From: Tubiluchus corallicola
Lineage: Eukaryota > Priapulida > Priapulimorpha > Priapulimorphida > Tubiluchidae
DNA length: 64,000 nt
NCBI GenBank assembly: GCA_030141605.1
Contig: JAQGDQ010000095.1
Location: 124,001-188,000 of the forward strand
Direction of reading: 5' to 3'
Below, piece by piece: positions 1 through 64,000 of this stretch. Numbering within the stretch: the first letter of the stretch is position 1; every line of letters begins with the position of its first letter. A program made the translations under genes and the position numbers. The notes under the pieces were generated by a model. It did not search any database. It was not told where the DNA came from and saw only the letters and a list, made by a program, of their open reading frames with translations.

Positions 1-3000
1 CACGTATTTTGTGCACACTTGAAAACGACGAATTCTAGTGTATGCAGGTTCTGAGCACAGCATTTTTTTATTTAACTGCGTGTTGTAGACAGAAGTTTTA
101 AGCCTTGAAGCCAAATTTTGATGAACTTCGGAGACGAAATGTAAAGCGTTACACATTCTCACTAAAGCCAACAGTCACTCAATTGACCACATTTTCTGGG
201 AATTTTCGTGAAAATAAAATATGAACCCATGCATTTACCAATAACTGACTAATGAAGCCTAGCTATCGCATAAAAACTCGGTTTCTTTACAAAACTTTAA
301 GCTAGCATCACCAATAATACAGGATTACGAATAGGTAATCTGTTGAATAGGAACACGAATCTGTTGAATAGGGCACGCTAAATACCAAAATTTTAACGCT
401 TAGTTAATTGCAAAAATAAAATAAAAACATGCTAGAAAAATATGAGAAATCGAGCCCCTACTTCAAGCTATATTCGAATATTTCAAAGTTTGAAACATCG
501 AATGGGAAACGTGTCTGCAAACGACGGAAGTCGGTGGACATTGACCGTATCTTAAATTATTAATGGAGTGGACAAACGTAGAAAACGCCAGACGAGTCCA
601 ATACATCAGTAACCCTTCTTTCTCTTGCAATATTGATTTATGTAGTCTCGCGACAACACACAATGCATGACATAATCAATTATTAGTGGCAGTGAAAACA
701 ACACAATAGGATTCTGGGTCAACTGCGACTGCAAACGTTCTAGCAAGAGCGACGCTTTTGTCTTTCTTGGAATGGATGTAACATCTTAAAAGCATTGCAA
801 ATTTAGCGCTGTTTACAGACAAGAAATGTAATAGACTGAGAATCGCACAAAAACGTCAAAAGGCGTGAAGGGATACTAAAGCAATGGCTTTTTAAGGGCA
901 TTGATTCTAAGGCCAGTAAACATTGGTAACAAATGTATTCAACATTTTGAATTACTGGTCCTAATTTTGGAAAATGCTCAGCATACACTTGTTCCAATGA
1001 AAATCGTTATAAAACAAAGTTATGCCACGCGTTCTCAAACCACCACACCAATAACTATAAAACAGGACAATGTTCTTTCTAAAAAATATTAACAATTTCA
1101 GTTGAATAATTATTGTATATGCATATTGATTCTAGAATGTAATTATTCTAGAGATTAATTACAGTCCTAATAATAAGCAACATGTCAGGTACTCCAAGAA
1201 TCAGTGTGCGCACGTCACCTGGTGTCAAACTTCATAAATACAGTTACATATATTCCACTGACCAAATGCATTACAAGCTGCTAACTGATCAAATAAGGTA
1301 ATTATCAGAAACTTTACCAGAAATAACTATTTAAACAAAAGCTAAACTCATTAAAAATATTAAGAACAGCTTTTTTAGTTCCTTTGCTTATTTAAAATTT
1401 TTTTATAACAATAAGCATAAAATATCATAATTTAGTATGTGATGTGAAATTAGAGGGTTAATTAAGACCTGTTAATGTTAACGAGTTTTTAGCAATCTAC
1501 AAAATACAAACAGTGTCAACTTTTCTATTATTTTACAATATGATGATACCACTAACAATTGGCCTCAAGAATAAATCAACTCTCAATTTTATACAAAAAA
1601 CATCGTGCTCTTCAAAAGGAGCAAATGACGTAAAATTATTTATTAAAGAATTAACAAACAATGTGCAAAATAAGATTTGATTGATGTCAAACCACTATGG
1701 TCCTCAACATTCAAATAGAAAAGCTCAAACAGAAATTTCATGAAGAGACATAGTAGATGAAATCAGAAAAGAATGCAAAACACTATGATCGAAACTTTGT
1801 GCAGAAAATAAAGTGTACAACATTAGCACATCAAGAAAGTAGAATTCCATTTCTAAACATACCAAAAAAATTAACATTTACGTGTATCACATTCTTAAAC
1901 TATGTACTAATGCAGTTATTAATTGTGAGAGTTAAGGTAGGACTCCCTGTGCACGTGATTGTTAGTGCATTTACAACATGAAAGTGTTTCCGTATGTACG
2001 TAATGCACAATCCGTGATCAACATTCATTTGAACATGCTCGCCATCGGCCAAATATGCATCATGCAGCAATATACAGATGGGAAACAGCTGTTGTCATTT
2101 GATTCAGTGAGTTTTCAACTTTCTGGTGACTACTTTTACTGATAAGCTTGTTGGGCAGGTGTTATGGTCACTTCAGGAACTACACACAATAAAATATCTT
2201 CCATTTGAGTTTTTGAAAGATGGAAGATAGTTGTGTGCGAGACTGAAGATCTCAGTTCGAGACAAGATCGACATGAGATTTGCACAGTGTCAAGAAATTG
2301 AGATATGAGAATGAGACCAATAAAACTGAGTAATTAATAAATGAAATTTAGTAAAATCATGCGAGATGGAAACTAACTATGTATCAACGTCTCTGTATAG
2401 TTTTTTAAACTGCAACTAATCGCATAAAGAAAATATTAGATTTAAAAAACTTGGCTCTCATCAACAAAAAGTTTTTAATAAACAAATTTGCTTTTTTTAC
2501 AAATATGTTTTATTTTTCTACCACCTGTTTCCCGCATTCACATTTCTCGCGAAATACTTTCACAGATAAATTCCAGGGATTTTCTGCAATAGGCTTACTG
2601 CCCATCATTGGCCTCATAATTAACAGTTTCCATATCATGCCGCCATAATGAATATTTTGCTTATTACAAAAGAAATTGTTTAAAAAGGTCTTCCAATCAT
2701 TATCACGCAGATGCCTTTAGTTTGCAACTTTGTGTTTTAAGTTTTTTCAGCTGTAACTGCAGAGGTTGGGCAATGTTTTGCATAAAAGTTAAACTTGCTA
2801 AAACAACCAGGCTCATTTTCTTTGTGAAAAGCATATATGGAAACAGCCCCACTGCAGTTTTCTAAAATTTACCAGATGAGCAACAGGAACCCCGACTGGT
2901 TAGGTTTAGAATATTTAATAACATTTATTTTGCTTTATCGTGTATACTGTATATGCCACACCTAGCGAGCAAAATGGCGGAGTTCCGTGACACAGCGCTG

Positions 3001-3604
3001 GTATTTGCATTTATTTATAGCAGTCAAGAACTAAGTTTTTTCACTTAATTTTATCTGAATTCAGCAGCGGTTAATAGAGGAATCTTTGCGTATTCTTGTC
3101 GAACTATAATTGGCATGTAATGTTGAAATTTGTCTCAAAGCTCGAGGTCTCACACACCACTAATGGTAGAAGAATGTAATTCAGTAGTTCTGCATCTAAT
3201 CGCAGTTCCTTCACTATTGCTCTCTTCCCGGCAAACTGCAAAATGTGCTGTACCCAAAGCCTATACAAAGTACTTTTGAATTTTTCGGTCTAACAGATCA
3301 TTATATGCTAATACCATCACTGTGATTATTTCTTCATCACTGGTCCACTAAAATTTCGACATGCACATGGCTTCCAAAAACTATTAATTCCAATTTTCAC
3401 GAGCAGCAAGCAGAAATGGGGGAAAGAGTGCCATGAATTTTGTAAATAGGCACAGCATTCACGTACATATGGAAACAGTCAATGGGACTTATGCATTACA
3501 CTCACATGAAGTTCTACTTTTACATGAAACTTGCACTTTATCCATAGGTCTATTATAATACTATTGATTTAAACATACGAAAATAACATTTTCAGAATGA
3601 TTGC
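1..3604. other. Non-coding flank downstream of CLASRP
   Basis: No gene could be supported here. Open frames on both strands are short, lack splice-consistent continuations and show no recognisable motif. The stretch is AT-rich and lies past the 3' end of the minus-strand CLASRP gene, so its right part may hold that gene's 3' UTR. I could not point to a convincing polyadenylation signal close to the stop codon. Confidence 0.5.
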
Positions 3605-6600
3605 TTATTGACAATGCCTACTGCGACCATTTTGTCTATCTTTGGAGGACCGTCTCGGATGTACTTTGCGTTCATCACATCTCCTTCGCCTTTCCACGTC
3701 ACGAGAACTTGTCCTTTCATTGTCAGATGGCCTCCTTTTTTCAGCAATTGATTTTACATTTTCACTTTCTCTTTCTTTCCCCCGTGTTTCAGTTTTATCA
3801 CCCTTGTCACCACTTCTTTTCCTCTCCTTCGACCTGTGACTTGTAATGTGTCTTTCATACTCCAACTTACCACTTCCGCTACTTCTTCTGTCTCTTTCGC
3901 TTGACCCATGATGTCTGTCATGTCTTTCAGACGAGTAATCTCGCCTGCTCCTAATTCTTTCTCTTCCACATTCTCTATGAGACTCTGACATTTTTTCTCG
4001 ATCTCGACTTCTCTCTTGGTCTCGCTCCTGCTCAATGTCTTTGTCTCTTGATCCTAGCCGTCTTTCGCGTTCGCGGTCACTTACACGAAGTTTTTCTCTT
4101 CTTTCACCATCTTCGGGGTTTGACGTAAGTACTGAATGTCTAGATCTTTTTTTGTCTTCAGGGTGTAGCTGCTCTGTGTGTTTTTCACTGTCTTTAGATC
4201 TTTCTGGGCTTGGTGTAGGAGAATGACTCTTACAGCTGTCAGAATTGTCACTACTGTGTGCAGAAATGCGATGCCGCTTTTCCCGTTCTCTGAAAGATTA
4301 CCAAAACAACAAAATAAAAATAAAATATACTAAGTTGGTCTTTTAGCTGTGCAAGAATTTGAAAAGATTTCTTCAAGATTTTATGCTCTTTTGATTATTA
4401 TTAAAGATCTTTAAAAGTCAAGGCACTGACACCGAATAGCAATGTGAAATGACTGCATGTCAAATTAAAACAATCTCATTCACACTGAAACAAGCAATGT
4501 ACAAAACTGCATAGTACTTATCATGGTGAGACAACACGGTAGGATTTGTTTTCTAAACAGAGGAAAGAAGGCAATTATAAAATGAGTAACATGGACAAAA
4601 GAAGTAACTAAGCAAGAAGACTAAGTGAGCACTCATGAGAAATACCTTCTTCTAAAACGAATAGCCAACTCTCGTAGCTCTTCCTCTCTTTCTACTCTTT
4701 CCTGGTCCATTTTTTGCTTCTTTATAATTTCTTTTTTCTTATCCGCTTTATCTGCAATGAAAATAAATGTCATTTGTCGACCTTAAATTTATGTTTATTC
4801 ATGTAGATCAGAAAATAAACAGATTAATTTTCACATGCAATTTAAAAATTATGTAATAAATTAAAGTTTTTTCTCTTCTGCCAAAAACAAACATCAACAT
4901 TATACTGCTACTGTGATTTAAACAAGTTAAAAGACATCGTTCACAGGCTTTAAATCAGAAAAGTGGCAAGAATAATATTTATGATATACTTGTTACTTAT
5001 GTTAAGATTATGTTATCAGTTATAAAGTTTCACCAATAAAATACCGACATGTCATTTCAACAAAAGCATTTTTGAATGCTACACTCAGCCTGCTAATTTG
5101 TAATAATAATATATTATAATATTTTGTTAGACATGTACAGAAGCAGCAATAGCATTAACAGTCAAATAGTACAGAAAAATCCAAAACAGTCTGGAGTAAT
5201 GAAAAACTCAGATTCCGCCAACACTTTCATATAGCAATTGACATCATTAGCATCTGTTTTGGATATAATGGTAAATGACATATGTAACTTTCTTTCAATA
5301 CCTAATTACTAGCAAAATTCTGCAGAAAATTTACAAGAAATAAAGGATTTCCCATAACCATTAGCTAGGAAGTCACCATGTTAGTATAGGAAAGGCCACT
5401 AGATTTCTCGCATTTTCTTGAATAAAAAACGAGTCTTGTATTTCTCTGACCAATTCATCTTATATTTGACAATGTTTTGTAATCCAGGGCATCTTATATT
5501 CATTTTTTAAGAAAAATTTGATAACTAGAACAAGCATTTCAGTAAGCATCATAATTTAAGTCTTAACGTTTTACACAAGCAATACTTGTGACAGAGATCA
5601 TCATCAGTAAAACAGAGTTTTGAGAACCTGCCATCCCTGTCTGTTAAATGATATCATATCCGTCTGTTGAGTCAGACGATGTGGCTCGGAACTTAGCACA
5701 CAGAATAGGAGTGGCAGAGCTGCATTTAGGGCCTACTGTGTGAATGGACACTTTTAACCACATCTTTTCATTCAAAATACCACTGTTAGCTAAATGCTCT
5801 GTACAAAATAGAAAAAGCTTTAAAACTAAACCACTGTGCAAGTGATTAAAAATACATTTTCTGTAAATTCTGGGCTATGGACCTGACTGTAGCGGGTTGA
5901 ATGGATGACAAATTTATTCAAGGCAAAACCGCCTTGTGTGGACTGTACCTGCTTACAAGCAAAATGGAACTTCACACAATATGTACATTATAGTGTACAA
6001 AAAAGAACTTTGCTGTTGAACTGTGATGCATCCTATATTTGAAAGCATTTTATAATCAAGGGTGTCTTACATTTCAGAAAATACAGTACTTTAGCTCTTT
6101 CAGGTTTCTTGGTCTTTAAGTAGGTAATGCTGATAAGATCAGGTAAATAAAATTGCTGTATTTATCCATATAGGCTATTTAAATGTTGTCTATTTGTTTC
6201 AGTTTTGCAGAAAAGTTTAGTGCATAGTTCTGACACATTTCGTTAGAACCAGATGGCTTTGCATGAAAAGCAACAATTATGAAGCAGCAATAAAAGAAAG
6301 CATGAAAAGTCATTACTGACCATGGATCTGAACCAGAGACCCTTGGATTACAAGTCTAATCCCATTAACAATAAGATATACAACCAGTTGTAGTCAGGCC
6401 CGGTAAATTCAATGTTAATACTAGTCAACCAATTCAACATTTTAAAGTGTTAGTTTATTCATGGTAGACTAATTATTCTCTAATTGTATTAACTCTCAAA
6501 CTAGCTGATTAGATCACCCATGGCTCAAATGTTACAAAAATTAATCTGATTAGTTTGCAAATATTCTTGCATGAATAAATTACTACTGGGAAATGTTAGA

Positions 6601-9600
6601 ACGGTAGGTGAGCTATTGGGACTTGACAGCCTTCTAATGGTCATGCCTTTGACTGTAATCCAAAGGTTCTTAGTTCAAATCCAGGCTCAGTTCTGTTTTC
6701 TGAATTGCCGTTTTTGGTCAAGTTAATTAAAAAACAATGTTTTTTAAAGCATTCCTTTTGTAAATATCTTGCTCTTAGATGAATAGTAATGACTTGTATT
6801 TCTTAGGTGACGGAAAATCCAAAGGTAAGCAGCACTATTTGCGCATCATTTACATGTCTAATAACAATACCCTCAACAATACACCTCCCACAGCAAATGC
6901 TATTACAATTAACCAGCAAAGTAGTATCTGAAGTTGCAGAATAATTACTAGCAAAACATGTAAACATCAACTAGACCAGTGCTTCGTAAACAAAGGATAA
7001 GTAAGTACTTTAGCAACATGCATGAAAACTAAATGATTACAATCACCATACATCAAGCAAACATAACTAGCAGTAAACTTCTGAAAATCTGACTTTACAA
7101 TGAAATGCTGCAAGACTCAAATCAGTGACCGATTGGCATATTTCTAAAAACTCTAACTCAATTCAATGCAGACTCAGAAAAGGATTTGAAACTGGATTTG
7201 GTAATAAAGAGGCCGACAGTTTTGCACACTTCAGCACTTCTATAATGTAAGGAAATAAGCGACAAAAATCTCATTGGCACAAGAAGGACGAATGTATATA
7301 CTTACGTGTTTTCCTAAGCGCCACTTGCATTCTTCGCTTTAGCTTCTCTGCTGGTGTTAACTTTTGTGCCTGGAAAATAAAAACAACTTTTAGCAAGTTG
7401 AAGATAAAGACCTACAAAAGTAAATGAACTCATAGAAAGCAGAGACCTTTGTCTTCTGGTCAAGGAAAATTGGTATGGGAAACAGGTGTGCGATATAAAA
7501 AAGAACAACATTTCTCCAGTGCTGCCAAAACGTTATTGCTGTAAATTCAACATACAATGAGAGGTGAACGGAATTTAAGCTCGGCCAATTGATATTGAAA
7601 CACCAGTGTTTTACACAGGAAGTGTTAAAAAACAAATGCAATTAGCAATTGCACCATATGCATCAGTAATACCATGCAGGGATGTTACCAAAATGAAAAT
7701 TTCGTTTTGGTTTGCCGATAACTGCACTTTCAGTTCAGTTTCGCTTTCGTCGAAAATTACTTAGTTTTGTAGCTGAGTTTTCGGTAGCATTATTCCAAAG
7801 CTTTAGTAGTATTTATCCAGTTTACCTTATTTCTCCTAGATGCTAAAAATGAAAAATCTTAGCAAAAATAATTTTAATAAAGAAAAAATTTTGCTTATTC
7901 AACTTTTTGCATCATTTGTAGCATGCTTTTTACAGCAATGCGGCATATCTGACGACTATGAAGCTTTAAGGTCTCCAAGTACAATCAACCGAATATCAAA
8001 GCATAATTTGAATTAAACCAACTTTAATTTTATGAATTATGAAATTTAGGCAACAAAATATTTACAAAATAAAATTTGTAAAATAAAGTTTTTTTGAAGC
8101 TTCATGGTTTTTAAACATAAATGCTGTTCTACTTTTTTGGTTAGGACTTTTGCCTAGCTACTTCATCAAGCTTGTATCAGAGCAAATTTAAGCAAACAAG
8201 TAAAAATAAAGTATTTTATTTATTTCAGATTTTTTTCAGTTTTGATAGTAGTTGCTTTTGCAAAAATGATTTTGGTTCGGTTTCGTTTCAGTATCGGTTT
8301 TTCCTATGTTTCATAAATTTCAGTTTATAATTTTAGTTTCGCTAACATCCTGACACCATGTAGCCTATATCTGCGAAGCAAGTTCTCTTTCCATGAAAAC
8401 TTAAAGGGCATAATAAACGTAATTAGAATAACCTAGTGCCAGAAGAATCAGTATATTAAATGTTGTAACTTTCAGGACTACTGACCAGGCACACAGAAAA
8501 CGATGCCCAATAGCACTCAATAATGATACTGTGTGAAGAATCGTAGGGTATATAAGCAATTAAAACATGTTATATAGAAAAAAAATGAGTGATTCTTACT
8601 GACTTTGGTATCTTTCAACTCTGTGGCTGAAGTTGCTATACCTGCTTGAGTCCTGAAATGTAAAGAACAATATACCACATGAGCTGCACATATTAAACCA
8701 AATCACGTCATTAGTGAAAACCAAAACAATAATGAAACATTGGAATCAATTACAGTTTCATCTCATTTCAGCCCAAGCACACTAGTATCTGACGCTATTT
8801 GCCCATAGCAGATTATTCACTTTAGCAGATTTAAATAACCATTTGCCGAAAAGCAATAACTAGACAAGGTAGACAATACAACTCAAAACTACCCCAATAG
8901 CAACTGCCCAAAAGAAAACAAGCAGCAATGCACAATTTGTAAAAATTTATGCAAAAGGTTTTTACCAAGCTGCCAGAGTAAACCTAATGCAGATGCTGTA
9001 GTTATAAGGTTTATTTGAATTATTAATTTTATATATAAAATAGACTATAATTATATTTGAAAATGTTGTTATCTTTTCAGTATTTCTTAATAAGTTGAAC
9101 ATTAAGTTTACTAATGCAGTTACATTTATAAAAAATGTTCTTCCTTCAAAGCTACCAATGTCATTCTAAAAAGTTTTTGCTATTAGGCTCACATGCACAT
9201 TTCAGAAAAATAGTCATAAAAATTGTTCTAGCCTATCCAGTTTATTTGAGATTATCTTTAACAAAATGCCAACACTTAACAAAGCTGCCAAGTTAAGCTA
9301 TCACAATAATATGCAATAAGGGAGTAGGATAGTAAAAGCAGATTGAAAAACATGTATGTGATATGCGTACATTTGCAAAATACAGAGGAACGGTTAAGGA
9401 AGAATGTAACTGGAAATTAAGGCAACTGTAAACATAAGAGCATTACAAATTTAATTAATAATACATTGGAATTTCCTACCTATTCGACAAAGATGTAGCT
9501 TGCCTTTGTTCTCTACTAGAGGCCACAACAGTTTTCGATTCTGTGTCATCATTACTTTTGGATTTAGACATGGATTTTCTAAATGATGCATTAAAATAGT

Positions 9601-12600
9601 TTAAAAATTATCAATTCTCATTGCAAAAGCTTCATAGTAGCTCTAAACTTATATCGTTCTTAAAAATCAAAATGAGATAGAAACAAAAAGCTCTTACCAA
9701 AAAAAAAACTAAAATTATAAACAAAACAGATAAGACCATGAATATTCTTAAAAGGTTATAAAAGTCATTACCGAAGAGTTTGATCACTTGGTGTTGGTGA
9801 CCGAAATCTGTCCTTTAATAACTTTTCTTTTTCAACTGAACTCACAGAATTAGATCTTGATCTGTCTTGTGACCTTGACTCGCTTCGGGAACTTGACCTG
9901 GAGCTTGAGTTTGCTGAAGAAACACTTCGCGATCGTGACCTTCGTAATCTGCAAACGAAACATGCGTTTCAATGTTAACCTTACTATAAGAGTAATGAAA
10001 TGAAATTTTCAATTTCAAAAGTTTTTGAATATTTAGATTAGGTAACTTAATTAATTTATCTAACTATACCTTCGTAATATTTCAGCTGAACTAGCAGATG
10101 AAGTGGAATGTGACCTTGACCGTTTTCTCGACCTGAAGTTTAGTAAGTTTACACAGTTATTAACTACAGTCAAATTTAAACATGACATTTAAAACAACAA
10201 ACATGCTTAGTTACAAAAGAAAGAACAAAAGCTGTTAATAAATTAAACATCACCATTCATTTAAACTACTATTTCAAGAAAATTACATGTGAAAAATACT
10301 AAAAAGGTAAGAAAAGGTTCAGCTATTGAACTGAAATATAACTGTCTTCTCATTGTTAAGATGGTTCCTCTACCATTCATTTCAATGAGAAACAGCTACA
10401 CTGGTACAGCCAGAAAACTAAAACACATAAAAGAAGCTAGCATCACGCGCAGATGCATAAAAGGTTCCTTTGTTACTGTCTTTACAAATTTTCTTTCTCA
10501 AACCTGCATACATCATTAACGAACACATAACAAAATGATAGTGCACAAGATAGACCCACATTAGGCAGTTCTCAGAAAACTTCATTTTTCATAAATTACC
10601 CAAAAATAACACCGACCGGGGATCAGTATGAACAGACAAATGTGGAGGTAGAGTTGGTCCCTGCACTATGAGGGGATGTGCAGTAGATGCCATGGCACCA
10701 GGAGTATCATCATCGGATATGCTACCAAAGCTGGTAATGAACGTCACTTGTCCGGTGTTCAGAGGTGATCTGGAACGTGATCGCGATGACGACTTACTAC
10801 AAATACAAAAAGAAATCTTCAAATTGCAAAGAACTTCAGATTGCATGATGAATTGCACAAAATAAATTTTGCAACAATATTTAAGCAAACATCACCAACT
10901 AAAACTTCAACGAAATGAATTTGGTAGACTCTTACCCACGGAATGGCTCATACGTAGGACTATCTCGTTGTGCATAACTGAAACGCATTAACATAAATTA
11001 ATGTAACATAAATTAATGTAAATAAAAACCATCATAGAAAATACAACTAAACACAGAGGATATGTGATTTGCAATCAGACGTACATCTTATCTGGCCATT
11101 GAGAGAAAGGACATGGCTCTATACACAGGCCTTTTACTGGTCATTAAACGCAAAAGCACGTTACGAATATTTTAAAATTTTAGTTGTCTTGCACAGATGT
11201 CATCTATTTAGTGAAAACAATATAAATATGACAGTACAAGCAATAAAGAATATGACAACATAACAAGTGATAAATGTTCAGTGATTTACAATGATATAAA
11301 TTACATAGCAAGTCCAAGTCATGAGAAGTGTTCACATTTATACTTCAGTTACATGTGTCAAGCAAACAACTTCAGAAAATTAAAAAAAAGACAAAGAAAG
11401 TTTTGTCACTGACCAAATGTGTAATTGCAAGAAAAAACAACTCTAAGTTGCCTAAATGTATAACATATAAAAACTTTTTACTTTAAAATCAATATAAATA
11501 TGATGCTATAATACTTCTGTTTCTTAATAGTAGTGATGTGCCTTCTACAGAGAAGTGATTACATAAAATAAGGTATCTAATAAATTTAGTGTTGGTTACA
11601 CTGTCTCGACAACTGATAAGCAAAATTTTTGATTTATTAATATACATCAATTACGATTAGAATTAATACAAAAAACCCTAAATAAATTTAGAAAACTTAA
11701 TTCTAAGAATGTCATTAGTGTTAAATGGCATCTGTATAAGCTAATCAGGGTATTTCTTAAATAAGGAATGCTCAATGCTTCAACAACTTTAGTATTAAAT
11801 TTTGAGAACTTTACAAAAATGTCATAAACATCAAATTATTTGGTATGCCCAGTATAAGTGCAGATGTTTTGGAAACTAAACTCAATAGTGAAACTTCAGA
11901 TATCATAAATTACAAATAATGACGCCAGTTGGAGACATCCAAATACGTTTCTCTAGATCTATATTTTTGTAGTACTAATGCCGGGAAATCAGAAACTCAT
12001 GCCTACAGTAAGTGCTGGATGGCAGAAATTCAAGCAACAGTCTTGGATCTTTTTAAGGTATTCCAAATTTACGTAACATTATTTTTGTCAGTTACACTGA
12101 GAGATTACATTTTTAAGTTAATATTGCAAATTACAACTAAACGGATTACAACAAAATAAAAGGATTAAAAAAGAAATGCAAAGAAATAATTTAAAATGAA
12201 ATTTGAGATATTTAATATCATAAAAAGTTACTATCTTAAGCAGAGTAAGAAAACAAAACAAGCAGATGGGGCCGAAAAGCCTTAATGAAGTTATGACATT
12301 AGATTTTCTATCATGAATTATCATGTTTTAGGGTAATTTTAGTGTTTTTGTATTTAAACTTTGCAAAACTTATGAATGGGCAGCCTATTAAGTCCTGCTA
12401 AAGTATGGCACGCTTTTCATGTTCATAAGGCACTATTGCTTTAGCAAAGCAGTACCATAAGTGACTTTTGGCAAAAGGCACATTTGACAAAATTAGTTTA
12501 ATAAAATTATTGATGTGAACTATTAAGAGAAATGTGAGAAAATTCCAGCAAACGAAGTATCCCTACACAAACTTCTCAGCTCTAAAATAGAAACTGAGTG

Positions 12601-15600
12601 CAAGTACTCAGTTAAAACTCGTACACTAAACAGTAAAAAAAGAGTTCTATAGCACAAAAATATAAATTAGAGAAAAGCCAAAAGGTGTTCGATTTACTCT
12701 GAATGTCACCCAAAGGCACACAACACCTGTAACTACTCTAGTCAAGTGTCATTCTACATGGTGTGTGAGTAAAAAGAGTAAGTGCACAATTGAAAGTTTA
12801 CAGTTGCTAGTAAGAGACATAGTAATTAGTGATTGCACAATTTGTGTAGAAATAACTGGCGATTAGAAAAGTGCTGAAAAGCTTAAGAAAATATACGTAA
12901 GATAATTACATACCTAGGAGGACTAATAGTTCTACCAGCCATCTTTTTCTCACGAAATGCTCGTCGCTCTCTTCTTGCTTTCCGTCCCTAACAAAGAATA
13001 AATTGAAACAATAATTGCAATCAGAAGCAACAGTTACAAAAGAATCATTATACAAATGACCCTCTACACAAACCAATTGCTACAAATCAGTTTCCGACAC
13101 CTAAAAGTAAGAGCAGATATATATATACAAGTAAAATTTCTAAATGTTTCTATAATCATAATAGTATCTAATGTATGAATGATTATCTGTACATAATAGA
13201 AATAAGAACATTTGTCAACAAAAATTATAAATGTCATTTGTAAGTGCAGTTAATATAACTGACGGCGTTGTATGTAGTTTGACACGTGTTCAACTTGCCT
13301 ATGATTTTATTTGCATATTAAAGACTTACAGAATACATTGCTTTCTCTTCTTCGTGCATTTTCTGTAGTCGAAGTTGTTCAATTTCATCCTTGTCATTTT
13401 TCATCATACTAAAACAATACACGTACCCAATTGCATTAAAAGCAATAAAACAATTTAACAATGTGTGACAAACAAAAGTTTTGCCAAGTGGCGACAGCCT
13501 ATAACAACAAATACAGGGTAATAATGAGATACATTAGTTATACATTGAGAATTAAATATATCATAAAAACATACTAAATGTAGTCGCCCATTGCAACTCC
13601 ATACATCGTAGCACACTTGTTCATGAAATGTTCTTGCTCTTCATTTAATTCATCCACATCAACAGTCAAATCTGGAACACAAGTTATAGTTGAAAATGTT
13701 TCCCACTTCTTAATTTTTCAAAGAAAGAGTGCAGGCAAACCAATGGCATAGCAGTATCTATTCTAAAATGATTCGTAAACGATCACCAGAATAGCATTTT
13801 TCTAGTGAGCAAATGTCTCTCTCTTACGAAGAGTGCTGCCTTGCTCAGGCTAATGTTTCAAACCGTTGAAATGAGCAACAAAGACATCTTAAACGTAACT
13901 TTTGTGTTAAACTACCAGAAACAACAAAATAGTACACGAAAATTTAATTAGCAGCCACAAATTGCAAAAGACTCACTAACAGAAGCTACTTTATAACATA
14001 CAACTGCTTATAAAACTTCATGAAAACATACATAAACCATAACTAGCTATGACACCCGCAAATTTAAATATAGCTACCGATATCCATATCACTGTCATCA
14101 TCGTCATCCTCATCACCCTCTGCCCCACTTTCTTTATCTTCTTTGAGTCCAGATGGGTTGCTGTCTGTATAAGTGTAGGCTATTGCTGCTTTATCTTTAG
14201 CCAGTCTAAAATAACATGTGCATTGTATTTTCTCTTTTGTTTTACATTAATTGCCTTGGCTAACTATGGGTCATTAATTTTTTAATACAGCATTGTCTTT
14301 CAAGATAGAAGATTTAAGAAACAGCTACATACCCAGATATATGGGTTTACACAGAAACACTTGAGAGCATTCTGCTAAACAATTTCTCATGAAACTATAT
14401 GCCAATTCATCAAGATGTCAAATAAATTTCCATAAACAGAATAGTATTATATAAATATGTAATACAAATGAAATGCAGACCTTTTCTTTTCCTCTTCTTT
14501 ATTTTTATTTTCTATGGCACCAAATTGTTCGTCTAAATAAATTTGTTTTAAGACTTGATCTTCTGACACTAAAACATATAATCAGGTTGTTATATTTACC
14601 TCAATATCTCAACAACTTATAGTTTTACAGTTGAAAATAATAGGGATGGGACGGATATATGTTTACTGGATCTGGGCCAGATTGGGATTTTGGCATATGG
14701 ATCGGGGTCAGATATAAACTGGCTTTTCATTTAAATACATCTACGGAGTCGAAATAAGTGATGCTATTTAAAAAAACCTATTTTTGGAAGTTTCCTCAGC
14801 TTAAAGGGGAATATCACCAAAATTAAGTTGAGCTTGAATAACTCGCAATCATATTGCGAATACAAAAACTTATCTCATTCTTCACGAAAGTTTCATGTTT
14901 AAGAATCCTTGGCAAATGTTCGGATAAAATTGTATACAAAACAAACATTTGACTAGGCCGAATTGGACCTGCGCCTCTGATGGCGAAAATTGCCGTATTA
15001 CAGATAAAACTTGGCATAAGTCACAAGGGGAGAACGCCTACGCTGTGCGCACTGTACACAACACTGTTTGAGTATTTGTTTACACCAGCAAGCAGCGTCA
15101 GCATACAGTATTTTTACTCAGTTTATACCTTGTGACGGATTATCACTTATCACTAAAGATTAGCCTATTGTGGAATGAATGCGTGATTTGCTCTGTTTCG
15201 GTCATCGTGATTGTTCTTATTGAAAAAGAGCCGTGGAATGTGTTACACTAGGATTCAGCAATCGTTCGATGCAGCAGTCAGATGGAAAGTGTCGAAATAC
15301 GAAGCCAAAATCTAAAAACTTTTACTTAGTTTCCAATGAGCAACAGAAAATTATTGAAGCAGTGAAAGCACAATCTAAAAGATGGATTCACGCCTACAAA
15401 CTGTCACGACTTGATTTATGTGTGATAATTTCTCAGTTGTTTGCTTTGAAACGTGAGTTTAGAACATGATGAACTCTAGTGTTGAAAATATTGTGATTAC
15501 ACTTCGGACAGATTTAGTCAGATGCAGTTTTTGGTAGTCTTTTTTAATTTGTTTCATTTTAAGCCCAAGTGCGTAGTTTATCGATGCAGTTTAGTCATCT

Positions 15601-18600
15601 AGAGATTAGTATCCATTTCAATAAAAATATTACTATTACATTACGTAATGCAATTTTTTTGCGCTAAAATTTTATTTATGACGTTTCTTCTTCCTGAATT
15701 TTAAATATTAACTAAAGAAACAGACATTGTAAATTGACAACTGTAAGTTGTTAATCCTCACAGCATAAACAACGAGTTCAGTATATTTGGTAATTTTTGT
15801 AGCACAAAGAGCATTGTACTAGATTATTTTGTACTACATGTACTTTATCAACTATAAATGTATTATTATTATTAATTTTTATTTCAGTCCAACTGACCGC
15901 AAGAATTTTATTTAATCCCAATATTTTAATAATACTGCTGTGTAAAAATAAACACATGTTGTTATCATGTAAAAACAAAAGCTAACGAACAATACTTAAA
16001 GTTCTGGTTGATATTAAAAGTCTCACTGATTTAACTGACTGAAACACGACAAACTTAAAAATGTTCATATATGTTTAATCACTAATTGTACAGCTAATAT
16101 GTTATAGTCTGTGTCCATGGGGTTCACATATTTTTTGTCAAGGCTGATAAAATGAAGCTGTCACTAAAAAATTGTCACATTAGCATTATAATTATGCTTC
16201 AGTGAGTTTCTCTGTAATTACAAATTCATTCATTTTTCTAGCAGAATGAAGTTACTTTATAGGACTTGTTTACAAGAGAAGAACTTTTGTTACCAAGGCC
16301 CACACTTTTGCAGTTTGTATTGCTGCCAATGTTTTCAATTAATGCTACAAGAATTTTCACAATATGCTGTAGGTCTACTTTAGCGCAATGATTGTTTACT
16401 ATTGTTGATTATAGTATTAGAATATACTATAATGGACTTATAGCTTTCGATGGTAGTAAAATATATCGCTTTTGCAGAATTTGAAGAACACATGTGAATG
16501 AGCACAATGACAATCATTTCTATCAGCTGACTACATTATCCGACCCAGGTCAAATACTGTAATATAGTAATAACAGCTTTAATTTTAGCACAGGTGTGCA
16601 CCACAGCATCATAAGCCGCGGGTACACTCTGCTACGTCATTAGCAGCGCTGCGCTAGTCCAATTTTTTCACCATGAGAGGCGTAAGTGCAGCTCCATGGC
16701 ATTTTCCGTGAAATACAAAAAAGTTAATTACTCATTAATTAGACAAAGTACTGCTAAATAAAATTCCCCAAGTTTTTCACGGGGAAGGCAACTACAAAAC
16801 AAGTTTAACTTGATTTTCATGATATTCCCCCTTTAAACTGTCAAAATTTCAGTAAAATAGTAAAAAACCATATTATATTTGCTCACGAGTGTTTAAAAAT
16901 TTGTAATACTATTCTAGGTGTTCATTATATCACTGTATAAAGTTGCATAGTTGTCTTTTTTCATTTACATCATTACTGCAAATTAAAGCAATTGGCACTG
17001 AACTCCAAAAACACTGTTCTTTGCTAATATTTTAGTAGTGAATATTAACAGATACAAAAACAACTTTTAGATGTTGATAATTTACAGAGAACTTTTATTG
17101 CCGATTTAAAACTCTAATTTAACAAAGTTTTCTATTAACAGTTAACATATAGCTTCCGAATGATTGTCAGTGCACAGACTTCAAAAAATTCCCAAGCCAA
17201 ATTCTTAGGCATGCCAACAAAATAGAAACTTCTAGGTACTACAACACTGACCTAGAATGATCACTCAGAAATTACAAACTGCGGTCAGCATCTTCAGTTC
17301 ACACCCGCTCATGCTATATATCAGTCAGCATATTCAGTTCAAGCCCGGTCACTCTACACCGCTGTTTTCATTTCACTTACAAAGATTTTTGGTACTGACA
17401 AAAATCGGGACCCTGGCACACTGGCAATTGCATTTTTTCTAATCTAAGTTTTTGTAAGAGAATTTGGAAACTTAACTAGGCATAAGCAAGTATTTCGTCG
17501 CTTAAATTTCTTTTCAAGTAGATTTATATACTGAGCTTCAATTGGTCTGCAAACTACAACTTTGTATGACTTAAATGAAGTACAGTAGGCTTAATGGATT
17601 CTAACTTATGTTATCAGATTCGGAGCTGGATACGGCTCTGTCAAATCTGGCAGATCCGAATACGACCTGGTCCCATCCCAAGAAAATAATAACTATTCCT
17701 GCAGAAAACACTGTCAAACAATGTTACACAGGCCTTGACATTTGAAATTCACAGGAGTGATGAATCACTCTCTTAGCAATCCAATGAGAGTTCTACTGCA
17801 AAAGTGGTAATAAGTATTGTGCATACCTGTACGTAATATAGTTTACTCACTGTACTTATAATATAATATGTTTATTAAAATATCTTATGGAAACAAATTA
17901 TTTCATTTAACAGTTATTTAAAGAAATAAACATATTTAAAAACTTATGACAATAACTAGCAGATCATGCGTTAGTCATGTCAGCTTATCATCTTGATGAC
18001 AGTTTATCATCTTACTTCTCATTTATTTGAAAATAATTATTTATTTAATGTAATGATTTATTGCATACATCCAAATTTTTTTATATGTTGCTTAAATCAC
18101 TACTGCAAATTTTTTCCAATGACTTCAACAAGTTTTAAAGCAACAGAACTTGATGCTTCAATGACAGTCAATGATCATTTAATATAGCCGTCGCCATCAT
18201 AAAAATGGCAGCTTCCACCGCACTTAAACTAATTACTGATTATTATGGACGTACCGATTGTTTACATAAGAATAATTTTAATAGACGGATTTGAACTATA
18301 TTATATTACAAGCAACTATCCGAAGTTATAATGCAACGCTGTAAATTATAAACGAAATTAATCTAAACATCCTACATTTTGCGGTAAGTATGAGCACAAT
18401 ACAAGTACCAAAAATTATTGCTTTTCATGCTAAAAGCTATTATTAGCTCTCAGCTTTATATTAATAAGTCAGTCTAAGGGTAATAAATAGAAAATCAAAT
18501 TAGCATAAATACTTACGCCCAGCTGCATCAGTTTGGACCAAACAGCGGTAACGCTCGTAATTAATTTTACTTATTTCGTTTCTTTCTTCGCTTGTCAGTT

Positions 18601-19775
18601 CTCTATAAAAATATGGTAACATGTGTTGGGTATTGATAAAGATTTCCCAGATTAAAAACTTAAAACACAAATCTTACTGAAGTCAACAGAATAAGTGATA
18701 AATGGATTGTCATAGTTACAAAACCATGTCTATAATACAGTCCAGCATGATAAGAGACAAATTTACTTGTTATCAATCTCAACATCATCTTCCTTTGACT
18801 TGAAGACAGGAATGTAATCAAGATGTGCTCTAACATCGAATCTATCAATCATGGTGTCCGAATCTCCTTGCCAGGGCATCCTGCATAATAACATATATAA
18901 AAAAATCTGAAAATATGTTACCTAGAATAATAATTTTTTTAAGACATGCCACAATACTGAAGCAGATTCAACTAATGGCACTTTCAATGTAAGTTCTGTC
19001 TAATTCATATCATGCAATAGATAGTTTTGAACTGAGATAAGAACATTTTAAGCTCCTCAAATGTTTAAAAGACCAAACAAAATTTAGACAGAAATTTTAT
19101 TTTTTAAAAATAAAAATGCTTTAAACACATGTACCAAATATATATGCAAAAAATGTGTCACACTAACGTTTTACTCATTTTACCCTGTTTTAAATGTAGT
19201 TTGCTATGCCAAACAAAATACTGCGAAAATATAAAGTCGAGTGAATAAAAATCACAACTTTCTACCACAGACGACAACTCCTTATGAAAAAAAACAGTTA
19301 ACCCTTTTTTGTTATCCTTACTAATCTACTAAAACAGAACCGAATTTCATCAACTCACATTGTTGAGGGATTTTCAGCAGCTAGGGCGACAGTGGGATCA
19401 AGATGAATTTTGTATTTTCTTGCATGAATTTGTAAAAACTGAGCTGGATCTGCTTTCTGAAATCAAATTAACATTATTATATTCCTAAATCCTATTCAAT
19501 AAATTTAGTTTCAAACTTGGTCAATCTCTGTTTTTTAAGTAATTAAATTTCTGCCAGATTACATCAAAAATCGCTAAGATTTCAGAATTTTGCACATCTA
19601 TATAAATACATTCGGCCTCAACTTTTTACAAATGTTCTGTGTAAATTACTGTTTCAAGACAGATAAATGTACTAACAATCCTTTCATAGAATTCCCTCCT
19701 CCTTTCAGCCCGGCGTCGATAATCAACCATCATTCCACGCAACTTGCGTTCATGTTTTCTAGCTTCGTGCCACAT
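3605..19775 (-). CDS. CLASRP: CLK4-associating serine/arginine-rich protein (CLASRP), 18 coding exons
   Basis: CLASRP (SFRS16/SWAP2) is a nuclear SR-like protein that binds CLK kinases and modulates alternative splicing. Coding exons, in transcript order: 19775-19677, 19456-19359, 18880-18767, 18602-18517, 14568-14481, 14205-14078, 13671-13575, 13408-13330, 12987-12914, 10977-10936, 10796-10617, 10132-10070, 9948-9772, 9578-9480, 8652-8604, 7369-7306, 4751-4646, 4289-3605. All phases close, giving 775 residues (human is about 670). The start MWHEARKHERKLRGMMVDY is the family's invariant N-terminus (DRY_EERY domain). MMPWQGD, MIDRFDVRAHLD, NYERYR, EEEKAMYS and SPTYEPF follow in family order. 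The middle is an RS domain; KLTPAEKLKRRMQ precedes a Lys/Glu-rich coiled stretch. The last exon adds a long Arg/Glu/Ser-rich tail ending at TAA 3605-3607, more expanded than in vertebrates. Two introns use weaker GTCGGT and GTCAGT donors because only these keep the frame. Confidence 0.95.
5456..6089. repeat. Pair of related 50-bp direct repeats in CLASRP intron 16
   Basis: Positions 5456-5508 and 6029-6087 share a recognisable core: CATCTTATATTTG against CATCCTATATTTG, then TTTTGTAATCCAGGG against TTTTATAATCAAGGG, then a second CTTATATT-like block. The right copy ends with AAAATACAGTA. Such motifs are common at the ends of non-autonomous DNA transposons, so the 0.6-kb interval may be an old insertion. 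I could not find a clean target duplication. Confidence 0.35.
6315..6400 (-). repeat. tRNA-like (SINE head) fragment, minus strand
   Basis: On the minus strand this reads as a tRNA 3' half: an anticodon arm with loop CTTGTAA (threonine-type), then CCAAGGGTCTC and a B-box-like GGTTCAGATCC. The acceptor stem does not pair convincingly and the sequence has drifted, so this is probably a decayed tRNA-derived SINE rather than a working tRNA gene. It lies in CLASRP intron 16. Confidence 0.4.
6605..6695 (+). repeat. tRNA-like (SINE head) fragment, plus strand
   Basis: A second tRNA-like segment lies about 200 bp from the first and in the opposite orientation. It shows an anticodon-like arm (TTTGA, loop CTGTAAT, CCAAA) followed by AGTTCAAATCC, which fits the RNA polymerase III B-box. 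The stretch after it (TTCTGTTTTCTGAATTGCC) has no tRNA character, as expected for a SINE body. It is not a complete tRNA. Confidence 0.4.
7677..8352. mobile_element. Non-autonomous hAT-like DNA transposon, 676 bp
   Basis: The left end reads CAGGGATGTTACC and the right end GCTAACATCCTG, an imperfect terminal inverted repeat of the hAT type. The flanks are ATACCATG (7669-7676) and ACACCATG (8353-8360), an 8-bp target duplication with one mismatch. The interior is AT-rich, has no open frame, and is full of short TTTCG/CAGTTT motifs related to the ends. It sits in CLASRP intron 15, between the exons at 7306-7369 and 8604-8652. Confidence 0.75.
14641..17681. mobile_element. hAT-like DNA transposon carrying a nested insertion
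   Basis: Left end TAGGGATGGGAC and right end GTCCCATCCCAA form a terminal inverted repeat, flanked on both sides by the identical 8-bp duplication GAAAATAA (14633-14640 and 17682-17689). An 8-bp duplication and these ends are typical of hAT elements. Without the nested 2-kb insertion the element would be about 1.0 kb. Subterminal sequence such as GGATCTGG/CAGATCC is partly palindromic. No transposase frame is visible, so it is non-autonomous. It lies in CLASRP intron 4. Confidence 0.8.
14801..16836. mobile_element. TTAA-flanked DNA transposon (Kolobok- or piggyBac-type), nested
   Basis: The left end TTAAAGGGGAATATCACC and, on the complementary strand, the right end TTTAAAGGGGGAATATCATG match over roughly 40 bp with a single-base gap. 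Both ends sit at TTAA. TTAA target preference is characteristic of piggyBac and Kolobok elements, and the purine-G start fits Kolobok slightly better. The longest frame inside (15233-15469, 78 codons) is not recognisable, so the copy is non-autonomous. It is inserted inside the hAT-like element. Confidence 0.6.
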
Positions 19776-22700
19776 GATGCTTGTGTTTTGCAAATTGGGA
19801 TTTCACAATTCCAGTTTATCAGGTTCCTGGCACTTGTAAAACACCTGAAGACTTTTCACATACACATATTTTCTCTGCAAATAAATCAACAACATTAACT
19901 TTTCAAAACTACAAAAAACTCAAACAGGCAGATGAGTGTTAAAGCAACAATCCAAATGAAAAGTACAAAGTTTATCTAGTAAACCAAACAAATATAGTTT
20001 TTTTGGATGGACAACATGAAAATGGAGCTGAAAAAACTAATAGCAAAAATCTGGGCAGAAAAATTACGTTACATGAACAGTAAATAGAATTAATCTTGGC
20101 CCTATAGCATTTTGGAGAGATGGGAATGCCACAGCAGATGTCAATGGACAGACATAGTGAGCACTCAGGCCCGATAACATATTAATATGTTATTGTTGTT
20201 GATATCTTGTAACAATGTGTCCATTCCATACCCTTGAAAGGATGGAGTTCACAAAATTAATTAGGTGCCATTTCACTTTTACACTTCCTGGTTTTCTAGG
20301 CTGTTGTAAGTTCCAAGGCGTATTAAGCCATAAGACAAGCCGAGGCCTAATATAGCACACATTTGGATAATTTTTCATTTTGATGCTATGACATAAAGTG
20401 AGAGTCCCAGTTCCCATTATCTTAGGTTGGGATTTTGGGTCAGAGTTTCTATTATTTTTAGGTCAGAATATTCAGTCATAAAGCTCAAAGGATTGGAATT
20501 GTCAAAGTCTACCTTAATGGCTTAAAAAAGCTGAACGGTGCAAAAGTGTAATCACTCAAAGTGCTTAAACGATGTTGGAACCAAAGATTTATTGTGTACT
20601 TATAAGACTATTGTCAAGTACTTCACATACAGCTTTATGAACACGCTTAAATACATCTTTCTTCTTTTTCGCTTTGAAATTTGTAGAAAGGTGACCTATT
20701 CAATTTAGTTAAATGGTGGAAATTAGAATAACAGCTGATTAGAATGTTGTTTGTACGATCTTTTATCAAGCATGCCGCCATGTCAGGCATTTTAATTTCA
20801 ACTAACTTTTACCTCACTTCACATTTAGTGCAGGTACATATAAGCCCTTAAAAACTAGGTATTTTAGTTTTCAAAATTATGACTATGAAACACCTGGATG
20901 CTAGTAGGCCCACCATAAATTTACTACTACTATACTGTAAAGTACATTTAGCGCTATTACACGTTTGCATTCCTGATTTTTAAGCTGGGTTTTTTTCACC
21001 AGAGTTTTGATTTATTAAGCTCGGTTTTTTTCACAAGCATTTTGATTATGTGTATTTCACCAGGGTTTCTGAGCACTAACCTAAAAATAATCGGAACTCT
21101 AACATGCAGAAACACAAGGTTAAAAATAATCGGAACTTTGACATGAAAACCATAGCTTAAAAACTCATCCTATCATAGCAAGCACCTTACCATAATTTCT
21201 TGCCCGAATATTTCTTTAATGTCATTGTGGATTCAAAAACTGGAAGGCATACACATAAAGAGCGGTCACATCTTGACATTTAAAAATGCCTTCAATGCTA
21301 CCCTCATTACTGGAACAAGTTGTCAATGCTACAAATGTTACATGCTTTAAATATATTCTTGGCAGACACCTCCGCCAAAGAAACCTATTTTAATACAACT
21401 TGGCACGTTTGTAGGTGAAGCATTGCTAGTACACCAACACAAAGAAGTGTACAAAGCTCTGTAAAGTATTGCCAACGTCGTACGCCACAAGTGATAACTA
21501 ATATTAGAGCCAAAGACCGGACAGCTTGGATTCACACCAAAAGGTGAATTAACCCCAAATCATGACTATTTAAATTTCAGTCATAGTTATACACTTCTTT
21601 AAATAAAATCTATGACACCTAACCATAACACTGTTTTTGACGGCCTCTCCTCACTGATTTTCGAAGTTGAGCCAGATTTGATGCTTAGTTATAATAACAA
21701 TTATTATAATTTATTTTTATTATTAATAATACTTAGTAACAATATCAGTCACGTAAATCTGGGCGCATCGTATAAACGGCATGGAATTAAGCTTTCAACA
21801 AACTATAAGATGTCATACACTGTTCTGATGTCAAACTAGCAGCTAAATTGCCTTCAGAGAAGTAGAGTTTTAATAATATAAATAATTTTAGTAAAAATGA
21901 AAAAATAACGTCATGTACATATAGACATTTTGCACTTTTTTTGTAAAAAGCGCCATCTGGCGTGAAAAAATACGTCAACAAAGAGAACGTCTTATTTACA
22001 AACCACAGAAACATTTGCAAAATTGTATCATGTAACGCATTTGTCTGCTAAGACTGTTTCTTTTTCATTTTTTTATTTAAAACCTCTTGCAGTTAATACT
22101 CACCTGATTAATTCTTCCTTACTGGTTCACATTAAGTGACTTGGTTGGTAATTGTATTAATATCTCGGTGTACTTCTTTGCAGATGTGTGATATGCTAAG
22201 TAAATGTAGTGTAATTTTTGCTAAACTAACCGTAATTTATTTATTTAGCTACTATTTTCCTTCCATTTAAGTGAACTCATTGTGCTTGAGCTAGTTATTT
22301 TCTTTTAATTATTTTTAATAAATTTATCTAATAAGTGTCAGTTAAATTCACTAATGATGCCAACTAATGTTACTTAAGTTCATGTGTATTGCATTTTTAA
22401 TGCTAGTATTACTTTTTTAGTATTACTAGTTAAACTAATGCTCAGTTCACACTGAATCCGCTTATTACAAGGCTTTAATTAATATAATTTAAATTATTTG
22501 TGTCACGGTACACAAATCCTTCAGTATGCATTACAGCTCAAATGTATATTATGGAGGCAAGGTACACCTTTTTGTATATGTTTAATATTTTTGTAATCAT
22601 CAATGCTCATCCTAAAAAATTTCAAGATACGTTTGCTTTCAACTCTTTTTTTTCATGACTCAGCATACATGCTTACAAACTTTTGCTAGCTACAAGCGTT

Positions 22701-23523
22701 TTTTTTCTTTTGGTTCTAGGTCCTAATCATACTACTTTATTAATAGTAATCTTAGATACATAAAATAATCCAAGTTTAACTTAATATTCAAAGATAAACA
22801 AGTTTGTCTCTTGTTTTCTTTCCCGTGATTGAACATTATTCTGTTAGAAACTAAAACTTTTCTATCATAATTCAATCAACAATCGTCTTAAATGCAAAAT
22901 CTGATAATTTTAGTTACTTGGTACATGCGCATTAATTAATTATATTAGTAATAATTCTGAGAGGGTCACTGATCACAATAACTGATAGTTCTTTTGGCAC
23001 CCTTTCACCCCTCTAATCAATAATCACTTTTGCACTTTGTAATATTATTGTATGTTGTACAGAATTATAAATCAGTTATGTATTCTGCTATTACAAAAAG
23101 TGATGATAAACTCATAAACTTACTTTTACTTATACTTACTTTGGCTGATGGATTTGCTTTGGTAATTATTGCAAATACAGTACATGTTGATTAGTTTTCA
23201 GAAATCTTAAATAACGCTATTTTAGCATTAAATGACTTAAATATGATTTTAGCGTAATGTCGGGGTTCGGAAATATTCGCATTCATATTGTGATAGTTAG
23301 TAAGTAATTTACACATACATCTTGATAATACACACAGACTAGACGTTTTAATTAGTTAAAATTATTAAATGTTTGACAAAAAAATGATACATATATCTAA
23401 CATAACTACACTATCTCTGCATTCTTAAGTTTATATGAACATTTATGATTTAAGCTAAAGTCAAAATGCCATTGTAAAAAATTATGAAATCACTTCATAA
23501 AATGGCTTTTTCATATTTTACTA
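19776..23523. promoter_or_regulatory. Intergenic region between divergent CLASRP and the unknown gene
   Basis: This 3.7-kb stretch should contain the CLASRP 5' UTR and promoter on its left and the promoter plus 5' untranslated exon of the gene at 23544 on its right. I found no clear TATA box, CpG-rich island or coding exon. Local repeats are listed separately. The palindrome CGCCATCTGGCG lies near 21951-21962. The right half is a very AT-rich unique-looking sequence. Confidence 0.4.
20440..21145. repeat. Inverted and tandem repeats of an undefined element
   Basis: The segment near 20443-20472 (CAGAGTTTCTATTATTTTTAG) resembles the reverse complement of the segment near 21068-21105 (CTAAAAATAATCGGAACTCT). 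Inside, two tandem duplications are visible: TTTTTTCACCAGAGTTTTGA against TTTTTTCACAAGCATTTTGA near 20991-21048, and AAAAATAATCGGAACT twice at about 21083 and 21122. Together they suggest a decayed mobile element of about 0.7 kb. The boundaries are approximate and no target duplication was found. Confidence 0.35.
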
Positions 23524-23543
23524 GGTAAAATTATATAATTTCA

Positions 23544-24491
23544 ATGGAGCCTGGATGTGATTATGATTTGTTAAATACCAGAAAGGGACATACTGGATAT
23601 ATGGCACCTGCAGATTATGGCTACTTTACTGATTCACAAGTATCCAGTTCTAGCAAAGATCTAGACGGCATTGAACAGCAGCTGCTCTGCCATGAATCAT
23701 TGTCACAAGAATGGGAGGCATTTGAGCAGTTAGAGCACGAGTTAGGTGATAATTTTAACTGTCAAGTTTCTACAGCTGTTGTGCCAACTAGTGATGGCGG
23801 TCTCATACTGCCACAATCCGGTCTTTGTGATTTCTTCAACATCAGTTCTGTACCAAGTTCAGTAGTTGTAACACTTGCTAGTACACCTTCGTCACCTGCC
23901 ATGCTTGTACCAGGAACACCTATCAGATCAACAAGAACAGCACCATCTCCATTCTTGGACACAAGTTTTCTACAAGAATTTACGGAAGATCTGTTTAGCA
24001 GTTCTGACAGCAGTGGCACATCAAGTAACACATCTGACTATACTGAAACGCCATGTTCTGAAGAAAATAATGAGTTGGCTACCACTTCCAGTTCAAATGA
24101 TATTGAATTGTCTGCGCCAAATATGCTCTTTTCTTCCGTACAAACAGCACAGCCTTCATCACAACATTTGACATCAGCATCCTCACAGCAATCTGCTCAC
24201 AGCCAATCGAGAAGAGATTTACAGTATATGGAAGAGATCTTGTCTCAGCAATTCGGTAGCCAGCATTTGGATGAAAATGATATATATTTTCCAAATTCGC
24301 CTCCTGAATTTGATTCCTCACAAGAGGTGCCAGAATGGGAATCTCAGGAACTTGATGAGGCAGAACTTTTTGCAAATAGTGACGATGATGACGCATTGGT
24401 ACCAGGACTGCAAAGCCGTCTTTCGCCAACTTGTGGAGGTGGTATTTTGGATGAACACACAGTCCCTACCTGGTATCGTAGAGAAGAATGA
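23544..24491 (+). CDS. Unrecognised acidic Ser/Thr-rich protein, 315 aa, single coding exon
   Basis: I do not recognise this protein. It is a single open frame of 315 codons, the longest in the window, and is preceded by a pyrimidine tract and an acceptor-like TTTTACTAG at 23516-23524. The coding region is therefore probably intronless behind a 5' UTR intron. It has no signal peptide, membrane segment or folded-domain signature. The composition is low-complexity: Ser/Thr-rich stretches around residues 130-230, acidic patches (SDDDDAL near residue 280) and several Ser/Thr-Pro sites (STPSSP, PGTPIRS, APSP, NSPPEF). This suggests a disordered, phosphorylated nuclear or regulatory protein, perhaps with an acidic activation region. 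A short helix-prone segment near residues 54-70 (WEAFEQLEHELGDNF) faintly resembles a BH3 motif. Synonymous-looking codon use and the ATG in AT-rich context support a real gene. No conserved function can be assigned. Confidence 0.7.
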   Translation: MEPGCDYDLLNTRKGHTGYMAPADYGYFTDSQVSSSSKDLDGIEQQLLCHESLSQEWEAFEQLEHELGDNFNCQVSTAVVPTSDGGLILPQSGLCDFFNISSVPSSVVVTLASTPSSPAMLVPGTPIRSTRTAPSPFLDTSFLQEFTEDLFSSSDSSGTSSNTSDYTETPCSEENNELATTSSSNDIELSAPNMLFSSVQTAQPSSQHLTSASSQQSAHSQSRRDLQYMEEILSQQFGSQHLDENDIYFPNSPPEFDSSQEVPEWESQELDEAELFANSDDDDALVPGLQSRLSPTCGGGILDEHTVPTWYRREE

Positions 24492-25300
24492 TTACACACA
24501 CAGAGTATGCATATAAGTTTAACCTGTTCTGTTTTGTATTTAACACTACAATTTCTGGTATCGGCAATAATTGACTTTGACTTTATCTATATTTTTAGTG
24601 TATATTTTTATGCTTTGTACTTAGATGAGACATTTGTGCACAGCATTTTTGTGCTACTGTTGTTGGCAGTGTATTTAAAACAGTCCTATATGATACTGTT
24701 TTTAGCTGATTATTAAAAATAGTTTAGTAACTTTGAAGAAAATTAAGCATAATTTACTGTTTATCACTTGAGTTAATGGTTGTAATTTGATGTGATTTCT
24801 AGAACTGTATAATGTGTTTGTGATTCTAGAATAATTTGGACTAATTGAAAAATTTGATTAATTTTAATGTTATTCATGAAGTGTTGCATACAATTTACTG
24901 TAAATTTTGTTATTTTTTTTAAATAATTTTTTACTTACTCTTTCATAATTTTTGTGACCATTCATTATTTTTGGATAAACACGTAGAATATTAGCAGCAT
25001 TTCTTGAAGATCATTTATTAACAGTTTACAATTCTAATGTGTCAGATTATATGGAATATTTGTGCAAAAAACACAGTGCCTATGCACAATAGGGCAGTAT
25101 TTACAGTATTGTACAGTATTTTAAATAGTGACAATAGCTGTACCTAAAGTGGTATCAGTTTGCAGAATTTGTGAATATGACATTCGTAGGGCATATTGTA
25201 CAGTATTTTAAATATTGACAATAGCTGGCATCAGTTTGCAGACTTAATGAATATGATTTTGTAAAAAATTATTATTAATAAATTATTGTATAATAAAAAT
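24492..25300 (+). other. 3' UTR of the unknown gene with two polyadenylation signals
   Basis: After the TGA at 24489-24491 the sequence is AT-rich and non-coding. Two AATAAA hexamers at 25277-25282 and 25292-25297 are followed by a T-rich stretch, a plausible cleavage and polyadenylation site. Within it, 25107-25180 and 25194-25256 are a tandem duplication beginning TATTGTACAGTATTTTAAAT in both copies. Confidence 0.55.
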
Positions 25301-25639
25301 TTTTGTTCATTTCTGATTTTGACCAACAAAATTGCTGTCTTTCCTTAAACTACACTGTGCACATTATGGTGTGGTTAATTAATTTTTAACTTGTCCATTA
25401 AATGTTACGTTTTAATAGCCGATGTAGCAGCTGGTATTCTTTCTTCATATAGTTAGAGGATAGAGGATAGTACTACTCAAAACGTACAAAGCAGTCTAGC
25501 CATTTAGGCAACACAACCCAGGTAGCACAAAATAATGTTAACATATGGTCACAATCTTGACAAACAGTATCTTCAGAATATCTCTCATCACCATGTTGGT
25601 ACAACGTGGAATATTATTGTCTACCATTGGTTCCATCTT

Positions 25640-25840
25640 GGCCAATATTGTACAACAAAATTTTTATAACCATATTCAGACAAAACTGCACCAATATTGG
25701 CACAACATTGGAAAATTATCCAATATTGGAAACATGGTTTACACATAATATGTCTTATATGGATATTATATCAATATAAAACATGTGTAAACCATGTTTC
25801 CAATATTGGATAATGGTCCATATTATCCAATATTGTCCCT
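25640..25840. repeat. 31-bp perfect inverted repeat with CCAATATTGG palindromes
   Basis: Positions 25715-25745 and 25784-25814 are exact reverse complements (31 bp) separated by a 38-bp AT-rich spacer; the arm includes GGAAACATGGTTTACACA. The palindrome CCAATATTGG occurs at 25691-25700, 25720-25729 and 25799-25808, with partial copies (GGCCAATATTG, CCAATATTGTCCC) on both sides. The array looks like a MITE end or a hairpin satellite unit. No flanking target duplication was identified. Confidence 0.6.
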
Positions 25841-26380
25841 TTTTTCGAATTTTTAGTGAAACTACCAGTGGAAGGAGATATATCGCTCTTTGGAAAGAGG
25901 AAGGCTAGAAACAGGGCTACACGATGGTGTGAGCTACATTTTAGGAAACATCCACTGTGAGGAGCTGTGATGAGTTGATTGATATATATATATATTTCAA
26001 ACATTTCCATGATAAAGACCATAGGTAATTAAAGTGCAAAATTGTTTGAATCCATAATTTTAGGTTCGAATCGAATCTGAACTAAAAAGATTGTTTTAAT
26101 CAGACTTAAACGCTCGATGCTCACACCTACTAGGAACACAATAAACCGAAGAGATGTAAGTGGCTTATAATTATACAAAAGTTCATAAACAGTAGATTTT
26201 TTCACTTAACACTTTTTAAAATTAAATGTAAGTGCCTCGGCTAATTTTATTACACTTACATATAACTTCTAATGTAATGAATTAATTAATATATTTATAT
26301 ATTATACACAAATTTTATTACACTCTTATAGAAATTAGACAAATTGTTATAAACAAACAATTAATTAAAAATTTGATATC

Positions 26381-26714
26381 TGTTGTGGAGATCGCTGGCA
26401 TCTATTAGAATTACATAGAACATTGTAGAATGTTCCGTTGGAATGATCGTCTTACCGTCTGGAACATTACTTCTGGAAGCTTCTTGGGCACGCTATATAA
26501 GGCGAAACAGGCCGCTGACAAGGGAGCATGCAGATCTCGCGCGGATGTATACTTACATTTTCAGATACACTTAAACATTTTCACGTTTACTGTAATCATT
26601 TCGCGTTCCTTCATACTTTTGTGTTGTAGAGTTCTCGCTTAATAAAATAGTTTTATTTGACGGCGTGTTTTCTGGTTTTCTCTACGTGCCTTCCGAGAGA
26701 AAGAAAACACAACA
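26381..26714 (+). mobile_element. Solo LTR, 334 bp, with 5-bp target duplication
   Basis: The element begins TGTTGTGGAG and ends AAACACAACA, so the TG...CA ends lie in a 7-bp inverted repeat (TGTTGTG/CACAACA). ATATC flanks it on both sides (26376-26380 and 26715-26719), a perfect 5-bp target duplication. Inside are a TATA box (26494-26500) and AATAAA (26641-26646), in the order expected for U3-R-U5 on the plus strand. No internal retrotransposon sequence or second LTR adjoins it, so it is a solo LTR left by recombination. Its size and structure fit a Ty3/gypsy-type element, but the clade cannot be fixed. It lies about 290 bp upstream of the ATP6V1D start codon, on the same strand. Confidence 0.88.
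26471..26500 (+). promoter_or_regulatory. Heat-shock element and TATA box of the solo LTR
   Basis: 26471-26483 reads TTCTGGAAGCTTC, a perfect three-unit heat-shock element (TTCnnGAAnnTTC). TATATAA follows at 26494-26500. A two-unit GAATGTTC lies at 26428-26435. Heat-shock factor binding to such an array next to a TATA box would make the LTR stress-inducible; that is inferred from the motif only. Confidence 0.65.
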
Positions 26715-26831
26715 ATATCAAACTTTAAAGGCTGCAGAAACTGAAAAATTATGAGTGAGCAATCGCCAGCACCGTAAATACATAGTTATGGGTTGCTCAA
26801 TGCTCACATACTGCTAATTCTTCGGAATTTT

Positions 26832-26843
26832 CGCGCATGCGTA
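26832..26843 (+). promoter_or_regulatory. NRF1-like site in the ATP6V1D promoter
   Basis: CGCGCATGCGTA differs from the NRF1 consensus YGCGCAYGCGCR at one position and lies about 160 bp upstream of the ATP6V1D ATG, in a locally GC-richer patch (roughly 26825-26925) typical of housekeeping promoters. No TATA box is evident between it and the ATG. Confidence 0.45.
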
Positions 26844-27005
26844 ATAGCGCAAATGCGGTATATGGACTTGCGCTAAACAGCGTCCAACAGGTATACGAGA
26901 ACGCCACCAGTCACTAACCAATTTTCTTTCAGTGCAATTTTGGTACATTTGGAAGTGATCTTAAATCGTTTTTGCTAATCACTTGTTTTTGTAAAACTAG
27001 TAACT

Positions 27006-30000
27006 ATGTCAGGAAAAGATAGAATTGCAGTCTTCCCTTCGCGAATGTAAGCTTAAATATATTCTTAGTGTTAGGTATAAATGAACTCGGGTATTATTTC
27101 TCAGGCTAATGGACGCATTAGAATGATAAATGCTGTATTTCATCACGTTGTGCTAAAGCTATTGCACTTCTTTATAAGGCTGTAGTTAGACCAATACTTA
27201 AATATGCGTGCATTGTTTGGTCACTACAGTATGTTACTTTTAAAAATGCTTTAGAAAGAACTCAGTGGAGGTGTTTTAGTCTGGCCTTTGATATTCAACC
27301 TGACTCTGTGTCTTCTCTTGAGCAACGCCGTGAATCTATAGATCTTATTAACTGTTATAGGTCATTAGTGGTAGTTCTATTTTGTGTAGCGACAAATTTT
27401 TTCTAGACCATTTACGTGGACACAATTCTACATTATATGTGCAATATTTTCGCACTAATATCAGGCCATTTCTTTTCTGTTGTGGGCCCTTGGAATACAC
27501 TTAATAGTGAAACAGTTGACGCATCAAGTCTGCCACAGTTTCGCATATTGTTGAGGAGAGACCGTCAATAACCATGTTGTGGTTAGGTCTCTTAGACTTC
27601 CCAATCATAAACTATAATGTAGATTAAGTGGTATCATAATTGCTTAGATTCTGTGATGTACCATTTGCATATGAATTCGATTGGTGTGCGTACATTTCGG
27701 CACAGAGGTTTGGATACATGAGGCTTCGCCACAAACGTTCGTACACATAGGTCATTTTTGACACTTGACGCATAGGTAATTTAGACACAAGGCGGATTTG
27801 AACGGTGCACAGCAAGTTTGGTACAGATAAACTTGGTCCTGGTGATTTTGGTTCGATAAAATTTTTGCACTGGGGAATATCAGGTACAGGGAAAATGTGG
27901 TACTTGGTAAATACAATACTGATGAAGTATTGTTTAGCGTTTTTGGCGCAAGTAATTGACATATTGAAGTAAATCTGGTACAACATAAAATGGTATGGAA
28001 CAGGTTTGATGCTAGGAATGTTTAGTACTGGAAAAGTTTGGTACTAGGAAAATTTGATACAGGGAAAGTTTGGTACAAGGAAAGTTAGTATAACGAAGAC
28101 ACCTTTTATAATGATCTTTTCAAAAAAGTTGTAGAGTTTCATATTGTTGCAACTGTTTTTATTTGGTTTTTTGTTGTTATATGTTATTTCATACGATGTC
28201 GTTTTGTCTATTTCTTGATTGCTCCTTTGTTGTGAACACATAACATATTAGTGTCCAAATAAGTTGTGTTCAAATATCATGTATATCTAAAACACCTAAC
28301 ATCTAAATGATGCACATTGCCAAAATACCTAGTCTCCAAATCTCCTATGTGTCCAGTATACCTAGTGCCCAAATGCCCCATATGTTCAATATACCTTGTT
28401 CAATATGTGTCCAAATGTCCTACTTGTCCAAAATGCCTAGTGTCTGACTAGCCTATGTGGCCAAATAACCAAATAACAGCCAATAAATTCACATCGGTTC
28501 AGTACTGAACCTTCGTTCCTTCTTCCTCAAAACCTCAACATTCACTTTCATACACTCGCTATGAAACCTAAATGTTAATTTTAACACTATTAATTGTTTC
28601 CTTATCAGAGGTCATTGATTTTACAATGTTACGGCTGTTTATCAGCAGTAATTGTGCTTTATCTTGGCTGGCGTTACAACAGGGTCGATATACTATGTAA
28701 AACGAACTTTTGGCACAACAGATAGTTTGGCGGATGGCAGTAGATGAGGTTGGCGGCATTCTCTATGTTTAATATATTGTGACAATCGGGACAAGGCAAA
28801 AGTTGGCGTTATCGCGAGGCTGGCGTTATAACAGGGGTGGTATAAGGTTCGACTATATTTCATACCAGAAACTTTATTTTTAAGTGACCCTTGAATGATG
28901 GGAGATTTCATAGCTTTATCCATTAACCAGTTCGAGGTCCTTACTTCGGTCCTTCAAAAGCTGAAAGAGTGCTACTCCTAGCATTATGGAAGCTGCTTTT
29001 AGTGCACTCCCCTCAGCGCTTATTTAAAAGATTCAATATTGGGGGCATTAGCACTATCACTGCCTAAAACTCCTACAATTTCTGCACAACATTGTAGACA
29101 AAAAGTGATTTCTTATATTCATGTACATGTGAATACTGGACTCTGCGAGAATTTTCGAAGCATTTATTCGTAATCAACACTGTGTCTTTATTCTGTATTT
29201 TACACACAATGACAAGATCAAGTTTGTCATGCTCTGCTCCAAGGTAGACATACAGCTGAAATCAACGTTGTTGGCAAAGCCTGGCATCTTCTTTGTACTC
29301 TTTTCATATTATCTTTAAAAGATACATATTGCTGTATCCAAACAAGTCCAGTATTTTTTTAATTAGAGCTTTATAGTTGATCTTTCAATGATGCCTATTC
29401 CTTAGTTAGCAGTTATTATAACATGACTAATATGAATTATATAATCAATGAACTTTACTGAACTTGAGGCATTACACCGTTACGTAAAACTTGATCTCAA
29501 GTTATTAACATTGGTGTATCAAATTGTGATTAAGTTATCAGGTTTCGCCTGAAGAATCTGTTGGTCAGACAAAGATTCAGTGTTGTCAAAATCTATCTGT
29601 AACATGTTGGAATCAAACAGACGAATCAAATCCTTTTGAATTCTTGAATGTCGTCAATAAAAATACTTATCCATGATAACACATATTCTGCCAAATCACT
29701 GGCAAATATTTACTACAAAACAATAAGAACCACTAAGCATTCTCTGTGGAATACCACTGTGAAAATGAGTCCATTTAGTAGACAGTCTATGTAAAACAAG
29801 ACCTGTTGTCTTTTGCAAGCAAGAAAAGAGCGAAACCAATGAATTGGTTTACTTTGCCGCTGATAGCAGAAAACAACATTTTCTGCAGCAAGTATTCAAA
29901 GGTTACTGAGTCAAATGCTTTACCCATATTTGTGGTATTAGGAGGAAAGCAAATTTTAAAGAGGTTGCTAAAATATTAAATATTGCATTTTCAGGGCTCA

Positions 30001-33000
30001 GACAGTGATGAAAGGCCGATTAAAAGGTGCACAAAAAGGGCATAGTTTGTTGAAGAAGAAAGCTGATGCACTGACAATGCGATTTAGAATGATTTTGAAG
30101 AAAATAATTGAGGTTTAGACTTTACACTGTTACTGCTTTTTTATATTTTTAATGTTGTTTTTTATGTCAAAACTTCGTGGTTATTTTGTGATGCAAAATG
30201 TCTGGTAGTAGCTCAGAAATTTAACTGAGTTAAATAATCAAAGGAATGGCTTAGTAGTCACAGTATGTTTCATTCAAGTAATGACAGCTGTGATTAGTGT
30301 TTCTTTAACGACTAGCTGAGCACCGAGTAGCAGGAAAATCATTTCTGAGCACTTTCGCATGTAATCTTGTCTTGCCTATCTTTTCCTTAAAAATATATTA
30401 ATATGCATCCGAACATAGTTAAGACATTCCTGTCAGATCATGGATCCTGCTTTCTAGAATGCCAGACCTTATAAGAAAAAAACTACCAACAAGTAACATA
30501 GACGACATTGTGGCATAAAATTTATGCCTTTTAGATTGCAGTAGTAATGCTTCAAAGCGTTGGCAATGATACTGGATAAAGTGTTCACAGATACTGGAGC
30601 ATGCTTTGCAATTTTTCATATACAGTTTAATCCTGGTAACATGATTTTCAGGGGACCTGGATATTTTTCTTATTAAGAGTGTTTTGCACTATCCATTACA
30701 TACATTTTTATTAACTCCTAAAATAGCAATTATGTGATGCCAGTAGTCTATACATTGGTTATCTTTTGATCAGTGAACATAATTTAACTTGTTTAACACC
30801 TGTTTTGCACAAGTACAAATTACAAGCAACACACTGTCAGTCAGTCTAGCAGAAGCAAGCCTGCAAGCAAGAAGGGTTAGTGCTGTGAGAGAGTCTGCAG
30901 TATATGACTTTTTGTTGGTTTGGTATTAAATGTATAATTGGATACCTATAAGCAGCCTGCAGTAACAAATATAGGGAATTTAAACTATCATGGCAAATTT
31001 TTATCAGCGTGGGAAGCCCAAACCCAAGCAATAATCTGACTGTGTGGCATTTAAACCTATGCAGCTGATTGAATAAATCAACAGTAGGCCTAGCCATGAT
31101 ACTGTACACACACTACATGCCTTACCTTATCATGCAAAATGAGTTGTAAAAAACGATTGATAAAGTTATGAGCAGGTTTGACAGCAGGCGAAGAGTATCT
31201 AGACGTGGCAGGCCATAGCAGAAATTGTATTACAAGTATTTTTTCATCATATTGAACTCATATTAGTGGAACTTTGAGAAATAATTATATAAAAGGGAGT
31301 TTTGTATTAACCATGAGTGATTATGTAGGTTATAACCTTGGTAGCAGAGACATAATAAAATCATCGTATTATGGAGAGTTTTAGCTGAATCATATAACCG
31401 GGATTCGGCGGTATTTATTTTATGGATATATGCTTTCAGAAACCAGGCCAATGAAACTGGCAGTTATTTTGAATGTTCAATATTAGTTTAAACTTTACAG
31501 TACAGACTACGTCTGATGCAAGTATTTTCGTGGTGCAAGTGCTAAATGCAAGGTGCTAATAAAAGAATAATGGCCGTTACAATAAATCTAACACTTCATT
31601 AGATCAAACAAGTGGCTCAAATACAATTTGGAAAAAAATGCATTTTGTCTCTATACATCTATACATGAACTTTTTTAGCTTCTATACATTAACAGTTTAA
31701 ATGAATGTTAAATATTGCTTCACTTAGGCTACAGTTTTGTGATAGTGCTCTGTAAAAAATACATGTAACAAGTTAGATAAAATCCAATTACTTGGCGTAT
31801 TAACTTGTATCATATTACACATTTGACAATTTCATTTGTTAATATATCAATAAATTTTACACTTTTTTGTTTTGTAGACAAAAGTTTTGATGGGGGAGGT
31901 GATGAAAGATGCATCATTCTCATTAGCAGAAGCCAAATTTGTTATTGGAGACTTCAATCATGTTGTTCTTCAAAATGTAACCAAAGCTCAGACGAAAGTG
32001 CGTTCAAAAAAGGACAATGTAGCAGGTAATGGAATACATTAATTACTGTTAACACTGTAATTCTCATCTCTGGGGTACAAATATGTGAGGAAGATATTAT
32101 ACCCGGCATGGATTTTTCAGATCCAAATCTAATGTAAACAGTCACACAGCTAACAGTTACTGGACTATTTATGAGTAGTACCTGCTGTATGTGGTCTCAG
32201 AACTTCTTAATAGCCAGGAACCAATTTTATTTGTAATGTAAACAGAATATATACCAGTCCCGTATCTTTCCGTATACTGCAGTTACGTAATTGCCTGTAC
32301 ATGCTCAATTGTGATCTAGCAAACTTGACAATGAAGAATACCACATTTGATATTGAGCACATTTCGTAATCCTTTACCATTAATTTACTTTTCAAAATTA
32401 TAAGCATTTTGTAATATTTATTAGCTCTCTTGCAGAGTCTAGATTACAGAAGATGAAATGAGGCAATTTATTTGTTTACAGGTGTTACACTTCCGGTTTT
32501 TGAACATTACGTAGATGGATCTGACAGTGAGTAGACAACTTAAGCTATCAGAGAATTATTTAATTGGCAATATTCCTGTAGTTTTTTTTTTAATTAATAC
32601 AAATAGTCATCTTAGTTCGCGTTAAGTTCAGAGATTATTGCACAGCAATGTCACAAGTTAGTTTAAGAAATGAACAGAACGAAAATATAAAAAACTACTT
32701 TCCTGAGAGTTCATTTTGACGAGTCGTATTGCAATTAATGTCTTTTCTAAACCACGGAGGGTTCAACTCTAATTTTGTTTGACCGAGTGTAGCTAATGAT
32801 AACTTTTTTTACCGTTTTACAGTACAATATAGTATACTTATTCGTGTACATAAAAAAATAGCTTGAAAGGGTGTTAAACATAATTATACTTAATAGGTTA
32901 TGAACTAGCTGGACTTGCTCGAGGAGGTCAGCAGGTTGGCAAAATCAAGAAGAATTATGCAAAAGCAGTAGAACTGTTAGTTGAACTAGCTTCTTTGCAG

Positions 33001-35323
33001 ACGTCTTTCGTAACACTGGATGAAGTCATTAAAATAACAAATAGAAGAGTTAATGCCATAGAACATGGTATGACAGAAAGTTGTTTACAGTATTTTGTAT
33101 TAAATTTTAAGTTACATTAACTTCCAGGGGCAAACTCTTTATTAGATGAAGATGCTGTGCTGGGGTGATTTTACCATAGCCCTCTACCTAGCACATTCCT
33201 GACATTTTTCCCATGGGACTTCGCTTGGCAAGCCATTGGGTGCTTGCTTTGCAACTAAACATAAGAAATTAAACTGCTTAATAATTCATTAGGCTTGCAA
33301 GCTAGGGTCATGAAACGTGCAGGATGGGTAACCTAAAGCAGGGGAAGGATAGCAGTATGTTAGCCTTTGACCCCTGTTCAAGGGGTGAAGGGCAGTGGGC
33401 ATTGGCCAGTTTTATGATTCAACTCCTATGGCTATTTTTTTTCTCAAGTATCTAGGTACTAAGAGGTAAATGTACACTTGGGAATTTAAAAAGGCGGGAC
33501 TCCTTAAGGCCCGACATAGGAGTCAAAACGTGAAAATTAGGACAAACAGGTTTATCATGCAACTGTCATGTCTTATAGTATTGGACTAGTTCTGAGTCAA
33601 TGTTTATGAATGTATTGGTATTATTATTATATTATATGTTTGCAGAACTGGGCAAATGTATGTGCATTTGCTTTTATTCTGAGTGGGTAACCAGGTAGGT
33701 ATGAATGTGCTTTAAGTATTTTTCAAAAAGTGGGCATGGCCAGATCACGTGACATGAGAAAAAGTGTTAAAACAGGGTTTTGTAAATAACTGAACAAGTA
33801 AACAAGCTGGTGTCACAAAATTTGCAGAGCAGGACCTTGGCAAGGTCCTGAATGATGACCTTGGGTCAAAGAGTCAGTGTCAAGGTCAGTAGATGTATAT
33901 CAGTTTTCCGTTATGTCTCCTACAGTTTCTGAGCTGTTTTTTGGTATGTGGCTAGACAGGTCCAAATTCTTAAAGCATATCTGATCATTTAGATAGGATC
34001 ATTTACATAGTGAAAAAAATTTCTGCTAGGGTTGGGTGGGTCTGTGCAAATGTTTTTCCAATTCTAAAGAATAATGACCTGTAGTAAAATTAAAGGTCTT
34101 AAAGAAACAATTTGAATGGTATAGTCATAGTCATTGGACAAATTCTAAAGAGTAATGACTTGTAGTAAAATTAAAACTCTTAGTGATGCAAATTGAACGA
34201 TATGGGTTGATCCATGTCTAGAGTCATTGGATAAAAAGTGACCATTTCGCTTTCATTAAAACGAAATGCATTTCATTTCGTTAAAATGAAATGCATTTCC
34301 TAGGTTGTCAAAGAGCAATTACGAACTTTAGACCCAAGGCCCATGGATTAAGGTTAAAAAGTGATATTTTGTTAATGCGAAATGCAATTCCTAGGCTACA
34401 AAACATGGCGAATTCATTGAAGGCAAAATTATGACATCCAGACAAAAGACTATTGTTATTTCAAGTTGAAAATCTGTAATTATTGTTTGCTCAGTTTCGC
34501 CAGACACAGTGTCAGCTAGTTTTCTTTTTAGTTATCATTCCTCGGATAGAGGCAACGTTGGCATACATCATTTCCGAACTGGATGAAAGGGAAAGAGAAG
34601 AATTTTATCGGTTTGTAATAAATAATATTGCTGCAACACAATAGATGTCGTAATATGTAAACTGAATTTGGTGAAAACATTATTCACAAGTTTTAAAAAT
34701 GGTGCACCCATATGGAAATTTATTGAGGAGTGAATAGATACTATTGTCCATTTGTTGGTGTGCCGTAAAGACACCAATGCTAATGCGCAATAATGATGTA
34801 GCGACCTAATATTATAGGGTCGATTAGTGCATAATGGCAATCATTTTGCTGACCCTGGATTCCCTAGTCTCCAGGTCAATTTCTGTCTTTTTCTATAACA
34901 TTAAAATGAAATTTGGTATTTATATAGTAGATGATTAAAGCAAAATTTAATTAAGAGTGTTTTACCTTAAGCTGCTAATAAATCCATCAGTGTGTATGAT
35001 GCTCAAATTCAAGAACAAAAAGGACTTAAGAAAAACATGAAGCTTGTGTGAATTATATGACCACGTCAGCAATTTTTTCAAGCAATGGCATTGAGACTTA
35101 TAATGTTGAAGTAACTGACATATCATATTGTTGTCAAGTGAATAACACTATAATGTGTTAACATTTCTTTCGTTGCAGACTGAAGAAAATACAGGGCAAG
35201 AAAAAGAAAGCTAGAGATGTCAAAGAGAAAGCTTTAGCTGAACTGAAAAAAGAAGGCATTGATGTTGACAATCCAGCTAATATATTAGATGATACAGCTG
35301 ATGATCAAGACTTGTTGTTCTAG
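27006..35323 (+). CDS. ATP6V1D: V-type proton ATPase subunit D, 7 exons
   Basis: Subunit D forms the central rotor shaft (with F) of the V1 sector of the vacuolar proton pump, coupling ATP hydrolysis to proton transport across endomembranes. Exons: 27006-27046, 29995-30112, 31878-32025, 32482-32526, 32897-33067, 34532-34610 and 35179-35323. All have GT-AG borders and closing phases, giving 248 residues against 247 in human. The start [14 protein letters not shown] is conserved. Diagnostic blocks follow in order: [100 protein letters not shown]. The protein ends in the usual acidic DLLF tail with TAG at 35321-35323. N- and C-terminal segments should form the long coiled coil of the rotor. Intron 1 (about 2.9 kb) is filled with repeats; the exons are intact. 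Confidence 0.97.
27140..27572 (+). pseudogene. Fragment of a non-LTR retrotransposon reverse transcriptase (C-terminal end)
   Basis: From 27142 the plus strand encodes [20 protein letters not shown] followed by [18 protein letters not shown] and [10 protein letters not shown]. This is the typical post-catalytic region of LINE reverse transcriptases (L-Y-K-x-x-V-R-P-I-L-x-Y-A, then an RxxxxL segment). A frameshift follows, after which NIRPFLF and GPWNTLN resemble the family's terminal WNSLP block. The copy is truncated at both ends, interrupted, and inert. It is in ATP6V1D intron 1, same strand as the gene. Confidence 0.7.
27700..28480. mobile_element. Foldback-type element, copy A (arms of 15-16-bp tandem units)
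   Basis: The left part (about 27700-28090) is a degenerate array of 15-16-bp units around GGTACAAGGTAAATTT. A unique core of about 150 bp follows (28090-28245). The right part (28245-28470) is an array of units such as GTCCAAAATGCCTAGT, which resemble the left units in reverse complement. The core (AAGTTGTAGAGTTTCATATT) and the order of irregular units match copy B at 59636. There is no protein-coding capacity. It lies in ATP6V1D intron 1; edges are approximate. Confidence 0.6.
28655..28860. repeat. Direct repeat pair in ATP6V1D intron 1
   Basis: GGCTGGCGTTACAACAGGG near 28668 and GGCTGGCGTTATAACAGGGG near 28822 are near-identical, about 153 bp apart, each followed by a GGTATA/CGATATA-like motif. 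The pair suggests two units of a decayed tandem or dispersed repeat; nothing else in the interval is recognisable. Confidence 0.45.
33831..33888. promoter_or_regulatory. Cluster of AGGTCA-type nuclear-receptor half sites
   Basis: A 19-bp palindrome AGGACCTTGGCAAGGTCCT (33831-33849) is followed by TGACCTTG (33856-33863, reverse of CAAGGTCA) and TCAAGGTCA (33880-33888). Extended half sites of this form are bound by monomeric nuclear receptors (ERR/SF-1 type). It sits in ATP6V1D intron 5. Function is inferred from motif shape alone, and it may be part of a repeat. Confidence 0.3.
34058..34400. repeat. Local tandem duplications with ATGCATTTC palindromes, ATP6V1D intron 5
   Basis: ATTCTAAAGAATAATGACCT (34058) and ATTCTAAAGAGTAATGACTT (34142) start two copies of an 85-bp unit, both ending near AGTCATTGGA. 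Next, 34246-34301 is a run of GAAATGCATTTC-type palindromes, echoed at about 34376-34397 (GCGAAATGCAATTCCTAGG). The block is non-coding. Confidence 0.55.
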
Positions 35324-37250
35324 TAAACAGACACAAAGTAGAAAATCTGTAGTGGTAACTAAGAAACTGTCTTCGTTTCTTAACATGAGTATTCTGTATT
35401 GTGGGAAAGTACAAGGTTTTTGTGTATTAGTTAATAAGTTCAGTGTAACTGTATTCAAGTAAAAAGTTTAGAATTCAATGTAAATTTGTAAATACTTGTT
35501 TGTCAAACAGATTAGGTGTGATGGTGTGATGAATTAACTAATACAGCTTAATGAAGAAATATGAGCTTTGATGAGCATATAGTATTCAAAGTATAAATGC
35601 ATGCTTGTAGGCCATGTACATGAGCATAGTTAATGCTTTGTAAACTATACAATAATTTGTTATATTATATAAAATACTTTATTAAATTAGTTTAACATAC
35701 ATAAAATAATTAAAAAAAACTAGCTTCTAATAGTAAACTGCATGGTAATAGTAATAGAAAAATACATAAGAATCCACAATGTAGTAACTATAATCCACAT
35801 TTTGTAATTTCCATGGTTGTACTTGGTGCTCGGGGTCTGTTTTTGCAATTTGCATCAGAAAACTTCTGAAAAGCAGCAGCTTTCTAATTTTGCCCTAAAA
35901 TTTTTGTTCAGTTGACCTTACTGCACAAACAATGATAACGATTATTGTGTTGCAATTTGTGACACATTTGCCTATAAAATTGATGTACCTCCTTTATCAT
36001 GTTAATGTTAACATTACTTTCAACCTCCCAATATTAGGTGTACATTATAACTGTATGTAATGGCAGGTACAACCTTTAAGTGTGCAAACAAGTTGCGACT
36101 GCAGCAAAGACACCTTTAGTGGTTACCTAACTCTAATCATAAGCCAAACTGAGATATTTATATGGAAGAAATACAAACTAAATGTTCAACATGCATTGCT
36201 GTACAAAAATTAACAATGTAAAATTTCCAGAAATTTTAATGAAATTTATTTTTAATACTTGATAACATGAATCATAAAATGACTTCTACATCTTTTTGAT
36301 ACCTGACCTAATGCATTACGTGGTCTGATTGGTAACATTCCATGAAGATATTATGCAGGAAATTCGTGTGTTGTACAAAACTAACAAAACACTTAATATA
36401 TTATGCCTAGTAGTAATTCTTTTTTGGAATCGTAACTAGCATGCACATTTTTCTCACTATTAGACAGACTTAAAAGCAGTTAAACAAGTATTGTAAAAGT
36501 TGAAGTCCAAAAATTTTATAACTATAAGTATCGAGCATTTATTCTCACAAAAAATTCCTCGCATTTTAATGCAAACCTGTGCTTTTCTTACAGCTGCGAT
36601 AATATTGACAGAAGTGATTCTAGCAAATTGCATTTTGGTTATACTGCGGAATGTGTAATGTACACTGATTGTGTTTCTAATTCTGTGTAATTGGACAAAA
36701 GCAAGAACTAAGCAAAATGTAATGTAATTTTTTTAGTTTTTTTTTGAGAACATCCTTTTTACATATGGTAATCATGGTGTACAAATTTAACTTATTAGTG
36801 ATGACTGTTGTTGCTGATGTTTGTAAATTTTGGTTACACTTTATTAATTGCTTATCAATCATTATATTTGTTATGGGAAAATATAAAATGATTATGGTAA
36901 TTTAGTGTCTTATATATTGCAGTTTCATGCGTTGTTTAGTACAAATCTTTTCTTAAATGAAATGGAGTTCAGCATTTTTCGATGACTCAGAAACCATCTC
37001 CTGCCTGAAAAAATGCCAAAAGTAAGAAAGTGAACAGAAAGTAATCATTCTGAGTTTGCGTCATTCTTTCTTGACACAAACTTGAAAAAATACTCGTTTC
37101 GTGGCATATTTATCAATGCTGTTACTCTTGTGGCACATATTAGTTTTTGTTCCAGAGAGAGAAAATTCTGCAAACCGTGAATTTAGTACATAAACTTAGT
37201 ATATTGCCATAATTGCTCTACAGTACTTAAGTCACTGCTGGCTCTTTGTA
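35324..37250. other. ATP6V1D 3' UTR and intergenic sequence
   Basis: AT-rich sequence after the ATP6V1D stop. ATTAAA near 35683 could serve as its polyadenylation signal. The rest holds no open frame with recognisable similarity, no structured RNA and no repeat that I could define. Confidence 0.4.
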
Positions 37251-37258
37251 GCAACATA

Positions 37259-38434
37259 CAGGGCCAGCTTTACCATTAGGCAAACTAGGCATTTGCCTAA
37301 GGTGCCAAATTGTAATTTTTTAATTAAGTCTAATTTTCAAGTTTAGCATAAATCAATTTAAAGTAGTTATAACATAGTGCATGTGGAATAAACCTTTTCA
37401 CAGTTTCGTTGTGCGCACGTACATTTGCTGCATGTCAAATGTTAAGTGTACCACAGCAATGCGTTTTAACTACAACCGTCATGTGATGTGTGTAAAGCAA
37501 AGCCATCTGCTGCATCAGTTCAGTAACTTCAATTGTTTTACATGGACTTTACTTAATTATACATAAGTCTGTGTGTACAGTGATTTACTAGCAGAATTTT
37601 GCTTGGGAACAAGAAAAAATGAACTAGGTAAAATTCTAGTTAGCTGTTAAAACTGTATAGAATTACAATAACATAGGCATTGTCAAGTGTACACAAATAC
37701 ATTGCCTGGTACACTTAACCTTTGACCTTTTCACAATCATCCTCAATTATTGGAACTGTGAAAAGGCTTACTGCTTTGTGCACAACACTTTAATTAGATG
37801 AAACAAACTATATGCATTATTTTCCTGTCAATGTGTATAATTGATCGATGATAGCAAGTATTTTCCTGTAGCAGCAGAGTTATGTGGAAGTGCTTATAGT
37901 AGTGATCCCTCTGTTAATAAAAGTTTCTTACACTAGCAGAAAAAAACCTATGAGAATTGGAAGTCTCCAGGAGCTTAATTACAGGAATACAAAAGGTAAA
38001 AAATTTGGCAAGTGGCAACATTGAACAGCAAAAAGATTCGCTAATGAAGCATTTGCAACCAGACAGAGTTAGTGAAATGGGTGTATACGTAAAAAAAGAG
38101 AAGTTATGGTTTCAAAAATTTCTGATGAAAAGACCAAACGAAAATCTAACCAGGATAAGCAGAAATTGCAGTAATTTGATTGCTCCTCAAGACCCACACA
38201 AACAGTGGGATCATAAATTAAATTTTAAATTCAGTCTACACAAACACTTAATTAGTACACTATACTACATGTGTAAGACGTACACATGACCCGTCATACT
38301 TTATTATAATGTTACACGAGAAAAATTCAATTTTTAGGGTGTGATAGGGAGCGTGGGGGAAAGAGTTGACCATTGAGGAGAGTGGACTAAAAAATCTCTT
38401 GCCTAGGACGTCAAACTGCTTAGAGATAGTCCTG
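37259..38434. mobile_element. hAT-like DNA transposon, 1.2 kb
   Basis: The left end CAGGGCCAGCTTTACCATTA, continuing with TTTGCCTAAGGTGCC, and the right end CTTGCCTAGGACGTC...GATAGTCCTG (38397-38434) match the pattern of a widespread hAT group whose two ends both carry GCCTAGG-like subterminal motifs. Flanks are GCAACATA (37251-37258) and GCAACATG (38435-38442), an 8-bp duplication with one mismatch. An interior frame (37957-38289, 110 codons, Lys-rich) is not recognisable as a transposase and is probably incidental. Confidence 0.65.
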
Positions 38435-38689
38435 GCAACATGTCTGTTTTATTAGATGGCAGGCCTTAAGTTTGTGAAACAAAAAACAACGGATAATGCT
38501 AGTACATTTAGTGAACGGCTAATGACAGGCATGACCTACCTACTTTTGTTGTTTCTTATCACTACCACTGAAACGACAGTATTATTTGCTCACTAGTGTG
38601 ATGACAGGCATTGGTATGAAAGTTTGGTTAGGTTCGCAGATATGTTGGTAAATAGGGACAATAATATTATTAACTAGCCAAACCCCGCA

Positions 38690-39010
38690 AAAAGAATTTT
38701 GCACATAAATCAGAACATAACCCACACCATACCACTCCACCACACCATACCACTGCACCGCACCACCCACATCACACCACACCCTGCCACTAACACCACA
38801 CACACCACATCATCAATACCACACATTGCCACCAGGCAACACCCTACCATCTCACCACACCATACAACCCACACAAAATCAAATCCACCGCCTCAGATGG
38901 TGATCAAAGTGTTGATGATGATGATGATGGTGGCAACGATGACGACACCTATAGCACCAGCACCAACAGCACAGCTTCACAACAAAACCATACCAAACAT
39001 TTTCCACAAA
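38690..39010 (+). repeat. CAN-rich low-complexity tract
   Basis: Dominated by degenerate ACACCAC/CCATACCACT units, then a GATGATGATG run near 38914-38929, then CACCAGCACCAACAGCAC. It produces open frames rich in Thr and His by composition only. A similar tract occurs inside foldback copy B (60003-60300). A shared TTTTGCACATAAAT motif at its left edge resembles TTTTGTGCATAAAT in the neighbouring tandem unit. Confidence 0.5.
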
Positions 39011-39049
39011 GTCGAAACTCTGTACTATAATAAATGCTGTTAGTCTATT

Positions 39050-39768
39050 TACCAATGATCAATAATGTGCGGACATTTTGTTTGCTGCTTCTCAGATGAT
39101 AATAAGCTAACACAGCATACTTGCACGCATAATCTATAACACTGTAGAATGGCGGGTGACAACAATGCATGGAACAGCCGCAAAATCTCAAGCTCAGAGA
39201 CAATGGATGTTCCAAATAGCGTGCAGCACAGGGGGGTAGAAGAAGAACTTCGAAATACACCCCCTCCCGTTTCGTCCAGTATACATCTCTGCCAACAAAA
39301 CCTTCAACATTTTGTAGACCGGTTTGTCCTTTTTCTGCGAGTGTGTTTATTTTTCCCCAACATGCCCAAACAGTTGCACAAATTGAGTTGTCCTAGAGGT
39401 TTTATGAGCAGTTTTCTGCAAAATTTGCGTGGTTGGGTCCGGGAAAACACCCGTCACGGGGCGTTGTGGCCCTACCCCGAATTCTAAATATGACTATTAC
39501 ACCCATCACTGAACGGGCTATTCAATCATTACCAACATCACCCAAAGCCCTTCCGGATCTCTAGAAATAAGAGGTATAAGTTTTGCAAAAAATGGGCAAA
39601 AATGGTTATTTTTGGAGGTTTTTCGGCCCCCGTTCCTCCAGGTGGGCCCGATTCGAAAAATAAACCCCCAGGTGCGAACCCTTGGGTGGAGACCTTTCAT
39701 TTGATATATATATATCGTCGAAAATGGTGCCGTCGTCGCAACTGTAGCCTCGTCGGCGGTCATACATC

Positions 39769-39804
<36 letters not shown>

Positions 39805-40620
39805 AGCGAAATTAATATATAGACTAGCAAAGGCCCTGCAAAACATTTTGTGCATAAATACACTTATAATCAATAATACGCGAACATCCATGATCCTACA
39901 TAGTCCTTATTTATAACACAAAGCCAGTAGCTGCTTTTACTGAATTAAGGTTATAAGGTTATACGCAGAGTATAATGGATGACGTCCGAACAATGGCTTT
40001 GCGTCAGCAGTTTTCCAAGCGAAAATTGCCAAAAATGGAACATCTAATTAACTCGTTGTCACTCCTCTTGGTGGATGTGTCCTAAAATATAGCCCACATC
40101 ATCGTGTAGCCCTGTTTTTCCTCTTTCTAAAAAGCCATATATATCCTTCCAAGAGTCACACTAAACGCCACTAGAACGTTTTTTCTATAGGCCGTTTGAT
40201 CAAAATTTCGAAAAAATTGGGAGTTGGGTCCTGAAAAACGCCCGTTACAAGATGCACAGGCCCTCTAGCAAATTCTAAACACACCTACTACACCCACCAC
40301 TGAACCATTACTGACGCTGCTCCCAGCACGTTCCCGTTCTCTACAAATTAGAGGTATAAGTTTTGCAGTTTTTTACAAAAAACGCCTGAAAATGGCCATT
40401 TTTGGAGGTTTTTCGCTCCCCGTTCGTCCTGGTGGGCCCGATTCGAAAAATAAACCCCCAATGACATGACACTAGATCGAGACCCCTTGTTTGATATATA
40501 GATTGCTGCAAATCGTGCCGCCGTCTAAGCTGTAGCCTTGAATCTTATATATATATATATATACATATATACCAGCAAAACTAATATATACGATGACACG
40601 GTACATTACTGTATGGTATA
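39050..40620. repeat. Tandem duplication of a unit of about 0.8 kb
   Basis: Copy 1 (about 39050-39858) and copy 2 (about 39860-40620) share blocks in the same order: ATCAATAAT...CG(A/G)ACAT (39057, 39869), a GTTGGGTCC...CACCCGT-like block (39433, 40214), AGAGGTATAAGTTTTGCA (39570, 40350), TTTTTGGAGGTTTTTCG (39609, 40399), GTGGGCCCGATTCGAAAAAT (39642, 40432), a CCGTCGT/CCGTCTA...CTGTAGCC block, and an (AT)n run followed by TATACCAGC. A remnant near 38680 hints at a third copy. Non-coding, GC-richer than its surroundings, located just past the CATSPER1 3' end. Confidence 0.75.
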
Positions 40621-40787
40621 TGGTATTACTGTGAAATCATAAATTTTTTAACCTGTGTAATTCACTTGGAATGGTACGTCGCAAAAATATCATTTCACAA
40701 ACCAGGCTTTAAAGGGTAATTCGTAAAAACTTAGCTGTTTTGAGGTTTACAGTAAATAGTAGTATGTTATCAGCAAGGCTAATCAGT

Positions 40788-43700
40788 TTAGTCATTCAAG
40801 CTTAAATCTTTTGACCAGAAAATTATTAAGTGATATGCAAGACTTACCTCCATGCACACATCGGTTAACAAGTCAAGGGTTTTACTAGAGTTGTTTAACA
40901 AATGCATATGGTGTTCAAGTGCACATAAGAGTCTCATATATTCCCCTAGCATTTCTTTCTGGCTGAACAACAAATTAAATTAACTTTACTTAAAAATGAT
41001 GTAGCTCTATAATAGCATACCATATTTCAACTGCTGTCAAAAGGTAAAAGGAAGTGTAGAGATAAAGCGCGTAATACAGAAAGAAAGAGATGGATGGAGG
41101 AAAACGGATGAAAAGAGGAGGAAAGACTGGAAAAGAGCAATATTACTTTGTTGATGGTAACAACAGTAATGTTGACGTTACAGAAGACTATGTGCAGTAC
41201 GTATTAACAACTTGAATAAATAAGATTATATTGTACTGGACAAGCTTGTAGAATATTAAAAACTATCAGCTGTGCAGCAACATCTGTTAGCATTATCAAC
41301 AGGCCTGCATATCTACAACTGAAGATATAACTGGATTACCAAAATTACATTTTGAAGAGCAGTTACATCAAATTGCTTCAGCTAGAGTTAGTTTGCCATA
41401 GATTTATTTTTTCAAAGTTGCAATACAAGCTAGGATTACATCAGCAGTGTTTGATGCGACATCATGTAAGTCATTGTAGCTTACCTGTAAGTATATTCTG
41501 AGTCGTCATAATAGTAGTGAACTGTATGTCGGTCTTCCTGTTCATCTTGATCTGAAGCTTCGTCATCACTTTCTGCCTGTTTTTCTTCAGGGTGATCTTC
41601 AAAGCCACCTACAGCAAGCTTGCTATCGCTCTCTATACCCCCGACATCACTTTTCTTTCTCCGAAGCCGGTTCGATTCTTCCAATGTTAGTTGAAAATTG
41701 TCTACAAGCACGGCCACAAACAGACTAAAACATAAACACTGCCATTTTTATGCTTAGAAAAGTACATAAAATTGTTGCAGATATTTTTTTGTTCATCAGG
41801 ATGGCTGGCTCTGTAAGACTTAATGTTGAAAATGAAATAACTTTATTTTTGTGAAGCTTAGTGTTTTTTAGAGTGGCAGCTCGTGTGTAGGTATTGCAGC
41901 ACCCCCTGTTTTCACTCATTACTATCGATAATATTCAATATAAGTCTTTTTTCTTTTTTTTATACTTTTGCGGAACCAGAGCACAATTTGTGGGAAAGTA
42001 CAACTTGCTTCACAACCAAAGGTACATGGTGTTTGGCTGTTATGCGCATGCGGCTAAGCGCGCACGTCTGAGATAACATGCTGTACCCTAGTGTCTGGTG
42101 CTAGATAGAAAAAGTATTGTCTCTAACACAGTAACAATTGCCACGTGCATACTGTCTACCATCATATTCTTGGATGTGATAAAGTGTAAACTTAGCGTGT
42201 GTGTTTAAAACATAAATTATTTAATAATGTACGCCTTGCATCCCCAAAAAATAAGTTCTGTGACTGTAAGTGAACAATAACAGCTTAATTTTTCACAGTT
42301 GTCTCTCCATGAGAAAGCTTCAGTTAAGAAAAGAGGCCGTTCAACACCTGGTCTTCAAATATAACTACAACATTATGTTACGTTTTATACACTATTAAAA
42401 CAAAGGCTAAAAATTTTCTGAAGCAGCACCCCCACTAATTTTAGCTACGAGCCGGCAATGGTTTTTTATATTTTTGTAAATAATGACTCATCCCCACCAT
42501 TATCCAGGTTTATGCTGTTAGGTTACGGAATACCTAAAAATCAAAATTCACCAATTTAGTTAAGCTTAGACGAAATGAGGTGAAAGAACAGCGGCAGCTA
42601 GAAAACGGGAAATGCGGGAGATAGAAGAGTCTTTAGAATGGAGCGAAAAAAATTGTTTCATTCTTGTGCATTTGTGGGGGTGATAAAGGCAAAAACTGAT
42701 TATTTAAACTTTTTTCTGAATACGTTCTCTTCTTTTTATGGTTTACAGTCATTACTCAGCTGCTCTCACAAATTTTCCACCAAATTTTTATAAATAGTTT
42801 AAAAGGTATGACTAGATTTGAGTTGATGAGGAAGGCAAATTTTGGATTTGGTATTACTAGTCATGTAGTTACAAATTACAAGACAACAATTATATGAAAC
42901 TTGAAAGTTAAACAGGCCAACGAAAAGTTGACTTATAATGCAGTTCGATATAGCTGTTAGCTTATTGTTGTAATAAGACAACAAATGCTGTGCCAACAAA
43001 AAGAAGAAGCTACTGAAACGCAATGCTCACAAAAATGAAACCTAAAATGTATGCGCTTTAAATAAAATGCAATGTGTATACTTACTTCAGAAAGACGAAA
43101 TATTCTACAATTATGTACAATATCAAGAAGAGAAAGATATGCCAAGCACCTGAAAGATACAGAATAACGATTGTACTAAAAGATTTAACAGAAAACTTGT
43201 GTGACTGCAATTCAGTATTGCATTCATAGACGATTATAAATACCTAACCTAATTCATTGGACCAAATTCAACTTACAATTACATAATGGATTTGTGATAA
43301 ATTAATGGTAATAACCCTTGTCTTTGTCAACTGCATCACTGTAAATGTAGAACCAGTCGTCAAGAGTCAATAGTTGAAACAAAGTGAATGCAGCTATTCC
43401 GACATTTCCAAATCGGTCTGGGTCTAACTTACGGTACAAACCTGTACCTATTACGGCAAACATATCTGAGAAACAGTTAGAGAATAATGTTCTTATGGAA
43501 TACATACATACATAACTCGAATGATAAGTTAATCATTAAGCAACAGAATTAAAGCACACATTAATCCAAGCTAGTAGCAAGATGCTAACTACAGAGAATA
43601 ATTACTGTTACTAGAAATTCTCATCTGTGGATGATCATTTTTTAAACAGAGACACAAAATTAAAATTGCCAAGGTCAACAAAACAATTTTTTATTTTGCT

Positions 43701-46700
43701 ACTAAAAGATACAGATAAAAAGTGTCATAAGACCAACTATTGCCCCCATTGATTGCATTGACTGCAGGCAGGTATTCATAATCACTTGTAGGTTACTCAG
43801 AAATCTGCAAAAAGAAATTGTTTTCCTAGGATTAATTACCGAGCCAAATTTTTTTTAGCAAATGGAATAAAAATTCTTTTAAAAATCCTTGATTTTTAAA
43901 TCCAGCCCTAAATCTTCATTATGTTGTTGTTTGTGGTGGTGTTTTTGTTTTTGTCACATTTATCTTTGAAAGCTATCACAAGCCACAGTTTCCTTTGTAG
44001 GAGGATGAAATTTTTGTATGAAGATATTACCGACTATTTTGTAGACTGCAGTGGAGCTTGATTTAGCACACTCTCAATATGCCCCTTAAATGGATCTACT
44101 TTCAAGACTTTTATAAAAAAAACGGATCCATGGAAATAGTATAAACGCTTCTCGTGATTTTCCAAGAAAACTTTACAAGAAATGACTGATGAGCAAACAG
44201 GTTATGCCAGATCCAAGTGTGTCATTTTTAATTATATTCCATACCTGACCAGTTCAGCTGTTCATACCTGATTGTTCTGAGTACTCGAAGAGCACGTAAC
44301 GCTCTGACAGAGCGAAAGATTCGCAGCAGTCTGAATATAGCTGCACCACTGAAACCGCCTTTGCCTACGAGAAATGGTAGCATGAAGTCAAATACGTTAA
44401 CAAGAACAATTGTGAAATCTGTAACACAAAAAAATTTAAGACATAAAAATTTCAGAAAGCTAAATTACTACAATTGAATGGTCGACGACTGGTCATACGT
44501 GTGTGCACTTATAGCTACCAAAGTTGTTCCCAACTTATAGCCAGCAATGATGAGTTTGTTCCCGACTCAATATTGAGTAAAGCCGGGTTCAATACTTGTT
44601 TTGGGCCTTCGCAAGTACCACACCGCCATTTGCTATTTTACTTCATGAGGAATATGATTTACACATTCGAACATGGCTAGCTAAGACACCACTACCAGTT
44701 TAGTATCTTGTGATATTATCTTAAAGCTAGAACATTCTTGATAACGAAAAAAGTGTGCCCAACCAACACAACCATTTACACTGAATAGGACTGTCACTGT
44801 AGACCCTGCCATTGAGTGCAAGATCCTAATTTACAAAGTGACAATCCCTTTTGAACCTGTTTGTGTATGAACAGCAAAATGGGTTCTAATCCACTATGCA
44901 TTCCATAAGAATCGCTGACCGATATCAACACCGTTTCAACCAAACTGTAAACTTTAGATAAAAACAAGTCTGTTTTTGTTGTTACTGTTGTTGAATGCAA
45001 GTGAGCGTCAATAAGCATAGTTTTCCAAATAATTATTATACAACAGTTATTTACCTAATATATTCCAGCCATCTCGAAAATAAATTCTTTCCCACACAAA
45101 TATTTTGATTACAGCTTCCATAACATATATTCCCAGAAAGACAGAATCAACGCATTGAAAGTACCACCCTAAAAATAATAGAATTCGCTTTAAAAATTGA
45201 TCCTTTGAAGAAAACATAGACTACTCATTCTAAGGAAGTTTTACTGATTATATAATAAAAGTACAAAATAATATACAGCAGACACCCTGTCCTACAATCG
45301 ACTCTGAGGTTGGAAAAGGGCCACAAGGCCTCTTCAGAATTTATCTCATTGGATAGAAGAGTCATGGTCAAGTTAGGAAATAGAGAAAGGATGGCACTGA
45401 TCCTTAACCACACATGGCCCATGCTCATAAAAACAAACTTTACAAATAAGATAAAGAAGTCTAAAGCTGCACATTGGTATTAACTTACAAATAAGCTACA
45501 ACTAGAGTATTTTTAATTAAGCCTAATTTAAATACTGCGTATATTATAATTAAAGAACTACAGGAAATGCACACCAGCTCGAATAGCTATGGCTTCGAAT
45601 GTTTGTGCTATCAACATAGCAGTGTTCAGCAAAATAACAAGAAGAATGAACCCAGAAAAAAATTTAGAGTCTACGTATTGATGCATAAGCAAATGGAAAG
45701 GTCCAGCTTTTGACAACAGTTCCCTTACTGCCTTCTGAACCTGCTGTTGTTCTATTGCTTGTTCAGTCATCCTATAAGCTGACTGGTCAAGTTTCCCAAA
45801 CTTTACACGAGCTTTGTGAGCAATCTCATGAATTTCTAAGATTTCTTTTGCATTGTGAGTGTCTGTAAAGTTTGAAGCCTTCCTGTCAAACACCATGTTG
45901 CTCATATTTGGACTGGACGCCCTCATACTCAGTGCAGACAACGTGCTTTCACGATGAATACGTCTGATTGACTGGCGGCGTATGTGCTCCAGAAACTCAT
46001 CATGGGGAGATGTTAAACCACTGTCATCCACTGAAATGTCACAAGACTAATTTTACAATACATTTACTACCACTTAAATCACATATACGTTGATTGCTTG
46101 AAGTGCACTTACTTTTGTGCAAAGTGCAGTTGCCTCTGGTATAATATAATGCTATAATGTGAATTGCAATTATACATTTAACCTGCATATTTTATAATTT
46201 TATTTACCAGTCACACAAATTTCATCAGGGTCTGAATACATAAAATGCAGCCCAACATATATTTTTTGCCACCGTCATGGCAAATATAACATTAATGCTT
46301 TACACCGTGAAATTTTATTTCATGACTAAAACAATTTTTATGAGACAGGTTTATATGTCTCATATATTATATTATATAACGCTTTAATTACAGTGAAAAG
46401 GAGAGAGACAGACAGAAGACAGGAAGAGAGCAAAAGAGAGTGGCAAGAAGTTTTTAGGTTTTCAGTGCTTAGTTACACAACTTCTCCACAGAAATGATTT
46501 CTGCAGTTTTACCGAGCATCATACAACAATATTTTTGTAGAAGTAGTCAGCTCCACTACTGAATCAGCCATTTGCTTTACAAATGGGACAAGTCAGCCCA
46601 TAATCTCAGCGGAGCTTATTATCCTTGCCGAGCGCGTGCGACTCCATTAAAAAGTCAACAATAGCCATTCAATAGTATATTGAAGGAGCGTTAGCTCTAA

Positions 46701-46749
46701 ATAGAAACATGACAATTATGATACCAGTGCTTTCACTTGGGTTCCTCAT
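40788..46749 (-). CDS. CATSPER1: Cation channel sperm-associated protein 1 (CatSper1)
   Basis: CatSper1 is one of four pore subunits of the pH-sensitive calcium channel of the sperm flagellum. Exons in transcript order: 46749-46725, 46030-45575, 45168-45055, 44418-44268, 43804-43713, 43465-43316, 43149-43086, 41724-41485 and 40962-40848 or on to 40788. Phases close throughout, giving 488 residues if the last exon reads through to TAA at 40788. One six-helix unit is visible: S1 (FILLVILLNTAMLIAQTF), S2 (WYFQCVDSVFLGIYVMEA), S3, S4 with Arg every third residue (FRLLRIFRSVRALRALR), S5, a pore with the CatSper filter TLDDW, and S6 ending LFVAVLVDNFQ. YRKLDPDRF before the pore matches human CatSper1 rather than CatSper2-4. 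The N-terminus is Ser/Arg-rich and short, without the vertebrate His-rich region. After S6 comes an acidic Glu/Asp stretch, then a helical tail. A strong GTAAGT at the end of exon 9 leaves the true C-terminus uncertain. Confidence 0.9.
41871..42460. mobile_element. hAT-like MITE, 590 bp, in CATSPER1 intron 7
   Basis: Identical 8-bp flanks GTTTTTTA (41863-41870 and 42461-42468) bracket ends GAGTGGCAGCTCGTG and CTACGAGCCGGCAATG, an imperfect inverted repeat whose (A/C)GTGGC(A/G)GCTCGT form resembles known hAT ends. Both ends also carry a GCAGCACCCCC block (41899 and 42423). No transposase frame is present, so it is non-autonomous. The T-run in the target site makes the duplication slightly less decisive than usual. 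Confidence 0.7.
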
Positions 46750-47700
46750 CTTATTGAAACCTGCAACACACCACCTAAAAAATATAGAGAGTATAAAAAA
46801 ATATTGATAAAGAAATTTTTGCACAGCAAGTGGTTTTACAAATAAAGAACTTGGTCAATTCGCAACCATCAATTGTTGCGTTAAAGCAAGCATAAAATGA
46901 AACCTAGAGATTACTTTATTTAACATCGGTTTGGAATACAAAAGAACATTAGTCTGTAAAGGCTACTGTCCGACATAAATACAATAATCCTAGTAAGGCT
47001 AATATCCAGAATAAAAGTTTAGCACCTAATTAAAATACCTAAAATTATGTAGCCTAAGCCCTAAGGATTAAAGAATATGTGATTAAAACAGAAGGATATG
47101 AAAAAGTTCATTTAGAAGATTAAGAAGGAAACAACTAGAAAATACAAAACCCAACACCCTGAAAACAACATATTTAGGAGATGAGAGGTGGTAAGGTAAG
47201 GAAAACAAGGTAAGGTGAGCTAAGAATTCCTGAAATGAAAGGAGGCAAGACAAGATGAAATAACAAGAACAACCAGACTTTAGCATTACAATGTTTTCTG
47301 TACGTTGCATCTGTTTGGCCTCAAAATTGTCAAAGAATATTGTGCTTTATCTGTTTTGGAAGAAACGGTCATGTTTACACCACAGCAACCACCAAATTAA
47401 GACCTTCTGCACCATAGCAACCGCTGGACTTGCGACAGGTCGTGCAATCTATTGTCCAACATTCCGTTTACCGCATACATCACATACTTTTTTAGCAAAA
47501 TGTGCAAGATCCCACATATGAACATTCATGATCCTCTGGTGTTGCGACCTTTCAACCCTAGGTCATTCAATTTGACACTTGACATGCATCTTGTGCCAAG
47601 GTTGCTGCACACCAAAAGTCCATGACCTGAGACAAAAGGTTTTGGCTAATTGTAGAAAATCAAGTCAAATGTGGACGATGCGCTACAGGCGCTGCATGAC

Positions 47701-48055
47701 GGCAATAATAATAATAATAATAATCTTTTATTTATCTTTTAACACACACAGTTACAATACGATTAATTTAGCAACAAAAATGTGAAGAAAGGGCAGCGAA
47801 AGACCAATTGGTCATCTAGTCAGCTGCCCTTTGGTTAGTGATGAACATTTTTTTAAAGGCGCTATGCTACAGTGTATTAGTGTTAGTACTGCTTATAATA
47901 AAAACTAAATTGTTAGGAATGACATAAAATTGATAATGATATGCTTATAATGTGTTAGTACAATTCATACACAGTAATAATAAGTGCATATAAATAATAG
48001 GTCCCTTGACTCCCCTTACTGACTAAAGTCAGGGGACCTAAAAACCATAAGATAT
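47701..48055 (-). mobile_element. 3' end of a non-LTR retrotransposon (LINE), minus strand
   Basis: Read on the minus strand, GTCCCCTGACTTTAGTCAG, GGGAGTCAAGGGACC and GGGCAGCTGACTAGATGACC lead to AATAAA (47727-47732) and a terminal (ATT)n run (47704-47724). A polyadenylation-like signal plus a trinucleotide tail is typical of CR1/L2-like LINE 3' ends. Coding sequence is absent, so this is a 5'-truncated insertion. Confidence 0.6.
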
Positions 48056-48493
48056 ATATATATATCCTTACCTTACCTCGTTTTTATTATCCTTATCCTT
48101 GGACGTATACAACACTAGAAAATTTTAGAATTTTCTTTGAACAGAAAAATTACACAGGCATGCCATTAATGTTTTAAACCCTTGTAATGTTATCTTAATC
48201 AGTTATTTAACAATCAACTGATTATTAAATTACAGGTAGCCACATCAATAAAACAAGTTTCAATATAAAAGCATAAAATATCACTTTCATTTCTAGTAGT
48301 ACGCTTAAACTGTAATAAAATATTATCAAATCAAAACCTTAAGAAACGAGAAATAAGTATGTTACAACTTAGTCAACTTAAGAAATTACTTTAATGAGCA
48401 AATTGAAAAACTGATTTGGCTCTCGAAGCTACGTTGATCTAATGTTTCCAGTTATGGATGACTTTCTTAAATAAAACCTTTCTTCATGAAGTT

Positions 48494-48556
48494 ATTAACA
48501 CTAACAGTAACACTAACACTAGTAACACTAAGTAACAGTAACACTAACACTAACAG
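48494..48556. repeat. TAACACTAACAG-type short tandem repeat
   Basis: About 60 bp made of hexamer variants AACACT, AACAGT and AAGTAACACT. It is a local microsatellite without further structure. Confidence 0.7.
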
Positions 48557-49369
48557 ACAACTTAATCATCACTATTCCAAACTCAGACAAATGAAACCGA
48601 ATAAAGTGTTTGTACCAGTATTTTAAATGGTTTACAACAAGCAAGCAAGAAACAGCGCAATCAAGACACGAAGATATGTATACAAAGATTTTAATACAAG
48701 ATAATTATCCTGCAGTTTAACAAGTGCTATGCAGGTATTATGGTAAGCAGACATTTTCTCTCAATAAGTTCTCTGAACATAGTACGCATATGTAGCGCAT
48801 TAATACAGAATTAACAAGATAAACTTAACCTTAAAATTTTGTTTCTTTACACTTTTTTCTAAACGTACAACATTTTGGAATTTTAGTATATAATTTGCTC
48901 ACTGTTTGCAAATTCTCAAAACAAAACAAAATTATTAAAGCGCGGGCGAGCAGCACTACTTTTTAGGAAGCTGCAACTGCTAGCGTATGTGACTGAGTGC
49001 TATGGCATATCTTTGAAGTGGCGCCGACACCGGCTACGAGTTATAGTCAATCAGCGTATACTACAGTATACAGTGACTTCTACTGGTTGGTAGTTGGGGC
49101 CGAATGGTGTGGTTGCAGCGAAATGCCGAACAAAGGCGGTGCTGCCGAAAGAAAGAAGATATTAAACTGATTAATAGTTAAAGTTGTGGCGGTGGTAGTA
49201 AAACTATGCTACTGGTAGTGATAACCATTGATTGTCTGTTTTGATAGTCAATGATTGGTGATTGGCCATAAATGCTTTCTACCAACTGCAAAGACGATCA
49301 AGAACTTCTCGTCTACATACAATTCTAGTCAACGCCAAAAGAAATATCACAAGATAGAACAGCGTGAAA

Positions 49370-52300
49370 ATGATTTTAATTATGCTGACGGGTAGGTTTT
49401 GTTGCTTCACTGGTCTTTTTTGGGACATAGTTTAGTGTTTGGTACAATATTATTTAGGAAAATCTTCCTGATTGCTTTGCTAGTATAGAATACAATTTCA
49501 TTTCATGTTACATGTATGTTACTGTGTTATAGACTTATCTCACTACGTCACAAACATGCTGAAAATAACCAAAACCAACAATCTTGTGTTTATTAAATTT
49601 TGTTTAATTTCCTGTATTATCAATTAATTTTCTGAATAGGTATTATTGAAGCAGAATAGGGAGAATACGTCGTGCAACTAAAACTGGTTAAATCTATTGT
49701 TGGTATAGCTGTTGTTGACCTTATCAGTCAAATGCAACATCGTTAACTCATTCTTGTGCAAGTTTAGCTTTAATGAGTAAATTACTATCTTGCTTTCTTG
49801 CCCTAGGAAGTTCTTTTCTGACTTACCTATCTGGTTTGCCAGGTGGTTGGATGTATGTAGGGTGGTAGAGCATGAAAACTGAAAGTGTCTGAATTCCATC
49901 TGGGGAGCATCATAGTCATATATACAGTACTGCAAATCGCAACTTTTTGTAGCTAAACGCTTCACTTGAAAACTAAATTAAAGTTAAAATTATGCAATAT
50001 TGTACAGTATAAACAATTCGCTGCTTTTCACAAGTCCCTTTCACCAATAGTATGTACTGTAGGTATGTAACTACTAACTATGCATCTAGGTTTTTATAAT
50101 TATAATCATATAGCTACTTTACAAGCTATAAGCAGTTTAAAATTAACAATTTGTTGGTGCATATGACAAAGTACATTATATTCCACCAAATTTTTAACTA
50201 GGTGCAAATATAGTAATAATAAGGCATTACGAAGTATGAACTTTTATTTTTTACCTCTTAGACTTAACACTTAATATATTCAAATGAATTTGTAAATGTA
50301 TGTTCGCATTACTTTGCTAACACATCTTTTCAGCTGTTGTAACACCTATTTGGGCACTGGGAGAGAAAAATTACTCTGTGGCATCAACTTTTGTTAAGGC
50401 AAAAGTACATGTTATTGGAGAACATAAGCATAATTTCTCTGCTTTATTTTTTAAAAGTTTTTTCAAAACTTGCATATAAGTAAATTTTGCATTGGTATAT
50501 AAATTTCAAGATGTATTTGCACTGGAGGGTAAAAGTTATTAATTAAACTCAGCAGCAAGTTGCTGTTCTTAAAAATGGGTAATTTTGAAGTGTAAAAAAT
50601 GTGTAGCCCCATCACTTTGTATTCGCAATACTTACAAACACTCAGGAGAGCGTAGGTCAAAATCCTACTTTTGTATCATTAAATTTTTAAACACTCATAT
50701 TTTTATAATTACTGTTAAAGTTTTGAGCAACTAGTGTAGAGGCAACATGATAGCATTGTATTATTTCTAATTAGATAGCAAAATTTCATGAATGCACTGA
50801 ATCGCTTTGATTTTTGAAGCCTTCAAGTAACCTTATGCTACCTAAAATTTGCAATGTTTGTTGGTTTTTAAATGTAAGCATTAGTTGTTAATCTTTCTAG
50901 ATTTGAAATAAAATTCATTTATTTACAATTGTATATTTTTGATTTTTTTATGTAGGTCTAGTTGTTACCACAGTAGCACAAGGATCATTTCGCTTCATTG
51001 TCAACCCAAAAGACACTGATGTTGTCGAGGGTAAGGCAGTCCAAATGAACTGTCAAGTTCAGGAAATGGAACATGTTGTTGTCACTTGGCAGTTTAATGG
51101 AATTGACATGGAAAATATTACACGAAGACATCAGGATGGGCAAAATCTTGTCATAACTAGAGCTCTGCAGAGTGACTCTGGTCTATACCAGTGTGTAGCA
51201 ACAAATGTGAACACTGGATATACTCAAGCTAGTGAAAAGGGCAGACTTAATGTAATATGTAAGTATTACATTGTTTCTCAGAATCATTACATATTGAATT
51301 TTTGTTTTTCTGGCTTCAAAATATGTTAAGCACGTGTTTGTACATAAGTCATCGTCATTTAGACAGCATTTATAAATATAAATTAGTGCTAGCATTTATA
51401 AGTCAAATTGTAAATTTAAAATTGTACCAGAATGTACCAGAAATCATAACTGTGCAGCTGAGTAATTGTGGCCTGTGTTTCATAATCATCATCTAAATTT
51501 ATAAGCCAGTGCTTAATTTGCCAGAATTTGCATTTATTTGTAGCCAATAATAATCAGTGTTACACTGTACCTACTTCTATGAGATCTAAATTACAAGGTT
51601 AATGCACTGAAAATTGGCGTTTTATTCCGTGGCTTTGTATAAATTAGGTATTTAATTTTCTTGTACTCCAAGCATTTAAAAAACTACTTGTCGTGAGTTA
51701 CCTTTTCCATGTATATCCATCTGCGTTTAGTAATGACAAACAAGAAGACAAAGCCAAATAAATCTGCTTAATGCACTGGCACAAAGATTAATGATTTCCG
51801 GTTTGCTGCCTGCTTGATCAATACATATAGCGCTGCGTTGATGATACATTTGTCAAATATAGCTTGAACTCACTCAATGTAAGGCCTTGTATGCTTTTAA
51901 CGTTGTATAGGTTTTAGGTTAAATGTTTAATCGCGAACTATACGATTCTCAGTGCAGGGGCGAGGGCGACTTTTCAAGTTTGTTAAATAAATGTACAGTA
52001 ACCAAAACAGGCTTGTATGTAACTCTTTGTAATTATAGTAGTTTAAGAAGTATATATTGACATGACAACGACGGAAAATTTCTAAATGCTTTACGAAGTT
52101 CAGAATGGATGCCAATTGTGCCATCATACCTGAGTGATCTTTGTAGATAAAAACAGATCAACAGTTTACCCATTGTTCTACAAACAATTGGTATTAAATT
52201 CAAGATCATTGTTACGACACACTTTTTTGAAGGTAGGCAACATGACAGCGTCCGTCAGTGCTCAGCAGGGACGTTATGCCTTTAACACATTGCTCGTGCC

Positions 52301-55300
52301 ACGATTCTTCGTGAATTGTGTGAAAATTCTTTGGACATGGACAGGAGGCGCTTCCGAAATTGGCTCTTTGTTGAACAAAAATTACTGAAAACAGATTGTG
52401 CGGCTGTCGACTGTGTTGTCGAGCGAACTGTACCTGCCTGCCCCAGACATCGCATACATGTGGCAGTTGCTCCCCAGCGTTGCCTACTGCATCTGGTGTT
52501 TGCTGTAAATCCCACAGACATGTGGTGAAAATTGGAAAAGCACACTAATTTGATTCATTGACCAGATATTTGCAGACAAAGAAAAAATGCGCTGGTTGTA
52601 ATTCTATACCACGTGACGCAAAACATTTCGGTTGGATGAATTTTGCGAATTTTATGAATCCACAACTTTATGTTGACTTGTTAAATAGCTAATTACGTTT
52701 TGTCCGTACATGTAAAAAATCAAAAAAATCTGTGCTTCTAATTTGCCGTTTTTATTATTTCTGTCTCCCAGTTTGTTGATGGAATTATGGTATGCGTCTA
52801 CAAAGTACAACCAGGCTCCACAGTTCTGCATTTTATAGACTTGTAAACTTGTAGCTGTTTTGTTGCCTGTTTAAAATCGGCTGACGTTTTTATGGTTTCA
52901 GTAATAGGAAAATTGGTTTATGATATGACACACGTATTTGCTGATACCTAGCGCGAAATTAACAACTCCGATAATAAAGAAACTGTTTGGCGAGATTAGT
53001 TAGCGAAAGTTGATTTAATCTACATGTATGACGTGTTAAAGCAATGGAAAAGTCTGGGGCAACGATATGTTCATTTCTAATTCTGTAATTCTGATAAACA
53101 AGAATTTTTCCCGGTATGACTTTTGCATGGAATTCTGTCAACATTGTTTTTGTCCTGAATCGTGATCATTATGCAAATTTTGGCAGTGTAAGAGGATAGT
53201 ATACTTTTTTAATCTGGCATTCCACACAGATCACACGATGTTTGTGTAGCTGCTGTGTTTTTCTTGTTAACCAAAACGGCCTGTTGTTTTATTGTAGCGA
53301 ACTTTAAAGACTTGTGTGCCACTTAAGTCATTAAGCCCATAATTATGCAACAGCGACGAAAGATCGACAGAACAAACAGAGGTCGATATCCTGAATAAGC
53401 TAGTTCATTTAATTACAAAAAATCGTTTTTGCAGTTCGAAAGAACGTTTACATTATTAAAATCAGTATATGGTCATAGACTCGCGAATGTTTATCACATT
53501 TTTGATTTTTTCATTGATTCTTATTGCTTGTATAGATCTCACAAAATTTTGCCTTTGGTTGATGAGTAAAAACCGGTTGGTCGCATTAAAACTTCTGTGT
53601 TAATTTTACTGCATTTCAAGAAAATAAAACCACTCAGATGTTAGTTGGCCAATGTGGCTATGCCTGACAGATACAGTTTCCTGTTCACAATTGGCCTGTA
53701 TAGCTGATAATTCTAGATTCTGGTTTTGCGGCTTAGTTTTCTCATGTCACTTATTGTATTTGTTTACTTGTCAGCTAAGCCTAACTCATGTATTGCTTTT
53801 GGCTGGTCTGAACTCTATAAAAGCAGCATCAATGAGAATCAAGTCATTTTTATTGTACCAAGCAGCGATTTTCTAATTTACCTTACTGGTCACTGTAATT
53901 TAAGCCCTTCCCCAGTACCCCTAGTTTTCCATTCAGCTGCATCAAAATGGGTCTTGGCTGGGTCACGAGTTTGTCAAGTTACACGTTTGTTGTGTCATTT
54001 GGTACAAAACCTATAATTAAAATAATCCAGTACTTAACACTAATTTTTTTGGTATAGTCGCAATTTTAGTCACTTATCTGAATGCTCTATGCTCTCTGTA
54101 GATGGAGGTCTAACGCTTGTCTCTCGGATCGCATGATTGGGTGTTTAAGCGCTTTCAGCTAAAGTATCCGATGCATATTATGTAATATGATATTAGCATT
54201 TAAATCTTTTTGTTCTATTTTACTATATACTTATCAATCGTCGTGATACGTCTACATAAGGTTTTACCTCATTTATCTCACTTATACATGTATGTGAAAT
54301 TGTGAACTTGTTTGCTTCGGCTACAGTTCGTCTAATCTGTCTAGTTTTACTTTATATTAGTATAAAATAATACAGACATTGTACTATTTCTGAGTTATCG
54401 CACCGCTATCGTTGTCGTGGAAACCACTTGCATGTGCTTGTGCCTTTATTACCTTCACTTTCCGTAGCCTTATGTTTCCAAGCGTGTCCATTTCTCATTT
54501 GCCAGATGGAAAACAAGCGTCGTGCTCCTGCATATTAATTAGAGCAACCAAGGTTGAACAAATGTCTTGCCGTCACACGGAAGTTTTTTTACTGTCTTTT
54601 TAACTCTTGTTTTATACGCATATCTTGTTTTTCCTTACTACACGCTGGCGTAAAATTATGGGAAGCCTGTTGCATTATCATTACGCGTGGCTGCCTAATG
54701 CAAGTTGACAGCGAATGGGCTCTTTCTCGGTTACTAATTTAGGGTAATAAATCTGGTTAGAGGAAGAGCAGCTTTCCTCCGCGGAGAATTCTTAATTATA
54801 TCCACTAGGAAGACTTAATGCTAAACGTATTCATCTAATCTACTAAGCTACTTTTAACCTAGTTATATTTGCCGCTTGCGAAGGTCATGTGTTGCAGTTT
54901 TCGGCTTTCCGTCTCGTAACGCATGTGACACGTGTTCATCTTCAGTTCTATAGTTCATCTTCCTCTTGGAACTATAATCGTTTGTGAATTGCCAGAACCT
55001 TCGTTTATTTGTGACTCGTTTCGAGAGAATACAGACGCCGAACGCAACTGATTGATGCAAAGCCATTGTCGTTAAAATAAAGTGAATAATTACTACATTA
55101 CAAGACAGATTGCAAATCATGTGTAATAGGGTTGCACGAAATATTTTCAAATGTAACCCACGGGAACACATTACCATCATGCACAGAGAACTTAAACTGG
55201 CTTCCACTGGACCTCTGACGGCAAATGCATATTGCATGCCTCTTATGTATAAAAAACATTTTTTTGAATATTCGCATCTATGTGTCGAACCAAGTCGGTC

Positions 55301-58300
55301 ACAAGTAATGACCAACAAGTTTGACCTTGTCAAACACAAGTTCTCCAAAATACCAGTGGACTGAGATACGAAATTTTTTGCTAAAAAGAATTGAGAAAAT
55401 GTAGCAATTATCACTTGTTTAAAGGTCGCCTTAAGTAAAGCTTTTTGTCAAGAGTTTAATGTTTACTTAAAGTTTAATATTAGATTTTGACATGTTTCTT
55501 ATATGTGTTCAGATGTTTTTGGGTATACCCTGAGTGTTGATTATGAATTTTGGATTTTCTGGTTAAATATTTTTATTATTGCTTAATTTGCTTTTAATAT
55601 TCTGTTTAGAGTTTTATTTCTTCAATTTCTTTAACGTGTATAACCAGTTTTCTTGTTTTGTTTTGCAATTATAATCATGGCTTTCTTTTAATTTTTGTGT
55701 GTGTCTAAATCGCACGATTTTTGTGTAGCTTACATGTATTTGTATTTATGTTCTTAATTTTAAATTGCTGCTGTGATTATGACTTTGTTCTAAAACGAGC
55801 TTTTGCTCAGTCAAGTTTATCCTGAACAAATAACTTTTCATAATAAAAATACTGGCATTGTCATTGATTTGTTACTTTTCAACTCCTTTTGAACAGGTGT
55901 GCGGGTCATCGGAAATCAGAATGTCGTGATACCTGAACTTTTGCACGCCCTGCTACGCGGTTAACGTTTTTGAAATGTTGCCGCTGTCAGGGGCGAACAC
56001 AGTAGGAAACGCTTATCGTTAACCAATCCCTGATAAGATATGGTGTCAGTCAGAGTCTCAGGCACGTGTTTACGTGGCTTGCACTGTTTTACACATGTGA
56101 CTGCAGCATGTACAAAACGTAAAGCACCAGCACATCTGCCCAATTAATAAATATTCATATACGGCATACCGAGAAAGAATAAATTCTTGTATATTTATTA
56201 CCAAATTCCAATGTCAGTAAATGTACTAATTTATTGTTATGGCGTTTTTTGGATGGGCTTCGAGGCGGTAGAGCACTTGAGATGGCCGAGGTCAACAGAC
56301 TTGAGGTTAGTCATATGCCCCAAGATCAAATGGAAGTGCTCCGAAATAAGTGTAAAGAACAAAGTTAAGTCAAAGAACAAAACAAGGAAGCCCAGAGGCT
56401 TTGTGTATTGTGAGATTTGTAGCTATGTTGATATTGATTGTAAACTAGATCTTCAAGTGAATGAAATTGCTACAATAGCCATTGAAAACATGATCACCTC
56501 AAACGTTCAAAAATGCGAGTGAGTGTGAACTTTGCAGAAACTCAAACTAATGAATGGGAGTGATATATATCGCTGTATTTGAAAGTTATCATGAAGTCCA
56601 AAAGAATGCATGGACGAAGCGCGTATGTTTGACGGTTCAAATAGTTCGCCTAGATTCGTCAAAATATTCGTCAAGGTTCATTCTCTTCGACGTCTGAAGT
56701 AGGATAATTTGTTCGACCTTGCAAAGTTCGTTCAAGTTTGTCTTTGAAATTAAAGATCTCAAGAGTGTTGTTTACAAGTGCTTTATTGAGAATCTCGGCG
56801 TTTGAAAATTCGCAACAAACAAACAGTTGTTCACTGGAGTGAAATTTATTTGTGAAATCATCAGCTGTAACTCTAACAGTTAAGCGAGCTTCCAGACTGC
56901 TCAGAGCTGGGCAAACCACACTAATTTCTCTGTCTTTGAAATGACGGTCAAATAAAGCCACACCAGAGTAGGCTTTTACAGCATCTATTTGTGGAGATTA
57001 GTTCAACTTATTGCGGTTTATTCACTGTTAGGAGAGAAGAGACAGACAAAGTAGTTAACCGGTAATTTAACGCGCACTTAAGGCCTTTAGCAGATGACTT
57101 TTCTTTCAAGAACGTTCTTTGAAGATCTTCAAATGCGAATGAATGCGAACTTAACAGAAATTTATACTAATGAGTAAAGTAGAATGGGGGTGGTTATCCT
57201 ATGTAATAAAAAAACTTGAAAGTTTATCGATTTTAAATTCATGACTGACTTCGAATTGCAGGCTTTTTGAAATAGACAGGTTTTGCGATGATTTTAACCG
57301 GCTTCGTGCAACTTTGTTCACATCATACTGAATATAAACTAGCTTTATTTAATTAATCTGAATATATTTGATATTGCTCACCCACTGCCTCGCTACTTTC
57401 ATGTAGCAATGTAGTGTACAGCTTCCGATGTACATTGCGTGTATATCGGAAGATTATAAATTAGGTAATAGTACACTTATGAATGCAAAAGTTTGGGCTT
57501 GTTTTGCTGCTATGCGTATTTAATACTGTTATACTAATTTGCATCAAATTCAAGCCTATTCGAGTGACCAGAATTTTCAAAACAAAGAACTTTGCTTGTC
57601 CCTCCGTGTGGCGTTGGCAAATGACACCCTTGTGCATGTAGTCAATGTGTACAGTGTGTCTATAGACTGCGTCCCTTTGGCTTCACTCATTAAAGCTACT
57701 GTGTTTGTCTAAAGTGAGTTGCATGAGTCATGCAGCTTCTCAGCACGCCCATCCAGTGCTCGCGGGGTTAGGAGGAAATTATATCGTGAGCAGACTCAAA
57801 ATGTTACCGTCGTCTCATTCTGCATTTAATTAATTTTCATGATTTCTGGATAATGCTCGGTGTTTGTATCGAAATTTTACTTGCAGGATATAGGTTTGTT
57901 CAGCTTCCGTTTGTTGTTTTTAGCTAAAAGAATATGCCCTTTTTGTCATATTTTTGTGTCTAAAGTCCAAACATGCATACTGCACTAACGCTCCATTCTG
58001 CAATGTTAAACAAGAAATGCAGTACGAGTATGCAACGGCGTCACGACGATCCATTTATGCTTTCGCCGATAAACTATGCATTTAATTAAAACTCACGCAT
58101 TGATATTACAGCTGCCGGTAATAAATTTACGTTTTAAAACGCGCTGCGTTTATTCATGAACGTACGCGGATTATTTACGGCTGGCAGGAACTGTTTTGTC
58201 AATGTAAAGCGACTGAGCCCTAAAATTCTTTCTTTACTGTCACTGTACACTCGGCCGTGATTTCTTCAGCTACTGGAATATTTTTCTCCGGTTCTTCCTC

Positions 58301-61300
58301 CCGTTATGATTTTTCTCCTCTCTTGTAAATTTAATTTGTGAAGATTCGATTAGCAAACTAGTTAGTCAGAAAAATAAATTACTGGGTTTCACAGAATCTT
58401 TTTAATGGATAATTGTTTCACATATTTTTCTTGTGAATGTATAGGGTAGCAGAATAAGCAATTTTTGATTAAACCAACATTGGGCAACGCGGGTCTATTT
58501 GACACTGATAGAATAAGCTTTATTTATCTTGAAAGTTATTACACTTGCCAGCAACTTCGTTATATCCGCTGATGTTCTACTTTAGGATGAGAAATCAATG
58601 TACACTTATTGATCTGATCCGTCAGTCTGCCAATTTTCCATCGGTCTGAAGAGTTTTGCTTAAAAGTTAAAACTATAAAGTAGGATTGTAGTTGTGCGTT
58701 ACGTCAGGTCACTTCGGATAAATGGGTAGGGCTGACAAGAACTGGGTATGTTGTTCTCGGCTTGACGCATATTGGTAGACAGGGTATTTAGTATTTTAAA
58801 ATTCCGTAATTTGAAAAGTTCATATACCAGTGTACAACACCAGCAATGCAGATAACAAAGGTGGTATTGTGTTCAAACCCAACTTTGACCGAAGGCGTTT
58901 GGTCAAATAGATGGCGTAATAGATAACTTAAAAAAGGCGATTAGGTCCGAGACGAATGCCAGTTTTGAGGCAAGGGGAAAGATCACGTGCAGTGGGTGTT
59001 TAGTAACTGAAGTAACGACGGACGGTTGGGTCTGGTAATTAATGGATAGGTGACTGTTGGGTGTAATACTTTTTAAAGGGTTTAAATACTGATTGTGACT
59101 GTATATCCTACTGCGGGATGATGTATTCATATCTAAGCTGACTAAAACAATTATGTTCGGTGTCTCGTTTTACAGGATTAGCTTGATAATAAGCCCCACT
59201 TTTGATCCTGCCACAACCATCCACATTATGTACACATTCCCATCGAGTGCTAGATTCCAATTTACAATGTGTTGAGCTTATTCAACTAAATAAAAATTGA
59301 ACTTGTGAAAGACGTTAATATTCTAGCGTCTTTCACTTTCGCATCTCATTTTCTCCATGATGTCCAAAACATTGTTTCTACAAATCATTGTAGAGTTTTT
59401 TGTGTTTTAAGCGTTTATTTATTATTTTTCGTACTTGCTTTATGATTTATCTTGGTCTTTATATTGCTTATTTGTTTTATCTCTGTCAGTGAAATAAGCT
59501 GTTTTCTTGAGTGGACTTGTATTACTTGTTTCTGCATACTGACTACACGTATTAAGAAACTTGAAATGAGAATGTTGACGGTTTAGCAGGTCAGTCAGTG
59601 ACAATGCAGTGCGTGTGTTTTATAGCTGGTGCGCGGTAAGTTTGGTGTTGGTAATTTTGGTACAGGTAATTTTGGTACGAGGAAATTTGTCCCGGGAAAA
59701 TTTGAAACTAGGAATTTTTAGTACGTGGTAATTTTGGTACTGAGTAAATATGGTACTAACGAAGTTTTGTCGGGCATTTTTGGTACAAGTAAATATGGTA
59801 CAAGGTAAAATGGCACGGAACAAGTTTAGTACTGTGAAAGTTTGGTACTACCAAAATATATTTTATATAACCTACTCGAACAAGTTGTAGAGCATCATAC
59901 TGTTGCATCTTTTTTATTTTTTTGGCTTTCTCTTTGTTTGTCTGACTGTTGTTTGTTATTTGTCGTTGTTGTTTGTCTGTTTCTAGCTTGCCCTGTTGTT
60001 GTGTTTACCACCACCAATCATTGTCATCATCATCATTGTCAATAATACCACCATGCGTCTGTATCTAGCACCTTGTTAACAACAGTAAAAGCAAAAATCA
60101 GATGTAGCAGCGACAATACATCAACAAGAAACAGTGGCAATTTCAGTGACGGTAACAACTACGACGATCATGGTGATGACACACCATTTCTGCCACTGCC
60201 ACTGCTGCCAACAGCAACATCACAACACTACACCCACTGCATCACAACAACACTACACCCACCACTGTCAACAGTAGCAGTAGTAAGAGCATGAGGAAGA
60301 ACAGCTCTCACTCCATTCTTTAGGCCTCGCGGGAAACCAAGCTATGCTTGTGCAGGCCAGACCAAAAACACAGAGAAAGTGATAATTTTTCTCTGATAAT
60401 TTTTCCCGAAAAAAAAACAAATTGACCGAGCTTTTCGGAAATTTGCATGGTGGGTTGGCAACATTTTATTTTTTGCTGAAAGGATTCTGAAATGTAGCTA
60501 TGTGACTGGGATAATCACGGATAAAATTTTAGCTGCCACACACAATTAATTACAGTATAATGTTTTATGAACTTTTTAGTAAACCACACTTTCCCAGTAC
60601 TAAATTTCCTCCCTACTGAATGAACTTCTTTATTTTCTAGTTAAAGCAATTATTTTATACTGAGATATACAAATGCTGTCTTTTTCGTTTAGCACTAAAT
60701 TATCTAGTACCAAACTTTCCAGTACCCAAATTTTCCTAGTACCAAAACTTCCTTGTACCTATATTTCTTAGTACTAAACAATCCTGGAGCCGGTTTGTGA
60801 AACTGCGCCCTGGTACCACATTTTCCTCGTACAAAACATTCCCCGTACCACATTTTCCTAGTACCAAAAATTCCTTGTACCTAAAGATGATAATACCAAA
60901 TTTACCTGTACCAAAATTATCGCATATTGAAATTACCTAGACCAAAATTAACTGTACCAAATTTACTTGTGCCAAACTATTTACAATCATCATAGATATC
61001 AGGCTACTTTATTTTTGATAAAATTATAAATTGCTTTCTAGTTGTTTAACATAACGCTTACAAATTATAGAACTTAAGTGTTTTTCTAATCAATAATTCG
61101 GACGTGTCTGGATCTTGTCGGCGTTTTCGTCTCTGTTTGAACACGCGCGGCATATGTTCTTCTGTCAGCTTTATGATGCAAGATATGCTGATTAGCGGCT
61201 GCAAGAAAGGCGGCCTGCACACGTCTCGCATATACGGCCCATGCTGCTTCCGGTGAAATAGTTTTTATGCTGCTACTGGGACTACATTAGGGAATCCGTT

Positions 61301-64000
61301 GTGACTTTTACCTAATTGCTCTTTCCACATCTGTAATTTTACTTATGACTGCCACTATATCCATAGTAATCACAGAAATTGTCATAATTCAGTTAAGTCA
61401 GCAAATAGTTTCGTGTTTAGATTGAATGAATAGGCGCCCTCCCACCGTAGTTTTAGAGAAATGATTGCTAGTGTTAATATAATATTAGTAATCATTTTTT
61501 AATGCCAGTTTTTCCTTAGTTTCATTGATATGGCCATTGCAGGGTTCTTGTTTGTTTGAATGCTTGAAGTTTGTTAAATTAATTGTGTTCCATAAAATAA
61601 TCATACAGGATTTTTTTAGTAATAATAATAATAGTCTATTCTATGCGAATTTATACAATGGTACTGGTATTCTACTGCTAAAACATCTTTACACGCAAAT
61701 TTACATTTAGATTAATCTGCTCTATTCTCGTTACAACGTTTACTAGTCTATGGGTGCTGTACAGGCATTTTACCAACCAATGCAACCATTAACACCAGTG
61801 AAACAGATGTAAACTTACGTACACATATGTTATCACTATAATGAAATTCCTGATCCGCAAGCATCATTGAAAATTTCGGATTAAAAGCAGAACGTAGTTC
61901 AGTTAGACTTCTATAAGACTAGATATATTTTCCTTTATAAATCTTGTAGCACTAGCACTTAGCTTACAGGCTTCCTTGTGTAACATTGCCAGTAGCGACA
62001 AATAGATGTTATCTCTATAACATGCATAAGATTGGTCTCTGATGTCATAATGGCAGATTGGCGGCTTTCTCTTTTCTGCCCAGCCCAGTGGTCAGCTAGT
62101 GTTTATTATGTAAGAAACTCCGAAAGCTGGCTCTTAATGAATTTTTAATAATCGGCTGCTGGTATCCATATTTCGGTCTAGTCTTTCCAATGGGGTTCTA
62201 AGCCTAGTCAGTCTTATTCACCTTAGAGTACATAATTACAATGTTGATTTATGAATATAACGGAAACACAAGAGCATGACTATACTGACAAAGTGACTAA
62301 GGTCTTGAAATTTCCCAAAAAATTAATAAACGGAACAATTTTAGACCATGTTTGAAAGTGTGCAGGCTCAATTTTTATCAGAACTAGTCTGTTATCTGTG
62401 ATTTGTTCATTACTTTAATTAACATTTCATTCATGAGGTAAAGGGTGGGATATACTACTTAGTGTACAGCAGGGGATGCTTGAAATCTTTAATTGAATAC
62501 TTGTCTTTATTTTCAGGGATATCAAAAAATGTAGATGTTGAACTTAAAAATCCGCGCAGCAGAAATGACATCTCCAGAGGAAGTGACCTAACTCTTAGAT
62601 GTCTAGTTAGAGGAAATCCGGAACCCAACATTGCATGGTATAAGAACAGCATTCGTCTGTTTGGAGGAGAAAGGATAAACATAAGGTCCAGCAGACTAAC
62701 ATTATCCAATGTCCGGGCAAAAGATAATGGGATATACCACTGCACAGCATCCAACAAAGCTGGTTCTCTGGACAGTATAAACAATTTTGCTCTTACAGTT
62801 CCAGGTAAATGAATCTTTTGGTGACTGTGAGATTGTTCCCAGTTATATCATCATTTTCTAAACTAGCGAACAGTTATTTTAACATTGTGGCTGAAATTAT
62901 TTTATGCATTAGACTTGTTTGTGATTTTACTCTGCAAAACAATGCCTATAAATAGTACCTTTATAAATTTCTTTGGTGGTGTTTTCATTGAGTTTTTTTT
63001 ACTTTCCATGATTAGAAATGACACTTGTTCTAGTTCAACCACATATTTGTGATAATACACAGCATTAGTTCGTCAAAGCTTATTCTATCATTTAATGAAA
63101 AAGTGAACTACTAAATTTGATCTTGTAGGCGATGGCGTTCCATTGATTAAAGTTCTACCTCAAGATGTGACCGTGAGAAAAGGTGATTCAACAACGATCA
63201 ACTGTCTTTATCAGAATGCTTTGCTGACTGAATGGTACATGAGAGACGAAGGACCACTGAAAAATACCTCCAGGTATATACATAATTTATGCATCAAGAT
63301 TTTAAACTAGTTTCTAATTATACATTTGCGAAATTCAGCGTACTTCTGTAATCTTGTTTGATGTCTGTCAACATTGTAATAATACAGTGATAAATCAATC
63401 ATGTTTCATACCTGGCTTTTCACTAAGTCGCTGTTCAACATTCCATTTTAGTTATACCTGATACTTAATATAATACGTTTTCAGACATGTTTTAAAAAAA
63501 TATGAATTCTAATTTTGAGTTGATTGACCTATTTTTGAGAAATAACTGAATCTTGAAAATTCAGTAATGTTGTTGTATTAATGAACAAGCCATTTCATGT
63601 GTTACAGTTTTTCTCAGCCTTAGTTTTGCTAGTATGTTGTAGTGTAGTCTAAGTCTACTTTTTACTCAACTTTTAGTGTTTCAGTCATAGGCTTACATAA
63701 TATTATTAGAAATCCTGTGCAAAAACTAAACTGGACACATTGTAATAGATAATTAGAGCATTTATGTAGATTTGGAAATTTCAGGTTTCTTCAAAAATAT
63801 AAAAATGATATCAGGTCAGGCCCCATAAATATAAACTTGAGGTAGGCTGATTCCCATTTTTAATAGCATTTCTGCGCCAAGAACATTACCTAAACAAAGC
63901 ATCCAGTAACAACTTCTAATTGCATTGTCAGTGTAAGTTAATTATTTTGCATTTGTTTTAGGATGTATATCTACAAAAATGGATCACTTCATTTTTCTCG
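49370..64000 (+). CDS. PTK7: PTK7-like receptor (inactive tyrosine kinase 7), N-terminal part only
   Basis: PTK7 (fly off-track, Hydra lemon) is a single-pass receptor with seven Ig domains and a catalytically dead kinase, acting in planar polarity and Wnt signalling. Exons seen: 49370-49391, 50956-51258, 62517-62804, 63129-63273 and 63962 onward, cut by the window edge. All junctions are GT-AG with matching phases. The protein starts with a signal peptide (MILIMLTGLVVTTVAQG). Ig1 in exon 2 has its Cys pair (QMNCQV, GLYQCVA) and core Trp (TWQF). The junction gives RLNVIWIS, matching the human NIKWIE between Ig1 and Ig2. Ig2 (exon 3) has LRCLV, IAWYKN and GIYHCTA. Exon 4 begins Ig3 (IKVLPQDVTV, INCLYQN, LTEWYM, close to the human VLAPQDVVV). 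Exon 5 continues IYKNGSLHF, like human VFANGSLLL. The kinase region lies outside the window; another Ig receptor is possible but the ordered matches favour PTK7. Confidence 0.8.
55105..55365 (+). pseudogene. Decayed LINE reverse-transcriptase C-terminal fragment
   Basis: The plus strand reads CNRVARNIFKCNPREHITIM, then HRELKLAS. This resembles the post-catalytic LINE segment where N-R-x-A-R is followed by H-(I/V)-T and an L-x-x-L block. Frameshifts follow; a downstream frame gives RQMHIACLLCIKNI, like the usual K-I-L-L-L-x-F-K. It is a short inert relic, and it explains the long open frame on the opposite strand (54863-55414). Confidence 0.45.
56250..56330 (+). repeat. Possible tRNA-derived SINE fragment
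   Basis: GAGGCGGTAGAGCACTTGAG contains the A-box/D-arm pattern GGTAGAGCACTTG common to tRNA-derived SINEs, but no B-box was found at the expected distance. A weak call on a single motif. Confidence 0.25.
56490..57195. repeat. Pair of related flanks around 0.6 kb, possible old element
   Basis: TGCGAGTGAGTGTGAACTTT with ACTAATGAATGGGAG (56513-56565) and TGCGAATGAATGCGAACTTA with ACTAATGAGTAAAG (57134-57185) are diverged direct repeats about 620 bp apart. The minus-strand frame between them (56671-56961, 96 codons) is not recognisable and may be coincidental. Confidence 0.35.
59636..60976. mobile_element. Foldback-type element, copy B (inverted arms of 15-16-bp units)
   Basis: The left arm (59636-59862) is a tandem array of units such as GGTACAAGTAAATAT and GGTACGAGGAAATTT, about 14 units at 15-16-bp spacing. 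The right arm (about 60690-60976) carries the same unit reversed (CTAGTACCAAAACTTCCTTG, GTACCACATTTTCCTAG). The 0.8-kb core holds a segment homologous to copy A's core (CAAGTTGTAGAGCATCATAC) and a CAN-rich tract. No coding capacity. Irregular units appear in the same order in both copies (GAAGTTTTGTCGGGCATTTT here, GAAGTATTGTTTAGCGTTTT in copy A). In intron 2 of the PTK7-like gene. Confidence 0.65.
60003..60300 (+). repeat. CAN-rich tract inside foldback copy B
   Basis: ACCACCACCAATCATTG, CATCATCATCATTG, CCACTGCCACTGCTGCC and CAACACTACACCCACC-like runs dominate. Composition resembles the tract at 38690-39010, suggesting either shared origin or convergent slippage. Not coding. Confidence 0.45.

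Follow-up and report, generated by a model that had tools for sequence, protein, structure and literature searches.

Introduction

In Arabidopsis, the LTR of the Ty1/copia element ONSEN (ATCOPIA78) carries arrays of HSF-type nTTCnnGAAn elements that couple the retrotransposon to the heat-shock response, and this HRE has been maintained over evolution; functional HREs were lacking from the solo LTRs and fragments of ONSEN in A. thaliana (PMC3907296, PMC5059998). The classification applied to ONSEN rates 3P elements as moderate in strength (PMC5059998), and a 3P HRE is present in the LTR of ROMANIAT5-2, also in Arabidopsis, which makes the adjoining gene APUM9 heat-responsive, an effect that was measured (PMC5059998). 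HSE-bearing Helitrons of Caenorhabditis supply a large share of the HSEs in the genome, as examined by HSF-1 ChIP and heat RNA-seq (PMC6927752), and in Cryptococcus the LTR retrotransposons TCN3 and TCN12 have putative HSEs in their LTR, with temperature-dependent mobilisation observed (PMC12810828). A literature search for HSE-bearing LTR families in animals gave no direct match, which is no proof of absence.

Here we describe a solo LTR upstream of the V-ATPase gene ATP6V1D in the priapulid Tubiluchus corallicola, located within the 64,000-nucleotide stretch of DNA that was analysed (the window), together with the family to which it belongs.

Results

A solo LTR with a heat-shock element upstream of ATP6V1D

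The LTR is bounded by TGTTGTG...CACAACA, forming a 7-bp terminal inverted repeat (TIR), and is flanked by a target-site duplication (TSD) of ATATC (Table 1). A sequence-only reading of this DNA had previously called it a solo LTR from its TG...CA ends, inverted repeat and duplication, and had noted a perfect trimer, a TATATAA and an AATAAA within it; all of these are present at the places claimed, with 10 bases between TTCTGGAAGCTTC and TATATAA. The LTR also lies on the same strand as ATP6V1D, as that reading had it, with 291 bases between its end and the ATG.

Table 1. Coordinates of features of the solo LTR and of ATP6V1D within the window.
Feature	Position	Strand	Basis
Target-site duplication, left, ATATC	26376-26380	.	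sequence reading
Solo LTR of Ty3/gypsy family, 334 bp	26381-26714	+	TIRs, TSD, genome relatives
HSE dimer GAATGTTC, upper U3	26428-26435	+	alignments; well conserved among copies
Leftover GAA of first trimer	26462-26464	+	alignments; relatives show GAATGTTCTGGAA
Perfect trimeric heat-shock element TTCTGGAAGCTTC	26471-26483	+	sequence; core triads conserved in family
TATA box TATATAA, putative LTR promoter	26494-26500	+	sequence; genome module counts
AATAAA poly(A) signal of LTR	26641-26646	+	sequence
Target-site duplication, right, ATATC	26715-26719	.	sequence reading
NRF1-like site CGCGCATGCGTA, 1 mismatch	26832-26843	.	sequence
ATP6V1D exon 1	27006-27047	+	tblastn; ATG at 27006
Other ATP6V1D coding segments	29996-30112, ~31878-32027, 32481-32528, 32899-33066, 34531-34611, 35177-35320	+	tblastn

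Alignment with its relatives showed that a 10-bp deletion just upstream of the leftover GAA has removed most of the first trimer from this copy. What is left is a weaker, single-trimer form of the array, together with the GAA unit and the upstream dimer. Of the dinucleotide shuffles of the window LTR, 0.5% contained a perfect trimer by chance, and 0.01% had a trimer preceding TATAWA by at most 40 bp. The copy diverges by 5.4% from the family majority, which is average for the family (rank 29 of 85 copies), and substitutions in U3 (3/113) compared with the remainder (15/220) showed no significant difference (p = 0.13). It has kept 16/16 of the majority CpG sites (rank 2 of 85 copies; median 0.78), which, as a post-hoc look at few sites, is consistent with an unmethylated promoter zone. 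A second allele with an empty site was searched for in the assembly and none was found, and a search of the window with Rfam gave no match. Upstream of the LTR, at 25709-25820, is a near-perfect, MITE-like 38-nt inverted repeat, the arms of which are 95% complementary and 36 nt apart.

The LTR belongs to a Ty3/gypsy family

Other genomic copies and a full-length element, which the sequence-only reading had proposed to look for, were both found, with a family size of at least ~130 copies and a full-length relative at C268. Searching the genome with the LTR gave 40 scored places, nearly all full-length and 77-86% identical, plus minor pieces; these are the best 40 scored of 1028 first-look candidates, and the alignments and counts are lower bounds, as are all genome counts given here, some stretches possibly being masked. 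Relatives of the window LTR are mostly 336-375 bp long, and many of the inspected copies are dispersed solo LTRs, with a 5-bp TSD in many. At L046:1403-2132 and G000 C479:7756-8346, family LTRs abut in opposite orientation, which may reflect either a rearrangement or the insertion of one copy at another's end.

The full-length element (C268, about 161.8-168.2 kb) has matching AGATT TSDs at both ends, with its 5' LTR followed by AATAT-TGGCACAGTCGACAGGAT, the latter being the PBS, and a G-rich PPT directly before the 3' LTR. Pfam domains were detected as separate pieces in the order RVT_1, RT_RNaseH_2, Integrase_H2C2 and rve, which is the Ty3/gypsy order; the RNase H and integrase matches are above the cut-off, while the RVT_1 pieces fall below it because the internal frames are broken. 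From this RT-RNase H-integrase order and the 5-bp TSD, the window LTR family is classified in the Ty3/gypsy superfamily. The 5' internal region has 45 matches in the genome. Many family copies are old, as at C268, where the two LTRs are 93.2% identical and the frames are broken, so the family may no longer be active.

The PBS TGGCACAGTCGACAGGAT is complementary to a tRNA-Ser-like 3' end plus CCA. Among the matches listed, three are exact genomic matches to this 3' end (G000 C1862/L100, C2091/L101 and C2163:144746), and the two that were inspected are tRNA 3'-half fossils followed by CCA, lying inside a repeat and not recognised as tRNA genes; for this reason a tRNA-Ser-like primer is rated only as likely for the family. 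These repeat-borne 3' ends may be the tail of a different retroelement.

Most family members share the heat-shock array

Most relatives carry GAATGTTCTGGAA...TTCT(G/A)GAAGCTTC, representing two perfect trimers 6 bp apart, just before TATATAAGG; in the L002 LTR these trimers occupy positions 82-94 and 101-113. At LTR positions 28, 38 and 48 there are three more GAA units, with what may be gap-type phasing. Using the HSE-TATA module CTTCTGGAAGCTTCN{0,20}TATATAAGG as a query we identified 57 exact occurrences in the genome, rising to 128 with R at one spacer base, compared with 0 for the reversed control in both cases. Likewise, TTCTRGAAGCTTC has 204 genome sites versus 13 for its reversed control, and as 128 of the 204 lie in the HSE-TATA module, this accounts for 63% of them.

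Copies were also collected using a search with R/U5 only, with their upstream parts then fetched, which made the choice of copies blind to the HSE, and 29 of these 31 copies carry a trimer. We merged them with our first set, which had been found by whole-LTR similarity, and removed near-duplicates, giving 57 copies, none of them selected on the trimer. The sequence-only reading had named a lack of the trimer in other copies as an outcome that would count against it, and the family behaves otherwise, with at least one trimer in 55 of the 57 copies and two in most. Bias in the set through selection on the HSE was rejected, as the R/U5-only set gives the same result, and a trimer peculiar to the window copy or arising as a chance match was also rejected by the genome module counts, the R/U5 set and the shuffles.

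HSF contact bases are preserved over the spacers

Across 36 copies, the core triads have a mean majority-base frequency of 0.966 compared with 0.78 in the interleaved spacers, and when the triad comb was slid by 1-6 bp, conservation was lower at every shift. On a tree of the 57 copies, for which the HSE region was left out of tree building, the 18 GAA/TTC core bases had 1.22 parsimony changes per site, while the spacers had 4.67 (p = 0.0002) and U3 positions 8-75 had 2.63 (p = 0.002). R/U5 is also highly conserved, with 1.56 changes per site, partly since copies were selected on R/U5; low change alone is therefore not specific to the HSE, and it is the contrast with the interleaved spacers that carries the argument. 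Conservation is also seen at spacer bases 85-86 in the first trimer. Overall, the contrast between core and spacer fits a mark of selection for HSF binding, acting on active source elements.

Host HSP70 promoters have a similar layout

The genome contains three matches to the HSF DNA-binding domain. Trimers such as GAAACTTCTAGAA are present at three host HSP70 genes, with TATATAAGCGCC (TATATAA) 15-23 bp downstream, and in this similar trimer-TATATAA layout the LTR follows the design of a host heat-shock promoter. Taken with the ~130 copies, the full-length element and the preservation of HSF contact triads across the LTR tree, the match to host HSP70 promoters gives good support to the earlier view of a solo LTR with a genuine heat-shock element. 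The assembly also contains three dnaK genes of bacterial type (L103, L104 and L105), in which no trimer was found; these are intronless HSP70 matches with bacterial-type DnaK N-termini (MGK-IGIDLGTTNSCVAVMEG), and probably come from bacterial symbiont or contaminant contigs.

The region between the LTR and the ATP6V1D start codon

Using tblastn with the human protein as query, we located seven ATP6V1D coding segments, two of which match PF01813. The interval from the LTR to the start codon (26715-27005) has a CpG o/e of 1.19, compared with 0.63 in the window, and is the probable native promoter region of ATP6V1D, a role assigned from its base composition and NRF1-like site. Between the LTR promoter and the ATG are the LTR's own AATAAA and eight upstream ATGs. 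There is a donor-like GTGAG at 26755 and an acceptor-like CTTTCAG ending at 26932, and it is speculated that these might splice out part of the leader.

Elsewhere in the window, intron 1 of ATP6V1D contains an open fragment (27143-27376) that by eye resembles the C-terminal part of a LINE reverse transcriptase, and an exon at 62462-62812 encodes an immunoglobulin I-set domain (PF07679, E 1e-16). A serine-rich, acidic open frame of 315 amino acids at 23544-24491, on the same strand, is a candidate upstream gene and has no match in Pfam.

Discussion

We consider it likely, with good confidence, that the U3 of this family is built as a heat-shock promoter, in which an upstream dimer and two adjacent perfect HSF trimers precede a TATA box. 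Under stress, activated trimeric HSF would bind the GAA/TTC array and drive transcription from the TATA box, and we propose that the element would as a result be copied when the host is stressed. On the sequence evidence the family is very probably heat-inducible. The window copy is a solo LTR, the product of recombination between both LTRs of such a retrotransposon; with one trimer and its TATA box, it may retain moderate heat-responsive promoter or enhancer activity beside ATP6V1D.

For the locus itself, the window LTR is probably a neutral bystander from a heat-responsive family, with the housekeeping promoter of ATP6V1D doing everything. Many inspected copies are likewise dispersed solo LTRs, the divergence of this one is average, and the NRF1-like site and CpG-rich stretch lie downstream of it, although the intact trimer, TATA box and CpGs directly upstream of the gene are less expected of a bystander.

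It is unlikely, though conceivable, that the LTR has rewired the host gene by giving ATP6V1D an alternative promoter, or an enhancer, that responds to heat. Its orientation and its distance of 291 bp upstream of the ATG are suitable, the trimer, TATA box and all 16/16 majority CpG sites are intact, splicing between the candidate sites at 26755 and 26932 could shorten the leader, and ROMANIAT5-2 and APUM9 offer a precedent (PMC5059998). However, a transcript starting in the LTR would run through the poly(A) signal at 26641 and eight upstream ATGs before reaching the start codon, ATP6V1D has its own CpG-rich NRF1-like region, one of the two trimers has been lost, and U3 shows no significant advantage in preservation over the other parts of the LTR (p = 0.13). 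A measurable effect of the LTR on ATP6V1D expression is accordingly rated here as doubtful, and we hold it improbable that, of more than 100 HSF-TATA cassettes seeded by the family, some, including that of ATP6V1D, drew housekeeping genes into the heat-shock response.

That the GAA/TTC array is a sequence accident or a site for a factor other than HSF appears very unlikely. The conserved spacer bases (85-86) of the first trimer would suit this, but the exact 5-bp alternating phasing of two trimers, the contrast between core and spacer and the similar trimers of host HSP70 promoters all argue against it.

Taking the family U3 as an HSF-driven promoter, we would have in an animal a Ty3/gypsy equivalent of plant ONSEN whose HSF contact bases are preserved and whose spacers are not, making it possible to read from sequence the selection on a transposon to hijack the heat-shock response. 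The family also offers more than 100 dispersed candidate heat-inducible promoters with which rewiring of stress networks can be tested, and one of these immediately precedes a V-ATPase gene.

Compared with known systems, the family shares with ONSEN an LTR array of HSF-type elements; it differs in being Ty3/gypsy and from an animal, in having two adjacent 3P trimers where ONSEN has a 4P element, in solo LTRs that keep the HSE, and in a heat response that is predicted from sequence. Membership in ONSEN/COPIA78 proper was rejected, as integrase lies after RNase H and not before RT. The window LTR resembles that of ROMANIAT5-2 in combining an LTR and a 3P HRE beside a host gene, although its effect on ATP6V1D is an inference. 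Like the Caenorhabditis Helitrons, the family is a big supplier of HSEs, but those are DNA transposons whereas this is an LTR element known from its sequence, and as in TCN3 and TCN12 the HSEs are in the LTR, with an animal rather than a fungal host. The ONSEN-like kind of element is hence already known, while the animal Ty3/gypsy family described here appears to be new.
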